In this document: piece after piece, positions 1-64,000 of the stretch
How positions within the stretch are numbered: position 1 is the first letter of the stretch
Layout: each line of letters begins with the position of its first letter
Source of the DNA: an uncultured Flavobacteriales bacterium
GTDB lineage: Bacteria; Bacteroidota; Bacteroidia; Flavobacteriales_D; Parvicellaceae
Direction of reading: 5' to 3'
DNA length: 64,000 nucleotides
Assembly (NCBI GenBank): GCA_943788755.1
Contig: CALSRM010000002.1
Location: 155,505 to 219,504 of the forward strand
Made by a program: the position numbers and the translations under genes
The notes under the pieces: model-generated
What the model was told of the DNA's origin: nothing
The model's input: only the letters and a program-made list of their open reading frames with translations
The model's database searches: none

Positions 1-488
1 CATTAAAGATTAATTTTGGAGGAACAATATTGGATGTATTCGCGATAAATAAAATAACGGATGATTTATTAATAAGAGAGCAGCAATTATTTACGGAAAA
101 ATACACAGGAACGTGGTCAGTGTCATACCAGGTCCAAAAACTAAAAGTGCGTATTGATTATACAGGTAGTTTATACGGTCCAATGAAATTGCCACTAGTA
201 GAGAATGATTTTAGGGATAAGTTTTCAAAACCTTTTAGTTTACAGAATATTAAAATATCGAAGTCTTTTAAAGGAGGGATAAGCTTAAATTGTGGAGTTA
301 GGAATCTTTTAAATTTTACGCCTCCATCAAATTCTATTTTAAGAGCTCATGATCCTTTTAATAAACACTCGGATGATATTGCTGAAAACCCGTATGGATA
401 TGAATTTGACCCAACTTACATTTATTCCTCTTTCCAGGGAATAACTTTATTTGGTGGAGTAAGTTATGAGTTCAACAAGAAGAAATAG
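1..488 (+). CDS. TonB-dependent outer-membrane receptor, C-terminal fragment (5' end outside window)
   Basis: The reading frame is open from base 3 to the stop at 486-488 with no convincing start, so this is the last ~161 codons of a longer gene. The visible part consists of alternating amphipathic strands typical of the end of a 22-strand TonB receptor barrel. It includes the segment GVRNLLNFTPP, which matches the late-barrel 'v.NLfn..' pattern of ferrienterochelin/vitamin B12-type receptors, and an aromatic-rich end (GGVSYEF) before a short lysine tail. The family imports siderophores, cofactors or glycans through the outer membrane using TonB energy. The substrate cannot be told from this fragment. 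The thioredoxin-like gene follows 82 nt downstream on the same strand. An in-frame TTG at 30 could be mistaken for a start but has no supporting signal. Confidence 0.75.
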   Translation, partial: LKINFGGTILDVFAINKITDDLLIREQQLFTEKYTGTWSVSYQVQKLKVRIDYTGSLYGPMKLPLVENDFRDKFSKPFSLQNIKISKSFKGGISLNCGVRNLLNFTPPSNSILRAHDPFNKHSDDIAENPYGYEFDPTYIYSSFQGITLFGGVSYEFNKKK

Positions 489-570
489 TTGGAACTCTCG
501 TTCAGTTAGAGGAACTAAAAAAGTGATTTGCACGTTTCTATTTCAAAAGATTCTTAAATTAGGCAAGTCA

Positions 571-1035
571 ATGAAAATAATTTTAATAATAATATTTTTT
601 TCTATTTCATCAATTGGATTTTCCCAAGGAGTATCCTGGACTAAGTTTGAGGACTTAAAAGATTCTATTGCCAAAGAAAAAAAACCAATAATTGTAAAAG
701 TTGAAACGCCTTGGTGTGGCTATTGTAAGTTAATGGAAGCAAAGATTTATTCTAAAAAAAGGTTTGTTAAAAGAGTAGGGAAGAATTACTATTTTGTAAA
801 ATTGAATGCTGACTCTAAGGAAACTATAAACTTTAGAAATAAAGAATATACGTATATTCAGTTTAATGAAAAAAAAGGAGTGCATAGTCTAGCCAAAGAA
901 TTAGCAGAAGTGGAAGGGGTATTGCGTTACCCAACAACTGTTGTGTTAAATTCCGATTTTACCCAAAACAAAAGGATTGTTGGTTTCTTGAATAACCGAG
1001 ATTTTAGATATTGGTTGCAGTTCAGTAAGGAATAG
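571..1035 (+). CDS. Periplasmic thioredoxin-fold protein
   Basis: This 154-residue protein has an N-terminal signal peptide (residues 1-19, ending GFSQ) and a thioredoxin-like fold with the redox motif W-C-G-Y-C at residues 48-52 and a probable cis-proline in RYPTT near residue 125. DUF255/thioredoxin-7-type proteins of Bacteroidota look like this and act as exported disulfide reductases or isomerases. I chose the ATG at 571 because the open frame upstream (to 466) encodes basic, non-signal sequence overlapping the end of the receptor gene, and only the 571 start yields a normal signal peptide. The partner protein is unknown; co-transcription with the upstream receptor is possible. Confidence 0.8.
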   Translation: MKIILIIIFFSISSIGFSQGVSWTKFEDLKDSIAKEKKPIIVKVETPWCGYCKLMEAKIYSKKRFVKRVGKNYYFVKLNADSKETINFRNKEYTYIQFNEKKGVHSLAKELAEVEGVLRYPTTVVLNSDFTQNKRIVGFLNNRDFRYWLQFSKE

Positions 1036-1065
1036 AATAATTGGAATTCCTTCGAGAATGAATTA

Positions 1066-2187
1066 TTAGTCGACTATTTCATATTTCCAATTTTCAAAAG
1101 CAAATTTCCAGCGGGTATTTATTTGATCTTTTACATCGGAAGGTATATCTACCAACTGATTCTTTTTGTAGCTTTTTACTGTTTCTAGGTAAGTGGTAAA
1201 GAGTGTTTTATTTTTATTAAAGTCAGAGATATTTAATTTAGAATACATTTTTTCTAGTGATTTAATAGGTTGTGTTTCTAATTCATTAAAACTGATTTCG
1301 AACAATGAATCTTCAGGAATGAGGTGCTTATGTTCCAGGTATTTCTGCATACTTTTTTCATAACAATAGATGATTCTTTCTTCTATTTCTTTTTCCGAAA
1401 ATTCTTGTAAGAATTGTGTCTTTACAGCCTTTTGATATAAGTACTTTGTAGAAGAGTATACGTCATATGGGTTTCTGTGAATAAATATAAACTTGGCATT
1501 TGGGAATAGCTCTAATAATATTTTAACACGGCCTGTATTGTGCGGGTTTTTTAATAATAATTGCTTTTTTTTTCCTTGAAATAAAGAAATTTGTTTGAGC
1601 ATTTTGAGGTAGACTTTTTTCCAATCTTTCATTTCTTTTTCAGTTGTTCCTTCAAATACATTGTACTTGTCAAAATAGGTCCTATTCTTCGGGAAAAAAA
1701 ATATTTGCATTCCACTCTTTTCCGTAAGATTTGTTAGCGGATGTTCTTCTTCTTGCGGGGAGTGAGCATCAATTTTCACATTATCTTGGAGTCGAGTAGA
1801 AGGCATTAGCTTGGCAAGTAAAGGGCGCATTATGCCTTTGGATACAAATGCTACTCTAAAAAAGAAGGCCTGAAAAGAATCCAAGTAAACAAACCTTTTG
1901 TCTTGTGCTAAAATATAATGTAAATGAGTTGTGCCGCTTCTCCAATGCCCAATAACAAATACGGGTGGGTTGTTTTTAAATGAAATTCGTTTTAATCTTG
2001 CTGCAATAAGAATAGATTGAAACCATCTAAATGGGGCAGACAAAATAACAAATAATGTTATTTTTCTTGCCATTTTCTTTTTAGATGGAGCTATTTTATT
2101 TTCCTTCTTTAATCTTAACCAATGTTTTATGGATGAAAGAAAGAGTTGGTGTTCTTTAATTTCAAATTCTTTGGGCTTATTGGTCAT
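1066..2187 (-). CDS. Sulfotransferase family protein
   Basis: A 373-residue protein of the PAPS-dependent sulfotransferase superfamily. The 5'-phosphosulfate-binding loop is seen at residues 80-87 (GHWRSGTT), and the 3'-phosphate-binding motif at about 235-246 (FIHRNPYDVYSS). A conserved KNPHN segment lies at about 213-217. Together these are the two ends of the PAPS site. A basic, partly hydrophobic stretch at 38-62 could be a membrane-associated segment. The acceptor is unknown; bacterial members modify glycans, lipids or small molecules. It stands alone between convergent and same-strand neighbours and shares no obvious operon. The terminal part is less conserved. Some homologues act as non-sulfating nucleotide-binding proteins, so enzymatic activity is inferred. 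Confidence 0.8.
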   Translation of the reverse strand: MTNKPKEFEIKEHQLFLSSIKHWLRLKKENKIAPSKKKMARKITLFVILSAPFRWFQSILIAARLKRISFKNNPPVFVIGHWRSGTTHLHYILAQDKRFVYLDSFQAFFFRVAFVSKGIMRPLLAKLMPSTRLQDNVKIDAHSPQEEEHPLTNLTEKSGMQIFFFPKNRTYFDKYNVFEGTTEKEMKDWKKVYLKMLKQISLFQGKKKQLLLKNPHNTGRVKILLELFPNAKFIFIHRNPYDVYSSTKYLYQKAVKTQFLQEFSEKEIEERIIYCYEKSMQKYLEHKHLIPEDSLFEISFNELETQPIKSLEKMYSKLNISDFNKNKTLFTTYLETVKSYKKNQLVDIPSDVKDQINTRWKFAFENWKYEIVD

Positions 2188-2284
2188 TTATACTTAGGTA
2201 GTGAATTTTTTTATTGTCAATTGAGTATAGGTGAAAAACCGACCTAACTTGGATTAGGTGGGTTTTAAAGATGTTTGAAACGCT

Positions 2285-4396
2285 TTATTTACCAACAATT
2301 TTCAATTCAACTCTTCTGTTTTTTGCTTTTCCTTCAGCACTATCGTTTGTAGCAATTGGCTTATCTTCTCCAAATCCTTTTGCAACTAATCTAGCAGATG
2401 CTATACCCTTGTTCTCCATATAAGTAATAGCAGATTTAGCTCTTCCTTCCGAAAGGTCTTGATTTGCGTATTTAGAACCATCGCTATCCGTGTGCCCTTG
2501 TAATTCAATTTTTATTGTAGGGTTTTGATTTAAGAAATCAACTAATTGGTCTAAAATTCTGTAAGAACGCGTATCTAGTTGCTTTTTAGCTGTTTTAAAA
2601 AGAAGATCATCCACAATAATACTTTTACCCACTTCTATAGAAGATAGTAAAACAACTCTTTCAATATTTTCAACTTTGATTGCTTCTACTTTTAGCGTTT
2701 GATTAAAATAGCCTTCCTTAGTAACGAGGATTTCAAATTTGTTACCTACTTCTAGAGGTTGCGCTTCTGGAGCAAATCCTTCCAATGCGATTAACGAATT
2801 GATATGTTTATTTTCGTTGGTAACGTTTACCAACATAATTGTCGATTTGATAGGTTTTTTCGTTGCCTCATCTATTACAATTAGTTTTAGTGAAGTTGCA
2901 ACTAATTCGGGTTTGATTTTGCTTAAATAAATACTTTTACTCAGTGTACCAAATTTGTCATATCGTATTTCTAAAATACTATTATCATAACCCTCTGCGT
3001 TTGCAGAGATAATATGTTTCATGCCGCTTTCTAACTCTTTAGAGATTTTATCTCCTTCTCCTAATTCGGTTTGAATCATGGTAATTGGATCGATATATGT
3101 GATTTTTGCAGTAATTGGTTTATTTGTTTCTTTATCAAATACCTCAATCTCTAGATCAAATAGCGTTACAGAGGGAGACATAAATACTTTGGTCACAACT
3201 TCAACGCCGGTGTTTTGAATAACATGAATTTCTTGATCTTCATATCCATCTTTCGTTATTGTAATATCGTATTCTTCTTTTTGATTTAGTTCAGCAGTAT
3301 CGCTTGATTTATTTTCAAAAATCATCACTTTACTTCCTGTTGTTTTACTTGGATAACTTGCCGAAGCAGTTATTAATTTTTTCGTGTTTTTGTCGTATAC
3401 CTCAACAATGCTGTTAAACTGCTTGATCTTTGATTTTGGTTTAATTCTATAGTTTAGAAAGACTTCAAATGAACCCGTATTTTGATTCAAACCATCTGTT
3501 ATACTTGATGTATTGATGTCATATGTAATTCCACCATCAAAAGCATCTGATAAATACTTTAATGTAATTATTCCTGCATCTTTCAAACGACTATAAACTC
3601 CAAATGCAATTGCAGTATAGTTATCGTGCGTGTTTGTAACAAAATACTTGAGGTCAGCACCAATTACAACCTGACTTTGATTGCCTTGCGTCATAAAAAG
3701 AGCATTTGGTGACAATCCCAGTGTTCCGAAAACAACATTAGTACCGCCAGTTATTGCTATTCTCATAGGTTTTCCCAAATCAGTTGAAGTAAATCCTGAA
3801 GAAGGTTCATTCACATTAAATGCGGTTATTCCAAAATAGTGAAGACTTCTTCCCAAAGAATCGTTTTGGTACCATGTAGCAGAAGGTGAAATTTCCAATC
3901 CACTTATAACTGGATTAATTTCTGTTTCACCTATCGAAGTACTTGAATTGTAAACTCCGCTGCTAAATTGACTGCCTGTCGTTAAACCGTCCAAATCGGT
4001 CGAACTATTAAAATAACCTAATTTCGATCCAATAGCGAGGTCACTACTACCAAGCGATAAGTTATAAGCAAAATTAAAAGCTAGTTGATTCGTTTGAAGG
4101 TACCCTCCTTCACCCATTCTGTCATTTACAAATGAAAAGCCAATTACAGCTATTTTTTTGTTTGTATTTGCCTGAAAAATTGGTAATGACCCTTCAAATT
4201 GCGAAGTGGTAAAGGGCTTCACTATATTCGTCCATTGACTTCTATGAACTAAAGTTAAATTAATATCATTACTGATAGCCATTTGCGTTGGGTTAGTAAG
4301 TGCATTTGAATATTGGTAATTCGAAAAGAATGCATCCTGACTAATTCCTAAAGAACTGAACAGAATAGCGATAAATGTTGTAGATAAAATTTTCAT
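2285..4396 (-). CDS. PorP/SprF-type outer-membrane protein fused to an OmpA peptidoglycan-binding domain
   Basis: A 703-residue protein with a signal peptide (1-19). Residues ~20-310 resemble the PorP/SprF family: the QDAFFSNY..NALTNPT start and a beta-barrel with many GI/GV strands. Residues ~320-590 hold three carboxypeptidase-regulatory/PEGA-like repeats, each starting 'V.D..T.KPI.A'. Residues ~590-703 are an OmpA C-terminal domain containing GHTDSDG near 634 and NRRVELKI near the end, which bind peptidoglycan. PorP/SprF proteins help attach or export T9SS substrates, and SprF partners the SprB adhesin. Here the gene is last in a probable operon 19 nt after a type B T9SS cargo, suggesting it serves or anchors the two upstream secreted proteins. 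No defect was seen. Confidence 0.88.
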   Translation of the reverse strand: MKILSTTFIAILFSSLGISQDAFFSNYQYSNALTNPTQMAISNDINLTLVHRSQWTNIVKPFTTSQFEGSLPIFQANTNKKIAVIGFSFVNDRMGEGGYLQTNQLAFNFAYNLSLGSSDLAIGSKLGYFNSSTDLDGLTTGSQFSSGVYNSSTSIGETEINPVISGLEISPSATWYQNDSLGRSLHYFGITAFNVNEPSSGFTSTDLGKPMRIAITGGTNVVFGTLGLSPNALFMTQGNQSQVVIGADLKYFVTNTHDNYTAIAFGVYSRLKDAGIITLKYLSDAFDGGITYDINTSSITDGLNQNTGSFEVFLNYRIKPKSKIKQFNSIVEVYDKNTKKLITASASYPSKTTGSKVMIFENKSSDTAELNQKEEYDITITKDGYEDQEIHVIQNTGVEVVTKVFMSPSVTLFDLEIEVFDKETNKPITAKITYIDPITMIQTELGEGDKISKELESGMKHIISANAEGYDNSILEIRYDKFGTLSKSIYLSKIKPELVATSLKLIVIDEATKKPIKSTIMLVNVTNENKHINSLIALEGFAPEAQPLEVGNKFEILVTKEGYFNQTLKVEAIKVENIERVVLLSSIEVGKSIIVDDLLFKTAKKQLDTRSYRILDQLVDFLNQNPTIKIELQGHTDSDGSKYANQDLSEGRAKSAITYMENKGIASARLVAKGFGEDKPIATNDSAEGKAKNRRVELKIVGK

Positions 4397-4415
4397 AATC
4401 TAGTTTTTCTGCTTG

Positions 4416-6341
4416 TTATCGTTTAAGTAAAATAGTTCCAGTATTTTTTCCTCCGAACTGCAGCGGTGTTCCATCAATAGTAAAACCACTCATGGTCCAT
4501 ACATAGGTGCCAACAGGTTGTTGTTGGCCATTTGCAGTTCCATCCCAACCACTCGTTAGCATTTCGTTTACATCAGTGGTTTGAAAAACAATTTCGCCCC
4601 ATCTGTTGTAAATAGTGAAATTGAAATTATCTTCATTAATTCCATTTCCATACATTAAAAAGCGATCGTTGTTTTCATCATTATTAGGTGTAAATAAATT
4701 TGGAATAAAAAAGTTAAGTTCTTCATTTATGAGAACATTTACATCAGCAACAGCATAACATCCATTTGCTTGCAAAGCTGTTACAATGTAGGTTGTATCT
4801 TCGATTGGAGACATTGTTATGTCTTGCGCTGTTAAGCCATTATTCCAAAGGTGAGAAACTCCATCAGGGCCTAAAAGAGTAATCGAATTTCCTAAGAAAA
4901 TGGTGGTGTCATAATAAAGAGAATAGTAAGTGTATACCGGAGAGAAGTTAATTGTATCCTGCAAAACACAGGTGTTTGCATCAACAATAGTCACAGAAAC
5001 TTCTCCAAAGTCTGTGATTGTGTTTGTTTGATTAGTGGTTCCATCCGACCATGTATAAGATGTAAATCCTGGTTGCGCATCCAAAACCACGGTATCTCCG
5101 ATACAAAACTCTACATCATAGCCCAAAAATAACAACGATTCAGGGTAAAGACTAACATTAACCGTATCGTAACCAGCACAACCACTTGCTAAATCTGTTA
5201 CTTCAACAATGTATTCTCCTGCAGAGGAAGGGAAAATAATTGAAGCGGTTTCTCCATTGTTCCAACTATAAGAAAACAAACCAGAAAATGCATCCAATGT
5301 AGCTGTTGTTCCAGAACAGATAGTTGTGTCATTACCTAAGTCCACTGGTGGACCAGCTGTTAATGTTGAAGACCACGATTCCGTGGCGATACACCCATTT
5401 GCATCCGTAACAGTTACATAAATTGGTAAGTCTCCCGAAGTTACATTGAAAATGGTATCTAATCCATTGGAAGTCGTACTAATAGTATTTCCTTGGGTTC
5501 CGGTAGCCCAATCATATGATACACCATTACTAGCTGTAAAGATTAAATCACCATTTTCACACAAGTTTGATGCAGTGTTTAGGCTTGGAATAGGATCAGC
5601 TAGCATATTTACATCCACATTTAAGGGAGCGGTTGTAGTAGTGATACATCCAGAAAGGTAAGACCAATTTAATTGATACGTATTTCCAACAACTCCATTC
5701 ATAACAGCGTTGGTGTCAAATTGATTTGTAAAAGATCCACCTGTACCTGTTACAATGATCCATTCCCCACTTCCTTGAGCACTTAACTCTGCTAAAGATC
5801 CACATCCTGTAATTGGCGTAACTACAGTAAAGTCTGAATATTCCCATTTAACTTTTATTGTTACGCGGTAATCTCCAGCATTAAAAGAATATGCATTCCA
5901 TTGGCAATGCGGGTCCAATCTAAAATCAAACGGATCAAAGGTTTGGTTTACATAACAATCGTCTTCAAAAGTTGGAGCTCCCCCCGGATTATACGTACAC
6001 ATATCTCCACTATCATCTTCCCATGCTTCCAATTGAACAGTGAGATTAGAAGCAGGGGTATTCGTTTCATTGATAATAACGACGTTGGAATGCGCATTGA
6101 ATGATATAGGACAATTGTTTTGCTCAGTTTCACAGAATCCACCAGCATTTGTAACACTTCCGTCGTCCGAAATCCAACATTTCCAGGTAATTTCTTCATC
6201 AAAACCAAAACCCAACCCATCTTCTGTGCATGGAGAATCAGCTGCGTAATATTCTACGATTTCTACTGTATAATTTACGTTTTGAGAATACAGCTTACCA
6301 AAGGATACTAATGCTGTAAGTAATAGTAATATTCTTTTCAT
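4416..6341 (-). CDS. Secreted multidomain protein with T9SS type B (gliding-motility-associated) C-terminal domain
   Basis: This 641-residue protein has a signal peptide (1-19). An N-terminal domain of ~220 residues is paralogous to that of the upstream gene: QNVNY.VEI, then G.GFDEE.TWK, EAWEDDSGD and WEYSDFT. Several PKD/Ig-like repeats follow, with 'CI..' cysteines and 'Y.W..G' motifs. The C-terminal ~95 residues are a CHU_C/gliding-motility domain (FIPNLFTPNNDENND, FTIYNRWGEIVF, WDGTANGQ, PVGTYVW). That domain is a sorting signal for the type IX secretion system that carries cargo across the outer membrane. The gene is 8 nt after the paralogue and 19 nt before the PorP/SprF-OmpA gene. Function beyond surface location is unknown. 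Confidence 0.88.
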   Translation of the reverse strand: MKRILLLLTALVSFGKLYSQNVNYTVEIVEYYAADSPCTEDGLGFGFDEEITWKCWISDDGSVTNAGGFCETEQNNCPISFNAHSNVVIINETNTPASNLTVQLEAWEDDSGDMCTYNPGGAPTFEDDCYVNQTFDPFDFRLDPHCQWNAYSFNAGDYRVTIKVKWEYSDFTVVTPITGCGSLAELSAQGSGEWIIVTGTGGSFTNQFDTNAVMNGVVGNTYQLNWSYLSGCITTTTAPLNVDVNMLADPIPSLNTASNLCENGDLIFTASNGVSYDWATGTQGNTISTTSNGLDTIFNVTSGDLPIYVTVTDANGCIATESWSSTLTAGPPVDLGNDTTICSGTTATLDAFSGLFSYSWNNGETASIIFPSSAGEYIVEVTDLASGCAGYDTVNVSLYPESLLFLGYDVEFCIGDTVVLDAQPGFTSYTWSDGTTNQTNTITDFGEVSVTIVDANTCVLQDTINFSPVYTYYSLYYDTTIFLGNSITLLGPDGVSHLWNNGLTAQDITMSPIEDTTYIVTALQANGCYAVADVNVLINEELNFFIPNLFTPNNDENNDRFLMYGNGINEDNFNFTIYNRWGEIVFQTTDVNEMLTSGWDGTANGQQQPVGTYVWTMSGFTIDGTPLQFGGKNTGTILLKR

Positions 6342-6349
6342 TTATAAAT

Positions 6350-7753
6350 TTATTTAGAAAGGATAACTCTTTTTGTAATGATGTTGCTATTTATTGAAAG
6401 ATTAACAATATATAAGCCATTTGATAATTGTGATAAATCCAATTCGTTGTCAATTAAACTAACTTGGACCTTTTTGCCAATTGAGTTATAAACTGTTGCA
6501 AAAGTAATTGGCGAATCAGCTTGAATATGTAAAACTCCAGAGGTTGGATTTGGGTATATAGACAAGGTGGTCATCAACTCGTCAATCCCAACACCACTAA
6601 ATGTGATTGGATCCGATTGTCCTAAACAACCGCTTGAGTTCAAAACTTCTACATAATAAGAACCGCCTTGCGTAGGAACATAGTCTATGCTTGTGGCCCC
6701 TGGAATAGGAGAACCATTAAAATACCACAAATAAACCGGGTATGTTTGAGTCGACAAGACACCACCATTTTCTGAAATAGTAGGTGTTGGTGATGGGTTT
6801 ACAGAAAAAGAAATACTGTCTATTCCTGAGCAAGTTCCGTTATTTGAAGAGACATAAACTATGTCATCAGCAATCGAAGGGGAAAGAACAAATTGACCAG
6901 AACCATCACTTAGTACCACATTTCCATTTGTATTTAATGACCAATCGTAAATTGTTCCATTTTGAGCATTGAAGGTAACGTCAGTTCCTTCACAAATAGT
7001 ATTTGAAGATATAGTCATATTAGGTGCAGGGGTGGATATAAAATCAACAGTTACTGTGTCGGGGGTGTATGGCGTCAAGCAGTTTGGAAAACTACTCCAT
7101 AACAATTCGTATGAGCCAATAGATCCGGCAAAGTTTGTGCCCGGATTATTTACATTTCCAAAAGAGCCAGTTGCTCCTGTGTGAACAGACCAACTACCGC
7201 TACCCTGAGCAGATAATGGCACGGTAGTTCCACAATTTGCAATGTCAAAACCTGCAGTAAAATCCGAATATTCCCAATTAATTCGAACAAGAACAGCAAA
7301 GTTTTCAGATTCTAAAAAATGTTCATTCCATTGACAATTAGGCTCGCTTCGAAAATTAATGGTTGGAAATGTATTGTCAATATAACAATCGTCTTCAAAG
7401 CCTAGAGAGCCACCATCGAATGTGCATCTATCTCCACTGTCATCTTCCCAAGCTTCTAATCTAATGTCGATACTAGTTGCTGCAGTGTTGTTTGAAGTCA
7501 ACAAGGTTACATTATTCAAACCGAGAGTAAAGGGAAAGTTGCCATCAGAATAATGGCAATCACCACCAACAAAGGTGGGGTTAATATCATCTCTGCCCCA
7601 TGCTTTCCAGGTAGGTTCCTCATCATATCCAAAAGCAGCTCCGTCTTCGCATCCAGAAATTCTGAATTCAAGTATTTCAACTTGGTAATTAACATTTTGA
7701 GCATTTAAAGCTACTGTAATAAAGGACAAAATAAGCGTAAAAAGTATTTTCAT
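6350..7753 (-). CDS. Secreted protein with T9SS type A sorting domain, paralogue of the next gene
   Basis: A 467-residue protein with a signal peptide (1-18). Its N-terminal ~220 residues match those of the downstream gene: QNVNYQVEI, G.AFGYDEEPTWK.W, RLEAWEDDSGD, CQWNEH and NWEYSDFT. It has only one or two Ig-like units in the middle. The C-terminal ~70 residues form a type A T9SS sorting domain (LSIYPNPTSGVL, SNGLYIVNL, ending KRVILSK). It is the first gene of a probable three-gene operon read leftward. The shared N-terminal domain contains acidic and cysteine-rich motifs that I do not recognise as an enzyme. A structural or binding role on the cell surface is an inference. Confidence 0.85.
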   Translation of the reverse strand: MKILFTLILSFITVALNAQNVNYQVEILEFRISGCEDGAAFGYDEEPTWKAWGRDDINPTFVGGDCHYSDGNFPFTLGLNNVTLLTSNNTAATSIDIRLEAWEDDSGDRCTFDGGSLGFEDDCYIDNTFPTINFRSEPNCQWNEHFLESENFAVLVRINWEYSDFTAGFDIANCGTTVPLSAQGSGSWSVHTGATGSFGNVNNPGTNFAGSIGSYELLWSSFPNCLTPYTPDTVTVDFISTPAPNMTISSNTICEGTDVTFNAQNGTIYDWSLNTNGNVVLSDGSGQFVLSPSIADDIVYVSSNNGTCSGIDSISFSVNPSPTPTISENGGVLSTQTYPVYLWYFNGSPIPGATSIDYVPTQGGSYYVEVLNSSGCLGQSDPITFSGVGIDELMTTLSIYPNPTSGVLHIQADSPITFATVYNSIGKKVQVSLIDNELDLSQLSNGLYIVNLSINSNIITKRVILSK

Positions 7754-7937
7754 ATTTAATGTAAGTTAAAAGTGCATTATGTTATAACAGTAAATATAAA
7801 AAAAATTGAATATAAAATCGATGTGTGCCAGATAATACTTATTGGGGTTTAAGTAGATGAAAGTCAATTTATTCATATTTATGAACTTCTAAATGAACTT
7901 TATTTATCTTTACGGGTAACCATTGAAAAACAAGGCA

Positions 7938-9038
7938 ATGAACCGTTTACTAATAATTCTAATTTTCTTTGTACCGTCTATCTTTGTTGGCCAGGCAGTT
8001 GATGTCTCAAAGGCAAAGAAAGAAACCGAGGCTACAAAAACTGAATCGTCCGATTTATTGGATACAGACCAATTTTCTATTCAAAGTGCAGATAATTATA
8101 AAAAGAGTTATATCGCTTTAAAAAGAAACGCTGTAAATAAATATTCTAAAGAAATTTCTAGTGAAGAACAAAAGAACCTTAACGCCATAGTCACTGATTT
8201 GGAATCTATGCATTCTGAAAGTTATGAATACCATTATATAGCTTATTTAAATTCTAATCAAGATCCGCAAGCGTTTCATCACCTGGAAAAAGCCTATGAA
8301 ATATATCCAAATAATGTAGAGTTGTATGATGATTTTATAGCTCATTATGAGTTGACAAATAACAGACAAGGTAAAAACCAGTTTTGTAAAAAACTTGCTG
8401 AGAGTAATACCATAGCGCAAGGTATTATGGATTACAACTATAATGTGCTGATGTCACTAGAGCCAAATGCTATTTTATTCACCAATGGTGCTGATGATAC
8501 TTACCCTCTTTGGATTTGGCAAGAAATACACAATAAGAGAACGGATGTAACAGTATTAAATCTTGACTTAATACAAAATTTAGAATATCAAAAAGTAAAA
8601 TTGAAATCTTTAAATATTTACCCAATAAAAAGCAAGGAACCAGTTGAAATTGTAAAAGAAGTGGTGAAAAATAATTCCAATAGACCCATCAATATTGCAC
8701 TTACAATAAACCCAAAAGCGTTGATTGATTTGAAGTCAAAATTGTATTTAACAGGGCTGGTTTTAAAATACAGTGAAAAAGAGATTGATAATGTTACCAT
8801 GCTTCAAAACAATTGGGAGTTTTCCTTTAATACAGAATCGTTAAACAAGACGGTGACAAATACAACAACCAAAAAAATGAACAACAACTATATTTTACCA
8901 CTATTGGTTTTAAGTGGGTATTATTCCGATAACGGAAAAACAAGCGAAGCTAAGAGTTCTGAAACTTTGGCATTAAAACTGGCTAGTGAAGGAGGGAAAG
9001 AACTGGAAGTTAAAAAATACATTGAAGCGAAGAAATAA
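7938..9038 (+). CDS. Secreted TPR-like protein with a DUF2723-type soluble motif
   Basis: A 366-residue protein with a signal peptide (MNRLLIILIFFVPSIFVGQ). The middle is helical and TPR-like (AFHHLEKAYEIYPNNVELYDDF). Around residues 175-215 is ILFTNGADDTYPLWIWQE followed by RTDVTVLNLDLI. This closely resembles a soluble motif in DUF2723 (TMEM260-like) membrane proteins, but here there are no multiple membrane helices. I chose the ATG at 7938 over the TTG at 7923 because it gives a standard signal peptide. It ends 6 nt before the ECF sigma factor gene and is probably co-transcribed with it, which suggests a role in envelope sensing or in the response controlled by that sigma factor. No catalytic residues are evident. 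Confidence 0.7.
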   Translation: MNRLLIILIFFVPSIFVGQAVDVSKAKKETEATKTESSDLLDTDQFSIQSADNYKKSYIALKRNAVNKYSKEISSEEQKNLNAIVTDLESMHSESYEYHYIAYLNSNQDPQAFHHLEKAYEIYPNNVELYDDFIAHYELTNNRQGKNQFCKKLAESNTIAQGIMDYNYNVLMSLEPNAILFTNGADDTYPLWIWQEIHNKRTDVTVLNLDLIQNLEYQKVKLKSLNIYPIKSKEPVEIVKEVVKNNSNRPINIALTINPKALIDLKSKLYLTGLVLKYSEKEIDNVTMLQNNWEFSFNTESLNKTVTNTTTKKMNNNYILPLLVLSGYYSDNGKTSEAKSSETLALKLASEGGKELEVKKYIEAKK

Positions 9039-9044
9039 GCTTAT

Positions 9045-9677
9045 ATGCAACTCGTAAAGAAATCATATACTGCGGAAACGGACGAAAACCTCATGAGAGA
9101 AGTCATTAAGGGTAATAATCTTGCATTTTCGGAAATTTACGACAGATGGAGTAAGCCTATGCTCAATTATTTTTATAAAATGTTGTGGCAGGACAGAGAA
9201 AAAGCAGAGGATTTTATGCAAGAGATTTTTACGAAGATTATTCATAAACCACAATTATATAATCCAAGCAGAGCCTTTAAAACTTGGGTTTATAGTGTTG
9301 CTAATAATATGTGTAAGAACGAGTATAGAAGGGCAGAAGTCAGAAAGGGAACATCAAACAGCTTACATGATAACATAATTGTTCATGATAGTTCTGCGCC
9401 GGATAAAGAGCATGATAAAAATATTTTTAATGACCGATTAAAAGAAGAGTTAGAGTTGTTGAGTGAAAATCATAAAAAGACTTTCATTCTTCGTTTTAAA
9501 CATGATTTAAGTATAAAAGACATTGCAGAAATTCTTGAAACGAGTGAAGGAACAGTAAAGTCTAGAATATTTTATACTTTAAAAAAATTAGGTAAAAACT
9601 TGAAAGAATTTTCACCGGTTGCAAAGACAATAATGGTTGGAATGTGTTTAATAGAATTGGTGCAGTGTATTATATAA
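9045..9677 (+). CDS. ECF-family RNA polymerase sigma factor
   Basis: A 210-residue sigma-70 family protein. Region 2 is residues ~22-95 (AFSEIYDRWS, EDFMQEIFTKI, FKTWVYSVANN) and recognises the -10 element. Region 4 is ~130-190 (FILRFKHDLSIKDIAEIL, TSEGTVKSRIF), a helix-turn-helix contacting the -35 element. The size and two-region layout fit the extracytoplasmic-function group. It follows the secreted TPR-like gene by 6 nt and precedes a single-membrane-span protein by 7 nt, the usual sigma/anti-sigma order. The last ~25 residues (VAKTIMVGMCLIELVQCII) are unusually hydrophobic for an ECF factor. Target promoters cannot be seen. Confidence 0.92.
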   Translation: MQLVKKSYTAETDENLMREVIKGNNLAFSEIYDRWSKPMLNYFYKMLWQDREKAEDFMQEIFTKIIHKPQLYNPSRAFKTWVYSVANNMCKNEYRRAEVRKGTSNSLHDNIIVHDSSAPDKEHDKNIFNDRLKEELELLSENHKKTFILRFKHDLSIKDIAEILETSEGTVKSRIFYTLKKLGKNLKEFSPVAKTIMVGMCLIELVQCII

Positions 9678-9684
9678 ACGACTG

Positions 9685-10665
9685 ATGATGGAAGATAGAA
9701 ATATATCAAAAATGGATGTTGAATTTTACTTGTTGAACCGAGAGTATGACAAGTTGAATTCAGATGAGCTTGCTATTGTTAATGAGCATGTGGAGTCTGA
9801 ACAAGAATTCAATGAAATGAAAGCTGTTGTAATGGGTGCAGGTAATCTCTTTAAAGAAGAGAAAGAATTAGCGCCTAATCCCGCAATTAAAGTAGCTCTT
9901 TTAAAAGAGTTTGACAAACAACAACCAGCCGGAGCGTATTGGTTGAATGGAATATTTACATCTCTTTTTCCAAAGGAAAAAAAGCTCTTTCAAAAACCAG
10001 GTATGCAATTGATTGGATTGGCAGCTTCTGTATTGCTAATTGTAACTATAGCTTTTAATGGTAAAACTGATATGAATAATTCAAAATTGGCTCAAAATAA
10101 AGGTGTTAAGTCAGAGGAAGAAACAGTTGAAGAGCATAGTAAATTAGATAGAGACGAAGCGAATGAAGAAAAGAACTTAGAGAAAAATGACTTTCAACCA
10201 ACTGTGGAGTTAATAGAAAAGGATATTGAAGTTGCTACTTTAAACGAAGTTGAAATTGAAGAAAAACCTGAGAGTGTTGAAAATAAAGGTACAACAGCAG
10301 ACTTTATGTATGATGCGCAATCTATTGAAAGTGTAGAGGCTGATTTGTCTATTGCTGCGGATTTAGATTATCGTAGAAATGATAATAATTTACATGCATC
10401 CGAAGAATCGTTTAAAAAGGGTGTTTTGAAGGATCAAAGAAAAGGTTGCTATATCAGATGATAAATTGGTGATTTCAGCAACTACTCCGGCTACTGCATG
10501 AAGTAGTAGAAGAATTTAGTATGTCGGATGACGAAGGTTACTTTTCACATGATGTTAGTGCTGGTGCAACAGCCATTGGGAATAATTCTACTGATTTACC
10601 GGTAAATAGCTAGATCATTAGCTGAAGATGCAGATTTGATAGGAATTCTTTACACAGCGATGTAA
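9685..10665 (+). pseudogene. Anti-sigma-like membrane protein, reading frame broken three times near its 3' end
   Basis: As sequenced, the frame from 9685 stops at 10461 after 258 residues. It has a cytoplasmic acidic/helical N-terminus, one membrane span at about residues 108-126 (MQLIGLAASVLLIVTIAF) and a glutamate-rich periplasmic part. Beyond the stop the coding sequence continues coherently in three successive frames: VAISDDKLVISATTPATA, then EVVEEFSMSDDEGYFSHD, then RSLAEDADLIGILYTAM and a stop at 10663-10665. Removing one base at each of three points (the A-run near 10441, about 10499 and about 10610) would give one protein of about 325 residues. Position after an ECF sigma factor and the single span suggest an anti-sigma factor, although no zinc (ZAS) motif is visible. 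This could be true decay or local sequence error. Confidence 0.6.
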
Positions 10666-10678
10666 TTATTTTTCCAAC

Positions 10679-11392
10679 TTAACTAAATAATTGCCCTTTC
10701 AAAATGGGAATCACACTTGAAGTGTTCGGCGTAAGGCAATATTTTATATCCTCGTTCAAATCTAATGCTGCTAGTCTTACACGGTGAGAGGAAGCTTTTA
10801 AATAGCTGAGGTAATTATCCTTGGCCTGGATGTACATGAATTTAGCGGCTACAGAAGAATCATCTTCACATCTAAATTTACCACTTTTTTGAAGGTTTTC
10901 TACAAAAGCTCCTGCGCACATTGTGTCTTCCAAACAAAATTTACTTTTCCAACCAGAACCTAGCAGTAATACGTTTTTGTTTTGTTCAATCAACCATTCG
11001 CTCAAAGCATCTAGATTCGTGAAGGATCCAATTACTACCGTTGCAGCATTTCGTGCGGTGTGAATAGCTTTTGTTCCATTTGTAGTCGTAATAACAATTG
11101 TATCCCCTTCAAACTTATTGCCCATATAGCTAGCAGGAGAATTTCCGATATCAAAGCCCTCGACTATTTCTCCCCCGCGTTCAGCAGCTACAATAAAGCC
11201 TTTCTTCTTGTATTCGAAAGCTTCTTCTAAAGTCGCTACAGGGATCATTTTCGCTACGCCATTGTCGAACGCTGCACACATTGCAGTTGTTGCTCGCAGT
11301 ACATCTATTACAACAACAATCTCTGCATCTTCAGCATGCAAATCGTATAAGTTAGGCGTGAAACAAACTTCAACTTTTTTTCTATTCTTCAC
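10679..11392 (-). CDS. comB: 2-phosphosulfolactate phosphatase family protein
   Basis: A 237-residue protein matching the ComB family end to end. Key segments are VVVIDVLRATTAM near 25-38, AAERGGEIVEGFDIGNSP near 74-92, TTTNGTKAIH near 107-116, and LLGSGWKSKFCLEDTMCAGAF near 145-165. The founding enzyme is a magnesium-dependent phosphatase that turns 2-phosphosulfolactate into sulfolactate in coenzyme M synthesis. Many bacteria carry the gene without that pathway, so the true substrate here is uncertain. The acidic and Gly/Thr residues of the family active site appear intact. It lies 22 nt downstream of gcvT on the same strand and may be co-transcribed with it. Confidence 0.88.
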   Translation of the reverse strand: MKNRKKVEVCFTPNLYDLHAEDAEIVVVIDVLRATTAMCAAFDNGVAKMIPVATLEEAFEYKKKGFIVAAERGGEIVEGFDIGNSPASYMGNKFEGDTIVITTTNGTKAIHTARNAATVVIGSFTNLDALSEWLIEQNKNVLLLGSGWKSKFCLEDTMCAGAFVENLQKSGKFRCEDDSSVAAKFMYIQAKDNYLSYLKASSHRVRLAALDLNEDIKYCLTPNTSSVIPILKGQLFS

Positions 11393-11414
11393 AGAGCCAA
11401 ATGGTATATTATGC

Positions 11415-12514
11415 TTATTTAAAAGGTGGTTTTACAACCGTCGCTTTTAATTGTTTGTTTCTAACCTGAATAAATATTTCACTTCCTTCAGAAGCAAATT
11501 CAGTAGTAACATACCCTAAGCCAATAGCTTTCTTTAAAGAAGGCGCCATTGTTCCAGAAGTTACAATTCCTATTTCATTTCCATTTGCATCTACTATCGG
11601 GTAATCATGTCTCGGAATCCCTCTGTCTACTAATTCAAATCCGACCAACTTGCGTGTTACACCAGCTTCTTTTTGCGCTTGTAGCGCAGCAGAGTTCGTA
11701 AACTCTTTGGTAAATTTTGTTACCCATCCTAAGCCAGCTTCTAAAGGAGAAGTGGTGTCACTAATATCATTCCCGTAAAGGCAATACCCCATTTCTAATC
11801 GTAAAGTGTCTCTTGCAGCTAGCCCGATTGGTTTGATGCCAAATTCTTCCCCAGCCTCAAAAACTTTTTTCCACACTTCTTCAGCTACCGCATTTGGAAT
11901 GTATAATTCGAATCCTCCAGAACCAGTGTATATCCAGTAGCAGATAATATTACATTGTCAACACCAGCAAATGTTCCTTTTGAAAAATGGTAATATTTTA
12001 CTTCACTTAAATTTACATCTGTTAATTTTTGCAATGCTGCAGTTGCTTTAGGACCTTGTACAGCCAATAAGGCCATGTTATCAGAAATATTTTCCATTAC
12101 AACACCTTTCGTGTTGTATTTACTAATCCAATTCCAATCTTTCTCAATATTTGAAGCATTGACAACGAGTAAATACTCTTCTTCAGAAATTCTATAAACT
12201 AATAAATCATCAACTATTCCACCTGTTTCGTTCGGTAAGCATGTATATTGAGCTCTACCATCAAATAATTTGGAAGCATCATTAGAAGTAACACGTTGAA
12301 TTAAATCCAAGGCATTTGGTCCTTTTAATAAAAACTCACCCATATGCGAAACATCAAATACTCCAACATCCTTTCTTACAATTTCGTGTTCAGCATTAAC
12401 ACCTTCGTATTGAACAGGCATTAAGTACCCTGCAAAAGGAACCATTTTTGCTCCTAATTGTTCATGAATGTGTGTAAGGGCAGTTGATTTAATATCTAAA
12501 GTTGTATCGCTCAT
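11415..12514 (-). pseudogene. gcvT: Aminomethyltransferase (glycine cleavage T protein), split by a 2-nt insertion
   Basis: Two adjoining frames together give a full GcvT of ~365 residues. The first part (start at 12514) runs from [13 protein letters not shown] through PVQYEG and DVSHMGEF, ending in SATGYT. The second part begins [16 protein letters not shown] and continues through [17 protein letters not shown] to the C-terminus at 11415. The family motif expected here is 'TGYTG..GFE.Y.P', so the break is exactly at GYT|GSGG. A duplicated AC dinucleotide (GTGT on the plus strand, 11926-11929) explains it; removing two bases restores the frame. As read, the first frame stops about 20 codons later. 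GcvT transfers the methylene group from the H protein to tetrahydrofolate. A genuine knockout or a sequence error are both possible. Confidence 0.88.
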
Positions 12515-12634
12515 TTTCTATGAAATTTAATTACTTACAATGATAAAGCTTAATGTTTGTATCCCCAAATGAAGAATAGAAAATTCACGTGAATCTGAAA
12601 AATTGTTATTTCATATAGTTTTTTGATTAATGAT

Positions 12635-12642
12635 TACATTTG
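12635..12642 (+). promoter_or_regulatory. Candidate -7 box (TACATTTG) for the MBOAT operon
   Basis: TACATTTG matches the Bacteroidota -7 consensus TAnnTTTG and lies 30 nt before the MBOAT start, in the gap between divergent gcvT and the MBOAT gene. I see no good TTTG -33 element at the expected 19-nt spacing, so the call rests on the -7 element and position alone. Confidence 0.35.
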
Positions 12643-12672
12643 CCAACCAAAACCCTTTTGCAATAGCATTAA

Positions 12673-14070
12673 ATGATTTTTAATTCATTAGAATATATAT
12701 TATTTCTGCCTTTGGTATTTGTTCTGTTCTATTTGTTTAGACATAAATTCAGGGTGTTTATTCTTCTTGCGGCTAGTTATTATTTTTACATAAGTTGGAA
12801 CCCTGTATTTATTATCCTAATACTCCTTTCAACTTTGATTGATTATGGAGCTGGGTTATTATTAGAGAGAACGATTTCTGCGTCAACAAGGCGATTAATA
12901 CTTGGAATTAGTATTTGTGCAAACCTTGGGTTTTTATTCTTTTTCAAGTATTTCAACTTTGCATTGGAGAATGTAAATGAAGTAATGCTAGCAGTCAAAG
13001 GTTCATATCAGCCTATTGAAGCTTGGGATATTATTTTGCCAGTAGGAATATCTTTTTACACTTTTCAAACCATTAGCTACACAATTGATGTTTACAATGG
13101 CAAAATAAACGCAGAAAAGAACTTGTCTTATTTTGCTTTGTACGTTTGTTTCTTTCCGCAATTAGTAGCTGGACCGATTGAACGATACAATAATTTGATG
13201 CCGCAATTGAAAGAAAAGACGCAGCTTGTAATTCAAAATATTTCTCATGGTGGCAGGTTAATATTGTATGGTTTGTTTATGAAAATGGTAATTGCAGATA
13301 ATTTAGGTGTATTTGTAGATTCAGTTTATGGAGATGTAGTAGGAACCAATAGTCTAAATTTACTAATCGGGTCTGTTTTTTATTCTTTTCAAATTTATTG
13401 TGATTTTCATGGATATACAACGATTGCAATAGGTTCGGCAAAACTGTTTAATGTTAACCTATCTGAAAATTTTAGAACACCTTATTTGTCTACTTCTGTT
13501 ACTGAGTTTTGGCGAAATTGGCACATTACATTAACCACTTGGTTTAGAGATTATATTTATTACCCATTAGGAGGAAATAGAGGAACTTTACTAAAATGGG
13601 GGTTAGCAATATTGACTGTCTTTATCGTGAGTGGAGTATGGCATGGTGCAAAATGGACCTTTATTTTCTGGGGATTATTCCATGCATTATTTGTATTGTT
13701 TGAAAAGGTTGTTAAATGGGATAAGCAATCAACAAATGTTTTCTTGAAAGGATTAAAATGGGTGGTTACTTTTACCTTGGTAACAGCATTGTGGGTGTTC
13801 TTTAGAAGTCCAGATATGGATGCAGCAATTTTATATTTTAAATCAATAGGGTCAAATTGGGCCATTGAAGGAATAGATCTGCGTATCGAACCGTTTATAT
13901 TATTAGGCTTGTTTGTAGTTTCAGATATCCTTACCCGTAAAAAGAACTTTGCTTTATCGCTAAATAAGGTCCCTTCTTTAGCTAGAGGTGCTATTTACTT
14001 TGTTTTAATTTTCTTGTTACTTTCTCGTTCCGCAACTGATATGAATCCGTTTATATATTTCCAATTCTAA
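12673..14070 (+). CDS. MBOAT-family membrane O-acyltransferase (AlgI/DltB-like)
   Basis: A 465-residue integral membrane protein with about ten hydrophobic segments. MBOAT landmarks are visible: PVGISFYTFQ near 120, WRNWHITLTTWFRDYIYYPLGGNRG starting near 280 (His284), and the invariant catalytic His324 in SGVWHGAKW. AlgI/DltB-type MBOATs carry acyl groups across the membrane onto exopolysaccharide or other acceptors, usually with an SGNH-fold partner. Such a partner follows directly: its ATG overlaps this stop codon by one base (TAATG at 14068-14072). The acceptor glycan is not indicated by nearby biosynthesis genes. The promoter is probably just upstream, with a TACATTTG box 30 nt before the start. 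Confidence 0.9.
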   Translation: MIFNSLEYILFLPLVFVLFYLFRHKFRVFILLAASYYFYISWNPVFIILILLSTLIDYGAGLLLERTISASTRRLILGISICANLGFLFFFKYFNFALENVNEVMLAVKGSYQPIEAWDIILPVGISFYTFQTISYTIDVYNGKINAEKNLSYFALYVCFFPQLVAGPIERYNNLMPQLKEKTQLVIQNISHGGRLILYGLFMKMVIADNLGVFVDSVYGDVVGTNSLNLLIGSVFYSFQIYCDFHGYTTIAIGSAKLFNVNLSENFRTPYLSTSVTEFWRNWHITLTTWFRDYIYYPLGGNRGTLLKWGLAILTVFIVSGVWHGAKWTFIFWGLFHALFVLFEKVVKWDKQSTNVFLKGLKWVVTFTLVTALWVFFRSPDMDAAILYFKSIGSNWAIEGIDLRIEPFILLGLFVVSDILTRKKNFALSLNKVPSLARGAIYFVLIFLLLSRSATDMNPFIYFQF

Positions 14071-15101
14071 TGAAAATTGTAAAATACACAGCGATTCGAA
14101 TGATTTTAGCAGTAGTATTCTTATTTACGATGAATCAACTGTATCTAAATACATTTTGGAAAGATGATATTAATAAACATGCAGATACTTTGGAGAATTT
14201 ATGGGTTGTTCCTTTAGAATCTGATGCAATTTATTTTGGAGAATCATCAAATTTTCATATTCAGGAAGGTGACTCCATTAAGCATAGAATTAGTTATGCT
14301 TTAGATAGTCTATTGCCTAGTATTTCAATAGCTACTGTAGATAACGCAGGGCTTCATGCAGGTACTTATTTGTCTTTGGTAAAAAATATTCCAAAGGAAA
14401 TGAATTTGAAGTTTGTTGTGATAACCGTAAACTATAGGTCATTTTCAGCTAATTGGCGTTATGCACCTTTCGAAAATTACTTAGCTAAATCTGCGTTAAT
14501 GCTTGAACCTTCGTTGCCAATTTTAAATAAGTATATGATTTCTTTAAAACAATACGATTACCAATCTGACGAGGAGAGAAATGTACAAATGAAATTAGCT
14601 TGGAAGAATGAAAAGTTTGCAATACCAAACTTTGATTATGACAATGTTATTGAATGGGACTCAGCTATGGCATGGCATACGTGGTTAGAAGTTAATCCTA
14701 ATTTAACAGAAGAAAACATTCCTTTAGCGAGTCATTATATTAAGAATTTTGCATTTAATCTTGATACGGTTAACAATGAAAGAATTGAAGATTTAAATGC
14801 AATTGTTTCCATTGCAAACAATAAGGATTATAAAGTGATTTTCAATCTTTTGGGAGAAAACTTTGAGGAAGCGGAGAGACTGGTAGGTAGTGAATTAATT
14901 TACTTAATGGAAAAAAATCGATCTTTACTGGTAAGCTATTACGCAGACAAAGGAGTTATTATGGTGGATAATTTTTATCAAATTCCAGACTCCTGTTTTG
15001 TAGATAGAAATTGGCCGACAGAACATTACAATTATCAAGGAAAAAAGATAGTTGCAGAGAATATTAAAAAGGCAATAATTGAAAATGAATTACATAATTA
15101 A
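14070..15101 (+). CDS. SGNH-hydrolase-like partner of the MBOAT acyltransferase
   Basis: A 343-residue protein with one N-terminal membrane anchor (residues ~8-27). Residues 54-61 (IYFGESSN) resemble block I of SGNH/GDSL hydrolases, with Ser59 or Ser60 as the candidate nucleophile. Near the C-terminus, EHYNYQGKKIVAENI resembles block V with His319 followed by a G..I..E/A.I helix. DltD, AlgJ and AlgX-type partners share this plan and take the acyl group from the MBOAT to the extracellular acceptor. Overall similarity is low, so the assignment rests on these two motifs and on the one-base overlap with the MBOAT gene. The aspartate usually two or three residues before the histidine is not clear. 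Confidence 0.6.
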   Translation: MKIVKYTAIRMILAVVFLFTMNQLYLNTFWKDDINKHADTLENLWVVPLESDAIYFGESSNFHIQEGDSIKHRISYALDSLLPSISIATVDNAGLHAGTYLSLVKNIPKEMNLKFVVITVNYRSFSANWRYAPFENYLAKSALMLEPSLPILNKYMISLKQYDYQSDEERNVQMKLAWKNEKFAIPNFDYDNVIEWDSAMAWHTWLEVNPNLTEENIPLASHYIKNFAFNLDTVNNERIEDLNAIVSIANNKDYKVIFNLLGENFEEAERLVGSELIYLMEKNRSLLVSYYADKGVIMVDNFYQIPDSCFVDRNWPTEHYNYQGKKIVAENIKKAIIENELHN

Positions 15102-17505
15102 AATAGTTGGTACGTTTTGTTTGTTGTTATCATTTTCGATCAACAATAATGCCCAGGATAAACATACAATTAGTGGTTATATTAAAGATGCTGGGACCGG
15201 GGAGGTGCTTATAGGTTCTAGTATTTATATTGAGGAATTGGAGAAAGGTGTAGTGACAAATATTTATGGATATTACTCTTTAACGGTCGAAAGTGGTGTT
15301 TACAATATAATTGCAAGATATATTGGATATGATGATGTAAGCCAAACTGTTGGATTAGATGCAGATGTCAAATTGAATATTGAAATGACTGTTTCATCCG
15401 ATATAATGGATGAGGTGGTGGTGGAAGCCGAAGCTGTAGACAATAATACTACTGGCACCCAAATGGGTGAAATAAATTTAAACATGGACCGTGTAAAAAC
15501 TTTGCCAGCGTTTATGGGTGAAGTTGATATTCTTAAAACGGTTCAGTTTTTACCTGGAGTTTCTTCGGGAGGAGAAGGGAATACGGGGTTCTATGTTCGT
15601 GGAGGTGGGCCTGATCAGAACCTGATATTATTGGATGAAGCAACTGTTTACAATGCATCTCACTTGTTTGGTTTTTTCTCGGTTTTTAATGCAGATGCAA
15701 TTAAGAACGTAAAGATGATAAAAGGTGGAATGCCTGCTAATTATGGTGGTAGAATTTCATCTGTATTAGACATTAACATGAAGGATGGGAATTATAAAGA
15801 GTATCATGCTTCTGGTGGTATTGGGTTAATTGCATCTAGATTAACGATTGAAGGACCTTTAAAGAAAGATACATCATCCTTTATTGTTTCGGGGAGAAGA
15901 ACATATATAGATGTTTTAGCAGACCCATTTATAAATGATACGGCCTCTTTTAAAGGTTCTGGCTATTATTTTTATGATTTGACAGCAAAAGCGAATTACC
16001 GATTTAATGATAAAAACCAATTGTTTATTTCGGGGTATTTTGGAAGAGATGTATTTGATTTTAATGATGATAATTTTGATTTAAACTTCAGAGTTCCTTG
16101 GGGAAATTCTACTGCTTCAATTCGTTGGAATCACCTTTTTAATGATAAGTTGTTCGTTAACACTACAGCTGTTTTTACCGATTATGACTTTGCTTTTGAA
16201 GCAACCCAAAGTGATTTCACTTTCAGGCTTTCGTCAGGAATACAGGACTTTTCATTAAAGCAAGATTTCACCTATTTTGCTAATTCTCGTCACCAAGTTA
16301 AATTTGGATGGAGTGCAATTAGACATAAATTCACTCCAAGCACAGTTTCAGGGTCATCAGGTGAAACATTATTTAATTTTGACACTACAAAAATTATTGC
16401 TTATGAACCTGCTGTTTATGTATTAGATGAAATTGAAATTAATGAAAACTTGAAGATAAACCTAGGCTTGCGTTTTTCATCGTTCAGCCATATAGGTCCA
16501 TTTACGAGATATTTTAAAAATCCTTCAACAGGAATAACAGATTCAACTAAAGAGTGGGGTTCGGGAGAGCATATTGCTAGTTACACAGGTCTGGAGCCGC
16601 GAATTTCAATGCGCTATCTGTTTAAAGATAATTCCTCTGCAAAAATTGGTGTCTCAAAGAATAATCAATACATCCACCTGGCTTCAATGTCTGGAGTTTC
16701 TTTGCCTACGGATTTATGGTTTCCCAGCTCTGAATTGGTAAAGCCACAAATCGGAATTCAATACAGTGCAGGTTATTTTAGGAATTTTAAAAAGAATAAA
16801 TACGAAGCCTCTATTGAAGTTTATTATAAAGATTTACAAAATTTGGTTGAGTATAAAGAAAACTCTCAACCGGATGATAATATCAATGATAATGTTGATA
16901 ATCAATTGACTTTTGGACAAGGGTATTCTTATGGTGCTGAGTTTTTCTTAAAAAAGAGCTTAGGAGCCTTTAATGGTTGGGTTGGTTATACTTGGTCTAA
17001 AACAATGAGAACTTTTGAAGAAATAAATGAAGGAAGAGAGTTTCCGGCTAAATATGATCGACGAAACGACTTATCTGTGATTTTGCAGTATGATATTACG
17101 GATAGATGGAATGTTGGTTTTGCATTTGTTTATGCTACGGGAAGTGCCATTACTTTGCCAGAAAAAAGATACTATGATCCAATAGAAAACCGTTTGATAA
17201 CGGTTTGGAGTGACAGAAACGCATATCGATTGCCTTCTTACCATAGAGCAGATATTTCAATTACTTTTAATGGGAAGGAGTTTAAAACAATAAAAAATAT
17301 AGAAACCGGAGAAGCTGAAAAAAAGAAAAAGAAAGTCGTATCTACGTGGAACTTTTCTGTCTTTAATTTATACAACCGAAAGAACCCTTACTTTTTGTTC
17401 TTTGATTACAGTGGCGACGTCAATAATGGTAATTTAGATGTGGGAGCAAACCAAGTCTCTTTGTTTCCAATTTTACCATCTATTACATGGAATTTTAAAT
17501 TTTAG
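15079..17505 (+). CDS. TonB-dependent receptor with N-terminal carboxypeptidase-like domain
   Basis: An 808-residue outer-membrane protein. After a signal peptide (1-26, ending NNAQ) comes a carboxypeptidase-D regulatory-like domain, ~30-115 (TISGYIKDAGTGEVL.G..IYIE). A plug domain follows at ~140-235 (LPAFMGEVDILKT, FLPGVSSGGEG, FYVRGGGPDQNLILLDEA), then a barrel to the aromatic C-terminus (PSITWNFKF). The gene starts inside the end of the SGNH-like gene and is followed after 2 nt by a DUF4249 lipoprotein; this receptor/DUF4249 pair is common in Bacteroidota. The likely role is uptake of an unidentified nutrient. The in-frame ATG at 15085 is an equally plausible start. Confidence 0.9.
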   Translation: MKMNYIIKIVGTFCLLLSFSINNNAQDKHTISGYIKDAGTGEVLIGSSIYIEELEKGVVTNIYGYYSLTVESGVYNIIARYIGYDDVSQTVGLDADVKLNIEMTVSSDIMDEVVVEAEAVDNNTTGTQMGEINLNMDRVKTLPAFMGEVDILKTVQFLPGVSSGGEGNTGFYVRGGGPDQNLILLDEATVYNASHLFGFFSVFNADAIKNVKMIKGGMPANYGGRISSVLDINMKDGNYKEYHASGGIGLIASRLTIEGPLKKDTSSFIVSGRRTYIDVLADPFINDTASFKGSGYYFYDLTAKANYRFNDKNQLFISGYFGRDVFDFNDDNFDLNFRVPWGNSTASIRWNHLFNDKLFVNTTAVFTDYDFAFEATQSDFTFRLSSGIQDFSLKQDFTYFANSRHQVKFGWSAIRHKFTPSTVSGSSGETLFNFDTTKIIAYEPAVYVLDEIEINENLKINLGLRFSSFSHIGPFTRYFKNPSTGITDSTKEWGSGEHIASYTGLEPRISMRYLFKDNSSAKIGVSKNNQYIHLASMSGVSLPTDLWFPSSELVKPQIGIQYSAGYFRNFKKNKYEASIEVYYKDLQNLVEYKENSQPDDNINDNVDNQLTFGQGYSYGAEFFLKKSLGAFNGWVGYTWSKTMRTFEEINEGREFPAKYDRRNDLSVILQYDITDRWNVGFAFVYATGSAITLPEKRYYDPIENRLITVWSDRNAYRLPSYHRADISITFNGKEFKTIKNIETGEAEKKKKKVVSTWNFSVFNLYNRKNPYFLFFDYSGDVNNGNLDVGANQVSLFPILPSITWNFKF

Positions 17506-17507
17506 GT

Positions 17508-18488
17508 ATGAGATTATTTTTGTTTATTGTATTTATTGGAATTGTTTTTGGGTCATGTTCGAAGGCAATTGAATTTGATTTACCTAAAGTAGAACAAGAT
17601 GTAGTGCTCGTTGGGAAAATCGAGAATAGCAGTTATCCGATTGTTTTTTTATCAAAAACACAAGGTTATTTTGAGCCAACTTCTACTGAATCTATTTTTG
17701 GAACTAGCATTCATAATGCCAATGTGACCATGAATGACGGAGTAAATGAAATTATATTGAATGAACTGTGTTCAGCTGACATACCAGATTCTTTGTTGCC
17801 TTTAGTCAGTCAGGTAACAGGGATACCAGAACAAAGTTTGCAATTTTTCAATTATTGTATTTACACATCATTAGATCCTTTAGCTTCCGGTGTAGAAGGA
17901 AGAACCTATAGTTTATATATTGAAACGGATACAGATACATTAACAGCTTCTACAATTCTTCCAATGGGTGTTCCATTGGTTAATACGCGATTTGAAGCAT
18001 TCGAGTCCCTTGATTCATTAGGTTTCTTATTTGGAACATTGGTCGATCCGCCAGAAGAAGGAAATGCTTACAGGTGGTTTGCGCAAAGAATTAATACGTA
18101 TAAATATAATTACCCTGCACCCCACGATAATGTTATTGGAATGCAGAAAGACGCATTTCCTATAGCGCCCTTTGGTTCTGTTTTTGATGATAAGTTTCTT
18201 AACGGGTTATCCTTAGAAATAGAATACAATAGAGGTGAAGTTGGAAATTTAGAAGGGCCAGATGATGAAGGGCCTGAAGAAGGGTATTTCAAGAGAGGCG
18301 ATACTGTTGTAATCAAATTTACTACGATAGACTACTTGACTTATCTTCATCTGCGTGCTCTAGAGGATCAAGCGGCTACCAATGGAAGTCCTTTTGCTTC
18401 TCCGGGTAATTTGCCAAGTTCTATTGTTGGAGGAATTGGACTTTGGGCAGGTTATGGGGTTAGGCTAGATACAGTTATTTGTAATTAA
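17508..18488 (+). CDS. DUF4249 outer-membrane lipoprotein
   Basis: A 326-residue lipoprotein: signal sequence with lipobox and acylated Cys17 (IGIVFGSC), then the DUF4249 pattern 'IEFDLP.VEQDVVL.G.I.....P...LS.T.GYF'. DUF4249 proteins are found almost only next to TonB receptors of the type encoded 2 nt upstream, and are thought to act as surface-exposed substrate-capture or accessory lipoproteins, analogous to SusD. No enzymatic motif was seen. The region 18489-18649 after it is AT-rich and probably holds the end of this operon and a promoter for the next gene. Confidence 0.82.
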   Translation: MRLFLFIVFIGIVFGSCSKAIEFDLPKVEQDVVLVGKIENSSYPIVFLSKTQGYFEPTSTESIFGTSIHNANVTMNDGVNEIILNELCSADIPDSLLPLVSQVTGIPEQSLQFFNYCIYTSLDPLASGVEGRTYSLYIETDTDTLTASTILPMGVPLVNTRFEAFESLDSLGFLFGTLVDPPEEGNAYRWFAQRINTYKYNYPAPHDNVIGMQKDAFPIAPFGSVFDDKFLNGLSLEIEYNRGEVGNLEGPDDEGPEEGYFKRGDTVVIKFTTIDYLTYLHLRALEDQAATNGSPFASPGNLPSSIVGGIGLWAGYGVRLDTVICN

Positions 18489-18649
18489 CCTTATCTTTTA
18501 TCTATAGCTAACTGTCGATACTTAAAATCTATTTTTTAACTAATTTCAGGTTGTTTTTGTTGATTTAATTTATGTTTTGTAAATTACGTATTCACAAAAT
18601 AAACATATTTAATGAGGATTGACTAGAATATTTTTGAAGAAAAAAAGTT

Positions 18650-19741
18650 ATGAAATTACCACTTTATTTAGCCATTTTTCTTTCGATATTAATCGCTGGA
18701 TGTTCCTCTTTGCATTTTGACAAAAAAAGATATAGCAGAGGCTATCATGTCAGTTGCAATAAAAAGATTTCAACTAGTGTATTTGTAAAGAAGGAAGCGG
18801 AATTAAAAACAGTAGAACAATCATCAATATTTGAACATCAACTACAAACTTCCGAAATAGCTGATAATATTGAAATTATTTATATTCAGCCAAGCAATCG
18901 AATAGAAAATGATTCTCTTCTATATTTATCCGAAAAAACAGAAGTTGAAGAATTGGGTTTAGATAATGTCTTTCAAATGGGGCAGCTTAAAACAGTTGTC
19001 AATAAAAAAATAAATCCAATTCAAAGTAGTTCTGCGATTTCTCAAGAAACTTCAAATTCAAGCAAGTCATTGTTGTTTTTTCTATTTGCTTTGTCCACTC
19101 CATGCGCACTTCTATTTTTCAAAAAGAGGAAAGTATCTAAATGGGCTATGAATAACGTAAATAAGGCTAGGTTAGTAATTGCAGGAATACATATTGGAAT
19201 AATTGGGTCCTCCCTGTTGCTCGGAATGTTAGTAGGAGCTTCTTTTGCTTATTGGATGATGCCTATAATTGTCATTACATCCGTTATGTCCATTTTTTCA
19301 ATAGGATTAAAGATTAAATCCGCAGCAAAAGATAAAACCTCTATCTCTTTTTTTAAAAGAAATTTATTGGCCGTAGGAAATGCATTCTCTGCTTTTATTT
19401 TTGGGGGTAGTCATAGTTTTTTATCGGGTTCAGGTGGTGAAATGCTGATGCATCCTTTGGGAGTAGTTATTCTTACTATATTGTTAACAGGGTTATTACT
19501 TTTGTCTTTTTATGGGCTGGTGTTATTGTCTTGTGAAATTGCCTGCGCGGGTTATGGTGTGTTAGCTAGTGTTGTTTTATTTAGCGGTGTGTTTTTATTT
19601 AGTTTTTTTTATTCTTTAGCACTGCTGCATGTTTATAAAACGGAATCTAGTGATACAGATACTTTTGTGAAGAAGTCTGCAAAAACAGCATTAATTATTA
19701 CTTTGATTGCATTACTCCTTCTATTAGCTATAGGGTTGTAA
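18650..19741 (+). CDS. Lipoprotein-anchored multi-span membrane protein of unknown function
   Basis: A 363-residue protein starting with a lipobox (LSILIAGCSS, Cys18) followed by the motif HFDKKRYSRGYHVS. I recall similar 'K+RY..GYHVS' openings from other Bacteroidota lipoproteins, without known function. Residues ~25-135 are hydrophilic. From ~138 there are about five hydrophobic segments separated by short loops, including a glycine/serine-rich part (GGSHSFLSGSGGEML). A lipid-anchored N-terminus joined to a polytopic C-terminus is unusual, since a lipoprotein signal and several inner-membrane spans imply retention in the inner membrane. It is flanked by unrelated genes and I assign no function. 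Confidence 0.65.
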   Translation: MKLPLYLAIFLSILIAGCSSLHFDKKRYSRGYHVSCNKKISTSVFVKKEAELKTVEQSSIFEHQLQTSEIADNIEIIYIQPSNRIENDSLLYLSEKTEVEELGLDNVFQMGQLKTVVNKKINPIQSSSAISQETSNSSKSLLFFLFALSTPCALLFFKKRKVSKWAMNNVNKARLVIAGIHIGIIGSSLLLGMLVGASFAYWMMPIIVITSVMSIFSIGLKIKSAAKDKTSISFFKRNLLAVGNAFSAFIFGGSHSFLSGSGGEMLMHPLGVVILTILLTGLLLLSFYGLVLLSCEIACAGYGVLASVVLFSGVFLFSFFYSLALLHVYKTESSDTDTFVKKSAKTALIITLIALLLLLAIGL

Positions 19742-19852
19742 TGGAATTTCTAGTATTGATAATGATGAAATTAATAAGGCTTAAATCATCAATTAGTTCT
19801 GATTGCTCATCCTTAGTTTGAATTAAATAAATCTTTAATCTATATTAGCCTT

Positions 19853-20707
19853 ATGATTTTAATTGCAGATAGTGGTTCAACCAAAACGGATTGGCGTTTA
19901 ATTGTTGATAAAGACAATGTTCAAGAAGCTTATACGGAAGGGTTAAACCCATATTTCAAAACAACCGAAGAAGTACAGCAGACAATTAATGAAGTGCTTT
20001 TACTACAGTTTATTACCAAAAACCCTATGGAAATTGATGCTGTATATTTTTATGGAGCAGGATGTTCTTCGAAGGATAAAAAAGAAATTATTGCAACAGC
20101 ATTAAAGTCAGTATTTACCAATGCAAATATTGTTGTAGAGCATGATTTATTGGGAGCAGCAATAGGTGTATGTGGAACCCAAGCCGGTATTACAGCAATT
20201 CTAGGCACAGGAAGTAATTCTTGTTATTTTGATGGTGAAAAAGTAGTTGAAAATATACCTGCATTAGGATATGTTTTAGGTGATGAAGGAAGCGGAGCTT
20301 ACATTGGAAAAGAAGTTTTAAAAGGGTATCTAAACAAAGAAATGGATGATGCTGTATTACAGAATTTTGAATTGAAATTTAAACCTTCTTTAGACGGAAT
20401 ATTAGATAAAGTGTATAAAGAGGCTTTACCAAATCGCTATTTCGCTTCTTTTGCAAAATGGGTTGGAGAAGAAGTTGAAAACGAAAAATATTTACAAGAA
20501 ATTGTAAGGAAAGCGTTGGATGCTTTTTTCAAAAAACACATTTGTAAGTATGAAAACCATACTGAATTACCTCTAAACGTAGTGGGTTCTATCGGATATC
20601 ATTTTATGCATATACTGCACCAAGTGGCGGAGAAGAACAACGTAAAGTTGGGGAAAGTAATTAAATCACCTATAAGTGGGTTGGTGAAGCATCATATGGA
20701 TGTTTAA
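19853..20707 (+). CDS. N-acetylglucosamine kinase-like BadF/BcrA ATPase
   Basis: A 284-residue sugar-kinase/HSP70/actin-superfamily protein. It has the phosphate-1 loop at residues 4-13 (ADSGSTKTDW), an aspartate-containing 'VEHDLLGAA' near 95-104, the phosphate-2 motif AILGTGSNSCYFDG near 119-132, and the adenosine region VLGDEGSGAYIGKEVL near 142-157. The BadF/BadG/BcrA/BcrD family in this size range includes eukaryotic-type GlcNAc kinases, which phosphorylate GlcNAc at C6 during amino-sugar or cell-wall recycling. The sugar specificity is inferred from family resemblance. Its stop is 9 nt from the stop of the convergent ybaB-like gene. Confidence 0.8.
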   Translation: MILIADSGSTKTDWRLIVDKDNVQEAYTEGLNPYFKTTEEVQQTINEVLLLQFITKNPMEIDAVYFYGAGCSSKDKKEIIATALKSVFTNANIVVEHDLLGAAIGVCGTQAGITAILGTGSNSCYFDGEKVVENIPALGYVLGDEGSGAYIGKEVLKGYLNKEMDDAVLQNFELKFKPSLDGILDKVYKEALPNRYFASFAKWVGEEVENEKYLQEIVRKALDAFFKKHICKYENHTELPLNVVGSIGYHFMHILHQVAEKNNVKLGKVIKSPISGLVKHHMDV

Positions 20708-20716
20708 CTGATTAAT

Positions 20717-21037
20717 TTACACTCCCATTCCAGGTAATAATCCAGAAGCAGTGCTTTTCATTTCATTTTCATTAATGTGATCAGCATCTTCAATGGCTCT
20801 GTTGAATGCAACAACCAGCATATCTTCAATATCCTCTTTATTTTCTTTTGCTAATAAAGTCTCATCTATGGTAATATCTTTTACTTTTCGGTTTCCGTCC
20901 AAAACAAATCGTATTTTTCCATCATGAGATTCTCCTTTGACATAAATATTTGTCAATCTTTTTTTTGATTCTTCAACGGCTCCTTGCATTTCCTGCATTT
21001 TTGCCATCATATCCTTCATATTTAAATTTCCAAACAT
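20717..21037 (-). CDS. YbaB/EbfC-family nucleoid-associated protein
   Basis: A 106-residue protein with the YbaB/EbfC pattern: N-terminal NLNMKDMMAKMQEMQGAVEESKK, the central strand segment GKIRFVLDGNRKVKDITID, and the C-terminal helix VVAFNRAIEDAD ending in SGLLPGMGV. The family forms dimers that bind DNA and influence nucleoid structure. It is often found beside dnaX and recR; here it is instead convergent to the GlcNAc-kinase-like gene and followed upstream by a tiny membrane protein gene (12 nt away). Length is normal for the family. Confidence 0.9.
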   Translation of the reverse strand: MFGNLNMKDMMAKMQEMQGAVEESKKRLTNIYVKGESHDGKIRFVLDGNRKVKDITIDETLLAKENKEDIEDMLVVAFNRAIEDADHINENEMKSTASGLLPGMGV

Positions 21038-21048
21038 AATCTTTACTA

Positions 21049-21195
21049 TTAGCCCTTGGTTTTATTTGCTTCGTTCTTAGCTATTTTAGCAGCCATATCT
21101 CTTTTGTTCCACCTAAATAAGCGTATCCCTATAAAAATCATTGCCGAAAAGACGATAATAATAAAAGTTAAAGCAACTATTTCTCCGAGTGACAT
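21049..21195 (-). CDS. 48-residue single-span membrane protein
   Basis: A small frame, ATG at 21195 to TAA at 21049, encodes a hydrophobic segment at residues ~5-25 (IVALTFIIIVFSAMIFIGI) followed by a strongly basic cytoplasmic tail (RLFRWNKRDMAAKIAKNEA...). It lies 12 nt ahead of the ybaB-like gene on the same strand and 59 nt after murF's 3' end, so it is probably the first gene of a pair with ybaB. Size, membrane span and positive-inside tail argue for a real microprotein; no family is recognised. Confidence 0.6.
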   Translation of the reverse strand: MSLGEIVALTFIIIVFSAMIFIGIRLFRWNKRDMAAKIAKNEANKTKG

Positions 21196-21254
21196 GATAC
21201 AAATTTAGGATATTTGATTGATGTTTAGAAAAATGAAGATGAGTTTTTATAAGA

Positions 21255-22547
21255 CTATATGTTTTTCATTTCTAAAACCTGCTCGAGTTGAATTCCTCTT
21301 GAACCTTTCAGTAATATCAACGAATCTGAAATAGAATGCGAATTTAGATGAGAAATTAGCTCTTCGGTAGTTGAAAAGATAGCGTTATTGGTATTTGTTT
21401 TTTCAAATTCAGACCCTACTAAATAAGCTGTTAAGCCTTGTTCTCTTAAGTAATCAACCGTTTTTTGGTGCTCTAGTTGTGAGATATCACCCAATTCTAG
21501 CATATCTCCCAGGATGGCAATTTTATTCCCGTTTTCGATTTCTTTAAAGCTTTCCAAAGCAGAAAACATGCTGCTAGGATTTGCATTATAACAATCAACG
21601 ATTATGGTATTATTTTGTGTAACTTTTACCTGAGAGCGATTATTGGAGGGGTTGTATCCGGTTAAAGCTTTATTTATTTCATTTTTATCAACATCCAAAT
21701 AAAGTCCAACCGCAATTGCAGCTAAAAAATTGGTGAAATTGTATTTACCTACCAATTTTGTTTCAATAATTGGAGAAACATATTTGCTAGTTCTCCATTG
21801 AAGATGCACAAAAGGAGTGAGTTTTGTCAATTCACCAAAGGTATAACTCCGTTCCTGTTCTCCATAAGTAATTTGTGAAACAGACTTTGGTACAATATCG
21901 TTTAATAATTTTTCTTCATGATTAATGAAGATTTTTCCTTCAACTTTTAGGATAAAATCATACAATTCTTTTTTAGTACTAATTACACCTTCTAAAGAGC
22001 CAAACCCTTCAATATGGGCTGTGCCAATGTTTGTAATTATGCCGTAATTGGGTTCAGCTATTTCAGCTAATTCTTTTATGTCGCCAGGTTTATTTGCACC
22101 CATTTCAATAATAGCAACTTCATGTTTTGCTTGGAGCTCTAACAATGTTAAAGGAACTCCTATGTGATTATTTAAGTTACCTTTTGTGTAAAGTGTTTTG
22201 TAAGTTGTTTCTATAACAGCAGCAATCAATTCTTTAGTTGTTGTTTTGCCATTGCTACCCGTTATTCCAATTACGGGAATGTTAAATTGTTTCCGATGAT
22301 AATTGGCTAAATCCTGTAGTGCTTCTAAAACATCATTTACCAGAATAAATCGATCGTCAATTGCGTATTTATTTTCATCTACAATTGCATATTTACAACC
22401 ATCTTCAATAGCTTTTAAAGCGAATTCATTTCCATTAAAATTACCTCCTTTTAGCGCAAAAAACATACTGTCAAGCAAAATGTTTCTAGTATCTGTGCAA
22501 GGACCAGTTGTTTCTAAGAATTTACTATGAATTGCTACAATATTCAT
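21255..22547 (-). CDS. murF: UDP-N-acetylmuramoyl-tripeptide--D-alanyl-D-alanine ligase
   Basis: A 430-residue Mur ligase. The ATP-binding loop GITGSNGKTTTKELI is at ~residues 96-110, followed by LNNHIGVPLTLLEL and the Mur signature EMGANKPGDI near 147-156. The later NNRSQV and DCYNANPSSM segments are in the order expected of MurF. It adds D-Ala-D-Ala to UDP-MurNAc-tripeptide in the cytoplasm, the last soluble step in peptidoglycan precursor synthesis. It stands alone here, away from the usual mra/dcw cluster, as is frequent in Bacteroidota. Length is typical. A terminator separates it from the stress operon upstream. Confidence 0.95.
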   Translation of the reverse strand: MNIVAIHSKFLETTGPCTDTRNILLDSMFFALKGGNFNGNEFALKAIEDGCKYAIVDENKYAIDDRFILVNDVLEALQDLANYHRKQFNIPVIGITGSNGKTTTKELIAAVIETTYKTLYTKGNLNNHIGVPLTLLELQAKHEVAIIEMGANKPGDIKELAEIAEPNYGIITNIGTAHIEGFGSLEGVISTKKELYDFILKVEGKIFINHEEKLLNDIVPKSVSQITYGEQERSYTFGELTKLTPFVHLQWRTSKYVSPIIETKLVGKYNFTNFLAAIAVGLYLDVDKNEINKALTGYNPSNNRSQVKVTQNNTIIVDCYNANPSSMFSALESFKEIENGNKIAILGDMLELGDISQLEHQKTVDYLREQGLTAYLVGSEFEKTNTNNAIFSTTEELISHLNSHSISDSLILLKGSRGIQLEQVLEMKNI

Positions 22548-22680
22548 GATTTTTACTACTTTATATGTTTTTTTGTTGCTATTTCGTTATGTCCAAAATA
22601 GAAGAGTGCTTCATGAATTTACGTGAATTTAATTATACTCATGCTAAGATAATAAAATTAGCTAATGGATAAGGGAACAA

Positions 22681-22713
22681 AAAAAGGGAATGTGTTTTTA
22701 CATTCCCTTTTTT
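22681..22713 (-). terminator. Intrinsic terminator of the ECF/anti-sigma/Spy-like operon
   Basis: A 13-bp near-perfect stem (AAAAAGGGAATGT paired with ACATTCCCTTTTT) with a 6-nt loop; both flanks are A/T runs, so it could work in both directions. It starts 17 nt after the end of the Spy-like gene in the minus-strand sense and is followed by a T-run in that direction. Confidence 0.8.
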
Positions 22714-22729
22714 TGTAAAGTACTCTTAT

Positions 22730-23200
22730 TTACCTGTCGCTTGGAGGTGGAGGCATTGGTCGTTCTCTTTTATCTCCTTTCTTTGGAAAATTTCTTTTCC
22801 TAAATTCATGTTCTATTCGTGTAAGTTTTGCAACTTTTTTGATTGGTAAAACTTCTTTAAACTTCACTAAATATTTTTTTCTAATCTCAAGTTCTTTTTG
22901 CTGAATTTTAAGGCCGGTATCTAATATTTTTTCGACTTCAGCATCCGACATTTCACTGATTTTCTTTTTTTCTCCCATTGCGGCTCTATGTTCCTTCTTA
23001 AGTAATTTAAATTCAGCTTCTGATTCGTTATATACGGGCCAGAATTTTTCTGCTTCTTTAGTAGTTAATTCTAGCTTAGTTGAAATGAAAGCTATTTTTT
23101 CCACTTTTTTATTTTCTTTTTTAATTTCTGTGCCCTTTTCTTGGGCAATACTTCCAAGACTCGTTCCGAGGACAAGAAGTGCTAATGTTATTTTTTTCAT
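22730..23200 (-). CDS. Spy/CpxP-like periplasmic stress protein
   Basis: A 156-residue exported protein: signal peptide 1-19 (LGTSLGSIAQ), then an almost wholly helical, highly charged body. It contains LELTTKEAEKFWPVYNE and a long 'KI..KELEIRKKYLVKFKEVLPIKK' helix, and ends in a basic/proline tail (KRERPMPPPPSDR). The pattern (L(T/S)..EAEKFWP.Y, long helices, a 'vLp..k...' segment) resembles Spy/CpxP-type chaperone-sensors of Bacteroidota, although the CpxP LTxxQ motif is absent. It is last in an operon after an ECF sigma factor and an anti-sigma-like gene, which suggests it is part of, or feeds back on, an envelope stress response. Confidence 0.72.
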   Translation of the reverse strand: MKKITLALLVLGTSLGSIAQEKGTEIKKENKKVEKIAFISTKLELTTKEAEKFWPVYNESEAEFKLLKKEHRAAMGEKKKISEMSDAEVEKILDTGLKIQQKELEIRKKYLVKFKEVLPIKKVAKLTRIEHEFRKRNFPKKGDKRERPMPPPPSDR

Positions 23201-23215
23201 AGTTTTAGTTAAAAA

Positions 23216-23770
23216 TTAAAATTCAACATCTAGGTAGTAGTCTGAGCTCAGGTATTCGTCAATCTCGTCAGATGTAAAATCGAGATCTATATCGTTTATA
23301 CTATATTCTATTTGTATCGCTTCATTAAAATTTTCTCCGAAATCTACATAACAAATGAGTTCTTCCATTTCATTGTAGTCTACAGCTTCATCTAGTTCGC
23401 TAGTCGTTAAATTTTCTAAATAATTATCAGCAGAAGCTATAGTATCTACTATATTATTTTGGTTTAAAAGAAAACCAATGATAAAGATTCCTGCGATAGA
23501 AGCTGCAAAAGAGACGATACGAGCAATATTTCTTTTTTGAATTGGAATAACCTTAGTTTCTTCTTTGTCAATTTTATCCATCACCTTATCTGCGAGGTTT
23601 TCAAAGTATCCATCCGGAACTTCATTGTCAATTCTCACTTTTACTGTATCAGCTAAGTTTGAAAAATATCCCTTCGGAGCTTTTAGGTTATTTACCTTTT
23701 TCATTCCAAATAAAGTAGGAGCTATTTTCATTAGCTCTTCATTTTCGATATTTTCATTTTTTTTATTCAT
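23216..23770 (-). CDS. Anti-sigma-factor-like single-span membrane protein
   Basis: A 184-residue protein with a cytoplasmic N-terminus containing two repeated elements 'APKGYFSNLADTV...' and 'VPDGYFENLADKVM' (residues ~33-67), a single membrane span at ~86-103 (ARIVSFAASIAGIFIIGFLL), and an acidic periplasmic domain rich in Asp/Glu/Tyr. The 'P.GYFE.L...V...I' motif is common in Bacteroidota proteins encoded immediately after ECF sigma factors. Here the sigma gene ends 42 nt upstream. The inferred role is to hold the sigma factor at the membrane; no zinc-binding motif is present. Confidence 0.7.
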   Translation of the reverse strand: MNKKNENIENEELMKIAPTLFGMKKVNNLKAPKGYFSNLADTVKVRIDNEVPDGYFENLADKVMDKIDKEETKVIPIQKRNIARIVSFAASIAGIFIIGFLLNQNNIVDTIASADNYLENLTTSELDEAVDYNEMEELICYVDFGENFNEAIQIEYSINDIDLDFTSDEIDEYLSSDYYLDVEF

Positions 23771-23812
23771 TCTCTTTATTCAGTATCTAAGACATTTAAA
23801 ATTGGAAAAGGT

Positions 23813-24358
23813 TTAATTTTCAATCAAATAATGTTCAATTTTTTTGACAGCGATATGATAACTTGCTTTTAAAGCTCCTACCGAGGTCCCAACAACCTCA
23901 GACATTTGCGTATATTTCATATTTTCATAATACTTCATGTGAAACACTGCTCGTTGCTTTTCGGGAAGTGTTAGTAGTGCTTTTTCTAATTTCTCTTGAA
24001 TTTCATCGCAATCCATTAAATAATCTGCTTGTCCTGCATGTAAGTGATACGATTCATTATCAATAGAAATGTTGTTTTCCTTCTTCTTTTTATTAATAAA
24101 AGTGATTGATTCGTTGGTCGCAATTCGATACAGCCAAGTGTATAGATTTGAATCTTCTCGGAAATTGGCTAAACCTTTCCATATTTTAACAAATACATTT
24201 TGAAGCACATCATCTGTATCATCATGATTAATAATCATTCTACGAATATGCCAATACAGTCTTTCTTGATATTTTTCAATTAATATCCGAAAAGTTTTAT
24301 TGGTGTCTTGCCCAGTTTTTATTTGCGCTATTATTTCGTCATCTGATAATTGCATCAC
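23813..24358 (-). CDS. ECF-family RNA polymerase sigma factor
   Basis: A 181-residue sigma-70 family protein: region 2 at ~20-90 (FRILIEKYQERLYWHIRR, DDTDDVLQNVFVKIWKGL, YTWLYRIATNE) and region 4 at ~120-175 (LPEKQRAVFHMKYYENMKYTQMSEVVG, VGALKASYHIAVKKI). It is the first gene of a three-gene minus-strand operon with an anti-sigma-like and a Spy-like gene, closed by the terminator at 22681-22713. This gives a self-contained envelope-stress unit. It is distinct from the ECF factor at 9 kb, with low similarity. Confidence 0.93.
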   Translation of the reverse strand: MMQLSDDEIIAQIKTGQDTNKTFRILIEKYQERLYWHIRRMIINHDDTDDVLQNVFVKIWKGLANFREDSNLYTWLYRIATNESITFINKKKKENNISIDNESYHLHAGQADYLMDCDEIQEKLEKALLTLPEKQRAVFHMKYYENMKYTQMSEVVGTSVGALKASYHIAVKKIEHYLIEN

Positions 24359-24419
24359 ATTCTAAGACCAATTTATCAGAAAAAGGTTTAATATGAAAAT
24401 ATAATAGTATTAAAATAGG

Positions 24420-25373
24420 CTATTTTCTAGCAATAACCTTTTCAGCTGCAGCGATTAAATTCGGAGTATCTAAGCCATATTTTTCCATCAATTGCGCTGG
24501 AGTACCACTTTCACCAAAACTATCGTCAACAGCAATAAATTCTTGCGGTACAGGATTATTTCTAGAAAGAACTTGTGCAATACTCTCGCCTAAACCTCCT
24601 GCAATTTGATGTTCTTCAGCGGTAACAATACAGCCCGTTTTAGCAACTGATTTTAAAATAGCTTCTTCGTCCAAAGGCTTAATAGTATGGATGTTAATTA
24701 TTTCCGCGCTAATCCCTTTTTCAGCCAAAGCTTTTCCAGCTTCAATTGCTGGCCATACCAAATGTCCAGTCGCTATAATTGTAACATCAGTTCCTTCATT
24801 TAGCATTAAAGCTTTTCCAATCACAAAAGGTGTGTCCTCCGAAATGAAAATTGGCATTTTTGGTCTCCCAAATCGCAAGTAAACAGGTCCAACATGATCA
24901 GCGATAGCAATTGTTGCAGCTCTAGTCTGATTGTAGTCACATGGGTTGATAACTGTCATGTGGGGAAGCATTTTCATCATACCTATGTCTTCCAATACTT
25001 GGTGCGTTGCACCATCTTCACCTAATGTTAATCCAGCATGCGAAGCACATATTTTGACATTTTTATTAGAATAGGCAACAGATTGTCTTATTTGATCGTA
25101 AACTCTACTTGTAGAAAAGTTAGCAAAAGTACCCGTATAGGGTATTTTTCCGCCAATTGTCAATCCAGCTGCTATTCCAATCATATTTGCTTCTGCAATT
25201 CCAACTTGAAAAAATCGCTCAGGATTATCATCTTGAAATTGATTCATTTTTAACGAACCCGTTAAATCTGCACACAAAGCAACTACTTTAGGGTTTGATT
25301 TACCTAACGCTGTTAACCCGTCACCAAAACCTGATCGTGTGTCTTTGTTTCCTAATACTGGATATTCTTTCAT
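24420..25373 (-). CDS. Transketolase, C-terminal subunit
   Basis: A 317-residue protein corresponding to the pyrimidine-binding and C-terminal domains of transketolase/1-deoxyxylulose-5-phosphate synthase-type enzymes. It contains KVVALCADLTGSLKMNQF, the catalytic Glu region FFQVGIAEANMIGIAAGL at ~53-70, HAGLTLGEDGATHQ near 115-128, and a C-terminal TIKPLDEEAILKS domain. It completes the active site with the TPP-binding N-terminal subunit encoded at 26.8-27.7 kb; this split form is common in Bacteroidota. The enzyme exchanges two-carbon units in the pentose-phosphate pathway. A von Willebrand A protein gene sits between the two subunits, only 2 nt from this start. Confidence 0.92.
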   Translation of the reverse strand: MKEYPVLGNKDTRSGFGDGLTALGKSNPKVVALCADLTGSLKMNQFQDDNPERFFQVGIAEANMIGIAAGLTIGGKIPYTGTFANFSTSRVYDQIRQSVAYSNKNVKICASHAGLTLGEDGATHQVLEDIGMMKMLPHMTVINPCDYNQTRAATIAIADHVGPVYLRFGRPKMPIFISEDTPFVIGKALMLNEGTDVTIIATGHLVWPAIEAGKALAEKGISAEIINIHTIKPLDEEAILKSVAKTGCIVTAEEHQIAGGLGESIAQVLSRNNPVPQEFIAVDDSFGESGTPAQLMEKYGLDTPNLIAAAEKVIARK

Positions 25374-25375
25374 AC

Positions 25376-26761
25376 TTATAATGTTATGTTTTCTGAGTAG
25401 CCAGAAACTATTTTAAACGTTTTTTCAATTGAGTGCGCTGTGCTGAATGATCTTTCATGCCTGAAAATAATTTTATATTTCCCAGGTAATAACTCAATGT
25501 TTTCAAGTGAAGGTTCATCTTTTAAGTTACAAACCCATTCGTTTTTCCCTTCCCGGATAACAAATAATTGTGCAGGACCAGCACTTTTACTGATTACCGC
25601 CCTTCCGTTTTTTGGAATCGTAATATCTGTGTGCCTATTTTGTTTTATATCAACATCATTAATATATAGCCTAGGCAGTGTAAGTAATTCTAAATCGTAT
25701 TTTCCGACTATGTATTTATGATTAAAATTCATTTTTTGAATATTTACCGTTTTCATCTCTCCACTTTTTCGAACAATACAATTGATTCCAGTAAACAGGT
25801 TATTATATCCTTGAATTTTAAGATCTAAATGACCTCTTGGGGCATCTAACATTATAACATTGTGTTTTCCTGCTATTACTTTAATATTTTCTTTAGTGAC
25901 TTCAGGGGTTGTATGCACAACGAGTCTGTAAGTATGCAACGGGTCAATTGATAGAGTGTCAGGAGTTCGGTCTCTATCTAATGTGTGCTTATAAGTATAA
26001 ACTAATTCATCGGTTTTTTGATCGTAAAAAGACATAGTAACATCTGTTTCTGAAGGTTTTTTCTTGACGTCTAGTAAGTTGACTTGTACCGTAGTGTTAT
26101 TTAATGCTTGGCTAACAACAAAATCCAAAACACTTTTAAATGAATCTTCGGTTTCAGCGCTTAAAAATTCCCCTATGCAATTAAACTGTCCTAGGTAGCT
26201 CGTGTCCAATCCAATTCCTATTACAAAAGGTTTTAATTTTATTCCTTTAGCTCTTAATGCTCTTGATACCGCACATGGATCTTCATCACAGGCTTCAATT
26301 CCGTCGGTTATAAGGATAATTACATTTCTACAGTTACTACATTCTGGAAAATCCTCAGCAGAATACTCAAGTGAACGTGCAATGGGAGTAGTTCCTTTTG
26401 CTTCAATTGACCGAATTTTGTTTTTTATTTTTTCAATATTTTCATCTCCTTGTGAAAATTCAACTTCTAAATTTGTGTCGTCACAGTTTTGTTGACCTGG
26501 TAGAATTTTGAATTGATGACCATAAACCCTAAGTCCAAGTTCCGTATTTTCAATTCCTCGAAGCTCATCAACAGTGTTTGTGAGCAGTTTTTTGGCAATA
26601 GTCATTTTACTACCGTTTTGCCATTGCGCATTCATGCTATTTGAAGCATCAAAAATAAAAAGGATTCTAATTTTTTCTGAATCTGGATCTTGTCCGAATG
26701 ATATATTTGGAGTAATACCAATCCCTATAAATAAAATTAATATGTTATAAATTGCTTTCAT
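25376..26761 (-). CDS. Secreted von Willebrand factor A-domain protein
   Basis: A 461-residue exported protein from the ATG at 26761; the frame can be extended ten codons to 26791, but this start gives a proper signal peptide (residues 1-23, ISFGQ). The vWA domain spans ~30-215, with the metal-site motif D-A-S-N-S at 38-42, the Thr in AKGTTPIARSL and the Asp in LITDGIEAC. It includes paired cysteines, possibly disulfides. The C-terminal half (~220-461) has three or four beta-sandwich-like repeats and lacks a recognisable T9SS sorting domain. vWA domains bind proteins through metal; here the location between the transketolase subunit genes is unexpected for a periplasmic or surface protein. 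Confidence 0.85.
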   Translation of the reverse strand: MKAIYNILILFIGIGITPNISFGQDPDSEKIRILFIFDASNSMNAQWQNGSKMTIAKKLLTNTVDELRGIENTELGLRVYGHQFKILPGQQNCDDTNLEVEFSQGDENIEKIKNKIRSIEAKGTTPIARSLEYSAEDFPECSNCRNVIILITDGIEACDEDPCAVSRALRAKGIKLKPFVIGIGLDTSYLGQFNCIGEFLSAETEDSFKSVLDFVVSQALNNTTVQVNLLDVKKKPSETDVTMSFYDQKTDELVYTYKHTLDRDRTPDTLSIDPLHTYRLVVHTTPEVTKENIKVIAGKHNVIMLDAPRGHLDLKIQGYNNLFTGINCIVRKSGEMKTVNIQKMNFNHKYIVGKYDLELLTLPRLYINDVDIKQNRHTDITIPKNGRAVISKSAGPAQLFVIREGKNEWVCNLKDEPSLENIELLPGKYKIIFRHERSFSTAHSIEKTFKIVSGYSENITL

Positions 26762-26824
26762 AAATCTGCCTTTTTGGAGGGTTCTTCTCAATTATAATTC
26801 CAAAAAGGTTAATTGTAACAAATA

Positions 26825-27676
26825 TTAATAATCTCCTAGTGTTTCTTCCAATTGACTTAAAGCAGATTTCAATTGTTCATCGTTAGGTGGTGAACCATGC
26901 CATTTATGTGTTCCCATCATGAAATCTACACCATTTCCCATTTCTGTTTTCATTATAAGCATAATTGGGACATCCTTTCCAGTAGCTGCTTTTGCTAGTC
27001 TTAAAGTAGTGATAACTTGTTCCATATTATTACCATTCATTTCCATTACTTGCCATCCAAATGCTTCCCATTTAGCCTTTATATCTCCAAGAGGAAGTAC
27101 ATCGTCAATGTCACCATCAATTTGTTTGTGGTTATAATCAATACAAGAGATTATGTTATCTACTTTGTTACCGGCTGCATATATAGCTGCTTCCCAAATT
27201 TGTCCTTCTTGAATTTCTCCATCACCATGCAAAGTGTAGATAATGCCATCATCATTGTTTAATTTTTTTGCTAATGCTGCACCTATTCCGGCTGAGAGTC
27301 CTTGACCTAAAGAACCACTTGCTATCCTAATTCCTGGCAATCCTTCATGAGTCGCTGGATGGCCTTGCAAACGACTATTTAGCTTTCTAAATGTATTTAA
27401 TTCATCTACTTTAAAATAGCCAGATCGCGCTAAAACGCTATAGAATACAGGAGAAATGTGACCGTTGGATAAAAAGAAGAGATCTTCTCCTTTTCCATCC
27501 ATCTCAAAGTTGTTAGCATTGTGATTCATTTCTGATTGATAGAGTGCGGTAATATATTCTGTACAGCCCAAAGAACCACCTGGATGGCCAGAAGCAACGG
27601 CGTGAACCATTCTTACAATATCCCTTCTAACTTGGGAACAAAAATTATTTAATTCAATTAAATTTGTGTCGTGCAT
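26825..27676 (-). CDS. Transketolase, N-terminal (TPP-binding) subunit
   Basis: A 283-residue thiamine-diphosphate-binding subunit. It shows ASGHPGGSLGCTEYITALY near residues 27-45, FFLSNGHISPVFYSVLA near 68-84, GIRIASGSLGQGLSAGIG near 116-133, and the GDG..Q.G..WEAA metal/TPP motif at ~152-168, followed by IDYNHKQIDG. The first gene of the transketolase operon, it is followed by the vWA-protein gene and the C-terminal subunit. The upstream region 27677-27847 is divergent with a secreted-protein gene and AT-rich. Function and pairing are well supported by family knowledge. Confidence 0.93.
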   Translation of the reverse strand: MHDTNLIELNNFCSQVRRDIVRMVHAVASGHPGGSLGCTEYITALYQSEMNHNANNFEMDGKGEDLFFLSNGHISPVFYSVLARSGYFKVDELNTFRKLNSRLQGHPATHEGLPGIRIASGSLGQGLSAGIGAALAKKLNNDDGIIYTLHGDGEIQEGQIWEAAIYAAGNKVDNIISCIDYNHKQIDGDIDDVLPLGDIKAKWEAFGWQVMEMNGNNMEQVITTLRLAKAATGKDVPIMLIMKTEMGNGVDFMMGTHKWHGSPPNDEQLKSALSQLEETLGDY

Positions 27677-27847
27677 CTATTTTTAGTTAAATTACGTCGG
27701 TAAAAGTAGTGTTTTCATAAGGCCATATTTAATCTGTTAATAACTATTAACAAAAGTGAATAATCTTTATAGGGTTCCAGTTATTTAGACTATTTCTAAG
27801 CTTTTGTTATAAAATGAAATGTTTAATTTTGGTAAAAATTTTTAAGA

Positions 27848-28240
27848 ATGAAAAAAGTACTAATTATTTTAATAAGCATAATGTTTTCAGTGACAATGTT
27901 ATTTGGTCAAGGTATAGAGTATGATTCAAGATTATTGGTGAAATATTCTATTGAAGAATTAAATGTAATTGAAAAAGAGAATCCTTCTGAGATTAGGTTT
28001 TTAACGTATTGTTTGGATAATGCTTTCTATATTGGTGATTACCCAACTGAGAAGGATGGTAAAATAAACTTGGATGGAGAAAAACAAATATCAGATATTA
28101 GTAAAATCAACTTGTACGAATTAAAAATTGAAATTTTGGAAGGTAGGAATCAATTATTTAGTGTTAATGGGAAATCTAAATTATTAATTATTTATGACTC
28201 TAGTTTTTTGAAAGATAAGTTTAATAAGGCCAACAAGTAA
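27848..28240 (+). CDS. Small secreted protein of unknown function
   Basis: A 130-residue protein with a clear signal peptide (residues 1-20, SVTMLFGQ) and a mixed alpha/beta body without cysteine pairs or known motifs. The ELNVIEKENPSEIRFLTYCLDNAFYI segment is the most structured part. It is 21 nt upstream of the large CUB/P-domain T9SS protein and on the same strand, so a shared operon and a joint surface role are plausible. No sorting domain is present, so it probably stays in the periplasm. Confidence 0.65.
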   Translation: MKKVLIILISIMFSVTMLFGQGIEYDSRLLVKYSIEELNVIEKENPSEIRFLTYCLDNAFYIGDYPTEKDGKINLDGEKQISDISKINLYELKIEILEGRNQLFSVNGKSKLLIIYDSSFLKDKFNKANK

Positions 28241-28261
28241 ATGCATATATAAATTGGATCT

Positions 28262-30745
28262 ATGAAAATTGTATTAACCATATTCTTTATAATCATATCT
28301 TATGTATCCCAATCCCAAGTAGATGTTTTAGTTTCAGGCGATGACTTTACAACATCTGGTGAGGGTTTATGTGCTTGCGGAACAGACTTTGCCTCTGTTG
28401 ATCTCTTAAACTTTCACGATACAGGTGGAGATGCCGCTGATTATGAACCTAACGAGGATGAGTCAATTACCTTTTGTCCGGATGCAAATGGAAATAAAGT
28501 ATCTGCAACTTTTGGTATTGGTGGAACCGGTTTTGCATTTGATGTAGATGCTTCGGATACTATATTTATTTATGATGGGTTGTCGGTATCTGATCCTATT
28601 TTAGATACTTTTAATAATAACATGATGCCAGCTGGGTCTCTTTCAGCATCGTTGTCAAATTTTTCTGGGTGCTTAACAATACGTTTTATTAGTGATGGTG
28701 CAAATGAAGGTGCAGGATGGGATGCAAATGTTTCTTGTGGGAATTCTGTCCAACCATTTAGTATAGGTATTGAAGGATTTATCAATGGACAAGCCAATGG
28801 AGCAAATGATAACGTAAATGATGTTATGCCTATAGATACAGGTTATATAGATGTTTGTTTAGGAGATTCTGTTTTATTATCAGTTGATGCTTATTTTCCT
28901 TATGAGCCTGGAGGCGACTCTGCGGCAACATTTGGAGGAGGATATGATCAAACAGGAAATCATACTATTGAGTGGACTATTAGTAATGGCATTCTGTCTG
29001 ATCAGAATACTCTTTGGGTTCTTCCACCGGCCCAGCAAGGGTACTTTGTTTCTTTAAAAGTAACGGATGCTTTTGGAATGAATATGTATGCTACTTGTAA
29101 AATAAGAGTTTCTACCATTCCTAGTTTTATTACTTGCCAAGCTATAGACACCGTACTTTGCGTAGATCAGCAAACACTCCTAGTTGGAGGTGTTACTGCT
29201 TCAGATACCGCAGGTGTTGAGGCGACAAGTGCAACTTTTCCAATTGGGGGCGAATTTGGAACGGCGACTGAATTGCCAGATGGAAATAATCTTCCGCCAT
29301 ACGAAACAGAAATTGATATTGCAGGATATACTCCTGGAGGTACAATTCTTAATGGGACTGATATACAGCAAATCTGTGTTTCAATGGAGCATACGTGGCT
29401 CGGGGATCTAGAAATGTGGTTAACTTGTCCAAATGGGACGGAAGTGGCAATTTTTAATAGCTACACTAGTGGGTATCTTCCCGGTGGTTTTGGAGGAGGG
29501 GGAACCTATGTTGGAGGAGGTAATGATAATAATACAAGCGTTGGTAACTGTGAGGAATATTGTTTCTCTGAGGCAAATGGAGCATTGCCTTCATGGGATC
29601 TTGGTTATAACACTATAGCAGCATCTGGTCCTACTTCTGGACAAATGGTTGTTCCTGGAGAATATAACCCGGAAGGAACCTTTGCAGATTTTGTTGGATG
29701 TCCAATAAATGGAACATGGACTTTAAGCGTTCAGGATAATATTTTAGCAGATGATGGTTGGATTTGTCAATGGGGAATTTATTTCTTAGATTCTTTGAAC
29801 CCAAACAATGAAACTTATGCTCCAGAGATATTTGATGAATTTTGGCACAGTGATCCAACAATTATTGTAGATGGAAATAATGATACAACTATTGTAATTC
29901 GACCGGATACTATAGGCCCATTTGGTTACACTTTTGAGGTACTTGATAGTTATGGATGTAGTTATGATACTACTGTTTTTGTAAACGTTATCGCACCAGC
30001 TTCAATAATTCCGAATGCAACAACTTGTTTGGGTGATGAGTTTGATTTTACAAACACATATGCTCCTGAGGGAGGAGAATGGTGGGTAGATGGTCCTGGA
30101 GCGGTTACTTTTACTCCAAATCAAAATGTATTAAACCCTACTATATCTGTAATTCAAGGAGGGTTGTATACGTTTTACTTTACAGATGTACAATGTAGTG
30201 ACACAAATTCGGTGGAAATATTCTATTCCGGAACTCCAAATGTTGAATTGTTGTATGAAGGAGTTTCAGGATTAAGTGAAGTGACAATATGTGCGGATGA
30301 CCAAATAACTTTATCAGTTCAAGGGCAAGACGTAGATACATACCTGTGGAATGTGCCTGGAGGAAATGCGGACTCTATTGTTATAAGTTCTGCCGTTCCA
30401 ACCGAAATATATTATGAAATGGTCGCATCAAGTTTCTGTGGAGTTGATTCAGATGGTATTACTGTAATTGTTGAAGATTGCGAAATCCCAAATGTGATAA
30501 CTCCAAATTCCAGTCCGGGTGAAAATGATGTGTTTTTAACGAATTATGCCAATAATCATCATGATGTGAATTTAACAATATTTAATAGATGGGGGAGGGT
30601 GGTTTACAAAATAGATGGTTATGATAATACCTGGAATGGTGTTAATATGAATGGTGATAGCTTGCCCTCTGGAACATATTTCTATACTATGCTATGGGAC
30701 GGTGGAGAAAAAGATGCGCACGGGACAATATCCATTTTTGATTAA
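28262..30745 (+). CDS. CUB- and P-domain surface protein with T9SS type B sorting domain
   Basis: An 827-residue protein. It has a signal peptide (1-19), then a CUB-like domain (~22-160) with DTIFIYDG, CLTIRFISDGANEGAGWDA and several cysteines. A PKD-like unit covers ~185-285. A proprotein-convertase P domain (~305-510) contains ICVSMEHTWLGDLEMWLTCPNGT and GTWTLSVQDN...GWICQWGI. Further Ig-like units precede the C-terminal gliding-motility domain (PNVITPNSSPGENDVF, TIFNRWGRVVYK, WNGVNMNGD, SGTYFYTM). No protease domain is present although P domains usually accompany one. The protein is a probable T9SS-exported adhesin or matrix component. A terminator follows at 30773. Confidence 0.88.
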   Translation: MKIVLTIFFIIISYVSQSQVDVLVSGDDFTTSGEGLCACGTDFASVDLLNFHDTGGDAADYEPNEDESITFCPDANGNKVSATFGIGGTGFAFDVDASDTIFIYDGLSVSDPILDTFNNNMMPAGSLSASLSNFSGCLTIRFISDGANEGAGWDANVSCGNSVQPFSIGIEGFINGQANGANDNVNDVMPIDTGYIDVCLGDSVLLSVDAYFPYEPGGDSAATFGGGYDQTGNHTIEWTISNGILSDQNTLWVLPPAQQGYFVSLKVTDAFGMNMYATCKIRVSTIPSFITCQAIDTVLCVDQQTLLVGGVTASDTAGVEATSATFPIGGEFGTATELPDGNNLPPYETEIDIAGYTPGGTILNGTDIQQICVSMEHTWLGDLEMWLTCPNGTEVAIFNSYTSGYLPGGFGGGGTYVGGGNDNNTSVGNCEEYCFSEANGALPSWDLGYNTIAASGPTSGQMVVPGEYNPEGTFADFVGCPINGTWTLSVQDNILADDGWICQWGIYFLDSLNPNNETYAPEIFDEFWHSDPTIIVDGNNDTTIVIRPDTIGPFGYTFEVLDSYGCSYDTTVFVNVIAPASIIPNATTCLGDEFDFTNTYAPEGGEWWVDGPGAVTFTPNQNVLNPTISVIQGGLYTFYFTDVQCSDTNSVEIFYSGTPNVELLYEGVSGLSEVTICADDQITLSVQGQDVDTYLWNVPGGNADSIVISSAVPTEIYYEMVASSFCGVDSDGITVIVEDCEIPNVITPNSSPGENDVFLTNYANNHHDVNLTIFNRWGRVVYKIDGYDNTWNGVNMNGDSLPSGTYFYTMLWDGGEKDAHGTISIFD

Positions 30746-30772
30746 AAGTAAAACCAAAATATTATATTTATT

Positions 30773-30812
30773 AAAATCCTCTTTCCGATAACTATCGTAA
30801 CGAGGATTTTTT
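30773..30812 (+). terminator. Intrinsic terminator after the CUB/P-domain gene
   Basis: AAAATCCTC and GAGGATTTT form a 9-bp stem enclosing a second small palindrome (CGATAACTATCG at 30786-30797), followed by a T-rich run. It lies between the stop at 30745 and the ychF start, and would insulate ychF. The inner palindrome resembles CGATAGCTATCG at 52093-52104. Confidence 0.75.
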
Positions 30813-30841
30813 CTTTCTTTGCATTTCGAAAAAAATGAATT

Positions 30842-31939
30842 ATGGCTTTAAAATGTGGTATAGTTGGATTACCGAATGTTGGAAAATCTACCTTATTTAA
30901 TTGTTTGTCAAATGCGAAAGCGCAGTCCGCAAACTTTCCTTTTTGCACAATCGAACCTAATGTTGGAACGATAACTGTTCCCGATTCTCGGTTAAATAAG
31001 CTAGAAGAATTGGTTAGTCCAGAACGTGTAATGCCAACTACTATTGAGATTGTTGATATTGCAGGGCTCGTAAAAGGAGCTTCTAAAGGCGAAGGTCTTG
31101 GGAATCAGTTTTTGGCAAATATCCGTGAGGTGGATGCAATTATTCATGTTGTCAGGTGTTTTGATGATGGAAATATTATACATGTAGATGGAAGCATTGA
31201 TCCAGTTAGAGATAAAGAGATAATTGATTTCGAATTACAATTAAAAGATTTAGAGTCTATAGAAAAAAATATTGGAGCTTTAGCTCGAAAAGCTAAGTCA
31301 GGCGATAAAGATGCAATTCGACAGCACGAGGTATTTGATGCTGCAAAGAATCATTTGGAGGCAGGAAATTCCATTCGTTCTCTGGATGTGGATAAGGAGA
31401 AAATGGCTTTATTGGATGAGTTACACCTGTTAACAACAAAACCAGTGTTGTATTTATGTAATGTAGATGAAGCATCTGTGAAAGATGGAAACAACTATGT
31501 AGAGGCTGTGAGAGAAGCAGTGAAGGATGAAGATGCAGAAGTATTAATTCTTGGAGCAGCTATTGAAGCTGATATTAATGAATTAGATACTTACGAAGAA
31601 AGACAAATGTTTTTGGAAGATCTTGGTTTAGAGGAGCCTGGAGTTAGTAAATTGATTAGTTCAGCTTATAAGTTATTAAAGCTTCAAACGTATTTTACGG
31701 CAGGGGTAAAAGAAGTAAGAGCATGGACAATTAATTTGGGTATGACTGCTCCGCAAGCTGCAGGTGTTATTCATACAGATTTCGAAAAAGGGTTTATTCG
31801 AGCAGAGGTTATTCATTACGATGACTTTGTTGAGTTTGGTTCTGAAGCTAAATGCAAGGAAGTTGGAAAATTGAATATCGAAGGAAAGGAATATGTACCT
31901 GAAGATGGTGATGTAATGCACTTTAGGTTTAATGTGTAA
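30842..31939 (+). CDS. ychF: Redox-regulated ATPase/GTPase YchF (Obg family)
   Basis: A 365-residue P-loop protein. G1 is GLPNVGKST at ~8-16, switch/G3 is DIAGLVKGASKGEGLGNQFL near 68-87, and the NVDEASVKDGNN segment near 200 replaces NKxD, as in YchF/OLA1 proteins that prefer ATP. The C-terminal TGS domain is seen at ~280-365 (TYFTAGVKEVRAWTI, APQAAGVIHTDFEKGFIRAEV, PEDGDVMHFRFNV). The protein binds ribosomes and modulates stress responses. Length and domains are complete. The start at 30842 directly follows a run of A's, and porQ follows 34 nt downstream. Confidence 0.96.
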   Translation: MALKCGIVGLPNVGKSTLFNCLSNAKAQSANFPFCTIEPNVGTITVPDSRLNKLEELVSPERVMPTTIEIVDIAGLVKGASKGEGLGNQFLANIREVDAIIHVVRCFDDGNIIHVDGSIDPVRDKEIIDFELQLKDLESIEKNIGALARKAKSGDKDAIRQHEVFDAAKNHLEAGNSIRSLDVDKEKMALLDELHLLTTKPVLYLCNVDEASVKDGNNYVEAVREAVKDEDAEVLILGAAIEADINELDTYEERQMFLEDLGLEEPGVSKLISSAYKLLKLQTYFTAGVKEVRAWTINLGMTAPQAAGVIHTDFEKGFIRAEVIHYDDFVEFGSEAKCKEVGKLNIEGKEYVPEDGDVMHFRFNV

Positions 31940-31973
31940 ATACTAAACCAAGTTCTTAATCGTTATGCATTGA

Positions 31974-33038
31974 ATGAAAATATTTGCCTTACAGATTTCA
32001 TTATTTATTTATGTTACTTTTCCGGCGCAGAACGGAGGTAATAGTACCTTTCAATTTTTAAATTATTCTAATTCTGCTAGAGTAGAAGCTGCCGGAGGTT
32101 ACCTTTTGACAGTCAAAGATAACGACGCATCTTTAGGCGTAGAGAACCCTTCCTTATTGAACCCTTCTATGCACGGGTTTTTGGCCTTGAATTATGTTAA
32201 TTATTTTGCTAATTCTAATTATGGTTATTCATCATATACAAAACACTATACAGGGATTGGAACATTTAATGCTTCTTTATTGTTTGCGAATTATGGTAAG
32301 TTTGAATATGCTGATGTAGGTGGTGAAAGAAATGGAAGTACTTTTTCTGCAAATGATGTCGCACTTGCTGTTGCCTATGGAAGGGAGTTGGACTCAAATT
32401 TTTCGATAGGTGCAGACATCAAGTTTGTAGGTAGTTTTTTAGAAGCATATAATTCATATGGAATAAGTTCAGATATTGCGGCAACATATACAAAGAGGGC
32501 GAATGGGTTTGCAGCAGCTTTTATGCTTAAAAATATGGGAATACAATTAAATACTTATACTTCCAGCAATAGAGAGTCATTGCCATTAAATATTTTGTTA
32601 GCTTTTTCAAAGAAATTGAAACATGCTCCATTTCGGTTTTCATTTACAGCGCATAACTTGCAACAGTGGAATATTGTATATTTTGATGCAAATGAACAGC
32701 CAGCTTCAGATCCCTTAACAGGAGAAGCTACTGCAGTTAATGAGCCAGGTTTCGTGTCTAAGGCTATGCATCATTTGGCAATTGGAGGAGAGTTGTTGTT
32801 ATCAAAAAACTTCAACATTCAATTTGGATACAATCATAAAAATAGAAAAGACTTAAGTTCAAGTATTCGGCCCGGAGCATCAGGGATTTCATGGGGCTTT
32901 GGATTTAAAGTAAAAAAGCTACATGTTAGTTATGGTATGGGTAAATATCATATTGCTGGAACGTCTAGTCATTTTACAATTTCTACTAGAATAGGAAAGC
33001 CGCCAAAAATTGATTCCTTTTATCGACAAGATTATTAA
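31974..33038 (+). CDS. porQ: Type IX secretion system protein PorQ
   Basis: A 354-residue outer-membrane beta-barrel protein with a signal peptide (~1-19). The opening after the signal, GGNSTFQFLNYSNSARVEAAGGYLLTVKDND, fits PorQ ('TF.FL....SAR..ALGG....V.D.D'). The rest is alternating strands ending WGFGFKVKKLHVSYGMG and SHFTISTRIG. PorQ is part of the attachment complex with PorU, PorV and PorZ that anchors T9SS cargo at the surface. The gene ends in a 4-nt overlap with the convergent dehydrogenase gene (33035-33038). Other members of the complex are not in this window. Confidence 0.85.
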   Translation: MKIFALQISLFIYVTFPAQNGGNSTFQFLNYSNSARVEAAGGYLLTVKDNDASLGVENPSLLNPSMHGFLALNYVNYFANSNYGYSSYTKHYTGIGTFNASLLFANYGKFEYADVGGERNGSTFSANDVALAVAYGRELDSNFSIGADIKFVGSFLEAYNSYGISSDIAATYTKRANGFAAAFMLKNMGIQLNTYTSSNRESLPLNILLAFSKKLKHAPFRFSFTAHNLQQWNIVYFDANEQPASDPLTGEATAVNEPGFVSKAMHHLAIGGELLLSKNFNIQFGYNHKNRKDLSSSIRPGASGISWGFGFKVKKLHVSYGMGKYHIAGTSSHFTISTRIGKPPKIDSFYRQDY

Positions 33039-34249
33039 ACCACAGTTCCATTTACATAGTCACCTAGATATGCAAAATGCTCTGTAAGCTCTCCATTTAA
33101 CGTTTCAGAAGCTCTTCCAATAATATTATCAGGGTCGTCTCCAGTTAAAGGTTCTAATACGTGTTCTAAAAACATTTCACCAAAATCAACAGATGCGTCC
33201 AATGGTAATTCACATGGAAGGTTGTCTACTGCCATCACGCCAATGACTCCTTCTTTCATATAGTCATCTTCACTTTCGGTGATAGGGTTGTATCCATAAA
33301 GGGGATCTGCAATTGTAGATGGACGCAATGTACTGGCAATTGCACAGTCAATGTCACAGCTAATATCTGCAACAACTTGAATTTTCCAATCTTTCGCTTT
33401 GGCGTCTTCTCTAGTAAAAATAAAAGGAGCTTCACTATCCCAGTAGTGGCAGGCAATGTAAATATCTGCAATAGATGCGTATTGATTAAATGTAGAAACA
33501 AAATTTGAAGGGTCGTTATAAAAATCACGCTTGGAGAAGCTTGACCCATCGGCTTTTGCGTTGTATTCATCAACAGCAAGTTGGGTAAATACGGGTTCGT
33601 TAAAATCTTGTGCTAAAAACTCAGGAGAATCTACTTCCTTTAAATTCAGTTTTTCAATTATTTCCATAGCACCAGCGCCAACCCGTCCATGTCCGGTAAT
33701 TACTATTTTAAAGTTATTTGGTAGCTTTACATTTACTAATTGCGCTTCCATATCTGCTCTATCATCACATTGGTGAGCAGGTTTTAAACTGTATGCGCCA
33801 GATTTTTTTCCGTAAGCTAAGAATCCATTATAACAACCTACAATTCCGGCATATCTTCCGAAAGCAATCAGCCTTCTTCCTTTCTTATCTTTAATAACTT
33901 CCCAGTCTATTAATTGAATGTTTTTATCTAATACGGCTTTAAGTAATTCTCTGTTATAAGGTTGTTCTTTAAATGTATGAGAAAAGAATAAGTATTTCTT
34001 ATTTGGAATTAACTGCTCTATTGGCACTTCTTTGACTCCAATTAAAATATCGCAATCTTCAACTGAATCTACCACAGCAACACCTAGTTTCTGATACTCT
34101 TCGTCTTTAAATTTCCGGATGTCACTAGCTTGGACAAATACTTCAACATCCGGATAATTGTTTAAAATATACTCGCATTGAGAAGGAGACAATGCAACCC
34201 TTTTGTCTGGTGGGTTTTTACCTTCTTTAATAATGCCAATTTTAACCAT
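33035..34249 (-). CDS. Alanine dehydrogenase/saccharopine dehydrogenase-type NAD(P) oxidoreductase
   Basis: A 404-residue protein. The N-terminal half (~1-135) is an AlaDH/PNT domain (IGIIKEGKNPPDKRVALSP, ILIGVKEVP, KYLFFSHTFK). A Rossmann-type segment follows at ~180-200 (FKIVITGHGRVGAGAMEIIEKL). The C-terminal part contains ADISCDIDCAIASTLRPSTI and DNLPCELPLDASVDFG. The arrangement resembles the lysine-forming saccharopine dehydrogenase (LYS1) and alanine dehydrogenase superfamily, which deaminate amino acids using NAD. The exact substrate cannot be fixed. It is last in a minus-strand run after gldF, gldG and DUF4340, 62 nt from the latter. Confidence 0.78.
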   Translation of the reverse strand: MVKIGIIKEGKNPPDKRVALSPSQCEYILNNYPDVEVFVQASDIRKFKDEEYQKLGVAVVDSVEDCDILIGVKEVPIEQLIPNKKYLFFSHTFKEQPYNRELLKAVLDKNIQLIDWEVIKDKKGRRLIAFGRYAGIVGCYNGFLAYGKKSGAYSLKPAHQCDDRADMEAQLVNVKLPNNFKIVITGHGRVGAGAMEIIEKLNLKEVDSPEFLAQDFNEPVFTQLAVDEYNAKADGSSFSKRDFYNDPSNFVSTFNQYASIADIYIACHYWDSEAPFIFTREDAKAKDWKIQVVADISCDIDCAIASTLRPSTIADPLYGYNPITESEDDYMKEGVIGVMAVDNLPCELPLDASVDFGEMFLEHVLEPLTGDDPDNIIGRASETLNGELTEHFAYLGDYVNGTVV

Positions 34250-34311
34250 ATCTGTTGGGTTTGCTACGAAGATAAATATAAACGGTCAAATTAAGAATGT
34301 CTCTACTCAGT

Positions 34312-35343
34312 TTATTTTTTCTTGTAATAGCTCAGTGGCTTTAGCAAGACATCCCAAGAGAAATATTGAACCTTAAATATTTCATTGGTTCCATTGATTC
34401 TGGACCATGCTTTCTCTGGGTTCCAAACAATTTGATTGTTTGTTTCAGGGCCAGCATCTTTCTTTTTCATTTTCCACACTTGGACTTCGTTTAAATTACC
34501 ATTTTTATCAGTAACTGAAATTTCATAATGTGGAACCAGAGCGAAAACAGAATCAACTTGATCTTGTGTTAGTTCCTTGTTTACATCGTTGTAATGAATT
34601 TTTTTATAGTGCGATAAATAATGTTTTACTTGACTTGAATCAAATACAGGTATAGGTTGCATTTGATGATTATAAAGAGCTACGGTACTTTCTCCTAAAA
34701 CGTCAATGGTATATGAGTCTTCAATTTGTTGATTGAACTTAACAGCAATTTTTTTAATAGAATTTGGAGGGTAATTAAATACACCTGTAAACCTCCAGTC
34801 TTGAAAGGTTGTGTGGAAACGAACATCCAGTGTTCCTACCATATCTTGTTTATGGGTAATATAGGGAATGTCAGATTTTGTGTCGCCAATTTTAAGTAAC
34901 ATGTATGTTCCGGCATGATCATTTGTTGCGCTACCAATGAACCATGTTTTATGCGGTTTTTCTTCTCCTTTTAAAAAAATTTCCACCTTTTTATGACGAA
35001 CAGCAAGCAAGGTTAGTACATTCTCAATAGCCTTTTCAGGCACATCTTGCTTTACTCTAATCCTCTGAAATGTGTTGGTGATTAAATCTACACTACTTGG
35101 CAGTGCTTTGTATTCAGAATCTCCTATCATCCAGTTTTTTCCATCAGCTTTACGTGTAATCGTAATTGAATTATTTTCTGTGTCTGAAATAATAAATGTT
35201 TCTACTAGCGAAGTATCTGCAATGGCGAATTCACTAAAAGCTTCAGAGGACGCATCACTTTCTTGATTCCCAAGAAAAAAAGCATACCACACAAGAATCG
35301 CTAATAAAACCAAAAGAGCAATAACAAGACCGTATTTTTTCAT
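34312..35343 (-). CDS. DUF4340-domain membrane-anchored protein
   Basis: A 343-residue protein with an N-terminal membrane helix (YGLVIALLVLLAILVWYAFFLG) and an extracytoplasmic beta-rich domain of the DUF4340 kind: ITITRKADGKNWMIG, TFQRIRVK, and HKTWFIGSATNDHAGTYMLL. Proteins of this family are often encoded behind gldF/gldG-like ABC-type permease and auxiliary genes, as here, 30 nt after gldG. It is therefore a probable third component of the GldFG membrane machinery. No enzymatic motif was seen. Confidence 0.8.
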   Translation of the reverse strand: MKKYGLVIALLVLLAILVWYAFFLGNQESDASSEAFSEFAIADTSLVETFIISDTENNSITITRKADGKNWMIGDSEYKALPSSVDLITNTFQRIRVKQDVPEKAIENVLTLLAVRHKKVEIFLKGEEKPHKTWFIGSATNDHAGTYMLLKIGDTKSDIPYITHKQDMVGTLDVRFHTTFQDWRFTGVFNYPPNSIKKIAVKFNQQIEDSYTIDVLGESTVALYNHQMQPIPVFDSSQVKHYLSHYKKIHYNDVNKELTQDQVDSVFALVPHYEISVTDKNGNLNEVQVWKMKKKDAGPETNNQIVWNPEKAWSRINGTNEIFKVQYFSWDVLLKPLSYYKKK

Positions 35344-35373
35344 AAAATATTAATTCTAATGTTGATTAAGAGA

Positions 35374-37104
35374 CTATTTAAGCGCGAATTTTCTTCTGCG
35401 GATATACCATTGAACGAGTCCTAATACAACTACAAGTATAACGGGAATTGTTAAGTTAAACGTCTGCCATGACCTTCTATTTATGGAAATCTCCTCCCTG
35501 TTGAGTAAACGTACTATTTTCATACGGGAACGGAGCGATATTAAATGTTCATTTCCCATCATTCTGTCCATTAAATTGGTGAAGAAAATTCCATTCCCAT
35601 ACATGGTTGCTACTTGATTATTCTGGTCTCTTACGATTGGCTCGAATTGAAGACCATATGGCAGTAGCTGTCCTTTTTCGCTCATTCCTAGCTCATTTCT
35701 AATTAAGTCACCATCACCTATAACAACCATTTTATTGGCTTTACTTTTCTCTAAATAGTTAGCAGTTGGATCATTTACATATTTGTCTATAATTCTACCT
35801 TTAAAATGTGAGGTGAATTCTCCTTCAAGTAATAGGGCTAAAGGTTTTGTTGCGTCTGGGTCTGTACGCAATGAATCAATCGGTCTATAGCCATGTTGAT
35901 TGTATCCGTAGGAAATTCTAAATCTTGCCGGTAATACTTTATAATTTTTAGAGGTTTCCAATATTACCGTCTTTTTAATATTTTGACTACCAACTGCTTC
36001 AACGGTACTTCCGTATCTTATTTTTATTGGAGCAACATTATGGGTTAATTCAGAAGTGTTTTGATTGGTGAGTTTGGGGTAAAGAAACCAATGATCAAGA
36101 ACTTTGTAATTATTCTTTCTCATTATAGGTCCGGAGTTAATATCTGCAACCAAGTTTTTGTTAACCCTAGCTCCATATTTAAAAAGCATATCGTCAATGT
36201 TTAAGTCGTATTGAAAAGTATGCACCACTTCTGAAATCGCTAAACTATCTTCGGGTACATCAAGGTTATCAATTAGCCAGAAAACTTTTCCTCCTTTCAT
36301 AACATATTGATCAATTACATATTTCTCTCTTTCATTAAAAGGTTCAGTAGGTTTGGCAATGATTAAAGCTTGAAATTTGTCCAATGATTTTATGTTTTCC
36401 TTACCTGTAGAATCAATAATCTGAACGGTGTCAACATTGTAAAACTGTTTTAATTCATATTGAATGGACCATGCTTCTTTGTTCGTAAGTTCACCATGCC
36501 CTCTTAAAAAAGCAATGTTATCCCTACTTTGGTTGGTTAATTGCCAGAAGGCTTTAACAAAATTGTATTCTAATTGGTTAACTGCAGTATGGACATGGGC
36601 AGGTGAAACAAGAAAGTTGCCGCCTGGTAAAAATTGAATAGCTTGTTGTTTCTCTCCGTAAAGAATTTTTGCTCCGGCCCATATCTCAGTAAATTCCTCA
36701 CTACCTTCTTCCTTTGATAGGATAAAGCTTGGATACAATCCTAGTTGTGCTAATTGTTGTTTTAGCTCCTTTGCTAATTCTTTGTCTTCATTCGGATTGA
36801 CGAATCTAAACTTCACTTTTTTTCCAGCATACGCTTGAAATTCTTCAATTTTCTCTTTTATAGAATTCTTTAATTTTTGAATAAATGCAGGAAACTGTCC
36901 ATCCAAGTATATTTCAATATTAATTACCTGGTCAATTTCGTTTTCTAAGAAATCAATAGTGTTGTCGGAAAGGCTATGCAGCTTATCTTCCGTAAGATCT
37001 AATCGAGCAAACTTTGCGTTTCCAATTATATTAACAACTATAATAAGAGCAATAACAATTAATACCTCTAGAACATGTCTGAATTTAGGAGATTTTCTCT
37101 TCAT
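35374..37104 (-). CDS. gldG: Gliding-motility ABC-transporter auxiliary protein GldG
   Basis: A 576-residue protein. It has an N-terminal membrane helix (~10-26), the segment ANF-like 'ARLDLTEDKLHSLSDNT' near 31-47 that is typical of GldG, a large ABC-type uncharacterised periplasmic domain (INIEIYLDGQFP, NIAFLRGHGELTNKEAW, KGGKVFWLIDNLD), and a C-terminal helix (~545-565) ending in a basic tail. GldG works with the GldF permease and GldA ATPase, and is needed for gliding in Flavobacterium. gldF is 4 nt upstream; gldA is not in this window. Confidence 0.93.
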   Translation of the reverse strand: MKRKSPKFRHVLEVLIVIALIIVVNIIGNAKFARLDLTEDKLHSLSDNTIDFLENEIDQVINIEIYLDGQFPAFIQKLKNSIKEKIEEFQAYAGKKVKFRFVNPNEDKELAKELKQQLAQLGLYPSFILSKEEGSEEFTEIWAGAKILYGEKQQAIQFLPGGNFLVSPAHVHTAVNQLEYNFVKAFWQLTNQSRDNIAFLRGHGELTNKEAWSIQYELKQFYNVDTVQIIDSTGKENIKSLDKFQALIIAKPTEPFNEREKYVIDQYVMKGGKVFWLIDNLDVPEDSLAISEVVHTFQYDLNIDDMLFKYGARVNKNLVADINSGPIMRKNNYKVLDHWFLYPKLTNQNTSELTHNVAPIKIRYGSTVEAVGSQNIKKTVILETSKNYKVLPARFRISYGYNQHGYRPIDSLRTDPDATKPLALLLEGEFTSHFKGRIIDKYVNDPTANYLEKSKANKMVVIGDGDLIRNELGMSEKGQLLPYGLQFEPIVRDQNNQVATMYGNGIFFTNLMDRMMGNEHLISLRSRMKIVRLLNREEISINRRSWQTFNLTIPVILVVVLGLVQWYIRRRKFALK

Positions 37105-37108
37105 AGTA

Positions 37109-37837
37109 TTACCACTTTCTAGTTTGCAATGCTAATTTGGTTAATAATAAAAACAATGAAATAGCACTGACGTAATAAATGATATCTCGGCTATCAATAA
37201 CACCTCTTTGCACACTTACATAATGCTCATGTATGCCCAAATTCATAAAGATTAAATCGAAAGGGGTTGAAAAAATTGCGGCTAAAAATTGGAAGCCAAT
37301 ATAAATAGTAAAGCATAAAAGCAAGGCAATCATAAATGCAATAACTTGGTTGCTTGTGATGGAAGAAGCAAATATTCCGATAGCCACAAATACAGCACCC
37401 AATAAAAATAGGCCAATATAAGCACCCCAGGTACTTGCATGGTCAATGTTGCCAACAGTATCTCCAAGTTCTACAACTGAATAATAAAAGATTAATGTAG
37501 GCAATAGGCTAAGCAGTACAAGCGCCACTCCGGCAAAATACTTAGCTAGAATAATTTGAACGTCACTTAATGGTTTCGTCATTAAAATCTCAATGGTTCC
37601 TGTTCTTTTTTCTTCAGCAAATGAGCGCATTGTAATTGCAGGAATCAAAAATAAAAAGATATTAGGCGCATTAATAAAAAGGGATTGTAGAGAAGCTTCA
37701 CCAAAGTCTAAAACATTACTAGGTCCACTAAAAACCCACATGAATATTCCAGTTGCGATAAGGAACACTGCCATGGTAATATACCCAATTAATGAATTTA
37801 AAAAGCTTCGTATTTCTTTTAAAAATAATGCGTACAT
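37109..37837 (-). CDS. gldF: Gliding-motility ABC-transporter permease GldF
   Basis: A 242-residue ABC-2-type permease with six hydrophobic segments. It shows the family motif FLIPAITMRSFAEEKRTGTIEILMTKPLSDVQIILAKY near 60-97 and a final short 'LAL.T.KW' tail. It is the first gene of gldF-gldG-DUF4340. With GldG and the ATPase GldA (not present here) it forms a transporter required for gliding in Flavobacterium johnsoniae. The intergenic region 37838-37944 is AT-rich with no clear promoter motif. Confidence 0.93.
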   Translation of the reverse strand: MYALFLKEIRSFLNSLIGYITMAVFLIATGIFMWVFSGPSNVLDFGEASLQSLFINAPNIFLFLIPAITMRSFAEEKRTGTIEILMTKPLSDVQIILAKYFAGVALVLLSLLPTLIFYYSVVELGDTVGNIDHASTWGAYIGLFLLGAVFVAIGIFASSITSNQVIAFMIALLLCFTIYIGFQFLAAIFSTPFDLIFMNLGIHEHYVSVQRGVIDSRDIIYYVSAISLFLLLTKLALQTRKW

Positions 37838-37944
37838 AAAACCTATAAGAAGTTAGGTTACAAAACTACTTAAAATACCGATGAGAAGCGTTGCCTTATT
37901 CTAAGTTATAAAGCACAATTTGTTAATTTATGGTAAATAATAAA

Positions 37945-38604
37945 TTAGTCTTTCTTTAAGCCCATTAATATTGAGAATGCTTTATCAATATCATCATCAC
38001 TAACAACTAATGTAAATTCATTTGTGGTAGATATTATTTCGACAATATTAATTCCAGCCCAAGCTAACTTTTTGAAGATGTAATAATACAATCCAGATAC
38101 TTCAGTATTCTTCATCGGAAGTTTAACAGTAATAGAAGACAAGTCACTTTTTGAAGTAATTAAATGCTCTTCTTTAAACTCTTCTTCTATTGGCTCTTTT
38201 AAAGAGTTGCTTATTATAATGGTCGTTTCATAAATTCCTTGCGAAATTGTATGAAAGTGTTTTTTGTTTTTGCTAGCCTCGTCCAATAATGACTTCTGAC
38301 TTCCAATTAGTGTGTTTGAATTTTCATACGTATAAGCTCTCAAGCTAGAGCGGACGATTATATCCCCAATGTTATTTACAAAATCTTTAATGCCAATATT
38401 TATTTTGTAATAGTAACTCGGTTCTAAACGATTAATAGCCATTACAATAGCGCCTTCTTTAATTGGTTCGCCCATTGCGTCTTCAACTTCCTGCCGAATT
38501 TTCCGGGCAAGGGATGATACATTTATTAGTTTCTCTGTTAGTGCTTCCTCAAGAAATGGAGAAGTAACAATTATTTTTTTAACGATTTTAGATATAGACC
38601 TCAT
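37945..38604 (-). CDS. ACT-domain-like protein of unknown function
   Basis: A 219-residue soluble protein. The N-terminal ~60 residues are helical (VTSPFLEEALTEKLINVSSLARKIRQEVED) and could form a winged helix, though that is weak. Residues ~145-219 carry an ACT-like alpha/beta pattern: SSITVKLPMKNTEVSGLYYYIFKKLAWAGINIVEIISTTNEFTLVV is the strand-helix-strand core, with the 'G..I.EI.ST..E.T.VV' signature of ACT domains in aspartate kinases. ACT domains bind amino acids. It is divergent from lysA with a short gap, so it could be a lysine-responsive regulator, but that is inference. Confidence 0.55.
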   Translation of the reverse strand: MRSISKIVKKIIVTSPFLEEALTEKLINVSSLARKIRQEVEDAMGEPIKEGAIVMAINRLEPSYYYKINIGIKDFVNNIGDIIVRSSLRAYTYENSNTLIGSQKSLLDEASKNKKHFHTISQGIYETTIIISNSLKEPIEEEFKEEHLITSKSDLSSITVKLPMKNTEVSGLYYYIFKKLAWAGINIVEIISTTNEFTLVVSDDDIDKAFSILMGLKKD

Positions 38605-38676
38605 GTTTAAAATTTAACAAAATGTTTAAAATACGCACAAACATATATATTTTAAAACAATAAACGAATAAAAAAA

Positions 38677-38684
38677 TACATTTG
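38677..38684 (+). promoter_or_regulatory. Candidate -7 box (TACATTTG) for lysA
   Basis: TACATTTG matches the Bacteroidota -7 consensus and is 27 nt before the ATG at 38711. The upstream sequence lacks a clear TTTG at the correct distance. The gap is shared with the divergent ACT-domain gene, so both promoters are probably crowded into about 105 bp. Confidence 0.4.
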
Positions 38685-38710
38685 CGGTCTAATTGTTTAA
38701 AATAAATAAA

Positions 38711-39874
38711 ATGAACGTTAAAGACTTAATGCAATCTGCTGAAGAGCATACTACTCCTTTTTATTATTATGATATGGAATTATTAGATAATACTTTAAAT
38801 AAGTTAAAGTATGCTGCAGATAAATATAAGTACAATGTTCACTATGCTTTAAAGGCAAATACGAACGGTAGAGTATTGGATTTAATATCTAGTTATGGAT
38901 TTGGTGCTGATTGTGTAAGCGGGAATGAAATTGATAAAGCTGTTGCGCACGGATTTTGTCCTGATGAAATTGCTTTTGCGGGAGTAGGGAAAACAGATAG
39001 GGAGATAGAAATCGGTTTGGACAATGCTATTTTTTGTTTCAATTGTGAATCTATACAAGAAATAGAGGTGATAAACGAGATAGCAACAAGAGAAGGAAAG
39101 GTCGCTAATATTGCTTTGAGGATAAACCCTAACGTTGATGCAAATACACATAAATATATTACAACGGGAACAACCGAAAATAAATTTGGAATACTCGTAG
39201 CTGAAATAGCTGCTGTTGTCAAATTAATTGAATCATGCAAGAATGTGAACTTAATTGGGTTACACTTTCATATAGGGAGTCAGGTTACGGATTTAGGTGC
39301 TTATAGGAATTTATGTTTATGTGTAAACGAAATTCAAAAGTGGTTTGACAAGCAAAACATTGGGCTTAGACATATTAATGTTGGTGGAGGTTTAGGCATT
39401 GATTATGATAATCCCGATGTCAATCCGGTTGCTGACTTCGAAAGTTTTTTCTCAATTTTTAATACGTATTTAAAGTTAAGAAACGGTCAGGAATTACATT
39501 TCGAATTAGGTAGATCCATTGTTGGTGTTATTGGTAATCTTATTTCTAAAGTACTATACATTAAAGAAGGAGCAAGTAAAAGTTTTGCAATACTGGACGC
39601 AGGTATGACAGAGCTAATAAGACCGGCATTGTACAATTCTAAGCATAAAATTGAAAATGTATCAAAACACGCAAATTCGTCTAACTCTTTTTATGATGTT
39701 GTTGGTCCTATTTGCGAATCTTCTGATTGTTTTGGTGCCGAAATTAATTTACCTGCTACTTCTAGAGGAGATATTATTGCAATTAGATGCGCAGGGGCGT
39801 ATGGGGAGGTAATGGCAAGTAATTACAATTTAAGAGAGAAGCCACTAGCTGTTTATTCGCGGAACAGTAACTGA
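38711..39874 (+). CDS. lysA: Diaminopimelate decarboxylase
   Basis: A 387-residue fold-type III PLP enzyme. The PLP lysine is Lys48 in HYALKANTN, followed by GFGADCVSGNEIDKA. Later motifs are GLHFHIGSQ near 181-189, NVGGGLGIDY near 219-228, ELGRSIVG near 265-272, and the Cys-containing GPICESSDCFGAE near the C-terminus, which supplies a residue to the other subunit's active site. It converts meso-diaminopimelate to lysine. I use the ATG at 38711; the TTG 18 nt earlier has no support. The divergent ACT-domain gene suggests amino-acid-dependent control. Confidence 0.92.
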   Translation: MNVKDLMQSAEEHTTPFYYYDMELLDNTLNKLKYAADKYKYNVHYALKANTNGRVLDLISSYGFGADCVSGNEIDKAVAHGFCPDEIAFAGVGKTDREIEIGLDNAIFCFNCESIQEIEVINEIATREGKVANIALRINPNVDANTHKYITTGTTENKFGILVAEIAAVVKLIESCKNVNLIGLHFHIGSQVTDLGAYRNLCLCVNEIQKWFDKQNIGLRHINVGGGLGIDYDNPDVNPVADFESFFSIFNTYLKLRNGQELHFELGRSIVGVIGNLISKVLYIKEGASKSFAILDAGMTELIRPALYNSKHKIENVSKHANSSNSFYDVVGPICESSDCFGAEINLPATSRGDIIAIRCAGAYGEVMASNYNLREKPLAVYSRNSN

Positions 39875-39892
39875 TTTTATTGTATCTTTTAC

Positions 39893-39924
39893 TTTTGTTA
39901 ATTCTATCTGATTTATTAGTTTTG
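39893..39924 (+). promoter_or_regulatory. Consensus Bacteroidota promoter for ornithine aminotransferase
   Basis: TTTTG at 39893-39897 is followed by exactly 19 nt and then TAGTTTTG at 39917-39924, a full match to TTTG-N19-TAnnTTTG. Transcription would begin about 39931, giving a leader of ~53 nt before the ATG at 39984. It is the best-formed promoter I found in the window. Confidence 0.75.
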
Positions 39925-39983
39925 CGACAAGGATGATTACTCTCCGTAATGAGTAAGAAATTACTTATTTAATATTTAAATTT

Positions 39984-41267
39984 ATGGAAACTATGGTTAG
40001 TTCAGCATTGTCGTCGCAGGAGTCGATGGAATTAGAAAACAAGTACGGAGCGCATAATTATCATCCTTTGCCGGTTGTATTGGCAAAAGGAGAAGGTGTT
40101 TATTTATGGGATTGTGAAGGAAAAAAATATTTTGATTTCTTATCTGCTTATTCGGCAGTAAATCAAGGTCACTGTCATCCAAAAATTGTTAATGCATTGA
40201 CGGAACAAGCTTCAACCCTAACACTTACTTCAAGGGCTTTTTTCAATGATACTTTGGGTCCATATGAAAAGTTTATCACTGAGTTTTTCGGTTTTGATAA
40301 AGTACTGCCAATGAACACCGGTGCTGAAGCGGTTGAAACTGCTATTAAATTATGCAGAAAATGGGCGTATGAAGTAAAAGGAATTGCTGAGAATGAAGGA
40401 AAAATAATTGTTTGTGAAAATAACTTTCACGGAAGAACGACTACCATTGTTTCTTTCTCAAACGATGAAGTTGCACGGAAGAATTTTGGCCCATTTACGC
40501 CAGGATTCATAAAGATACCATATAACGATATAGATGCATTAGAGTCTGCCTTAAAAGAAGAGAATATTGCAGGATTTTTAGTAGAACCTATTCAAGGTGA
40601 GGCGGGAGTTTTTGTGCCAGACGAAGACTATCTTTCAAAAGCTCAGCAACTTTGTAATGATCAAAATGTTTTATTTGTTGCGGATGAAGTTCAAACAGGT
40701 ATTGCCAGAACCGGAAGTCTTCTAGCGGTTTGCGGGAATTGCAATTGCCAAAATGCTTGTGAGAAACAAGAGACTTATAGTACGCCTGATATTCTTATTT
40801 TAGGAAAAGCTGTGTCTGGTGGTGTATATCCAGTTTCTGCAGTTTTGGCGAATGATGATATAATGAATGTTATTAAACCGGGTCAGCATGGTTCTACATT
40901 TGGAGGTAATCCGCTAGCTGCGAAAGTTGCTGTAGCTGCTTTAGAGGTTGTAAATGATGAAAATCTCTCTCAGAATGCAAGGATTTTAGGTAATGTGTTT
41001 AGAGCTGAAATGAATAGAATTATAGCTGGAACTGACTTGGTGAATGCTGTCCGTGGAAAAGGTTTGTTAAATGCAATTTTGATTAACGATACAGAAGATA
41101 GCTCCACGGCTTGGGATATTTGTATGGCATTAAAAGAAAATGGCTTACTAGCGAAACCAACACATGGTAATATAATTCGTTTTGCTCCACCGTTAGTAAT
41201 GACTAAAGAGCAATTAATGGATTGTGTCGCAATAATTGAAAAGACTTTGATGGAGTTTACTAAATAA
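39984..41267 (+). CDS. rocD: Ornithine--oxo-acid aminotransferase
   Basis: A 427-residue class III aminotransferase. It has [18 protein letters not shown] at ~20-37, [15 protein letters not shown] near 53-67, [13 protein letters not shown] near 110-122, [11 protein letters not shown] near 237-247, and the PLP lysine in [15 protein letters not shown] near 275. A cysteine-rich insert ([10 protein letters not shown] near 252-261) follows the DEVQTG motif, as in other Bacteroidota ornithine aminotransferases. It converts ornithine and 2-oxoglutarate to glutamate semialdehyde and glutamate. A consensus promoter lies upstream and hairpins follow, so it is a single-gene unit. Confidence 0.92.
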
Positions 41268-41284
41268 CCCTGATGGATATCTCG

Positions 41285-41306
41285 ATCTCAATAAAGCAAT
41301 TGAGAT
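41285..41306 (+). other. Hairpin after ornithine aminotransferase
   Basis: ATCTCAAT and ATTGAGAT form a perfect 8-bp stem with a 6-nt loop, 17 nt after the stop codon. It has no T-run of its own and may act with the next hairpin. Confidence 0.5.
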
Positions 41307-41331
41307 GGGTATTGTCTAGTATAAATATGAA

Positions 41332-41361
41332 AAAAGGCTTTCGTAACTGAAAGGCTTTTTT
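41332..41361 (+). terminator. Terminator-like hairpin after ornithine aminotransferase
   Basis: AAAGGCTTTC and GAAAGGCTTT can pair over 10 bp with a single G-G mismatch and a 6-nt loop, followed by an eight-T run. This is a plausible rho-independent terminator for the aminotransferase transcript. Confidence 0.6.
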
Positions 41362-41432
41362 TTGCTTTCCAATCTATGGAAGTAGAACTGTTATCATCGA
41401 TGTTTAAAACACCATTATAAAGGAAGTGCTAA

Positions 41433-42050
41433 TTATTCATCTGACATTAAATGCTCTTTTAAACCTGAAACCGCAAATTTATCTTGAGCATCTTCCTCTT
41501 CTAATTGGGTAACAATAGTATATTTCTTAATCAATTCAATAATCTTTTTTTCGCCAATCTCGTTATTCAAAAAGACTGTTGCAGCAGAATTCATAGTGTC
41601 TTCATCTATCCCTTCTAAGTTTGAAGCCTCAAGAATAATCTCAAGTTGTTCATCGTCGTTATAAAAGAGAATGTAATTCCAATTCGAAGCATCAATATCA
41701 ATAACTTCCATTTCCTGATCATACAGGTTAAAAGTTCTGTCCCAGTCCAATGCAGGTTTGCTCGCATAGTACTTCCAATCTAGAAACAAAGGAGCTTCTT
41801 TCATAATTCTTTCACAAATAGGAAGTAACTCTTCAACGCCATTTGGAGAAACCATAAAAAACCATTCATCGTTGGCATCCATTCCAATATCCCAAGTTAT
41901 GGTCGCAATATTGAGAATGTGATTGTTTAAGTTTTCGATAATATATTCCCTGTCAGGTGCATTTGAATCCTCAATGCATTTTTTTATAAGTGGGTCATTT
42001 TGTACAAACCATTGCCAAAATGTCTCTATTTTTTCCTCTTCTAAATTCAT
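41433..42050 (-). CDS. Cytoplasmic protein of unknown function
   Basis: A 205-residue soluble acidic protein without signal peptide or membrane span. Recognisable pieces are EKIETFWQWFVQNDPLI at the start, TWDIGMDANDEWFFMVSPNGVEELLP near 55-80 and DWKYYASKPALDW near 94-106. I recognise the general look of these short 'FW.WF' proteins from other Bacteroidota but no domain with a known function. It is divergent from the small EF-Tu-domain-like gene, with starts 42 nt apart. Confidence 0.65.
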   Translation of the reverse strand: MNLEEEKIETFWQWFVQNDPLIKKCIEDSNAPDREYIIENLNNHILNIATITWDIGMDANDEWFFMVSPNGVEELLPICERIMKEAPLFLDWKYYASKPALDWDRTFNLYDQEMEVIDIDASNWNYILFYNDDEQLEIILEASNLEGIDEDTMNSAATVFLNNEIGEKKIIELIKKYTIVTQLEEEDAQDKFAVSGLKEHLMSDE

Positions 42051-42078
42051 TGGCTCAAGGTAGGGAAAAGTCTTTTAT

Positions 42079-42086
42079 TATATTTG
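42079..42086 (+). promoter_or_regulatory. -7-like box TATATTTG immediately before a start codon
   Basis: TATATTTG fits the TAnnTTTG consensus, yet the ATG at 42093 is only 6 nt downstream, so transcription would begin at or next to the start codon. No TTTG is visible 19 nt upstream. If used, the mRNA would be leaderless. Confidence 0.35.
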
Positions 42087-42092
42087 CAAAGT

Positions 42093-42455
42093 ATGAGTGA
42101 TATTAAGTTTAAAACAGCAGATAATATATACAGTGCAGATACAGATTTTATCGGAAAACTGTATTTCCTTACTACGGAAGAGGGTGGGAGAAGTGAAATA
42201 ACGGATGAAATATATCGGCCACTTTTTAAATTGAAAGATGGTTTGGATTTAACTTCTGCAGATCAAAAATTCATTGGGAAAGATAGGGTTAACCCAGGAG
42301 ATACAATCCAATCTGAAATGCGAATTATATGGAAAGATTCCTATGTTGGAGGTCTTTCTGAAGGTGCTGAATTTGTTTTAAGAGAAGGTTCTCAAGTTGT
42401 TGCAACCGGAGAGATACTAAAGATTTTAAATGAAAAACTAAGAATAAAAGAGTAA
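42093..42455 (+). CDS. Free-standing EF-Tu domain III-like protein
   Basis: A 120-residue protein that looks like the third (beta-barrel) domain of EF-Tu alone. It contains ADTDFIGKLYFLTTEEGGRS near 13-32, a Y.PLFK segment, DRVNPGDTIQSEMRI near 64-78 and F.LREGSQVVATGEILKI near 96-112. All G-domain motifs are absent. The role is unknown; elongation-factor-like barrels can bind tRNA or proteins. I prefer the ATG at 42093 over an upstream TTG at 42084 because the TTG falls inside a -7-like box. Confidence 0.65.
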   Translation: MSDIKFKTADNIYSADTDFIGKLYFLTTEEGGRSEITDEIYRPLFKLKDGLDLTSADQKFIGKDRVNPGDTIQSEMRIIWKDSYVGGLSEGAEFVLREGSQVVATGEILKILNEKLRIKE

Positions 42456-42536
42456 TCTTTTCCTTCTTTATAATTAGGTGGCTGCTACCATATTTTTATT
42501 TTTTTGTCGAGTTTTCGTTTTTAAAATGACAATGAT

Positions 42537-43133
42537 TTATCGTGTGTACTCTACTGAAATTAAAATTTCATTTCTTCTACCCACAAGCTGCATAGGCGAA
42601 TCATACCCGAGATAAGTAAATTCCATCTCATGTTTAATGCCCTTCTTTGTAAGCAGGTTTGAAAGTTCTTTGTGTTTACTTTTTAGTTTTTCTGAACTTG
42701 CCCATCCATCAAAAGATAAAACAGCTACAATTTGTTTGGGTCTTATCCCTAAAGTTACATCTGAATTATTGGGCTCAGGCACATTTGAGGGAGTAATTTC
42801 TTCCGGCATAATGAATGACATTTCTACAGATTCATTCATGTCCATAATTACTGGAGAGGTCATTGATATTTGCTGTTGTTTGTCGTTGCCTCCAAAAATA
42901 AATCCTGCAATTCGTCGAAATCCCTTGCTAGAATTGTTTTCATAACTGCTTCCGGTCAGTATTGTTTTTGCTACATACATCTCAGGATATTCTCTAATCT
43001 CGAACTCACTATACTTTTTAAGTATAGTGTAATTTTTATTGACAATATTTTTGGAATAATTTTTTACAACTAATTGTGAAATAGCAAATAAGCAAGAGAG
43101 TAGAATAATTAAAATTAGTAGAATGTTTTTCAT
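42537..43133 (-). CDS. SOUL heme-binding family protein
   Basis: A 198-residue protein with an N-terminal membrane/signal segment (1-20) and a SOUL domain: KYSEFEIREYPEMYVAKT near 42-59, FRRIAGFIFGGND near 73-85, ISMTSPVIMD near 90-99, the conserved SFIMPEEI near 107-114 and LSFDGWAS near 140. SOUL proteins bind heme or related tetrapyrroles in some cases. It is the last gene of a four-gene minus-strand run, 6 nt after the B12-binding MerR regulator. SOUL genes beside photoreceptors of this type suggest membership of a light or oxidative-stress response. Confidence 0.86.
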   Translation of the reverse strand: MKNILLILIILLSCLFAISQLVVKNYSKNIVNKNYTILKKYSEFEIREYPEMYVAKTILTGSSYENNSSKGFRRIAGFIFGGNDKQQQISMTSPVIMDMNESVEMSFIMPEEITPSNVPEPNNSDVTLGIRPKQIVAVLSFDGWASSEKLKSKHKELSNLLTKKGIKHEMEFTYLGYDSPMQLVGRRNEILISVEYTR

Positions 43134-43139
43134 GACGAT

Positions 43140-44021
43140 TTATTTTGAAAATATATTATCAAAATCACTTAGACAGTGGATAGTTGAAACTGATTTTGGA
43201 ATTTGGTCGTAATAAGAAATTGTATTGCATCCACTCAAGCATAATTTCTCAGGAGGAACGGCGCTCAGAATTTTATGTAAAGAATAAGAAAATTGTTTTG
43301 GAGTAGTACTTTGTATCATGGATGTAATTACCATGTCTGGTTCAATCTTATAATAAGATTTTTCAATGTCGGCAAAAGGTACTCTTTGTCCGAGGTAAAA
43401 ACACTCCCAACCTTTGTCGCGAAGCAAGTATTGGTAAAAGAGAAGAGGAAGCTCATGTTCTTCACGTTCGGGTAAACACAACATTACTTTTTTACCATTT
43501 CGAGGTTTGGTTAGACCATTTGATATAGTAATAATAAACTCTCTTAAAGCATTTGAAAATATGTGCTCTTGAGCAATATTTACAGTTCCTAACTGCCATA
43601 GTTCTCCAATTCTTTTTAATACTGGCGTAATTACTTCCACATACAAAATGGTAATGCCTCTTTTATCAAATACATCATTCAATATCAGCTGCATTTTACC
43701 AGTGTTCATTTTCAAAATCGCCTCCATCAGATTTTTAATCTCGATAGGTGTGTCTTTTTGGTTTAATGCAATTAATTCAGAAGCTTTATGGATGATTTCC
43801 GTTTCTGATAAATTCGCGATTTTAGATATTTTGTAACCATTTCCATAGAGCAAGTTAATATTCAATATTTTTTTTAGATCTTCTTCAGAATACTGTCTGA
43901 TATTGGTAGCGGTTCTTAACGGATTCAAAAGGTTATGACGTACTTCCCAAATTCTTATGGTATGCGCTTTTATTCCCGTAAGGTTCTCAAGATCTTTTAT
44001 TAAATAGGTGTTTTTCTGCAC
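43140..44021 (-). CDS. MerR-family regulator with cobalamin-binding photosensor domain (CarH/LitR-like)
   Basis: A 293-residue regulator. MerR DNA-binding domain ~5-75 (LIKDLENLTGIKAHTIRIWEVRHNLL, RQYSEEDLKKI). A helical-bundle B12-binding domain follows with W142 and E152-H153, that is the W-x9-EH signature of CarH/LitR light sensors. A Rossmann B12 domain covers ~175-290, where His189 in LPEREEHELP is the candidate lower axial cobalt ligand. Proteins of this type bind adenosylcobalamin in the dark, repress their operon, and let go on illumination. Placement inside the operon it presumably controls supports autoregulation. Gene neighbours are glutathione peroxidase (19 nt) and SOUL (6 nt). 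Confidence 0.88.
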   Translation of the reverse strand: MQKNTYLIKDLENLTGIKAHTIRIWEVRHNLLNPLRTATNIRQYSEEDLKKILNINLLYGNGYKISKIANLSETEIIHKASELIALNQKDTPIEIKNLMEAILKMNTGKMQLILNDVFDKRGITILYVEVITPVLKRIGELWQLGTVNIAQEHIFSNALREFIITISNGLTKPRNGKKVMLCLPEREEHELPLLFYQYLLRDKGWECFYLGQRVPFADIEKSYYKIEPDMVITSMIQSTTPKQFSYSLHKILSAVPPEKLCLSGCNTISYYDQIPKSVSTIHCLSDFDNIFSK

Positions 44022-44040
44022 TTGTTATCGGTATATAGGT

Positions 44041-44589
44041 TTACAACAAACTAGTAATAGAATCGTCTAAGGGGTTTACTCCTGATTTGAAAACTTGCAT
44101 GAGTTTTCCGTTTTCATCCACTAAATATTTTTGAAAATTCCAACTAACCTCAGAGTCTTGTATGCCGTTTTCACTTTTGTTCGTCAGCCACTTATACAGC
44201 GGATGTTGGTTTGCGCCTTTAACTTGGGATTTTTCACTCATTAAAAAACTGACACCATAATTTTTTGTACAAAATTCTTTTATTTCCGCTGCTGTTCCAG
44301 GCTCTTGGCTTCCAAATTGGTTACATGGAATTCCAATTATTTCGACTTTTTCTCCGTATGTGTCATGGAGCTTCTGCAAATTTTTGTACTGTGAGGTGAA
44401 CCCACATTTGGAAGCTACGTTCACGAAAAGAATTTTCTTTCCTTTGAAATCATTCAGGTCAATGGTTTTTCCTTCTAGCGAAGTTATCGCGATATCGTAA
44501 ATAGAATTAATCATACTGTTGTTTGTTTTATTGTTAAATGAAAATGATGTTAGAATAAACGGGATAAATAAGTAGCTTAGTAATCTCAT
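44041..44589 (-). CDS. Glutathione peroxidase (cysteine type, exported)
   Basis: A 182-residue protein with a hydrophobic N-terminus (probable signal, 1-20) and a thioredoxin-fold GPx domain. Catalytic Cys62 is in NVASKCGFTSQY; the GPx Gln and Trp/Asn sites are in IPCNQFGSQEPG and VSWNFQKYLVDENG. A cysteine, not selenocysteine, is encoded. Such enzymes reduce peroxides, often with thioredoxin. It is second in the CIA30-GPx-MerR/B12-SOUL operon, 34 nt after the CIA30-like gene. This grouping with a photosensor regulator suggests protection from light-generated peroxides. Confidence 0.92.
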   Translation of the reverse strand: MRLLSYLFIPFILTSFSFNNKTNNSMINSIYDIAITSLEGKTIDLNDFKGKKILFVNVASKCGFTSQYKNLQKLHDTYGEKVEIIGIPCNQFGSQEPGTAAEIKEFCTKNYGVSFLMSEKSQVKGANQHPLYKWLTNKSENGIQDSEVSWNFQKYLVDENGKLMQVFKSGVNPLDDSITSLL

Positions 44590-44623
44590 GGTTTTTTATT
44601 TTGGTTAATGTTGTTTTCTGTTT

Positions 44624-45166
44624 TTAGTCAATCCAAATTTTGGAGACAATCAATCGAAATTCTTCATTTATTTTGTTTCCTATCAAAAAACCTATCTGCT
44701 CTATCGATTGATGTTTAAAGTTTGATAAGCTCATCTTTTTTCCTCTGTAGGTTGGGTGAAATTGATCTAGTGTTAATTCTATCGTTTCCCACTCGCCCGA
44801 CGTGCTAAACGATTGCACATAGGAATAGTAATTTTCTAGTTTGTTTTTAATTCTAAATTGATATGTTTTTCCGTCTCCTTTGAGGTTAATTTTTATAATC
44901 TCAGATGTTGTTTCTAACTTTTTGCTAACCGTTTTTCTAGAGGAAGAAAAACCTCCATTATTATTTGTTGAAACGATGCCTTTAAATTCAAAGTTTCCAT
45001 TTTTATTTATTAATGAGGAAGAAGAAGATTCACCTCCCATTACATTGTCATTAATTCCCGTCCAACCATATGTTTTTCTTGATTCTTTATTGTCAAAAAA
45101 ACTTATTTTTTCTTTGTAGCTTGTTTTGAATAAAGCCGAAAGTGTATTGGACAAGCTAGTTTTCAT
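44624..45166 (-). CDS. CIA30-family protein
   Basis: A 180-residue protein with the CIA30 (complex I intermediate-associated protein 30) beta-sandwich: FFDNKESRKTYGWTGINDNVMGGES near 23-47, the FKGIVSTNNNGGFSS segment near 57-71, and W-E-T-I-E-L near 125. CIA30 domains in bacteria often appear next to photolyase or LitR-type regulators, while the mitochondrial namesake assists complex I assembly. It is first in the probable light-response operon. A 6-9-6 inverted repeat lies 31 nt upstream of its start. Function in bacteria is unknown. Confidence 0.82.
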   Translation of the reverse strand: MKTSLSNTLSALFKTSYKEKISFFDNKESRKTYGWTGINDNVMGGESSSSSLINKNGNFEFKGIVSTNNNGGFSSSRKTVSKKLETTSEIIKINLKGDGKTYQFRIKNKLENYYSYVQSFSTSGEWETIELTLDQFHPTYRGKKMSLSNFKHQSIEQIGFLIGNKINEEFRLIVSKIWID

Positions 45167-45196
45167 GTAATTGTTTAATTATTTTCCTTTTGCAAA

Positions 45197-45217
45197 ATAG
45201 TTTTGTAGCATAACTAT
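45197..45217. promoter_or_regulatory. Inverted repeat upstream of the CIA30/MerR-B12 operon
   Basis: ATAGTT-N9-AACTAT: perfect 6-bp arms, 31 nt from the CIA30 start and overlapping a -7-like sequence (TATTTTGC on the minus strand). The position suits a repressor operator for the B12-binding MerR protein. It also overlaps the end of the small gene at 45214-45381. Binding is not demonstrated by sequence alone. Confidence 0.35.
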
Positions 45218-45381
45218 ATCAATTTAGCGTTTGGATATAAGCTTTTCCAATATTTCACTTTATCAATGTTGGAAAGAGTAATTATTGTCTTTTCATTCAG
45301 TTTTAACTTAAACTTAGGTGTCTTAGCTTTTAATTCAGCTAATTTTTTTTCTAGTTGTTTTGCTGTTCTTTTTCGTCCCAT
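45214..45381 (-). CDS. 55-residue basic protein of unknown function
   Basis: A short frame from the ATG at 45381 to the TAG at 45214 encodes a lysine-rich protein. It has MGRKRTAKQLEKKLAELK (helical, basic) followed by a strand-rich part ending YWKSLYPNAKLI. It is upstream of the CIA30 gene on the same strand with a 47-nt gap. The composition and regular pattern suggest a real small nucleic-acid-binding-like protein, but no family is known to me. Its stop codon overlaps the inverted repeat at 45197-45217. Confidence 0.5.
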   Translation of the reverse strand: MGRKRTAKQLEKKLAELKAKTPKFKLKLNEKTIITLSNIDKVKYWKSLYPNAKLI

Positions 45382-45460
45382 GATAAAATGATTTTATTGA
45401 TTAGGTTCTGTTTATTTTATTGAAAATATGCATTACATAATTTACTATTGAATAGTTATA

Positions 45461-45500
45461 AATTAAGATAAGGAGAGATTTTTCTCTCCTTATCTTAATT
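45461..45500 (-). terminator. Terminator of the fasciclin gene (17-bp perfect hairpin)
   Basis: A perfect 17-bp inverted repeat (AATTAAGATAAGGAGAG on each arm) with a 6-nt loop begins 4 nt after the fasciclin stop codon. The stem is A/T-rich outside and G/C-rich near the loop. It is the strongest simple hairpin in the window and could act on either strand. Confidence 0.8.
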
Positions 45501-45504
45501 GGTG

Positions 45505-48309
45505 TTATTTAGTAATTTGAATTTTAGTAGTAGATTGAGCATTGCTGTTTGCTATTCTCAGCAAGTACATGCCTGAGCTAAGGTTAGAGATATCAACCAT
45601 ATTTGATATATTCGATATTCTTTCTGCTAAAATCTGTTTTCCATTTAAGTCAGTTATGGTTAAATTAAATAATTCATTACTGTTTAGTGCAATATTCAAC
45701 ACATTTACTGCTGGGTTAGGATATACCAGTAAGTCCAAATTATTTTTTTCTTGGATTGATGTTGTTAGATTTGGTAACAATACTCCATCAATTACATGCA
45801 CAGTTCCATTGCCAGCAAATAAGTCTGGAGTGGTAACATTAGCATCATTAATCATTACCCCAGCAGAAAGATCTACAACTATGTCTTGTCCATTCAGAGT
45901 GGCAACAGGTCCGTTTGTAAGTGCCGAAGAAGGAACATCGCTTCCAACAACATGATACAATAAAATATCTGATAAGTCTGGAGAAGCTAACAAATCCGCT
46001 GCAGAAATATTCAACGCTGCTAAAGCTTCTGTAAACGCTGCATCTGTTGGCGCAAAAACCGTTAATTCAGAAAAAGGATTTGTTAGTGCAGGTAATAATC
46101 GTGCTTCAATTACAGCTGCTACCAGTGTGGTATGGTCTGGACTGTCTATTGCAATATCAGCTACTGTTTCATTAGGCAGCACTACTCCGTCTAAGACATG
46201 CACTGCTCCGTTTCCAGCTTGCACGTTGGGAACTGTTACTTGGGCTTGATTTACAAACACGTCTGCACCGTCGATAGTAACTTTAAGTGTATTGGTAGTG
46301 CTCAAAGGTTCCGCTATCATACCATTCGAAAGACTAGTTGACAGTACCTCCTCTCCTAGAACATGATACAATAAAATATCTGATAAGTCTGGAGAAGCTA
46401 ACAAATCCGCTGCAGAAATATTCAACGCTGCTAAAGCTTCTGTAAACGCTGCATCTGTTGGCGCAAAAACCGTTAATTCAGAAAAAGGATTTGTTAGTGC
46501 AGGTAATAATCGTGCTTCAATTACAGCTGCTACCAGTGTGGTATGGTCTGGACTGTCTATTGCAATATCAGCTACTGTTTCATTAGGCAGCACTACTCCG
46601 TCTAAGACATGCACTGCTCCGTTTCCAGCTTGCACGTTGGGAACTGTTACTTGGGCTTGATTTACAAACACGTCTGCACCGTCGATAGTAACTTTAAGTG
46701 TATTGGTAGTGCTCAAAGGTTCCGCTATCATACCATTCGAAAGACTAGTTGACAGTACCTCCTCTCCTAGAACATGATACAATAAAATATCTGATAAGTC
46801 TGGAGAAGCTAACAAATCCGCTGCAGAAATATTCAACGCTGCTAAAGCTTCTGTAAACGCTGCATCTGTTGGCGCAAAAACCGTTAATTCAGAAAAAGGA
46901 TTTGTTAGTGCAGGTAATAATCGTGCTTCAATTACAGCTGCTACCAGTGTGGTATGGTCTGGACTGTCTATTGCAATATCAGCTACTGTTTCATTAGGCA
47001 GCACTACTCCGTCTAAGACATGCACTGCTCCGTTTCCAGCTTGCACGTTGGGAACTGTTACTTGGGCTTGATTTACAAACACGTCTGCACCGTCGATAGT
47101 AACTTTAAGTGTATTGGTAGTGCTCAAAGGTTCCGCTATCATACCATTCGAAAGACTAGTTGACAGTACCTCCTCTCCTAGAACATGATACAATAAAATA
47201 TCTGATAAGTCTGGAGAAGCTAACAAATCCGCTGCAGAAATATTCAACGCTGCTAAAGCTTCTGTAAACGCTGCATCTGTTGGCGCAAAAACCGTTAATT
47301 CAGAAAAAGGATTTGTTAGTGCAGGTAATAATCGTGCTTCAATTACAGCTGCTACCAGTGTGGTATGGTCTGGACTGTCTATTGCAATATCAGCTACTGT
47401 TTCATTAGGCAGCACTACTCCGTCTAAGACATGCACTGCTCCGTTTCCAGCTTGCACGTTGGGAACTGTTACTTGGGCTTGATTTACAAACACGTCTGCA
47501 CCGTCGATAGTAACTTTAAGTGTATTGGTAGTGCTCAAAGGTTCCGCTATCATACCATTCGAAAGACTAGTTGACAGTACCTCCTCTCCTAGAACATGAT
47601 ACAATAAAATATCTGATAAGTCTGGAGAAGCTAACAAATCCGCTGCAGAAATATTCAACGCTGCTAAAGCTTCTGTAAACGCTGCATCTGTTGGCGCAAA
47701 AACCGTTAATTCAGAAAAAGGATTTGTTAGTGCAGGTAATAATCGTGCTTCAATTACAGCTGCTACCAGTGTAGTATGGTTTGGACTGTCTATTGCAATA
47801 TCAGCTACTGTTTCGCTGTCTAGGAGAACAGAATTGATAGAGTGCACATATCCGTTCGAGCCCGTTAAGTCAATTCCATTTACTTCCGCTTGATTTGCAA
47901 ATACGCTGGTTCCATTAATTGTTAACTTCAATGTATTGTCATCATGAAGAGGTGTTACGATTTGACCATTCGAAACATTGGAGGACGGAACAGAACCTGA
48001 AAGCACATGATATTGCAATATGTTAGACAAATCAGTAAGTGCTAAAACATCGTTAATGTCTGTTAAGCCAAGATCAATAATTAATTGGTCAAATGCTGCG
48101 TTATCTGGGGCGAATACCGTGTATTGGCTTGTGTTCATATCCAATACTGCATCCAACCCTTCTTGATCTAAAGCAGCTGTTAAATACGTGTGATCTGGAC
48201 TTGCCGCTATCACATCATAAACCGTAGTTTGAGCAAATGTGGAACCGCCTGACAAGACTATCGTCGATGCCATTAATAAGTTCTTAATTGAGAATAATTG
48301 TTTTTTCAT
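45505..48309 (-). CDS. Six-domain fasciclin (FAS1) surface protein with T9SS type A sorting domain
   Basis: A 934-residue protein. It has a signal peptide (1-27) and FAS1 domain 1 (28-166, divergent). Four nearly identical 137-residue FAS1 units follow (167-303, 304-440, 441-577, 578-714), then a sixth domain (715-848) whose first half is identical to the others and whose second half differs. A type A T9SS sorting domain (849-934; LVYPNPAVNVLNI, SSGMYLLRI) ends it. FAS1 domains (e.g. LTVFAPTDAAF, ILLYHV, VLDGVVLP) mediate cell adhesion. The whole region is one transcript flanked by its own promoter and terminator. The recent internal duplication is the main oddity. Confidence 0.93.
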   Translation of the reverse strand: MKKQLFSIKNLLMASTIVLSGGSTFAQTTVYDVIAASPDHTYLTAALDQEGLDAVLDMNTSQYTVFAPDNAAFDQLIIDLGLTDINDVLALTDLSNILQYHVLSGSVPSSNVSNGQIVTPLHDDNTLKLTINGTSVFANQAEVNGIDLTGSNGYVHSINSVLLDSETVADIAIDSPNHTTLVAAVIEARLLPALTNPFSELTVFAPTDAAFTEALAALNISAADLLASPDLSDILLYHVLGEEVLSTSLSNGMIAEPLSTTNTLKVTIDGADVFVNQAQVTVPNVQAGNGAVHVLDGVVLPNETVADIAIDSPDHTTLVAAVIEARLLPALTNPFSELTVFAPTDAAFTEALAALNISAADLLASPDLSDILLYHVLGEEVLSTSLSNGMIAEPLSTTNTLKVTIDGADVFVNQAQVTVPNVQAGNGAVHVLDGVVLPNETVADIAIDSPDHTTLVAAVIEARLLPALTNPFSELTVFAPTDAAFTEALAALNISAADLLASPDLSDILLYHVLGEEVLSTSLSNGMIAEPLSTTNTLKVTIDGADVFVNQAQVTVPNVQAGNGAVHVLDGVVLPNETVADIAIDSPDHTTLVAAVIEARLLPALTNPFSELTVFAPTDAAFTEALAALNISAADLLASPDLSDILLYHVLGEEVLSTSLSNGMIAEPLSTTNTLKVTIDGADVFVNQAQVTVPNVQAGNGAVHVLDGVVLPNETVADIAIDSPDHTTLVAAVIEARLLPALTNPFSELTVFAPTDAAFTEALAALNISAADLLASPDLSDILLYHVVGSDVPSSALTNGPVATLNGQDIVVDLSAGVMINDANVTTPDLFAGNGTVHVIDGVLLPNLTTSIQEKNNLDLLVYPNPAVNVLNIALNSNELFNLTITDLNGKQILAERISNISNMVDISNLSSGMYLLRIANSNAQSTTKIQITK
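45949..47811 (-). repeat. 411-bp in-frame tandem repeat within the fasciclin gene (~4.5 copies)
   Basis: A 411-bp (137-codon) unit is repeated with exactly constant spacing: the marker CATGATACAA (or its start) occurs at 45951, 46362, 46773, 47184 and 47595. Copies are virtually identical at the DNA level including synonymous positions; the copy nearest the N-terminus differs by a few bases (for example SPNHTT instead of SPDHTT). This implies very recent expansion or gene conversion, and copy number may vary or be misassembled. Confidence 0.95.
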
Positions 48310-48345
48310 TTTTGTTTTGTTTAATAATTATTAATAAATGTTAAA

Positions 48346-48378
48346 CAAATGTAATTCATAATGTTTAATAAAAACAAA
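48346..48378 (-). promoter_or_regulatory. Promoter of the fasciclin gene
   Basis: On the minus strand, TTTG (48375-48378) is followed after 21 nt by TACATTTG (48346-48353), close to the TTTG-N19-TAnnTTTG consensus. The start codon is 37 nt further. The rest of the gap to the helicase gene, about 48379-48583, is AT-rich; a 61-codon frame there looks spurious. Confidence 0.6.
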
Positions 48379-48583
48379 TAAAAGCTAAACAAAATTTCAA
48401 TTTTTTTTTAAATCACAGTGTTTATGGGGGTTGGCGGAGTTTTTTTTTATCCAGTATTTTTTCAAATGAATATATTTTTATCTATTATTCTATTTTTTTC
48501 TCCGGATCAATCAAGCATTTATCAGAATTTATGCTACTTGACAAAAGCGTGTATTATCTTTAATATTATCCATTTTAAGCTGC

Positions 48584-48591
48584 TACCTTTG
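48584..48591 (+). promoter_or_regulatory. -7-like box TACCTTTG directly before the helicase start
   Basis: TACCTTTG fits TAnnTTTG, but only 4 nt separate it from the ATG at 48596. Use of this box would give a leaderless transcript. No -33 TTTG is evident at the usual distance. Confidence 0.3.
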
Positions 48592-48595
48592 TATT

Positions 48596-49906
48596 ATGCC
48601 TAAAGAAATAAAAAGTCAACATGCAATACTCTCTAAATTGGGAATGGAGAAATTAAACCCAATGCAATTAGAAGCGAAGGTTGCCATAGAATCTATGGAT
48701 AATATAATATTGCTTTCTCCTACCGGAACAGGTAAAACCTTGGCTTTTCTATTGCCTTTAATAAAAGAATTAGACAGTAATTGTAATGAAATTCAAAGCG
48801 TAATCATTGTTCCTTCCAGAGAATTAGCGATTCAAATAGAGCAAGTATTCCGTGAAATGGGAACAGGTTTCAAAGTAAACGCGGTTTACGGAGGTCGCTC
48901 CGGTTCTAAAGATAGATTAGAAATACAACACAGACCTGCTGTTCTAGTGGGTACGCCAGGTAGAGTGGCAGACCACTTAAGAAGAGAAGCGTTTAAGACT
49001 GCAAATATAAAAACATTGGTATTAGATGAATTTGACAAATCGCTAGAAGTAGGATTTGAAAATGAAATGAGAGAAATCTTAGAGCTTTTACCACGCGTAA
49101 ATAAAAAGATATTGACTTCAGCAACGGAAGGAGTTGCAATTCCGCGTTTTGTAGAATTTACCAATCCAGTTACTGTGGATTATTTAGATGAGGAAATTTC
49201 TCAATTAGCGGTAAAGATGGTCATAGCTCCTTCAAAAGATAAGTTAGATACGCTTTTAGAATTGATAGCTCATCTTCAAAATCAAAACGGAATCATTTTT
49301 TGTAATTTTAAAGACTCTATTGAACGCATAAGCGAATATTTATCAGAATACAATGTTTCTCATGGAACATTTTATGGAGGAATGGAACAAGGAGAGCGAG
49401 AAAGAACATTGATTAAATTTAGAAACGGTACACACCAAATATTACTTGCCACAGATTTAGCTGCACGGGGTATTGACGTTCCAGAAATTAATTTTATCAT
49501 TCATTATCACCTACCCAATAAGAGCGAAGAGTTTACACATCGTAATGGTAGAACAGCGCGCATGAATAGCAATGGTACTGCATATGTATTGCACCGTGAA
49601 CAAGAAAATTTACCGGATTTCATAGGTGATTTACCCGTAGAACAATTAACGAAAAAACCCCTTCAAGAACGAGCTGAATGGAGTACGTTGTTTATTTCTG
49701 GAGGTAGAAAAGATAAGATTTCAAAAGGCGACATCGCTGGTTTGTTTTTTAAACAAGGAAACCTTTCCAAAGGAGAGCTAGGTGTAATTGAGTTGAAAAA
49801 TGATTGTGCTTTTGTTTCTGTTAAAACGGATACTATTAAAGATCTTTTACCTAAGGTTAATAACACACGATTAAAGAAAAAGAAAGTCAGAATTACTGTG
49901 GCCTAA
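48596..49906 (+). CDS. DEAD-box RNA helicase with DbpA-type C-terminal domain
   Basis: A 436-residue ATP-dependent RNA helicase. The Q motif region (KLNPMQLEA) is at ~19-27 and motif I at 41-48 (SPTGTGKT). Motif II is D-E-F-D at 144-147 instead of DEAD, motif III is TSA near 174, and HRNGRTARM (motif VI) near 320. The C-terminal ~75 residues (SGGRKDKISKGDIAGLFFKQG...) form a DbpA RNA-binding domain, which in DbpA targets 23S rRNA. It therefore probably acts in ribosome assembly. The DEFD variant retains the catalytic Asp-Glu pair. No operon partner is seen. Confidence 0.92.
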   Translation: MPKEIKSQHAILSKLGMEKLNPMQLEAKVAIESMDNIILLSPTGTGKTLAFLLPLIKELDSNCNEIQSVIIVPSRELAIQIEQVFREMGTGFKVNAVYGGRSGSKDRLEIQHRPAVLVGTPGRVADHLRREAFKTANIKTLVLDEFDKSLEVGFENEMREILELLPRVNKKILTSATEGVAIPRFVEFTNPVTVDYLDEEISQLAVKMVIAPSKDKLDTLLELIAHLQNQNGIIFCNFKDSIERISEYLSEYNVSHGTFYGGMEQGERERTLIKFRNGTHQILLATDLAARGIDVPEINFIIHYHLPNKSEEFTHRNGRTARMNSNGTAYVLHREQENLPDFIGDLPVEQLTKKPLQERAEWSTLFISGGRKDKISKGDIAGLFFKQGNLSKGELGVIELKNDCAFVSVKTDTIKDLLPKVNNTRLKKKKVRITVA

Positions 49907-49920
49907 TTTCAAAAAATACC

Positions 49921-51801
49921 TTAATTACCTAATGCTGTGTTTAATGTTGTAGCTCCTCCCACTAACGGAAGTGTGATTTTGGTATTGTCTAAATCGATTG
50001 TTAATTCTGTTCCTGGTGCTGGCCAAAGCGTAAACTCTTGGTCACTTGAGAAAATCATTAATCCAATTTGCTGTCCTGCTTTTACAACATGATCATCTGG
50101 TTGTAAGTCGAAAGTCAATTCAACAAACTCACCAGGATTTAGCGGTGAGCTTTCAGTAAGCGATTTACTATTTTGTGGGTCGGCCCAACCTCTTGTAATA
50201 ATATTATCATATGTTTTGGCTTTACTATCGTCATTCCAAGGCAGTGATACCAACCAAACTGATAAATTGGCTGCGGGTTTACTACTCGCAACTTTTACTT
50301 GAATAGTGGATACCCCAGATAAATGAATATCTTGTGTAAGCGTTGGCGTAGCAAACAATAATCGATTTGTTGAAGAACCAGCTTTCGCTAAATCTTTACC
50401 AATAATCGTATGATCATCAACCAATTTTTGAGCTCCTTCTTTGATAGCTTCTTCTTGATTCAATGAACCAACTGTTGTGCCATTTCCATGTAAAAAAAGC
50501 GTTACGTTTTCTGCTGCTGGATTTGGATAATCAGCATATGAAGTAGGGGAGTCCATCTTATCTCCTTCGCGTACAATCCAAGATTTTGGGTCATTTTCGA
50601 CACCATTTTCAATACCGTGTAAGTAATGTGTAAACCATCTGTTCATCATCTTCATAGGAGGTGGTCCACCATGTCCAAACTGGTGATAATAAATTTGTGT
50701 TGGAAGTCCCATTTCTTTTGCTTTCGCATAAATTCTATAACTATGTTCAGGCATTACATTCCAGTCATTAAAACCATGAGACATTAATAAGGCAGCTTTC
50801 ATAGGTGCCATATCTTTGAGGTAATCTCTACCTGCCCAAAAGTCATTGTAATCTCCTGTTTCTCGATCCATTCCGTTTTTCATTTCTGTATCTCTAACCG
50901 TTTTATTGTTGTAAGCTCTATTAGATTCTTCTCCGCTGTGAATAAAGTCATACAATACATCAACGTCTTCTCCTAGATAGCCTCCAGGAGAACGAATCAA
51001 GCCATTCGATCGGTAGTAATGGTAATAGGAAGTGTTGGGTGCAATTGGGATGATTGCTTCTAGCCCTTCAACTCCCGTCGTCGCCGCCGCTAATGGAATA
51101 GTGCCATTGTAAGATGTTCCTGTCATTCCGATTTTTCCAGTAGACCAATAAGCCGTTACTTCATCTGTTCCGGTTAATTCTTTGTATCCTTTTACTCTGC
51201 CGCAAAGCCAATCGATTACTGCCTTTGGAGCTAAAGTTTCGTTGTCTCCACCAACGGTAGGCGCTCCTTGAGAAAGACCTGTTCCAGGAGAACACGAATG
51301 AACTACAATATATCCTCTAGGAACCCATTTCAATAGATGAGAGTTTGAAATAATGGGCCTTTCACCACGTCTAGTAACTTCGGCATGGACACGTTCTTTA
51401 GCAGTTTCCCCTAATTCATGTTCTACATTCCACATTCCACCTTCTACATCTTCTGCTGTTCCGGAAAAATAGGGGCTAGAAACATAAATAATCGGTAGTT
51501 TTAAACTGTCAGTATCCGTTTGTTTGGGTCTTGTAACAGCTACGTGCATTCGATCTAGTTTACCATCCCCATCGGTATCGAAAGTCGTTTCTACAAATAA
51601 ATCGTGTCGAACCCAATTATCAAAACCACTAAATCCGGGTACAATTTGCGCTTCTCCATTTTCAAAAACAGGAACCACTATTTCGGTTTTCTCTTTCTTT
51701 TTGTTTTTCTTCTTTTTGTTTTTCTTTTGTGCAGAAACCTGCATTGAGAACAGGAATACGAATGCGGTTAAGAATATTTTGGTCTGACGAACTGATAACA
51801 T
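49921..51801 (-). CDS. X-Pro dipeptidyl-peptidase (CocE/NonD family hydrolase, S15-type)
   Basis: A 626-residue secreted alpha/beta-hydrolase. It has a signal peptide (~1-24), a lysine-rich linker (KKNKKKKNKKKEK), the S15 catalytic domain with nucleophile Ser230 in GMTGTSYNGT, an Asp in DWNVMPEHSY and a His in QFGHGGPP, and a C-terminal jelly-roll domain of the PepX_C type (ASKPAANLSVWLV). The family removes X-Pro dipeptides from peptides or hydrolyses related esters. Length and motif order match the secreted bacterial version. No sorting domain is present, so the protein is probably periplasmic. It is convergent with the helicase gene, 14 nt apart. Confidence 0.9.
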   Translation of the reverse strand: MLSVRQTKIFLTAFVFLFSMQVSAQKKNKKKKNKKKEKTEIVVPVFENGEAQIVPGFSGFDNWVRHDLFVETTFDTDGDGKLDRMHVAVTRPKQTDTDSLKLPIIYVSSPYFSGTAEDVEGGMWNVEHELGETAKERVHAEVTRRGERPIISNSHLLKWVPRGYIVVHSCSPGTGLSQGAPTVGGDNETLAPKAVIDWLCGRVKGYKELTGTDEVTAYWSTGKIGMTGTSYNGTIPLAAATTGVEGLEAIIPIAPNTSYYHYYRSNGLIRSPGGYLGEDVDVLYDFIHSGEESNRAYNNKTVRDTEMKNGMDRETGDYNDFWAGRDYLKDMAPMKAALLMSHGFNDWNVMPEHSYRIYAKAKEMGLPTQIYYHQFGHGGPPPMKMMNRWFTHYLHGIENGVENDPKSWIVREGDKMDSPTSYADYPNPAAENVTLFLHGNGTTVGSLNQEEAIKEGAQKLVDDHTIIGKDLAKAGSSTNRLLFATPTLTQDIHLSGVSTIQVKVASSKPAANLSVWLVSLPWNDDSKAKTYDNIITRGWADPQNSKSLTESSPLNPGEFVELTFDLQPDDHVVKAGQQIGLMIFSSDQEFTLWPAPGTELTIDLDNTKITLPLVGGATTLNTALGN

Positions 51802-52235
51802 AACAGATTGATTTTAGCTTACAAATATATCAACTCGATGCTTCAATCAAAAAAAAGGCCGAAAGGGTTTGAGTTTTATTTCGGCCTTGTGAATGTTCTT
51901 CAATTTTTCCCAAGCAAGGAGCGTTAGAATTGAAAGCTGTTTACGCCCTTCGGTTGTGAGAACGCTTCGCTAGGTTGAACGCAGTAAGTTCTTTCAATTT
52001 AGCGACATTGGAGAAAAATGAAGGTTGTGAGCGAAGCCTTGATTTTTTTTGCTTCGTTTTTTTCATCAAGGAGAAAAAATGAAGTGCCTGCGCGATAGCT
52101 ATCGGTGCGGCATAAAGACAATTCTTCACTGCTAGATTGATACCCTTCCGGCATAGGACATATTTGATTTACGCATCAAGATTAGCAGGATTAAAAATAA
52201 ATTGCATTTATATAAAACGTAGCTTCGCCTGCGAA
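51802..52235. other. Long intergenic region with hairpins and short repeats
   Basis: About 430 bp without a supportable gene. It contains an AAGGCCGAAA/TTTCGGCCTT hairpin (51855-51888), AATTGAAAG/CTTTCAATT inverted copies (51928 and 51991), two copies of GGAGAAAAA(A)TGAAG (52010 and 52070), a CGAAGC/GCTTCG stem followed by T7 (about 52031-52066) and the 12-bp palindrome CGATAGCTATCG (52093-52104). A minus-strand frame of 62 codons (51941-52129) covers much of it but looks like repeat-derived sequence. It must also hold the promoters of both divergent neighbours. Confidence 0.5.
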
Positions 52236-53441
52236 ATGGAAGCTCAGCAAAAACCAATAATGAAATTCAGAGAATTCGTTGCCTTAATGGCAATGATGAT
52301 GTCTCTTACTGCACTTTCGATAGATGCGATGCTTCCTGCATTGTCTCAAATAGGAGAAGACTTGGGAGTAACTGAGCCCAACGATAATCAGTTGATTATA
52401 TCAATATTGTTTCTTGGTTTGGCAATAGGACAATTATTTTATGGCCCATTATCGGATGCAATTGGCCGCAAAAAAGCAGTATATATAGGTCTGGTTTTCT
52501 TTTTTGCAGGTTGTTTAATCTCTATTTTTTCAGATAATCTCTTTATTATGTTAATAGGTAGGGCCTGTCAAGGTTTTGGTTTATCTGGTACTCGGACTAT
52601 TAGCGTTGCTATTATAAGAGATCGTTTTAAAGGCGATCAAATGGCCCAGGTAATGTCGTTTGTTATGGCTACGTTTATCATTGTGCCTACCATAGCTCCA
52701 TTTATGGGGCAAGGAATACTTTGGATAGCGCATTGGAGCTTCATATTTTGGACGATACTTGGCTTAGGGTTGATTTTGTTTGTTTGGTTTTCTATGAGAC
52801 AACGCGAGACGTTGAAAAAGGAGAATCGAATAAAGTTCGAATTGAGAAAAATGCTTTCAGCCGCAAAAGAAGTCTTTACAACTCGAGCTTCAATTGGCTA
52901 TACAATAGCAGCAGGTTTCATTTCTAGTGCTTTTGTAGGCTTTTTAAACTCGTCCCAACAAATTTTTCAAATACAATATGGATTGGGGGATAAGTTTCCT
53001 TTGTTCTTTGCTATGATAGCATTGTCTGTTGGCACTGCTTCATTTATTAATGGACAGATGGTTGTTAAACATGGTATGAAAAAAATGGTTAAATGGGCTT
53101 CAATTGGTGTTTGCTTGTTTTCTTTGATTTTCTTAGGAGTAATATTTGGGTTTATACCTTCTCCATCACTAGCGTTATTTATGTCCTATTTATGCGCTAC
53201 CGTTTTTTGCACAGGAATACTCTTTGGTAATTTAAATTCATTAGCAATGGAACCGTTAGGCCATATAGCTGGAATGGGTGCCGCAATTGTAGGTTCAGTC
53301 TCTACATTTATTTCTGTACCGTTTGGAGTGTATATTGGACTATCATATAATGGAACGGTGGTGCCTTTAGTTATTGGCTTTGCTGTTTTTGGTGCTTTAG
53401 CAATGTTGGTTGTTTTATTTTTTGGGAAAACTTCCAAATAG
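52236..53441 (+). CDS. Bcr/CflA-family multidrug efflux transporter (MFS)
   Basis: A 401-residue major-facilitator protein with twelve membrane segments. The Bcr/CflA opening is clear (FVALMAMMMSLTALSIDAMLPALSQIGEDLGV), and the loop motif GPLSDAIGRKKAVYIG is present near 68-83. The frame extends upstream to 52137, but that stretch is basic and non-hydrophobic and lies in a repeat-rich region, so the ATG at 52236 was chosen. It extrudes drugs or small metabolites using the proton gradient. The gene is 28 nt before the aminotransferase gene, and may export a product of that pair, though this is speculative. Confidence 0.9.
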   Translation: MEAQQKPIMKFREFVALMAMMMSLTALSIDAMLPALSQIGEDLGVTEPNDNQLIISILFLGLAIGQLFYGPLSDAIGRKKAVYIGLVFFFAGCLISIFSDNLFIMLIGRACQGFGLSGTRTISVAIIRDRFKGDQMAQVMSFVMATFIIVPTIAPFMGQGILWIAHWSFIFWTILGLGLILFVWFSMRQRETLKKENRIKFELRKMLSAAKEVFTTRASIGYTIAAGFISSAFVGFLNSSQQIFQIQYGLGDKFPLFFAMIALSVGTASFINGQMVVKHGMKKMVKWASIGVCLFSLIFLGVIFGFIPSPSLALFMSYLCATVFCTGILFGNLNSLAMEPLGHIAGMGAAIVGSVSTFISVPFGVYIGLSYNGTVVPLVIGFAVFGALAMLVVLFFGKTSK

Positions 53442-53469
53442 TATAACTTCGATTAAAATTAAATGAATT

Positions 53470-54387
53470 ATGGTACACGGTACTCACAACGCTGAAGCAG
53501 ACGAGCGTAACAAGGATATTAAGATATTTATTAACGGAGAGTTATTGCATCGGGATGATGCTAAGATTTCAGTTTTTGATAGTGGGTATTTAGTAGGAGA
53601 TGGAGTTTGGGAAGCTTTGAGGTTGCATAATGACAAATTAGTTTTTTTGGATTTACACCTGAAAAGAATGTGGGAAGCAGCCGCTTCAGTAGGGATGACG
53701 TTACCATTTTCAAAGGAGGAGTTAACCGGTAATATTTGGAAAACTGTTAAAGCCAACGACATGCACGACAATGTGCACGTACGAACGATGGTTACTCGTG
53801 GTATAAAAAAAACACCTTCTCAGGATCCTCGTTTAACAATATCAGGACCCAATGTGGTGATAATAGCGGAGCATAAAAAAGCCGCTCAAGTTAGTCTGGA
53901 CACAGGAATTATTTTGCATACATCAACCATTAGACGAGGGTCTCCTGATTATTTAGATCCAAGGTTAAACTGTCACAGTAAATTGCACGAAGTTCAAGCA
54001 TTAATACAAGCCATGGAAGCGGGTGCTGACGAAGCATTAATGTTGGATGCAAATGGGTTTGTTGCAACTTGTAATGCTACTAACTTTTTTATCACCAGAG
54101 GAAAAGAAGTTTGGACATCTACAGGACAATACTGTATGAATGGAATAACTAGAGCGAAAGTAATTGAAGCTTGCGAAAAGAATGGAATTGTATGCCGTCA
54201 AAAGAATTTCTCATTATATGATGTTTACGGAGCAGATGAAGCATTTGTGACAGGAACTTTTGGAGGTTTAACGCCCGTTACCAAAATCGACGGAAGAGTA
54301 ATTGGTTCAGGAAAAACTGGAGAATTCACAAAACATCTTCGAGAACTATACAATGAATTAATCCATCGAGAAATTCTGAGTTCATGA
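53470..54387 (+). CDS. Class IV PLP aminotransferase (branched-chain/D-amino-acid type)
   Basis: A 305-residue protein. It has an opening strand region with FINGELLHRDDAKISVFDSGYLVGDGVWE, the candidate PLP lysine Lys171 in NCHSKLHEVQA, and GADEALMLDANGFVATCNATNFFI at ~186-208. In the family the last segment reads 'G.V.ETNATN.F', with a Glu that contacts the pyridine nitrogen; here that Glu is Thr200. The ITRAKVIEAC region near 226 is normal. The substitution may change PLP chemistry. It overlaps the sulfotransferase-like gene by 4 nt, so the two proteins probably act together. Confidence 0.85.
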   Translation: MVHGTHNAEADERNKDIKIFINGELLHRDDAKISVFDSGYLVGDGVWEALRLHNDKLVFLDLHLKRMWEAAASVGMTLPFSKEELTGNIWKTVKANDMHDNVHVRTMVTRGIKKTPSQDPRLTISGPNVVIIAEHKKAAQVSLDTGIILHTSTIRRGSPDYLDPRLNCHSKLHEVQALIQAMEAGADEALMLDANGFVATCNATNFFITRGKEVWTSTGQYCMNGITRAKVIEACEKNGIVCRQKNFSLYDVYGADEAFVTGTFGGLTPVTKIDGRVIGSGKTGEFTKHLRELYNELIHREILSS

Positions 54388-55118
54388 AATCTAAAGATGG
54401 GATAACGCGGATATGCCTTTGGTCTGGTCCTAGAAATATTTCTACAACTTTGATGTATTCATTTGCACAAAGGGATGATATTGTAGTTGTAGATGAACCT
54501 TTGTATGCCTCTTATCTGTCCAGTACCAACGCTAAGGAGTATCATCCAGGGGCATCGGAAATAATTGCATCTCAAGAGAATGATGGCGAAAAAGTGATTG
54601 ACTGGATGATGGGAAGCCACGACAAGCCCCTAGTTTTTTTTAAAAATATGACACATCATCTTTTAGATTTGGATCGATCATTTATGAAAGATGTGGTAAA
54701 CGTTATTTTAACACGCGACCCAAAAGAAATGATTCCTTCATTTGTTAAAGTAATTGAAAATCCAACGATTGGTGATATTGGCTATGCAGATCATACGAAT
54801 CTCCAAAATTATTTTGAAGAAAATAATATCCCGTACATCGTGTTGGATTCAAAATTCATATTGCAAAATACTAAAGGAGTATTGCAACAGTTTTGCGATT
54901 TGATAGGAGTTGATTTTGACGAAAACATGTTAAAGTGGGAAAAGGGAGCTAGAAAAGAAGATGGTATTTGGGCAAAGTATTGGTACGATAATATCCATAA
55001 GTCCATTGGTTTTATGGATTACAAACCCAAGTCAGAAAGGTTTCCAGACAGATACCAGTCATTGTTGCAATCCTGCAAAGGGCATTACGGAAAACTTTTG
55101 AAAAAAGCGCTACGATAA
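54384..55118 (+). CDS. Sulfotransferase-like nucleotide-binding protein
   Basis: A 244-residue protein starting in the last codons of the aminotransferase gene. It has a P-loop-like motif SGPRNISTTLMYSFAQR near 14-30 and a second motif NVILTRDPKEMIPSF near 109-123. These match the 5'- and 3'-phosphate-binding elements of sulfotransferase-family proteins. The acceptor is unknown. The tight coupling with a class IV aminotransferase is also known as fused or neighbouring genes in other organisms, including some plant proteins as far as I recall. Whether it transfers sulfate, phosphate or only binds nucleotide is open. Confidence 0.72.
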   Translation: MKSKDGITRICLWSGPRNISTTLMYSFAQRDDIVVVDEPLYASYLSSTNAKEYHPGASEIIASQENDGEKVIDWMMGSHDKPLVFFKNMTHHLLDLDRSFMKDVVNVILTRDPKEMIPSFVKVIENPTIGDIGYADHTNLQNYFEENNIPYIVLDSKFILQNTKGVLQQFCDLIGVDFDENMLKWEKGARKEDGIWAKYWYDNIHKSIGFMDYKPKSERFPDRYQSLLQSCKGHYGKLLKKALR

Positions 55119-55135
55119 GCTGATATTGGAGTACC

Positions 55136-55828
55136 TTATTTATTTATGTAATTCTGAAGCTCTGTAATCTTGGTAGAATCTTGAAATACCCCTCCATAGT
55201 AAGATGTGATAGTGGTTGAGGTGTTATCTTTTACTCCTCGAGAAGAAACACATAAATGTTTTGCATCAATTATAACTGCTACGTCTTTGGTGTTCAAAAT
55301 TTCCTTCAAATCTTCTGCTATTTGATTTGTTAATCGTTCCTGAACTTGCGGGCGATTTGCATAATATTGCACAATACGATTAAGTTTTGACAGTCCAATA
55401 ACTTTTCCAGACGAAACGTATGCTATATGAGCTTGCCCCGTGAATGGAACAAAATGATGCTCACAGTTAGAGTAAAAGGTTATGTTCTTTTCAATCAACA
55501 TCTGATTGTACCGATACTTATTTTCAAAAAGTGAAATTTTAGGTTTGTTAGCAGGGTTTAATCCTGAGAAGATTTCTTCAACATACATTTTGGCAACCCT
55601 TTTTGGAGTGTCTTTTAAAGAATCGTCAGTAAGGTCTAAACCTAAAACATCCATTATTTCATTAAATAGATGAGAAATTTTTTCCTTTTTTTCCGCATCC
55701 GACATCTCAAATGGATTTGCTTTCATAGGGGTTTCTAGACCTGTTGATATGTGGTCATCTCCTATATCATCATATGAGAAATCAGAGGTTTCATTGTAAT
55801 CTTCAATTAGTAAGTTGTCCTTTTTCAA
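55136..55828 (-). CDS. folE: GTP cyclohydrolase I
   Basis: A 230-residue protein with an acidic N-terminal extension of ~60 residues and a full type I GTP cyclohydrolase domain. It has the zinc/active-site segment YSNCEHHFVPFTGQAHIAY near 128-146, GLSKLNRIVQYYANRPQVQERLT near 156-178, and the second cysteine in AKHLCVSSRGV. The enzyme opens the GTP imidazole ring to make dihydroneopterin triphosphate for folate, queuosine or biopterin synthesis. It shares the neighbourhood with a 6-pyruvoyl-tetrahydropterin-type gene at 56.9 kb. The upstream intergenic stretch 55829-56073 is AT-rich and divergent. Confidence 0.95.
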   Translation of the reverse strand: MKKDNLLIEDYNETSDFSYDDIGDDHISTGLETPMKANPFEMSDAEKKEKISHLFNEIMDVLGLDLTDDSLKDTPKRVAKMYVEEIFSGLNPANKPKISLFENKYRYNQMLIEKNITFYSNCEHHFVPFTGQAHIAYVSSGKVIGLSKLNRIVQYYANRPQVQERLTNQIAEDLKEILNTKDVAVIIDAKHLCVSSRGVKDNTSTTITSYYGGVFQDSTKITELQNYINK

Positions 55829-56073
55829 TTTGTTTTATTTTAAGGTTTGACGTTATACTTTGTGTTCAGATAGTTTTGAAATAACAAATAATCGTTTTGA
55901 TAAAAAATCTATTTGGTGCAAAGTTACATAATTGTTTATCAAAAAAGCGAAAATACTAAACAAAACTATTTTTTTGTGTTAATTATATGCAGAGCTATTG
56001 TACATTTACCAAACTAAATAAGAAGATGTCATATCAGCCTAAGGTTCTAGGAAATATTAATGAATAAAATACT

Positions 56074-56838
56074 ATGTCCAAGTTACCGAAAGAATACAGG
56101 TTTTTAGATTTTTCAGATTATGGAAGACCTGTGGCACGTATTATTGCTAATTCCTTGAAAGAAACTTCTTACACCCCGATTGATGTTACTTTGTGGTTTA
56201 TTATTTCGGGTATAATTGCAATAGTTTGCATTCTTTGTGAGCACTATTGGTTTGCAGCTTTATTTTTATTGCTGAAATCAATCTTGGATGCAGCGGATGG
56301 AGAATTAGCGAGAGTGAAAAAAACCCCTTCGCACACAGGTAGATACTTAGATTCAGTTGCAGATATCATATTAAATTTTTTCATTTTCTCTGCTCTTTGG
56401 TACTGCACGGAAGCTAGTATAGTAATTACTTTTTTCGCTTTTTTAGGAATTCAATTGCAAGGTACTTTGTACAATTATTATTATGTTATTTTGAGGAATA
56501 ATGTGAATGGTGACACAACAAGCAGAGTCTTCGAATATAATGCACCTAACGCCTTGGGTAATGAAAAACAAAAAAATGTAGATTTACTGTTTCGAATTTA
56601 CAAAGGGCTTTATGGTTTATTTGACAGGGTTATTTATTTGCTAGATTCGAATGCTCCAAAATCAAAAAAAATACCTAAATTTTTGATGACAGCGTTGTCA
56701 ACTTTTGGTCTTGGATTTCAGCTTTTGATTATCAGTTTAATGCTGGTTCTTGGATTAAAAGATTATATATCCACTTTTTTTCTTTGTTATTCTCCAATGA
56801 TTTTTGTTTTTATTGGTTTGAGAAAGATCCTCCAGTAA
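56074..56838 (+). CDS. CDP-alcohol phosphatidyltransferase family protein
   Basis: A 254-residue membrane protein with about six spans. The complete CDP-alcohol signature D-x2-DG-x2-AR-x8-G-x3-D-x3-D is at residues 72-97: Asp72, Asp75-Gly76, Ala79-Arg80, Gly89, Asp93 and Asp97 are all present. Such enzymes displace CMP from a CDP-linked lipid or CDP-alcohol to make phospholipids. The acceptor (glycerol-3-phosphate, inositol, serine or other) cannot be read from the sequence. It sits between folE and queD-like genes, though it probably has a separate role. The C-terminal spans are shorter than in most members. Confidence 0.86.
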   Translation: MSKLPKEYRFLDFSDYGRPVARIIANSLKETSYTPIDVTLWFIISGIIAIVCILCEHYWFAALFLLLKSILDAADGELARVKKTPSHTGRYLDSVADIILNFFIFSALWYCTEASIVITFFAFLGIQLQGTLYNYYYVILRNNVNGDTTSRVFEYNAPNALGNEKQKNVDLLFRIYKGLYGLFDRVIYLLDSNAPKSKKIPKFLMTALSTFGLGFQLLIISLMLVLGLKDYISTFFLCYSPMIFVFIGLRKILQ

Positions 56839-56864
56839 TATTGAAAATCAGAAATCTTACTGCA

Positions 56865-57278
56865 TTAATGATGGGGATATTCAACATAGTTTCTTGCAGT
56901 TTCGTAGAGCTTTATTTTCAGATCTAGATCTTCATCTAATTCAGCTTCGAGAATATTATAGATTACCATTGCAATATTTTCTGCAGTCGGATTTAAATGT
57001 TTAAATTCCTCCGTATCTAAGTTGAGGTTTTTGTGGTCAAACCTATCCAGCACTTTTTCTTTAATTAAATCAGACAGAACTTTTGCATCTATCACATAGC
57101 CGGTAGAGGGGTCGCAAATTCCAATAACTTTAACTTCCAAGTCGTAGTTATGTCCATGGTAATTTGGATTATTGCATTTACCAAAAATCTTTTGATTTTT
57201 TTCCTCACTCCAATTAGGATTGTGCAATCTGTGGGCAGCGTTAAAGTGTTCGCATCGGACAATGGCTGTTTTGTTCAT
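56865..57278 (-). CDS. queD: 6-carboxytetrahydropterin synthase / 6-pyruvoyl-tetrahydropterin synthase
   Basis: A 137-residue T-fold protein. Zinc-binding histidines are His16 (FNAAHRL) and His41/His43 (NYHGHNY), catalytic Cys35 is in FGKCNNPN, and a conserved Asp-His pair occurs in LDRFDHKNLN; ending 'LYETARNYVEYPHH' contains the Glu of the pterin-binding site. QueD converts dihydroneopterin triphosphate, the product of FolE, to 6-carboxy-tetrahydropterin for queuosine; PTPS-type homologues make biopterin. Its coexistence with folE in the same 2-kb region supports a pterin route. The 285-bp upstream gap to the permease gene is AT-rich with no clear promoter. Confidence 0.92.
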   Translation of the reverse strand: MNKTAIVRCEHFNAAHRLHNPNWSEEKNQKIFGKCNNPNYHGHNYDLEVKVIGICDPSTGYVIDAKVLSDLIKEKVLDRFDHKNLNLDTEEFKHLNPTAENIAMVIYNILEAELDEDLDLKIKLYETARNYVEYPHH

Positions 57279-57563
57279 AATGGTTTGCGTTGTTTATAAT
57301 TCAAAAATCTAAATTGGATGTAAAGGTATTTATATTTTTGTTTATATTTTTTACTAATTTACCAAACAAAATAATTATTGTCATTGATTTCTTGGTTTTA
57401 TTTAAGTTTTGATTGGAGTTATTTTGGTTAACTATTTTTTTCTAGAAGAGTTTTACTTGGATGCTGTCTCTGTAGGTTAGGTTCGGTTAATGTTCAGTCT
57501 TTTTATGATTTATTCTTTTATTAATTGGTGCATTAGTAAATATATTTTTCAATATTTGAAAAA

Positions 57564-58862
57564 ATGAAAGCTCCAGATAAAATAGGATTTTGGCCCACCA
57601 CTTCTTTAGTAGTAGGAAACATGATTGGTTCGGGTGTTTTTTTACTTCCAGTTGCATTAGCTTATTACGGATTGAACAGTGTTTTTGGTTGGATCTTCTC
57701 TGCATTTGGAGCAATTTTATTGTCAATCATTTTCGGCTATTTAAGTAAGCATTTAAAAAATTCAGAAGGCGGTCCTTACGCTTTCACCGTATTTGGACTC
57801 GGGAGGTTTCCAGGGTATTTAGTTGCTTGGGGGTATTGGATTTCAATTTGGTCTACAAACGCTGCTATTGCAGTAGCTTTGGTAAGTTACCTGAGTGTAA
57901 TATTTCCAATTGTTGGTGCTAGCGCTCTCAATTCTATTATTACCGGTTTGGCTTTTGTTTGGTTTTTTACATGGATAAATACCAAGCAAATAAAAACGAT
58001 TGGAATTGTACAGCTTTTAACTACTGTTCTTAAAGTAGCTCCATTAATTTTTTTAGCAATCGTTGGAATTTTTTATGTGGAACTATCGAATTTAGAAATT
58101 TGGGCAGCAGAAGCTTCTGTTAGTTTTGAAAGTATAACTGCAGCAACTACTTTGACTTTTTTCGCATTTCTCGGAATGGAAAGTGCTACAATTCCTTCAA
58201 AGGGAATTGCAAATGCTGAGAAAATCATAAAAAAATCAACTATTTACGGGACCATTTTTACAGCAGCTCTATACATCTTTAGTTTTCTAGTCGTTTCAAG
58301 TGTAATTCCGCCAGATACGCTAAAGAATTCGAGTGCGCCATTTGCAGATACAGCCAATGATTTATGGGGAGGAGTAGGGAAGATGATATTTGCTTGGGGT
58401 GCTGTTATCGCTACGTTGGGAGCATTAAATGGTTGGATTTTGATACAAGGGCGAATTCCTTACAGTGCCGCAAAAGACAATCTATTTCCAAAAATATTTG
58501 GTAGGGTTAACAAAAATGATTCTCCGGTAATTGGAATAATAATCTCGAGCATATTGGCTTCTGCATTAATGATGTTTAACTATAGTAAGTCGTTGGTTGA
58601 CGCGTTTTCTTTTATGATGAAACTTTCCACATTATCGGTTCTTACCCCGTACCTTTTTTCCATAGCTACATTTTGGATTATGGTTAAAAAAGACAAAGGA
58701 AGTTTAAAAAACAAAGCCAATGTTCTGCTAGCATTACTAGCGTTTGTATTTTCTATTTGGGTAATAATAGGTTGTGGGCAAGAAGTAGTTTTTTATGGGT
58801 TTATTCTATTAATGATTGGAATTCCTTTTTATATTTATATAAATAATAGTAGTGATGATTAA
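57564..58862 (+). CDS. APC-family amino-acid/polyamine transporter (AdiC/CadB-like)
   Basis: A 432-residue integral membrane protein with 12 predicted spans. The opening FWPTTSLVVGNMIGSGVFLLPVALA and the EGGPYAFTVFGLG segment near 69-81 match basic amino-acid/polyamine exchangers such as AdiC and CadB; the GNMIGSGVF helix breaker is the substrate site. Its stop codon overlaps the start of the Rieske oxygenase gene (58855), so the two are translationally coupled. Cationic amino acids or amines are the likely cargo. The third gene, a kinase/PLP-enzyme fusion, follows 41 nt after the oxygenase. Confidence 0.9.
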   Translation: MKAPDKIGFWPTTSLVVGNMIGSGVFLLPVALAYYGLNSVFGWIFSAFGAILLSIIFGYLSKHLKNSEGGPYAFTVFGLGRFPGYLVAWGYWISIWSTNAAIAVALVSYLSVIFPIVGASALNSIITGLAFVWFFTWINTKQIKTIGIVQLLTTVLKVAPLIFLAIVGIFYVELSNLEIWAAEASVSFESITAATTLTFFAFLGMESATIPSKGIANAEKIIKKSTIYGTIFTAALYIFSFLVVSSVIPPDTLKNSSAPFADTANDLWGGVGKMIFAWGAVIATLGALNGWILIQGRIPYSAAKDNLFPKIFGRVNKNDSPVIGIIISSILASALMMFNYSKSLVDAFSFMMKLSTLSVLTPYLFSIATFWIMVKKDKGSLKNKANVLLALLAFVFSIWVIIGCGQEVVFYGFILLMIGIPFYIYINNSSDD

Positions 58863-59949
58863 CGATTTGGAAATAAATGAGAACATTGAAGAGGCGGAAA
58901 CCTTACCGGCAATATTTTACCAAAGTCAAGAGGTTTTCGATTTAATTAGAGAACGTGTCTTTATTCGCTCTTGGCACTGGTTGGGAATGGAAAAAGACTT
59001 GTTGCCTTTTTCAGAATCCGTTTTTCCTTTGACTTTATTCGATGGGTATTTAGACGAACCAATTGTTCTTGTTAAAAATGCGAAGGATGAAATTATAACA
59101 TTAAGTAATGTTTGTACACACCGTGCTAATATAGTTGTTGAGCATGCGGGGAGGCAAAAGCAGTTAGCTTGTATGTATCATGGAAGAAGATACAACCTGG
59201 ATGGAACTTTCAAAATGATGCCTGAGTTTAGTGAAGCGAAAAACTTCCCGCGACCATGTGATGATTTACATTTATTTTCATCTTCCTTATTCAAGGGGCA
59301 TTTATTTTCAAGCTTAGATAAAGCATTTGACTTTGAAAAAGTTACACGTGTGCTGCAAGAGCGAATAGGGTTTTTACCGCTGGAAGATTTTAAGCTGAAT
59401 GAAACAATTTCAAAAGATTATTTGATTAATTGTAATTGGGCATTGTACTGTGACAATTACTTAGAAGGGTTTCATATTCCTTTTGTGCACCCGGATTTAA
59501 ATGATGCGCTCGATTATGGTAGCTATGAAACGGTGCTTTATGAGTATTGTAATTTACAAATAGGATATTCATCTGGAGGAGAAGAAGTGTTTGACTTACC
59601 TGAGGGTCATCCGGATTTGGGAAAACAAGTTGGGGCGTATTATTACTGGGTTTTTCCAAACATGATGTTTAATTTTTATCCATGGGGATTGTCAATAAAT
59701 ATTGTAAAGCCTGTTTCAATAAATAGAACAAGAGTTTCTTTTTTCTCCTATGTGTATGATGAATCAAAACTTTCTGCAGGAGCTGGAGCCTTGCTAGACA
59801 AAGTTGAAAGAGAAGATGAGTATGTTGTAGAAGGTGTTCATAAAGGACTGAAGTCTAGGTTTTATAAATCGGGTCGCTTTTCTCCCACAAAAGAGAAGGG
59901 AGTACATCATTTTCAGCGCTTATTATTGAAATTTTTGAAAGAAAATTAA
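58855..59949 (+). CDS. Rieske-type ring-hydroxylating/N-demethylating oxygenase, catalytic subunit
   Basis: A 364-residue protein. The Rieske [2Fe-2S] ligands are Cys87-x-His89 and Cys106-x2-His109 (16 residues between the pairs). The mononuclear iron site follows: the bridging Asp200 and His207 and His212 in CDNYLEGFHIPFVHPDL. The C-terminal third contains EDEYVVEGVHKGLKS and FSPTKEKGVHHFQ, as in quaternary-amine-type oxygenases (choline monooxygenase, CntA). It overlaps the APC permease by 8 nt. No ferredoxin or reductase gene is nearby. Substrate is presumably an amine or amino acid delivered by the permease. Confidence 0.9.
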   Translation: MINDLEINENIEEAETLPAIFYQSQEVFDLIRERVFIRSWHWLGMEKDLLPFSESVFPLTLFDGYLDEPIVLVKNAKDEIITLSNVCTHRANIVVEHAGRQKQLACMYHGRRYNLDGTFKMMPEFSEAKNFPRPCDDLHLFSSSLFKGHLFSSLDKAFDFEKVTRVLQERIGFLPLEDFKLNETISKDYLINCNWALYCDNYLEGFHIPFVHPDLNDALDYGSYETVLYEYCNLQIGYSSGGEEVFDLPEGHPDLGKQVGAYYYWVFPNMMFNFYPWGLSINIVKPVSINRTRVSFFSYVYDESKLSAGAGALLDKVEREDEYVVEGVHKGLKSRFYKSGRFSPTKEKGVHHFQRLLLKFLKEN

Positions 59950-59990
59950 GGATTGATTTGTTTTATTTTTTGATTAGCGAAGTGCAAATT

Positions 59991-62270
59991 ATGACTGTTT
60001 TACAAGAGTTACTCCAAACTGAATTCAATTTTGAAGCCATCGAGATAAAAAAAATTGGAGGCTACGACAATGCAAATTATAGCGTAATCGGTGATTCCAG
60101 TAAATACATCTTTAAAACATATGTCTTTAGCAAGGATGTGCTAGCTCACCTTGAAGCAGAAAACGAGGTTCTTTTAAGTTTGGATTGCAATGACAAATGT
60201 TTGTTTCCTATTCCTCAAAAGTTTTCAGATGGATCTTACTTGAAGTTGATGGAAATTGCTGGTGAACAACATATTTGTAGAATGTTGAACTTTATCGATG
60301 AAAAGTTCTTTGCCGAAGTTGACCATTCACATGCGTTATTAACTTCTTTTGGTGGCTTTTTGGCAGGATTGAATTTACAACTTCAAAAAGCAACAAGTTA
60401 TGTTCTTCAAGCGCGCGAATGCGAATGGGATTTACAATACTATCATTTTAGTTTAGCGTACATTAAAGATATTCCAAATGCTCATGATAGGGGTATTGTT
60501 GAATATTTCTTTCAGCATTTTGAAGCCCAAGTTTTACCGCGTATTTCTGATTTTCGTCGTCAAATAATTCACGGTGATTATAATGAAGGAAACGTTTTGG
60601 TAAAGAACAATCGAGTAGTGGGAGCAATAGATTTTGGAGACCTAACTTATGCACCATTGGTGTATGAATTGGGTATAGCATTGGTTTATAGTTGTTACGA
60701 TAAATACGAGCCATTGAAGTGGATAGCTTCTGCGTTAAAAGGGTATAATGCCGTAATTCCGATTGAAGAAAAAGAAGTCGAAATACTGTATTATGTGATG
60801 GTTGCTAGACTTGCGGTAAGTGTATGTAGATCGGCACATTCTAGAAAAACAGATCCTGACAATGCACATGCTTTAAATAGCGAAAAACATTCCTGGAAGT
60901 TACTAAACTACTTATTGCGTATTGGTCCAATTGCTACTGAGAAAATGCTGCGTGAAGTTTGCGAATTACCCAAGAGAAAAGAGCTTTTGGCAGATGTAGA
61001 GTTACAAAAACGCTTACAAGTTTTAAGTCCGCTCTTATCGGTTAGTTACAAAAATCCAATTGTAATGGAAAAAGCAGCTTTTCAATACATGTATGATAGT
61101 GCTGGAAATTCAATTTTGGATGCGTACAATAATATACCACATGTAGGGCATTGTCATCCCAAGGTAGTTGCTGCGGGACAGATTCAGATGGCTTCTTTAA
61201 ATACAAATACGCGGTATTTATACCCTGAGTTATCAGGATATGCAGAGCACTTGTTGTCTAAGTTTCCAAAATCGCTTACTAAGGTGTTTTTTGTTAATTC
61301 GGGTAGTGCAGCAGCCGATTTAGCATACAGAATGGCGCATGCGCATACAAAAAGAAAAAGCGTTATGGTTATGGAGCATGGTTACCATGGCAATACCCAA
61401 ATTGGAATGGAAATCTCTGATTATAAGTTTAGTAATAAAAAGGGTGCTGGGCAGCAAAATCATGTTTTGAAAGTTGCAATACCCGATACGTATAGAGGAG
61501 TTTATGGAAGTGAAAACCCTTATTCCGGATTAAAATATGCCCAAGACGCGATTGCTCAAATGAAAGAATTTGGGAATACGATAGGAGCATTTATAACAGA
61601 GCCAATAGTTGGCTGTGGAGGACAGGTTCCGCTAGCTGCAGGCTATCTAAAAACATTATACCCAGCAATAAGAGAACAAGGAGGAGTTTGTATAAGTGAC
61701 GAAGTTCAGACTGGTTTTGGTCGTTTAGGAGATTTTTTTTGGGGTTTTGAGGCACACGATGTTGTGCCTGATATTGTTATTTTGGGTAAACCTATGGGCA
61801 ATGGTCATCCGATGGGTGCTGTTGTTGTTACGGATAAAATTTCAGCATCTTTTTCGAAAGGCGTTGAGTTTTTTAGCTCTTTTGGAGGGAATCCGGTTTC
61901 TTGTGCAATTGGTAAAGCTGTTTTGGAGGTTATTGAAGAAGAGAACCTCCAAGAAAATGCCAAGGAAGTTGGCGATTATTACCAGGCGCTGTTAGAAGGA
62001 TTAAAAAGTCGATTTAATATAATTGGTGATATAAGAGGTTCGGGGTTATTTATTGGAGTAGAAATAGTTAAAGAAAATTCTAACGAACCCAATAAAGCTT
62101 TGGCTCAGCACATCAAAAATGAATTGAGAAATGCCAATATTTTGATAAGTACAGATGGGCCTTTCGATAACGTGCTTAAGTCTAAACCTCCTTTGTGTTT
62201 TTCTAAAGAGAATGCCAAAGAGGTGGTTGATTGTTTGGAGAGGGTATTAGTAATAGCTAATAGCTATTGA
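59991..62270 (+). CDS. Fusion of APH-type small-molecule kinase with class III PLP phospho-lyase-like domain
   Basis: A 759-residue bifunctional protein. Residues ~1-330 are an aminoglycoside/hydroxylysine-type kinase: Lys42 in YIFKTY, catalytic Asp196 in IHGDYNEGN and the metal Asp214 in IDFGDL. Residues ~355-759 are a class III aminotransferase-fold domain, with [36 protein letters not shown] and PLP Lys600 in [10 protein letters not shown]. That last motif is typical of the ETNPPL/PHYKPL phospho-lyases. In animals, separate proteins of these families phosphorylate hydroxylysine and then remove ammonia and phosphate (or act on phosphoethanolamine). I use the ATG at 59991; an upstream TTG at 59958 gives a non-family extension. 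Confidence 0.88.
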
Positions 62271-62310
62271 AAGAGATTTGATCTATTCGCTATTACGAAA
62301 GTTTGCCTAC

Positions 62311-62398
62311 TGCTAGCGCGAGCGTCACGCCCGTGAAACATCAACTATTGTTTTATTTGACTTTTTGCTATGGCACGAGCTAGAAGCTCGCGCTAGCA
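62311..62398. repeat. REP/BIME-like inverted pair of GCTAGCGCGAGC elements
   Basis: Two 25-nt arms (62311-62335 and 62374-62398) are inverted copies matching at 21 of 25 positions, each starting TGCTAGCGCGAGC from its outer end. They are separated by 38 nt. The right arm also contains a perfect small hairpin (CGAGCT-AGA-AGCTCG). The G/C-rich arms stand out from the AT-rich surroundings. Similar 'GCTAGCGCGAGC...' palindromes are, to my knowledge, mobile REP-like elements linked to RAYT-type Y1 transposases in many bacteria; no transposase is present here. Confidence 0.7.
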
Positions 62399-62413
62399 AT
62401 GGAAGTGCAACGG

Positions 62414-62454
62414 GACAGGGAATCTTAGTACGTGTTTGTCTAAGATTCCTTGTC
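62414..62454. terminator. Strong hairpin after the kinase/phospho-lyase operon
   Basis: A 15-nt inverted repeat (one mismatch; GACAGGGAATCTTAG on the left arm) with an 11-nt loop. It overlaps a second possible stem, CCTTG/CAAGG (62448-62463), so only one can form. No T-run follows, so a simple intrinsic terminator is not certain. Together with the REP-like pair it fills the region 62271-62470. The rest up to 62614 is AT-rich with no gene. Confidence 0.45.
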
Positions 62455-62614
62455 TGCGCAAGGAGTTTAAAAGGACAAGTGTATCGGTAAATCTTGTAGG
62501 TAATATGTTGTCATTGTCAGGCAACCTTTGTCGTATATTTTCGTCTTATTATTAGATTAAAAATAAAGAGATAGCAAACCGTTTATTATGTTCTTTTTAT
62601 ATGAAATTTTTTTG

Positions 62615-62622
62615 TATATTTG
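62615..62622 (+). promoter_or_regulatory. -7-like box TATATTTG before the terminal surface-protein gene
   Basis: TATATTTG fits TAnnTTTG, 42 nt before the ATG at 62665. No TTTG is seen at the usual 19-nt distance upstream. Confidence 0.35.
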
Positions 62623-62664
62623 ATTGCTATTGATTATTTTAACAACGGCTTAATGTTCAGTATT

Positions 62665-64000
62665 ATGAAAAAAATCACTGTCTTATTTATATTTTCTCTA
62701 TCTCTTTTGTTCTCAACTAGCATTTTTGCTCAGCCTGGAACAGAATTAATTAATCATGATTTTGAGGCTTCAGATGATGGCTGGACTGCTGGTGGAAGTA
62801 AAAGCGGTATGGTTTTTAACAGAATCAGTGACCCCTTTGGTGTTGGTTCTAATTGTTGGTCCACTAATCCCTTTAACAATTATAACAAAAAAGATGGTGC
62901 ATATTGTACTTCAGGTGCAGTGGATATGACTTATTTTACATCTATGACTTTTAGTGTTGACTTGAGGTATGAAACAGAAGCAAATTATGACGGTATGAAT
63001 ATCTATTACTCTACAGATGATTTTGCCACTATGACATTGCTAGGTGCTGTTGGGTCTGGAACAAATTGGTTCAATAGTACCAATACTATTGATGGTATTA
63101 GAGATAGATATAGGAATAATACTCCTGCAATCTCATCTGATCCCTCTGGGTGGAGTGGAGATAATAGTGCGTGGCAGACAGCTACCATTCCTATTCCTGT
63201 GGCGCTAGAGGCCCAGCCAAGTGTTAAGTTTCGTGTTTACTTTGGTGCTGATAATTCTGTTCATTATGATGGTGTTGCTTTTGATAATGTAAATATAACA
63301 GGTACATATACAAGCCCTTGTGCAGCCCCTTCGAGTCCGCTGTCTTCGTCAATTACAACTACCACTGCAACAATTTCATGGACAGCCGCTTCACCAGCGC
63401 CAAGTACAGGTTATGATTACTATTATACAACTTCGGCTACCCTCCCAGATGTTCTAACCACACCATCAGGTTCTACTGACGCATCCACATTTAGTGGCGC
63501 CGCTTCGAGCTTAACACCGGGTTTGACTTATAATTTTTATGTAAGATCAAATTGCGGTTCATCATTGTATTCTGATTGGGTCGCTGGAACTGCTTTTGCA
63601 ACTACACCTCTCGTTCCTACAATTACTTCTTTTACTCCCTCAAATGGCTGTGTTAATGAAACGGTTGTTGTGATTACAGGCACTAATTTAGGTGGAACTT
63701 CGGCTGTTACTATAGGTGCCACTGCTGTTGCTTCTTATACCGTTGACAGTGGTACTCAAATTAGTGCAACTGTAGGTACGGGTACCACAGGAGTTATATC
63801 GGTTACGAATAGTGCGGGTTCTGCTTCGAGTACTGGTTCATTTACGTTTAACGGGAATGCTACTATTACTACTCAGCCAGCCACTGCTCTGGAAATTCTT
63901 ACGGGTAATTCAGACGACATAACCGTTGTTTCTGGAAATGCATCAAGCTATCAATGGCAGTATAGTGCTAATGGAACATCAGGTTGGTCTGATGTTGTTG
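62665..64000 (+). CDS. Large secreted multidomain surface protein, N-terminal part (continues beyond window)
   Basis: An open frame of 445 codons runs off the right edge. It has a signal peptide (residues 1-23, STSIFAQ), then a jelly-roll/MAM-like domain (~25-215) with NHDFEASDDGWTAGG, SVDLRYETEANYDGMNIYYSTDD and VFDNVNITGTY-like strands. A fibronectin type III-like domain follows (~220-310), an IPT/TIG domain (~315-395; ITSFTPSNGCVNETVVITGTNLGG) and the start of an Ig-like domain (YQWQYSANGTSGWSDV). This is the layout of huge T9SS-exported Bacteroidota adhesins; the sorting domain would lie outside the window. An ATG at 62653 is an alternative start. Confidence 0.85.
   Translation, partial: MKKITVLFIFSLSLLFSTSIFAQPGTELINHDFEASDDGWTAGGSKSGMVFNRISDPFGVGSNCWSTNPFNNYNKKDGAYCTSGAVDMTYFTSMTFSVDLRYETEANYDGMNIYYSTDDFATMTLLGAVGSGTNWFNSTNTIDGIRDRYRNNTPAISSDPSGWSGDNSAWQTATIPIPVALEAQPSVKFRVYFGADNSVHYDGVAFDNVNITGTYTSPCAAPSSPLSSSITTTTATISWTAASPAPSTGYDYYYTTSATLPDVLTTPSGSTDASTFSGAASSLTPGLTYNFYVRSNCGSSLYSDWVAGTAFATTPLVPTITSFTPSNGCVNETVVVITGTNLGGTSAVTIGATAVASYTVDSGTQISATVGTGTTGVISVTNSAGSASSTGSFTFNGNATITTQPATALEILTGNSDDITVVSGNASSYQWQYSANGTSGWSDVV

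Follow-up and report, generated by a model that had tools for sequence, protein, structure and literature searches.

Among the described systems closest to the locus analysed here are the CarH proteins (class I LitR), for which the operators on record consist of 11-bp direct repeats in tandem (PMC9304148), and the class II LitR proteins of Pseudomonas (PmlR2/PplR1), whose site is TGTACA-N12-TGTACA (PMC9758184). The second histidine of Thermus thermophilus CarH (TtCarH), H132, is not needed for the light response in CtMerR or SasPcob, which have Arg and Gln at the equivalent position, respectively (PMC11796333). In Rhodobacter, the RpoE-ChrR singlet-oxygen regulon includes a fasciclin gene (RSP_1409), a photolyase gene and folE2, and in R. 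capsulatus an operon of glutathione peroxidase (GPX) and cryptochrome/photolyase adjoins rpoE-chrR (PMC7074977). For Bacteroidota, we found no CarH operator described in the open-access literature searched.

Here we analysed a stretch of 64,000 nucleotides (the window) from the 3.17 Mb genome of a marine-type Flavobacteriales bacterium, in which a first-pass annotation had proposed a four-gene light/oxidative-stress operon under a B12 photosensor. The theme of that proposal stood, through a box shared with photolyase, carotenoid and rhodopsin genes, whereas its control point had been misplaced and one of its genes, CIA30, proved not to be conserved.

Gene content and conservation of the locus

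The four minus-strand genes (CIA30, GPX, MerR-B12 and SOUL) and the gaps of 34, 19 and 6 nt between them were confirmed, and Pfam backs all four names (Table 1). GPX is of the Cys type and is predicted to be exported, as is the SOUL protein, which has a hydrophobic segment at its N-terminus. Judged from gene order, the fasciclin gene (FAS) upstream also belongs to the locus; it is the sole fasciclin gene of the whole genome, and both FAS and the small ORF that follows it (sORF55) had been left out of the count. The order FAS-sORF55-GPX-MerR-B12-SOUL is kept in three same-genus genomes (G001-G003). The annotated gene order is therefore kept for GPX, MerR and SOUL, whose synteny there indicates that the gene set is no chance association, but not for CIA30, which is missing from the operon in these genomes. 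In the window genome CIA30 sits between sORF55 and GPX and shares 50% identity with the CIA30 protein of a carotenoid/photolyase cluster on another contig (C3); on this comparison of genomes it was inserted in this genome alone and is not a conserved operon member.

Table 1. Features of the locus; positions are those of the window
Feature	Position	Strand	Remarks
SOUL-family tetrapyrrole-binding protein	42537..43133	-	Pfam SOUL 1.4e-45; syntenic in G001-G003; final gene of the operon
CarH/LitR-type MerR regulator with B12-binding domains	43140..44021	-	MerR_1 1.1e-13, B12-binding_2 9.4e-10
Glutathione-peroxidase-like thiol peroxidase (GPX)	44041..44589	-	Pfam GSHPx 1.1e-37
CIA30-domain protein	44624..45166	-	Pfam CIA30 3.5e-32; insertion, this genome only
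sORF55, 55-aa ORF, no known family	45214..45381	-	between FAS and operon; 94-96% identity within genus
Perfect hairpin 3' of FAS	45461..45500	-	genus-conserved; possible terminator or partial attenuator
Secreted fasciclin-repeat protein (FAS)	45505..48309	-	conserved neighbour of B12-MerR genes
Candidate operator box 1, TGTTTAA-N16-TTAAACA, exact	48318..48347	-	FAS promoter
Predicted -7 promoter element TACATTTG	48346..48353	-	consensus TAnnTTTG
Candidate operator box 2, one mismatch	48362..48391	-	44 bp from box 1; FAS promoter

FAS-GPX-MerR recurs in G199, a genome of another family, FAS-SOUL-(OMP)-MerR is found at two loci (L081 and L082), and FAS-MerR occurs in the Bacteroidales genera Saccharicrinis, Carboxylicivirga, Labilibaculum, Ancylomarina and Prolixibacter. 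BLAST 'FAS' labels on L215, L217, L253 and L263 were left out of this count because L215 has PKD and sorting-tail domains and no fasciclin domain. GPX, on the other hand, is mostly unlinked to the regulator across genomes; linkage of the two as a general rule was rejected, and the operator evidence described below is thus independent of it. The hairpin downstream of FAS is stable (-27 kcal/mol in a folded stretch of 76 nt, z -9.6), and neither a cobalamin riboswitch nor any other Rfam RNA was found around the locus. Searches of Pfam and NCBIfam gave no match for sORF55, which is more conserved within the genus than the neighbouring genes. Within FAS, a 411-bp repeat occurs about 4.5 times at positions 45949-47814, its copies 99% identical, and the protein measures 934, 796, 659 and 659 aa in the species of the genus, indicating that repeat number varies. 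At the other end of the locus, a genus-conserved gene convergent with SOUL (42093-42455) encodes a stand-alone protein that matches the C-terminal domain of EF-Tu alone (Pfam GTP_EFTU_D3).

The B12-MerR regulator

Both the W142-x9-E152-H153 signature and the candidate axial His189, to which the first-pass annotation had drawn attention, were borne out (numbering of the 293-aa protein, whose GTG start is common to the three genus orthologues). Across an alignment of 65 sequences from Bacteroidota relatives W142, E152, H189 and G139 never vary and H153 hardly does, and G211 and P215 are invariant or nearly so; the W-x9-EH, axial His, GxxW and GxxxP elements of class I CarH/LitR are all present. 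MerR_1 and B12-binding_2 scored above the Pfam cut-off and B12-binding below it, and the top phmmer match was CarH. An AlphaFold2 model (pLDDT 94.6, 65 sequences) found its best fold matches in TtCarH, photocobilins and CtMerR, with Z of 16-18 for the B12 domain, and methionine synthase and methyltransferase corrinoid proteins matched lower (Z about 14). The low-rmsd matches are those of the B12 domain, whereas full-length CarH aligns to the model with a large rmsd because its DNA-binding domain is placed differently. Together, Pfam and the model show the domain order of class I CarH/LitR, a MerR-type HTH and, after it, a helical and a Rossmann B12-binding domain. As the Rossmann half is present (residues 175-293 of the model) and class II LitR has the four-helix half only, a class II identity was rejected.

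The regulator departs from CarH at several points. Q143 occupies the H132 position of TtCarH, which precludes the known bis-His light state at this site. Among Bacteroidota relatives, Gln is the residue seen most often at the position (70/101). The Gly of the GxxH signature element (PMC11796333) is replaced by R186, although we treat this element as not defining because only 47/101 Bacteroidota relatives have Gly there. Against the NCBIfam CarH equivalog NF052513 the protein scores 97 bits, with a cut-off of 400, as expected of a divergent CarH relative and not of a CarH equivalog. The genome encodes a cobalamin adenosyltransferase (PF01923), which makes adenosylcobalamin (AdoCbl). Sequence, modelled fold and ligand residues support a CarH/LitR-type B12-MerR, for which photosensing is predicted. 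In a phylogenetic tree the protein and the orthologues from its genus fall, fully supported, within the regulators of a different family (f8) and not near the C3 paralogue or the regulators found in their own family; the simplest reading of this position, and one that the tree suggests, is that the regulator of the module was acquired horizontally.

A candidate operator and the genes that carry it

Aligning the FAS promoters from four species brought out a spaced palindrome, TGTTTAA-N16-TTAAACA (the box), which is a probable operator on the strength of sequence comparison. At up to one mismatch the window holds two boxes, compared with 0.18 expected, and both stand before FAS. They are the window's only candidate operators, 3.1 kb upstream of CIA30 and with the hairpin in between. 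Box 1 begins with the two bases that end the promoter element TACATTTG, and box 2, which is exact in G001-G003, covers a predicted -33 TTTG at 48375-48378. We rejected the idea that the operon starts with a box of its own, since none with four or fewer mismatches lies directly upstream of sORF55, CIA30 or GPX (the best has five); the region upstream of sORF55 is strongly conserved in the genus alignment and carries no box. Enrichment in the window is limited to the spaced palindrome, the single motif TTTGTTTAA having been rejected as an enriched element with two copies found and 4.8 expected. TnnACA, known as the core of CarH sites, is present in the half-site but arranged as an inverted repeat, not as the tandem direct repeats (nnnnTnnACAn) of canonical CarH operators; canonical 11-bp repeats within the spacer were also rejected, as it has no conserved ACA. 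Open-access literature on CarH together with fasciclin, GPX or SOUL genes, or on TGTTTAAC together with proteorhodopsin, yielded no report of this operator.

Genome-wide there are six exact boxes in 3.17 Mb, and none of a reversed control pattern. One is in the FAS promoter, three are in the carotenoid/photolyase cluster on C3, and the others stand before a DUF2805 gene and a gene for a secreted PKD-domain protein; 4/6 thus fall in the two B12-MerR loci. Photolyase and carotenoid genes, listed as missing in the first-pass annotation, are indeed absent at this locus but present in the genome on C3, beside a second B12-MerR that retains all ligand residues and whose recognition helix (KAHTIRIWE) is nearly the same as that of the window regulator. 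This cluster (L034:751-16044 in G000) also contains TspO-like, SRPBCC, SDR and CIA30 genes.

Across 299 Flavobacteriales genomes we counted 497 box sites and 15 of the control pattern. Boxes occur in 171/200 genomes with a B12-MerR (E<=1e-40) and in 36/99 without (Fisher p 1.5e-17, a figure inflated by relatedness; p 1e-5 in a genus-stratified CMH test), and 29/200 MerR-positive genomes have no exact box. Within genus g56, boxes are present in 12/12 genomes with the regulator (2-11 each) and in 0/3 without. Moreover, 79 B12-MerR loci fetched by protein alone from Bacteroidales, Cytophagales, Chitinophagales and Flavobacteriales (925 kb) hold 52 exact boxes, a further 29 that deviate at one position, and not a single control site at up to one mismatch, which indicates that the box occurs phylum-wide near B12-MerR regulators. 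The fetched loci yielded 153 non-redundant sites. A start codon follows within 150 nt at 140 of them, and one sits well inside a gene. TAnnTTTG is the -7 promoter element of Bacteroidota. Around 74 one-sided boxes it recurs at offsets of -6 (16 boxes), +4 (10) and +36 to +38 (11), and the reversed control gave no such peaks; the FAS promoter of the window shows both main arrangements, one over the -7 edge and the other over the -33 TTTG. A protein bound over these promoter elements would block RNA polymerase, making repression the likely mode of action.

Genes of the kinds found in the window carry boxes of their own in relatives. The box immediately precedes 12 GPX genes from 11 relatives (G007, G015-G019, G023, G024, G223 with two genes, G243 and G249), SOUL genes in nine genomes (G005, G006, G011, G018, G021, G022, G024, G152 and G186) and FAS genes in G010, G025, G037, G038, G152, G186 and G199. 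CIA30 belongs to a box-bearing GPX-SRPBCC-CIA30-photolyase operon in G223 and to the C3 cluster. Rhodopsin genes with a box occur in G008, G011, G036, G186, G223 and G249 (two were identified by Pfam, another three through BLAST hits of 49-68% identity, and that of G036 by sequence resemblance only), and GPX, SOUL, FAS and rhodopsin genes have boxes even where unlinked to the regulator. Photolyase genes likewise have the box directly upstream, and further bearers are carotenoid genes, ECF sigma factors, the B12-MerR regulators themselves and 6-pyruvoyl-tetrahydropterin synthase. These patterns support a single operator-defined set that would join GPX, SOUL, CIA30 and fasciclin to the photolyase, carotenoid and rhodopsin genes of relatives, and rhodopsin pumps may be controlled by light and B12.

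Among the fetched loci, Bac_rhodopsin-family genes have a box 13-78 nt upstream in L234, L241, L279, L300, L307 and L313. Genes for HMG-CoA reductase, fructose-1,6-bisphosphatase and an NMN transporter (L223, L225 and L226) also carry it, suggesting metabolic targets, and TonB-dependent receptor genes share or carry a box in L043, L047, L050 and L315; at three loci they are divergent from the B12-MerR gene, and cobalamin is a conceivable substrate.

Proposed mechanism and comparison with known systems

We consider it likely that the locus is a photo-oxidative defence module around a CarH-type regulator, which would repress the FAS promoter, and with it the downstream genes, in the dark. The AdoCbl-loaded regulator would then bind the two boxes across the -33 and -7 elements and, sitting on both, keep transcription off. 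On illumination the Co-C bond would be broken and the regulator would come off, so that FAS would be made, and sORF55-CIA30-GPX-regulator-SOUL too, by read-through or from a secondary promoter. The cell would thereby gain a protein for its surface or for adhesion, the means to remove peroxide and to bind tetrapyrroles, and extra regulator (feedback), and the same operator may tie the locus to the carotenoid/photolyase cluster with its own B12-MerR. We infer binding, light response, repression, co-transcription and the match of paralogue to box, as well as control of the four genes through the FAS promoter across the conserved hairpin. The light or photo-oxidative reading itself is well supported by the genome comparisons, and the presence of fasciclin, photolyase and folE2 in the Rhodobacter singlet-oxygen regulon fits such a role.

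It is conceivable, though we lean against it, that the GPX-regulator-SOUL operon has a promoter of its own, independent of light and of the box, and that the regulator acts in trans on FAS and other boxes. The conserved hairpin separating FAS from the operon, the conserved box-free stretch upstream of sORF55 and the five mismatches of the best degenerate box before the operon would all suit such an arrangement. However, FAS adjoins GPX in G199, G186 and G152, where boxes stand before FAS only, and the GPX and SOUL genes with their own boxes in many relatives imply that their control by this operator is either ancestral or has arisen repeatedly.

The box might instead be read by another regulator, the second B12-MerR or an unrelated factor, leaving the window regulator to sense cobalamin or redox state and not light. 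In favour of the second B12-MerR are its very similar recognition helix, its full set of ligand residues and the three boxes within its cluster, and Q143 in place of H132 would suit such a role for the window regulator. Yet in g56 it is the clade of window-type proteins that coincides with the boxes (12/12 versus 0/3), so these proteins probably read the box too, and Gln at the H132 position is both the majority state among the Bacteroidota relatives and known from the photoreceptor SasPcob (PMC11796333); we regard this alternative as unlikely. We find it very improbable that the genes form an ordinary peroxide/heme stress operon under a local regulator, unconnected with light, and that the palindrome is incidental: peroxidase and SOUL genes do suit general oxidative stress, but such an operon would account neither for the enrichment of the box, its promoter positioning and its co-occurrence with B12-MerR, nor for its being common to photolyase, carotenoid and rhodopsin genes.

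Beyond the photo-oxidative module, the box near B12-MerR genes across Bacteroidota probably marks genes switched by these sensors, including light-driven pumps in relatives. With reasonable though lesser confidence, we suggest that CarH-type photoreceptors of Bacteroidota share one inverted-repeat, core-promoter operator governing a broad light regulon of rhodopsins, photolyases, pterin synthesis, fasciclin adhesins, GPX and SOUL. The box offers a precise and cheaply testable candidate operator for a widespread class of B12 photoreceptors, and the control of light-responsive genes in marine Flavobacteria, rhodopsin included, becomes accessible to binding and promoter assays. Since the sensor needs adenosylcobalamin, which many marine bacteria must import, the light response would be tied to B12 supply.

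Compared with known systems, RpoE-ChrR differs in being a sigma/anti-sigma pair that senses singlet oxygen, with no B12 photoreceptor. Class II LitR also controls light-induced genes, from two sites that flank the promoter, one over the -35 element and one downstream of the start site, and its site starts with TGT and ends with ACA as the box does; it differs in spacer and half-sites, has no second B12 domain and responds to a LOV partner. CtMerR and SasPcob resemble the window regulator as B12 photoreceptor domains that are light-responsive without the H132 histidine (PMC11796333), although SasPcob is a B12/bilin fusion and no MerR regulator. The best structural match, CarH (Thermus thermophilus, Myxococcus xanthus and Bacillus megaterium), has the MerR DNA-binding domain, the two-part B12 domain and the GxxW, W-x9-EH, axial His and GxxxP elements in common with the window regulator, and its TnnACA core fits the box half-site TAAACA. 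It differs in having H132 where the window regulator has Q143, tandem 11-bp direct repeats in place of a 30-bp inverted repeat, and carotenoid genes as local targets in place of fasciclin, GPX and SOUL. What is novel here is the probable operator and its regulon.

What the first reader, a model, noticed from the sequence alone, without database searches (positions are those of the whole stretch)
57564..62270. Candidate amine-catabolic operon: APC permease, Rieske oxygenase and kinase/phospho-lyase fusion
Three co-directional genes are tightly packed (8-nt overlap, then 41 nt). The permease resembles cationic amino-acid exchangers. The oxygenase has a complete Rieske and iron site of quaternary-amine type. 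The last gene fuses an APH-type kinase to a class III PLP domain with the GKPMGNGHP lysine motif of phospho-lyases. In animals, hydroxylysine kinase and phosphohydroxylysine (or phosphoethanolamine) phospho-lyase are separate members of the same two families. A logical route is uptake, oxidation or demethylation, phosphorylation, then loss of ammonia and phosphate to give an aldehyde. I know of no description of this exact trio, but have not searched.
Basis: partly seen in the sequence, partly recalled or inferred. Interest (0 to 1): 0.8.

Follow-up and report, generated by a model that had tools for sequence, protein, structure and literature searches.

The report
Operon for breaking down lysine-like amines
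Three neighbouring genes of a Bacteroidota bacterium appear to take up a lysine-like amine, oxidise it, and strip ammonia and phosphate from an amino alcohol; each gene type is known, but this combination, and the oxygenase subfamily in it, have no tested function that I could find.

Summary
In detail: three tightly packed, co-directional genes encode an AdiC-like APC permease, a Rieske oxygenase with complete iron sites, and an APH kinase fused to a class III PLP domain. The PLP domain belongs with the ammonio-phospho-lyases (human ETNPPL and Arthrobacter A1RDF1 are clearly the nearest solved relatives). The trio was found only in the window's genus, and the fusion mostly stands alone elsewhere. 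But the parts are linked more widely: this Rieske subclade has an AdiC-like permease beside it in 21 of 39 loci examined, an ADI/DDAH-like hydrolase in 10 and glutaryl-CoA dehydrogenase in 6; it is over-represented in genomes that carry the fusion; and it became the fusion's direct neighbour twice. Best reading: salvage of lysine-type cationic amino acids, the fusion acting on 5-hydroxylysine (kinase, then loss of NH3 and phosphate to aminoadipate semialdehyde, AASA), the Rieske on lysine or N6-methyl-lysine. No substrate is shown. The own genome has AASA dehydrogenase, but so has nearly the whole order, and the other lineage with the Rieske-fusion pair lacks it, which counts against this. A kinase/phospho-lyase fusion is not new; the Rieske subfamily's role and the grouping appear to be.

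The parts
57564..58862 (+). APC-superfamily permease, 432 aa, AdiC-like basic amino acid/polyamine exchanger type
   Evidence: TIGR00905 284 bits (cut-off 409), AdiC in PDB 221.6 bits
58855..59949 (+). Rieske non-haem iron oxygenase, 364 aa from ATG (GTG at 58852 also in frame), CntA/GbcA-like with Tyr203, Glu205, His208, His213, Asp322 (numbered from the GTG)
59991..62270 (+). Fused kinase/phospho-lyase, 759 aa (mechanical ORF from TTG 59958, 770 aa)
60057..60692 (+). APH (hydroxylysine-kinase-like) domain of the fusion: HGDYNEGN and DFGD motifs; Asp207, Asn209, Asn212 and Asp225 in 78 of 78 rows (770-aa numbering)
61050..62249 (+). Class III PLP (ammonio-phospho-lyase) domain of the fusion, Lys611 in GKPMGNGHP (770-aa numbering)

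Best explanation
The operon salvages lysine-type cationic amino acids. The AdiC-like permease imports the cation. The fusion phosphorylates the hydroxyl of a vicinal amino alcohol, most likely 5-hydroxylysine, and its PLP domain eliminates phosphate and ammonia, leaving 2-aminoadipate 6-semialdehyde (AASA). The Rieske enzyme, of a Bacteroidota subfamily often found beside such permeases, attacks the side chain of lysine or an N6-methylated lysine next to the nitrogen, in the manner of carnitine monooxygenase, which would also give AASA plus the free amine. AASA dehydrogenase, encoded elsewhere in this genome, would feed aminoadipate into the glutaryl-CoA route. Shown here: gene anatomy, families, catalytic residues, co-occurrence and neighbourhoods, presence of AASA dehydrogenase. 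Inferred: every substrate and the order of steps.
For: PLP domain nearest to ETNPPL (394 bits) and A1RDF1 (308), next solved chain 197; model Z 51.8 and 49.6 against 45.9 for the next. Permease nearest to AdiC. AdiC-like permease (>=38% identity) within 3 kb of the Rieske in 23 of 98 loci (14 of 78 sample loci, 9 of 20 from fusion genomes); 21 of the 23 lie in one clade of 39 loci. ADI/DDAH-like hydrolase in 11 of 98 (2 of 78, 9 of 20); glutaryl-CoA dehydrogenase 66-87 nt from the Rieske, same strand, in 6 of 98 (2 of 78, 4 of 20). Of Rieskes from fusion genomes outside the genus, 17 of 20 fetched fall in that clade, against 11 of 46 class-sample rows, Fisher p 5.5e-6. Fusion of any type (E <= 1e-80) in 10 of 52 Rieske-positive against 3 of 169 other class genomes. 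Fusion-Rieske adjacency in two lineages, in opposite order, whose fusions are not sisters. Own genome: AASA/piperidine-6-carboxylate dehydrogenase 808 bits over cut-off 730 and a saccharopine dehydrogenase C-domain. In animals 5-hydroxylysine goes by HYKK and PHYKPL to AASA (passages).
Against: G338, the only other lineage seen with the Rieske-fusion pair, has no AASA dehydrogenase at E <= 1e-150 in an assembly rated 100% complete; 139 of 150 genomes of the order have one, so that gene is also no specific marker. The trio is limited to one genus. 21 genomes outside the genus carry fusion and Rieske without seen adjacency, though some contigs are short. 55 of 78 fusion genomes have no Rieske at E <= 1e-60, and 42 of 52 Rieske-positive class genomes no fusion. 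The glutaryl-CoA dehydrogenase link is phylogenetically narrow (four of six loci are Eudoraea or Muriicola) and the one NCBIfam glutaryl-CoA dehydrogenase model hit is below its cut-off (276 against 470). The ADI/DDAH-like and ArcD-like neighbours point to arginine as much as to lysine, and none of these extra neighbours is in the window's operon. Co-occurrence tests are not corrected for kinship. No dedicated reductase was found.
Confidence: 0.4

Rival explanations
1. Sequential route: the Rieske makes the fusion's substrate, by 5-hydroxylating lysine or by N-demethylating a methylated hydroxylysine; the fusion then phosphorylates it and eliminates phosphate and ammonia.
For: Direct adjacency in two independent lineages; clade-specific co-occurrence; Rieskes of this iron-site type oxidise or N-dealkylate cationic amines (passages).
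Against: Rieskes of the clade often occur without a fusion (7 of 11 class genomes, 8 of 9 order genomes outside the genus), and 55 of 78 fusion genomes lack the Rieske, so each can work alone. No Rieske lysine hydroxylase is known to me.
Confidence: 0.25
2. Ethanolamine/choline route: the Rieske N-demethylates a choline-type amine, the fusion turns ethanolamine into phosphoethanolamine and then acetaldehyde, ammonia and phosphate.
For: Nearest solved PLP relative is phosphoethanolamine phospho-lyase; the Rieske resembles CntA/GbcA; G338 lacks AASA dehydrogenase.
Against: The permease scores 42 bits to the ethanolamine permease model against 284 for basic amino acid antiporters; recurrent neighbours of the Rieske are amino-acid enzymes. 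No PHYKPL structure is among the 60 of 187 rows listed, so ETNPPL being nearest does not discriminate.
Confidence: 0.13
3. Arginine or methylarginine route: the module serves guanidino amino acids, the Rieske hydroxylating or demethylating an arginine derivative.
For: ADI/DDAH-like hydrolase in 11 of 98 Rieske loci, CtlX in L161; NhaC/ArcD-like carrier convergent with the Rieske in 14 of 98 loci, all of the window's family.
Against: None of these genes is in the window's operon; by family chemistry the fusion needs a primary amine beside a hydroxyl, which arginine derivatives lack.
Confidence: 0.1
4. Chance neighbours: the fusion is a solitary salvage gene that landed behind an APC-Rieske pair without functional link.
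For: 2 of 80 public fusion loci have the Rieske beside them, both in one genus.
Against: Second independent joining in G338 and clade-specific co-occurrence.
Confidence: 0.12

Closest known systems
Human ETNPPL (AGXT2L1) / PHYKPL (AGXT2L2) ammonio-phospho-lyases with HYKK kinase
   Same: PLP half in the same family as ETNPPL; kinase half an APH-family kinase as HYKK is (recalled)
   Different: Separate proteins in animals; here one 759-aa chain; substrate untested
Arthrobacter aurescens A1RDF1 phospholyase (PDB 5g4i)
   Same: PLP domain 38% identical, Z 49.6
   Different: The solved 446-aa chain has no kinase domain
NCBIfam PRK06148/PRK06149 (APH - M23 - class III PLP, ~1000 aa)
   Same: Same end domains, 753 bits to PRK06148
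   Different: M23 domain absent; below cut-off 1128
CntA carnitine monooxygenase / GbcA (group V Rieske)
   Same: Tyr203, Glu205, ligand spacing; best solved match over the full length
   Different: Cys206/Cys209 pair replaced by Gly (76 of 77) and Ile (74 of 77); only 97 bits; no reductase gene beside it in the window
AdiC arginine/agmatine antiporter
   Same: Full-length similarity, 221.6 bits
   Different: Below NCBIfam cut-offs; exchange partner unknown

Membership tests
Ammonio-phospho-lyase (ETNPPL/PHYKPL/A1RDF1) | Closer to known phospho-lyases than to aminotransferases | tested here: met
   394 and 308 bits against 197 for the next; Z 51.8/49.6 against 45.9
Ammonio-phospho-lyase (ETNPPL/PHYKPL/A1RDF1) | GKPxGNGHP-type lysine motif as aligned in 6tor and 5g4i | tested here: met
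   Lys, Asn, His, Pro in 78 of 78 rows, 76 loci plus the window protein twice; absent from the other class III hits checked
Ammonio-phospho-lyase (ETNPPL/PHYKPL/A1RDF1) | Release of NH3 and phosphate from a phosphorylated amino alcohol | not testable with these tools
   enzyme assay needed
Hydroxylysine kinase (HYKK) | APH domain with HxDxxxxN and DFG motifs | tested here: met
   Pfam APH 74.5 bits over 23.2; motifs; fold not tested by structure
Hydroxylysine kinase (HYKK) | Phosphorylates 5-hydroxylysine | not testable with these tools
   no HYKK structure among the 11 PDB hits, best homoserine kinase
Group V (quaternary ammonium) Rieske oxygenase | Bridging Glu205 and aromatic residue at 203 | tested here: met
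   Glu 77/77; Tyr 69, Phe 8 of 77, roles
Group V (quaternary ammonium) Rieske oxygenase | Cys-X-X-Cys beside the iron (reported for some members only) | tested here: not met
   Gly206 in 76, Ile209 in 74 of 77
Group V (quaternary ammonium) Rieske oxygenase | Acts on a quaternary amine | not testable with these tools
   substrate unknown
Glycine betaine monooxygenase GbcA (NF058607) | Score over curated cut-off 670 | tested here: not met
   78.5 bits
PRK06148 APH-M23-AT3 | M23 domain and score over 1128 | tested here: not met
   752.9 bits, no M23; M23 type shown in four of four relatives tested
Basic amino acid/polyamine antiporter (TIGR00905) | Score over 409 | tested here: not met
   284 bits, best of the 24 models hit

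The most novel reading that the evidence does not exclude
A Bacteroidota-centred Rieske subfamily attacks the side chain of lysine or N6-methyl-lysine, an activity not known to me for Rieske enzymes, and in some lineages works in one operon with a one-chain hydroxylysine kinase/phospho-lyase, so that several protein-derived modified lysines are funnelled to AASA.
Probability: 0.25. Interest if true: 0.72.

Novelty: new variant of a known kind. Interest (0 to 1): 0.5.

Why it matters
If true, it gives a bacterial route for amino acids such as hydroxylysine and trimethyllysine, which come from collagen and other modified proteins, and a testable function for a widespread Rieske subfamily to which I found none assigned (53 of 395 class genomes at E <= 1e-60). 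It also offers a one-chain kinase/phospho-lyase for studying substrate hand-over.

Tried and rejected
Trio as an ancient conserved unit: rejected; 2 of 80 fusion loci, both of the genus. A conserved operon around the fusion elsewhere: not found; immediate neighbours differ between groups. AASA dehydrogenase as a specific marker: rejected, 139 of 150 genomes of the order have it. Dedicated Rieske reductase: PF00970 gives two places in the own genome, a PaaE-like reductase beside an enoyl-CoA-hydratase-like gene and a 430-aa frame that I take for NqrF from recall; other reductase types were not searched. The single-sequence fold of the fusion failed (pLDDT 33.5); with an alignment it worked (85.7). 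The VIA list covers model residues 315-759, so the kinase half is untested by structure. Ten paper searches (listings with starts of abstracts) showed no description of this trio or of a lysine-acting Rieske; passages only were read; the 2012 paper on HYKK and the phospho-lyases and two structure papers are not held. Recalled, from no call: that the glutaryl-CoA dehydrogenase chain 1sir is human, and the chemistry required by phospho-lyases beyond the passages read.

Limits of the counts: Fisher tests ignore kinship. The 80 fusion loci are the best 80 of 109 confirmed; two of them were not held. The 169 'no Rieske' genomes are those of the 198 that one search does not list as positive; one search prints only part of its negatives, so I could not check that each was searched. 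Of the 52 Rieske-positive class genomes six have no clade assigned (G071, G173, G402, G420 not fetched; L176 gave no Rieske ORF; L210 too short for the tree) and are counted among 'other Rieske'. In the identity comparison (>=56%) 16 of 76 fusion genomes outside the genus stand against 9 of 394 class genomes, or 12 of 394 if the partial matches G071, G420 and G177 are counted, p 3e-7. One fusion genome with Rieske (G585) was not fetched; L151 gave no Rieske ORF. L216 and L217 are one genome.
Full report
Anatomy. The window lies in a 3.17 Mb genome (contig C2:155505-219504) whose nearest public relatives are Flavobacteriales MAGs. The three genes are intact and co-directional: permease 57564-58862, Rieske 58855-59949 (8 nt overlap), fusion 59991-62270 (41 nt on). 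Upstream, a gene of the 6-pyruvoyl-tetrahydropterin synthase family is divergent, 285 nt away. Pattern scans for promoters and terminators are at chance level, so 'operon' rests on packing alone.

Fusion. Pfam finds APH (74.5 bits) and Aminotran_3 (268.1 bits) in one chain. Against the PDB the PLP half is nearest to ethanolamine-phosphate phospho-lyase (394 bits) and Arthrobacter phospholyase A1RDF1 (308 bits); the third chain is a racemase at 197 bits. An AlphaFold model made from 35 sequences (pLDDT 85.7, pTM 0.83) matches these two at Z 51.8 and 49.6 (rmsd 1.6 and 1.9 A over 393 and 415 residues) before the next row at 45.9. The Lys, Asn, His and Pro of the phospho-lyase motif are in 78 of 78 aligned rows (76 loci and the window's protein twice); the full motif is in none of the other class III proteins checked. 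The kinase half keeps the catalytic Asp and the DFG motif in 78 of 78. The NCBIfam relative PRK06148 has an extra M23 domain and its cut-off is not met here (752.9 against 1128 bits); the M23 type was seen in four of four longer relatives tested. A 2025 review (PMC12138971, passages) seems to cite the 2012 discovery of hydroxylysine kinase and its lyases as a gene-fusion example, judged from its reference numbering, and a Herbaspirillum operon with a gene annotated hydroxylysine kinase next to a class III-type aminotransferase (annotated 4-aminobutyrate aminotransferase) is described (PMC13275390, passages). So the fusion is a member of a known kind.

Rieske. Its best solved match is carnitine monooxygenase CntA, over the full length (96.6 bits). 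The residue numbers happen to coincide: Tyr203, Glu205, His208, His213. In CntA Tyr203 makes the cation-pi contact and Glu205 bridges the two iron centres (PMC7948474, passages). Of 77 rows, the window's included, 77 have Glu205 and 77 an aromatic at 203 (69 Tyr, 8 Phe), but the Cys pair of CntA is absent. A cationic substrate is therefore likely; a quaternary one is not proved.

How far is the arrangement conserved? The fusion is common: 109 public places were confirmed and the best 80 kept, 69 of them Bacteroidota by record title. Permease and Rieske flank it in two of these 80, both of the window's genus. In the genus, three of four genomes show the trio, one of them with a Rieske frame broken in the assembly; the contig of the fourth (88% complete) ends inside the Rieske gene, and no fusion was found in it. 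In the order, the fusion (E <= 1e-80) is in 8 of 150 genomes and the Rieske (E <= 1e-20) in 32 of 150. One genome of another family, G338, has fusion and Rieske 42 nt apart in the opposite order, without the permease. A tree puts its fusion with two others and apart from the window's (support 97 and 99), while both Rieskes lie in one clade of 23 rows (99). The junction therefore seems to have formed twice.

Links of the Rieske. I examined 98 Rieske loci: 78 from order and class samples and 20 from fusion genomes. An AdiC-like permease (>=38% identity) lies within 3 kb in 14 of 78 and 9 of 20; 12 of the 14 sample cases have gaps of at most 100 nt, co-directional or divergent. 21 of the 23 lie in one clade of 39 loci, of which 17 were chosen because their genomes hold the fusion. 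An ADI/DDAH-like hydrolase is near in 2 of 78 and 9 of 20; it scores well under the NCBIfam arginine deiminase and dimethylargininase cut-offs. A glutaryl-CoA dehydrogenase lies beside the Rieske in 2 of 78 and 4 of 20, four of the six being Eudoraea or Muriicola; of its ten best PDB chains nine are named so (444 to 368 bits), then 264, but the one NCBIfam glutaryl-CoA dehydrogenase model hit is below its cut-off. CtlX lies between in one. In the window's family a NhaC/ArcD-like carrier overlaps the Rieske convergently in 14 loci. None of these extra genes is in the window's operon.

Co-occurrence. Of 78 fusion genomes that could be searched, 23 carry the Rieske (E <= 1e-60); two are the genus. 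Of the other 21, 20 were fetched and 17 fall in the permease-linked clade (support 91), against 11 of 46 class-sample rows (p 5.5e-6). Conversely, in the class sample a fusion of either type is in 4 of 11 genomes with a Rieske of this clade, 6 of 41 with another or unassigned Rieske, and 3 of 169 without; three of the four were tested and are of the longer M23 type. In the order sample only G338 of nine clade genomes outside the genus has a fusion. The tests ignore kinship.

Mechanism. By family chemistry a kinase joined to a phospho-lyase needs a vicinal amino alcohol with a primary amine. With a cationic-amino-acid permease, 5-hydroxylysine fits best; in animals HYKK and PHYKPL turn it into AASA (PMC5200902, passages). 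The own genome encodes AASA/piperidine-6-carboxylate dehydrogenase over the curated cut-off and a saccharopine dehydrogenase C-domain, so AASA would be usable. Hydroxylation of a lysine-like side chain next to nitrogen gives AASA plus the amine, as plants do with homoarginine (PMC11018352, passages); a CntA-like Rieske could do this to lysine or trimethyllysine. Because Rieske and fusion each occur often without the other, I favour parallel entry into one pool over strict sequence.

Against. AASA dehydrogenase is near-universal in the order (139 of 150) and missing in G338 of all places. ADI/DDAH-like and ArcD-like neighbours fit arginine too. The nearest solved lyase acts on phosphoethanolamine. 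No dedicated reductase was found. No substrate is established.

Verdict. A real, small, probably catabolic operon of known enzyme types in a genus-level combination, with a Rieske subfamily of unassigned function as the most interesting part.

Noticed in passing
window 45505-48309 (-): Predicted 934-aa protein with several nearly identical repeats that look fasciclin-like by eye (no family search).
   Followed up: no
window 53470-55118 (+): Class IV aminotransferase overlapping a sulfotransferase-domain gene by 4 nt; relatives of the second gene also in L036, L037 and L105.
   Followed up: no
window 55136-57278: GTP cyclohydrolase I and a 6-pyruvoyl-tetrahydropterin synthase-family gene on the minus strand, with a CDP-alcohol phosphatidyltransferase on the plus strand between them.
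   Followed up: no
L036 6873-7004 and 6995-7960 (same genome as L221): The Rieske gene of this genus relative is split over two reading frames in the assembly: sequencing error or a broken gene.
   Followed up: partly
L153-L156, L211-L220: In the window's family the Rieske's 3' end overlaps a convergent NhaC/ArcD-like carrier gene by 3-29 nt in 14 loci.
   Followed up: partly
L173, L174, L182, L187, L190: Another Rieske subclade near a different APC-type permease (22-27% to P0001), an SDR-like gene (not seen in L182) and an amidohydrolase-like gene; the last two labels are by eye, the family search failed.
   Followed up: no
L161 5767-9927 (-): CtlX (352 bits, cut-off 334), AdiC-like permease and ADI/DDAH-like hydrolase in a row behind the Rieske.
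   Followed up: partly
L257-L260, L262, L265, L267, L269, L271: The ADI/DDAH-like hydrolase beside the Rieske is seen in 9 of 20 fusion genomes but only 2 of 78 sample loci; unexplained.
   Followed up: partly
L052 and L055: Nearly identical fusions in MAGs labelled Neomarinimicrobiota and Auribacterota; binning contamination is likely.
   Followed up: no
G338 (L143): Genome of the order rated 100% complete without AASA dehydrogenase although it has the Rieske-fusion pair.
   Followed up: partly
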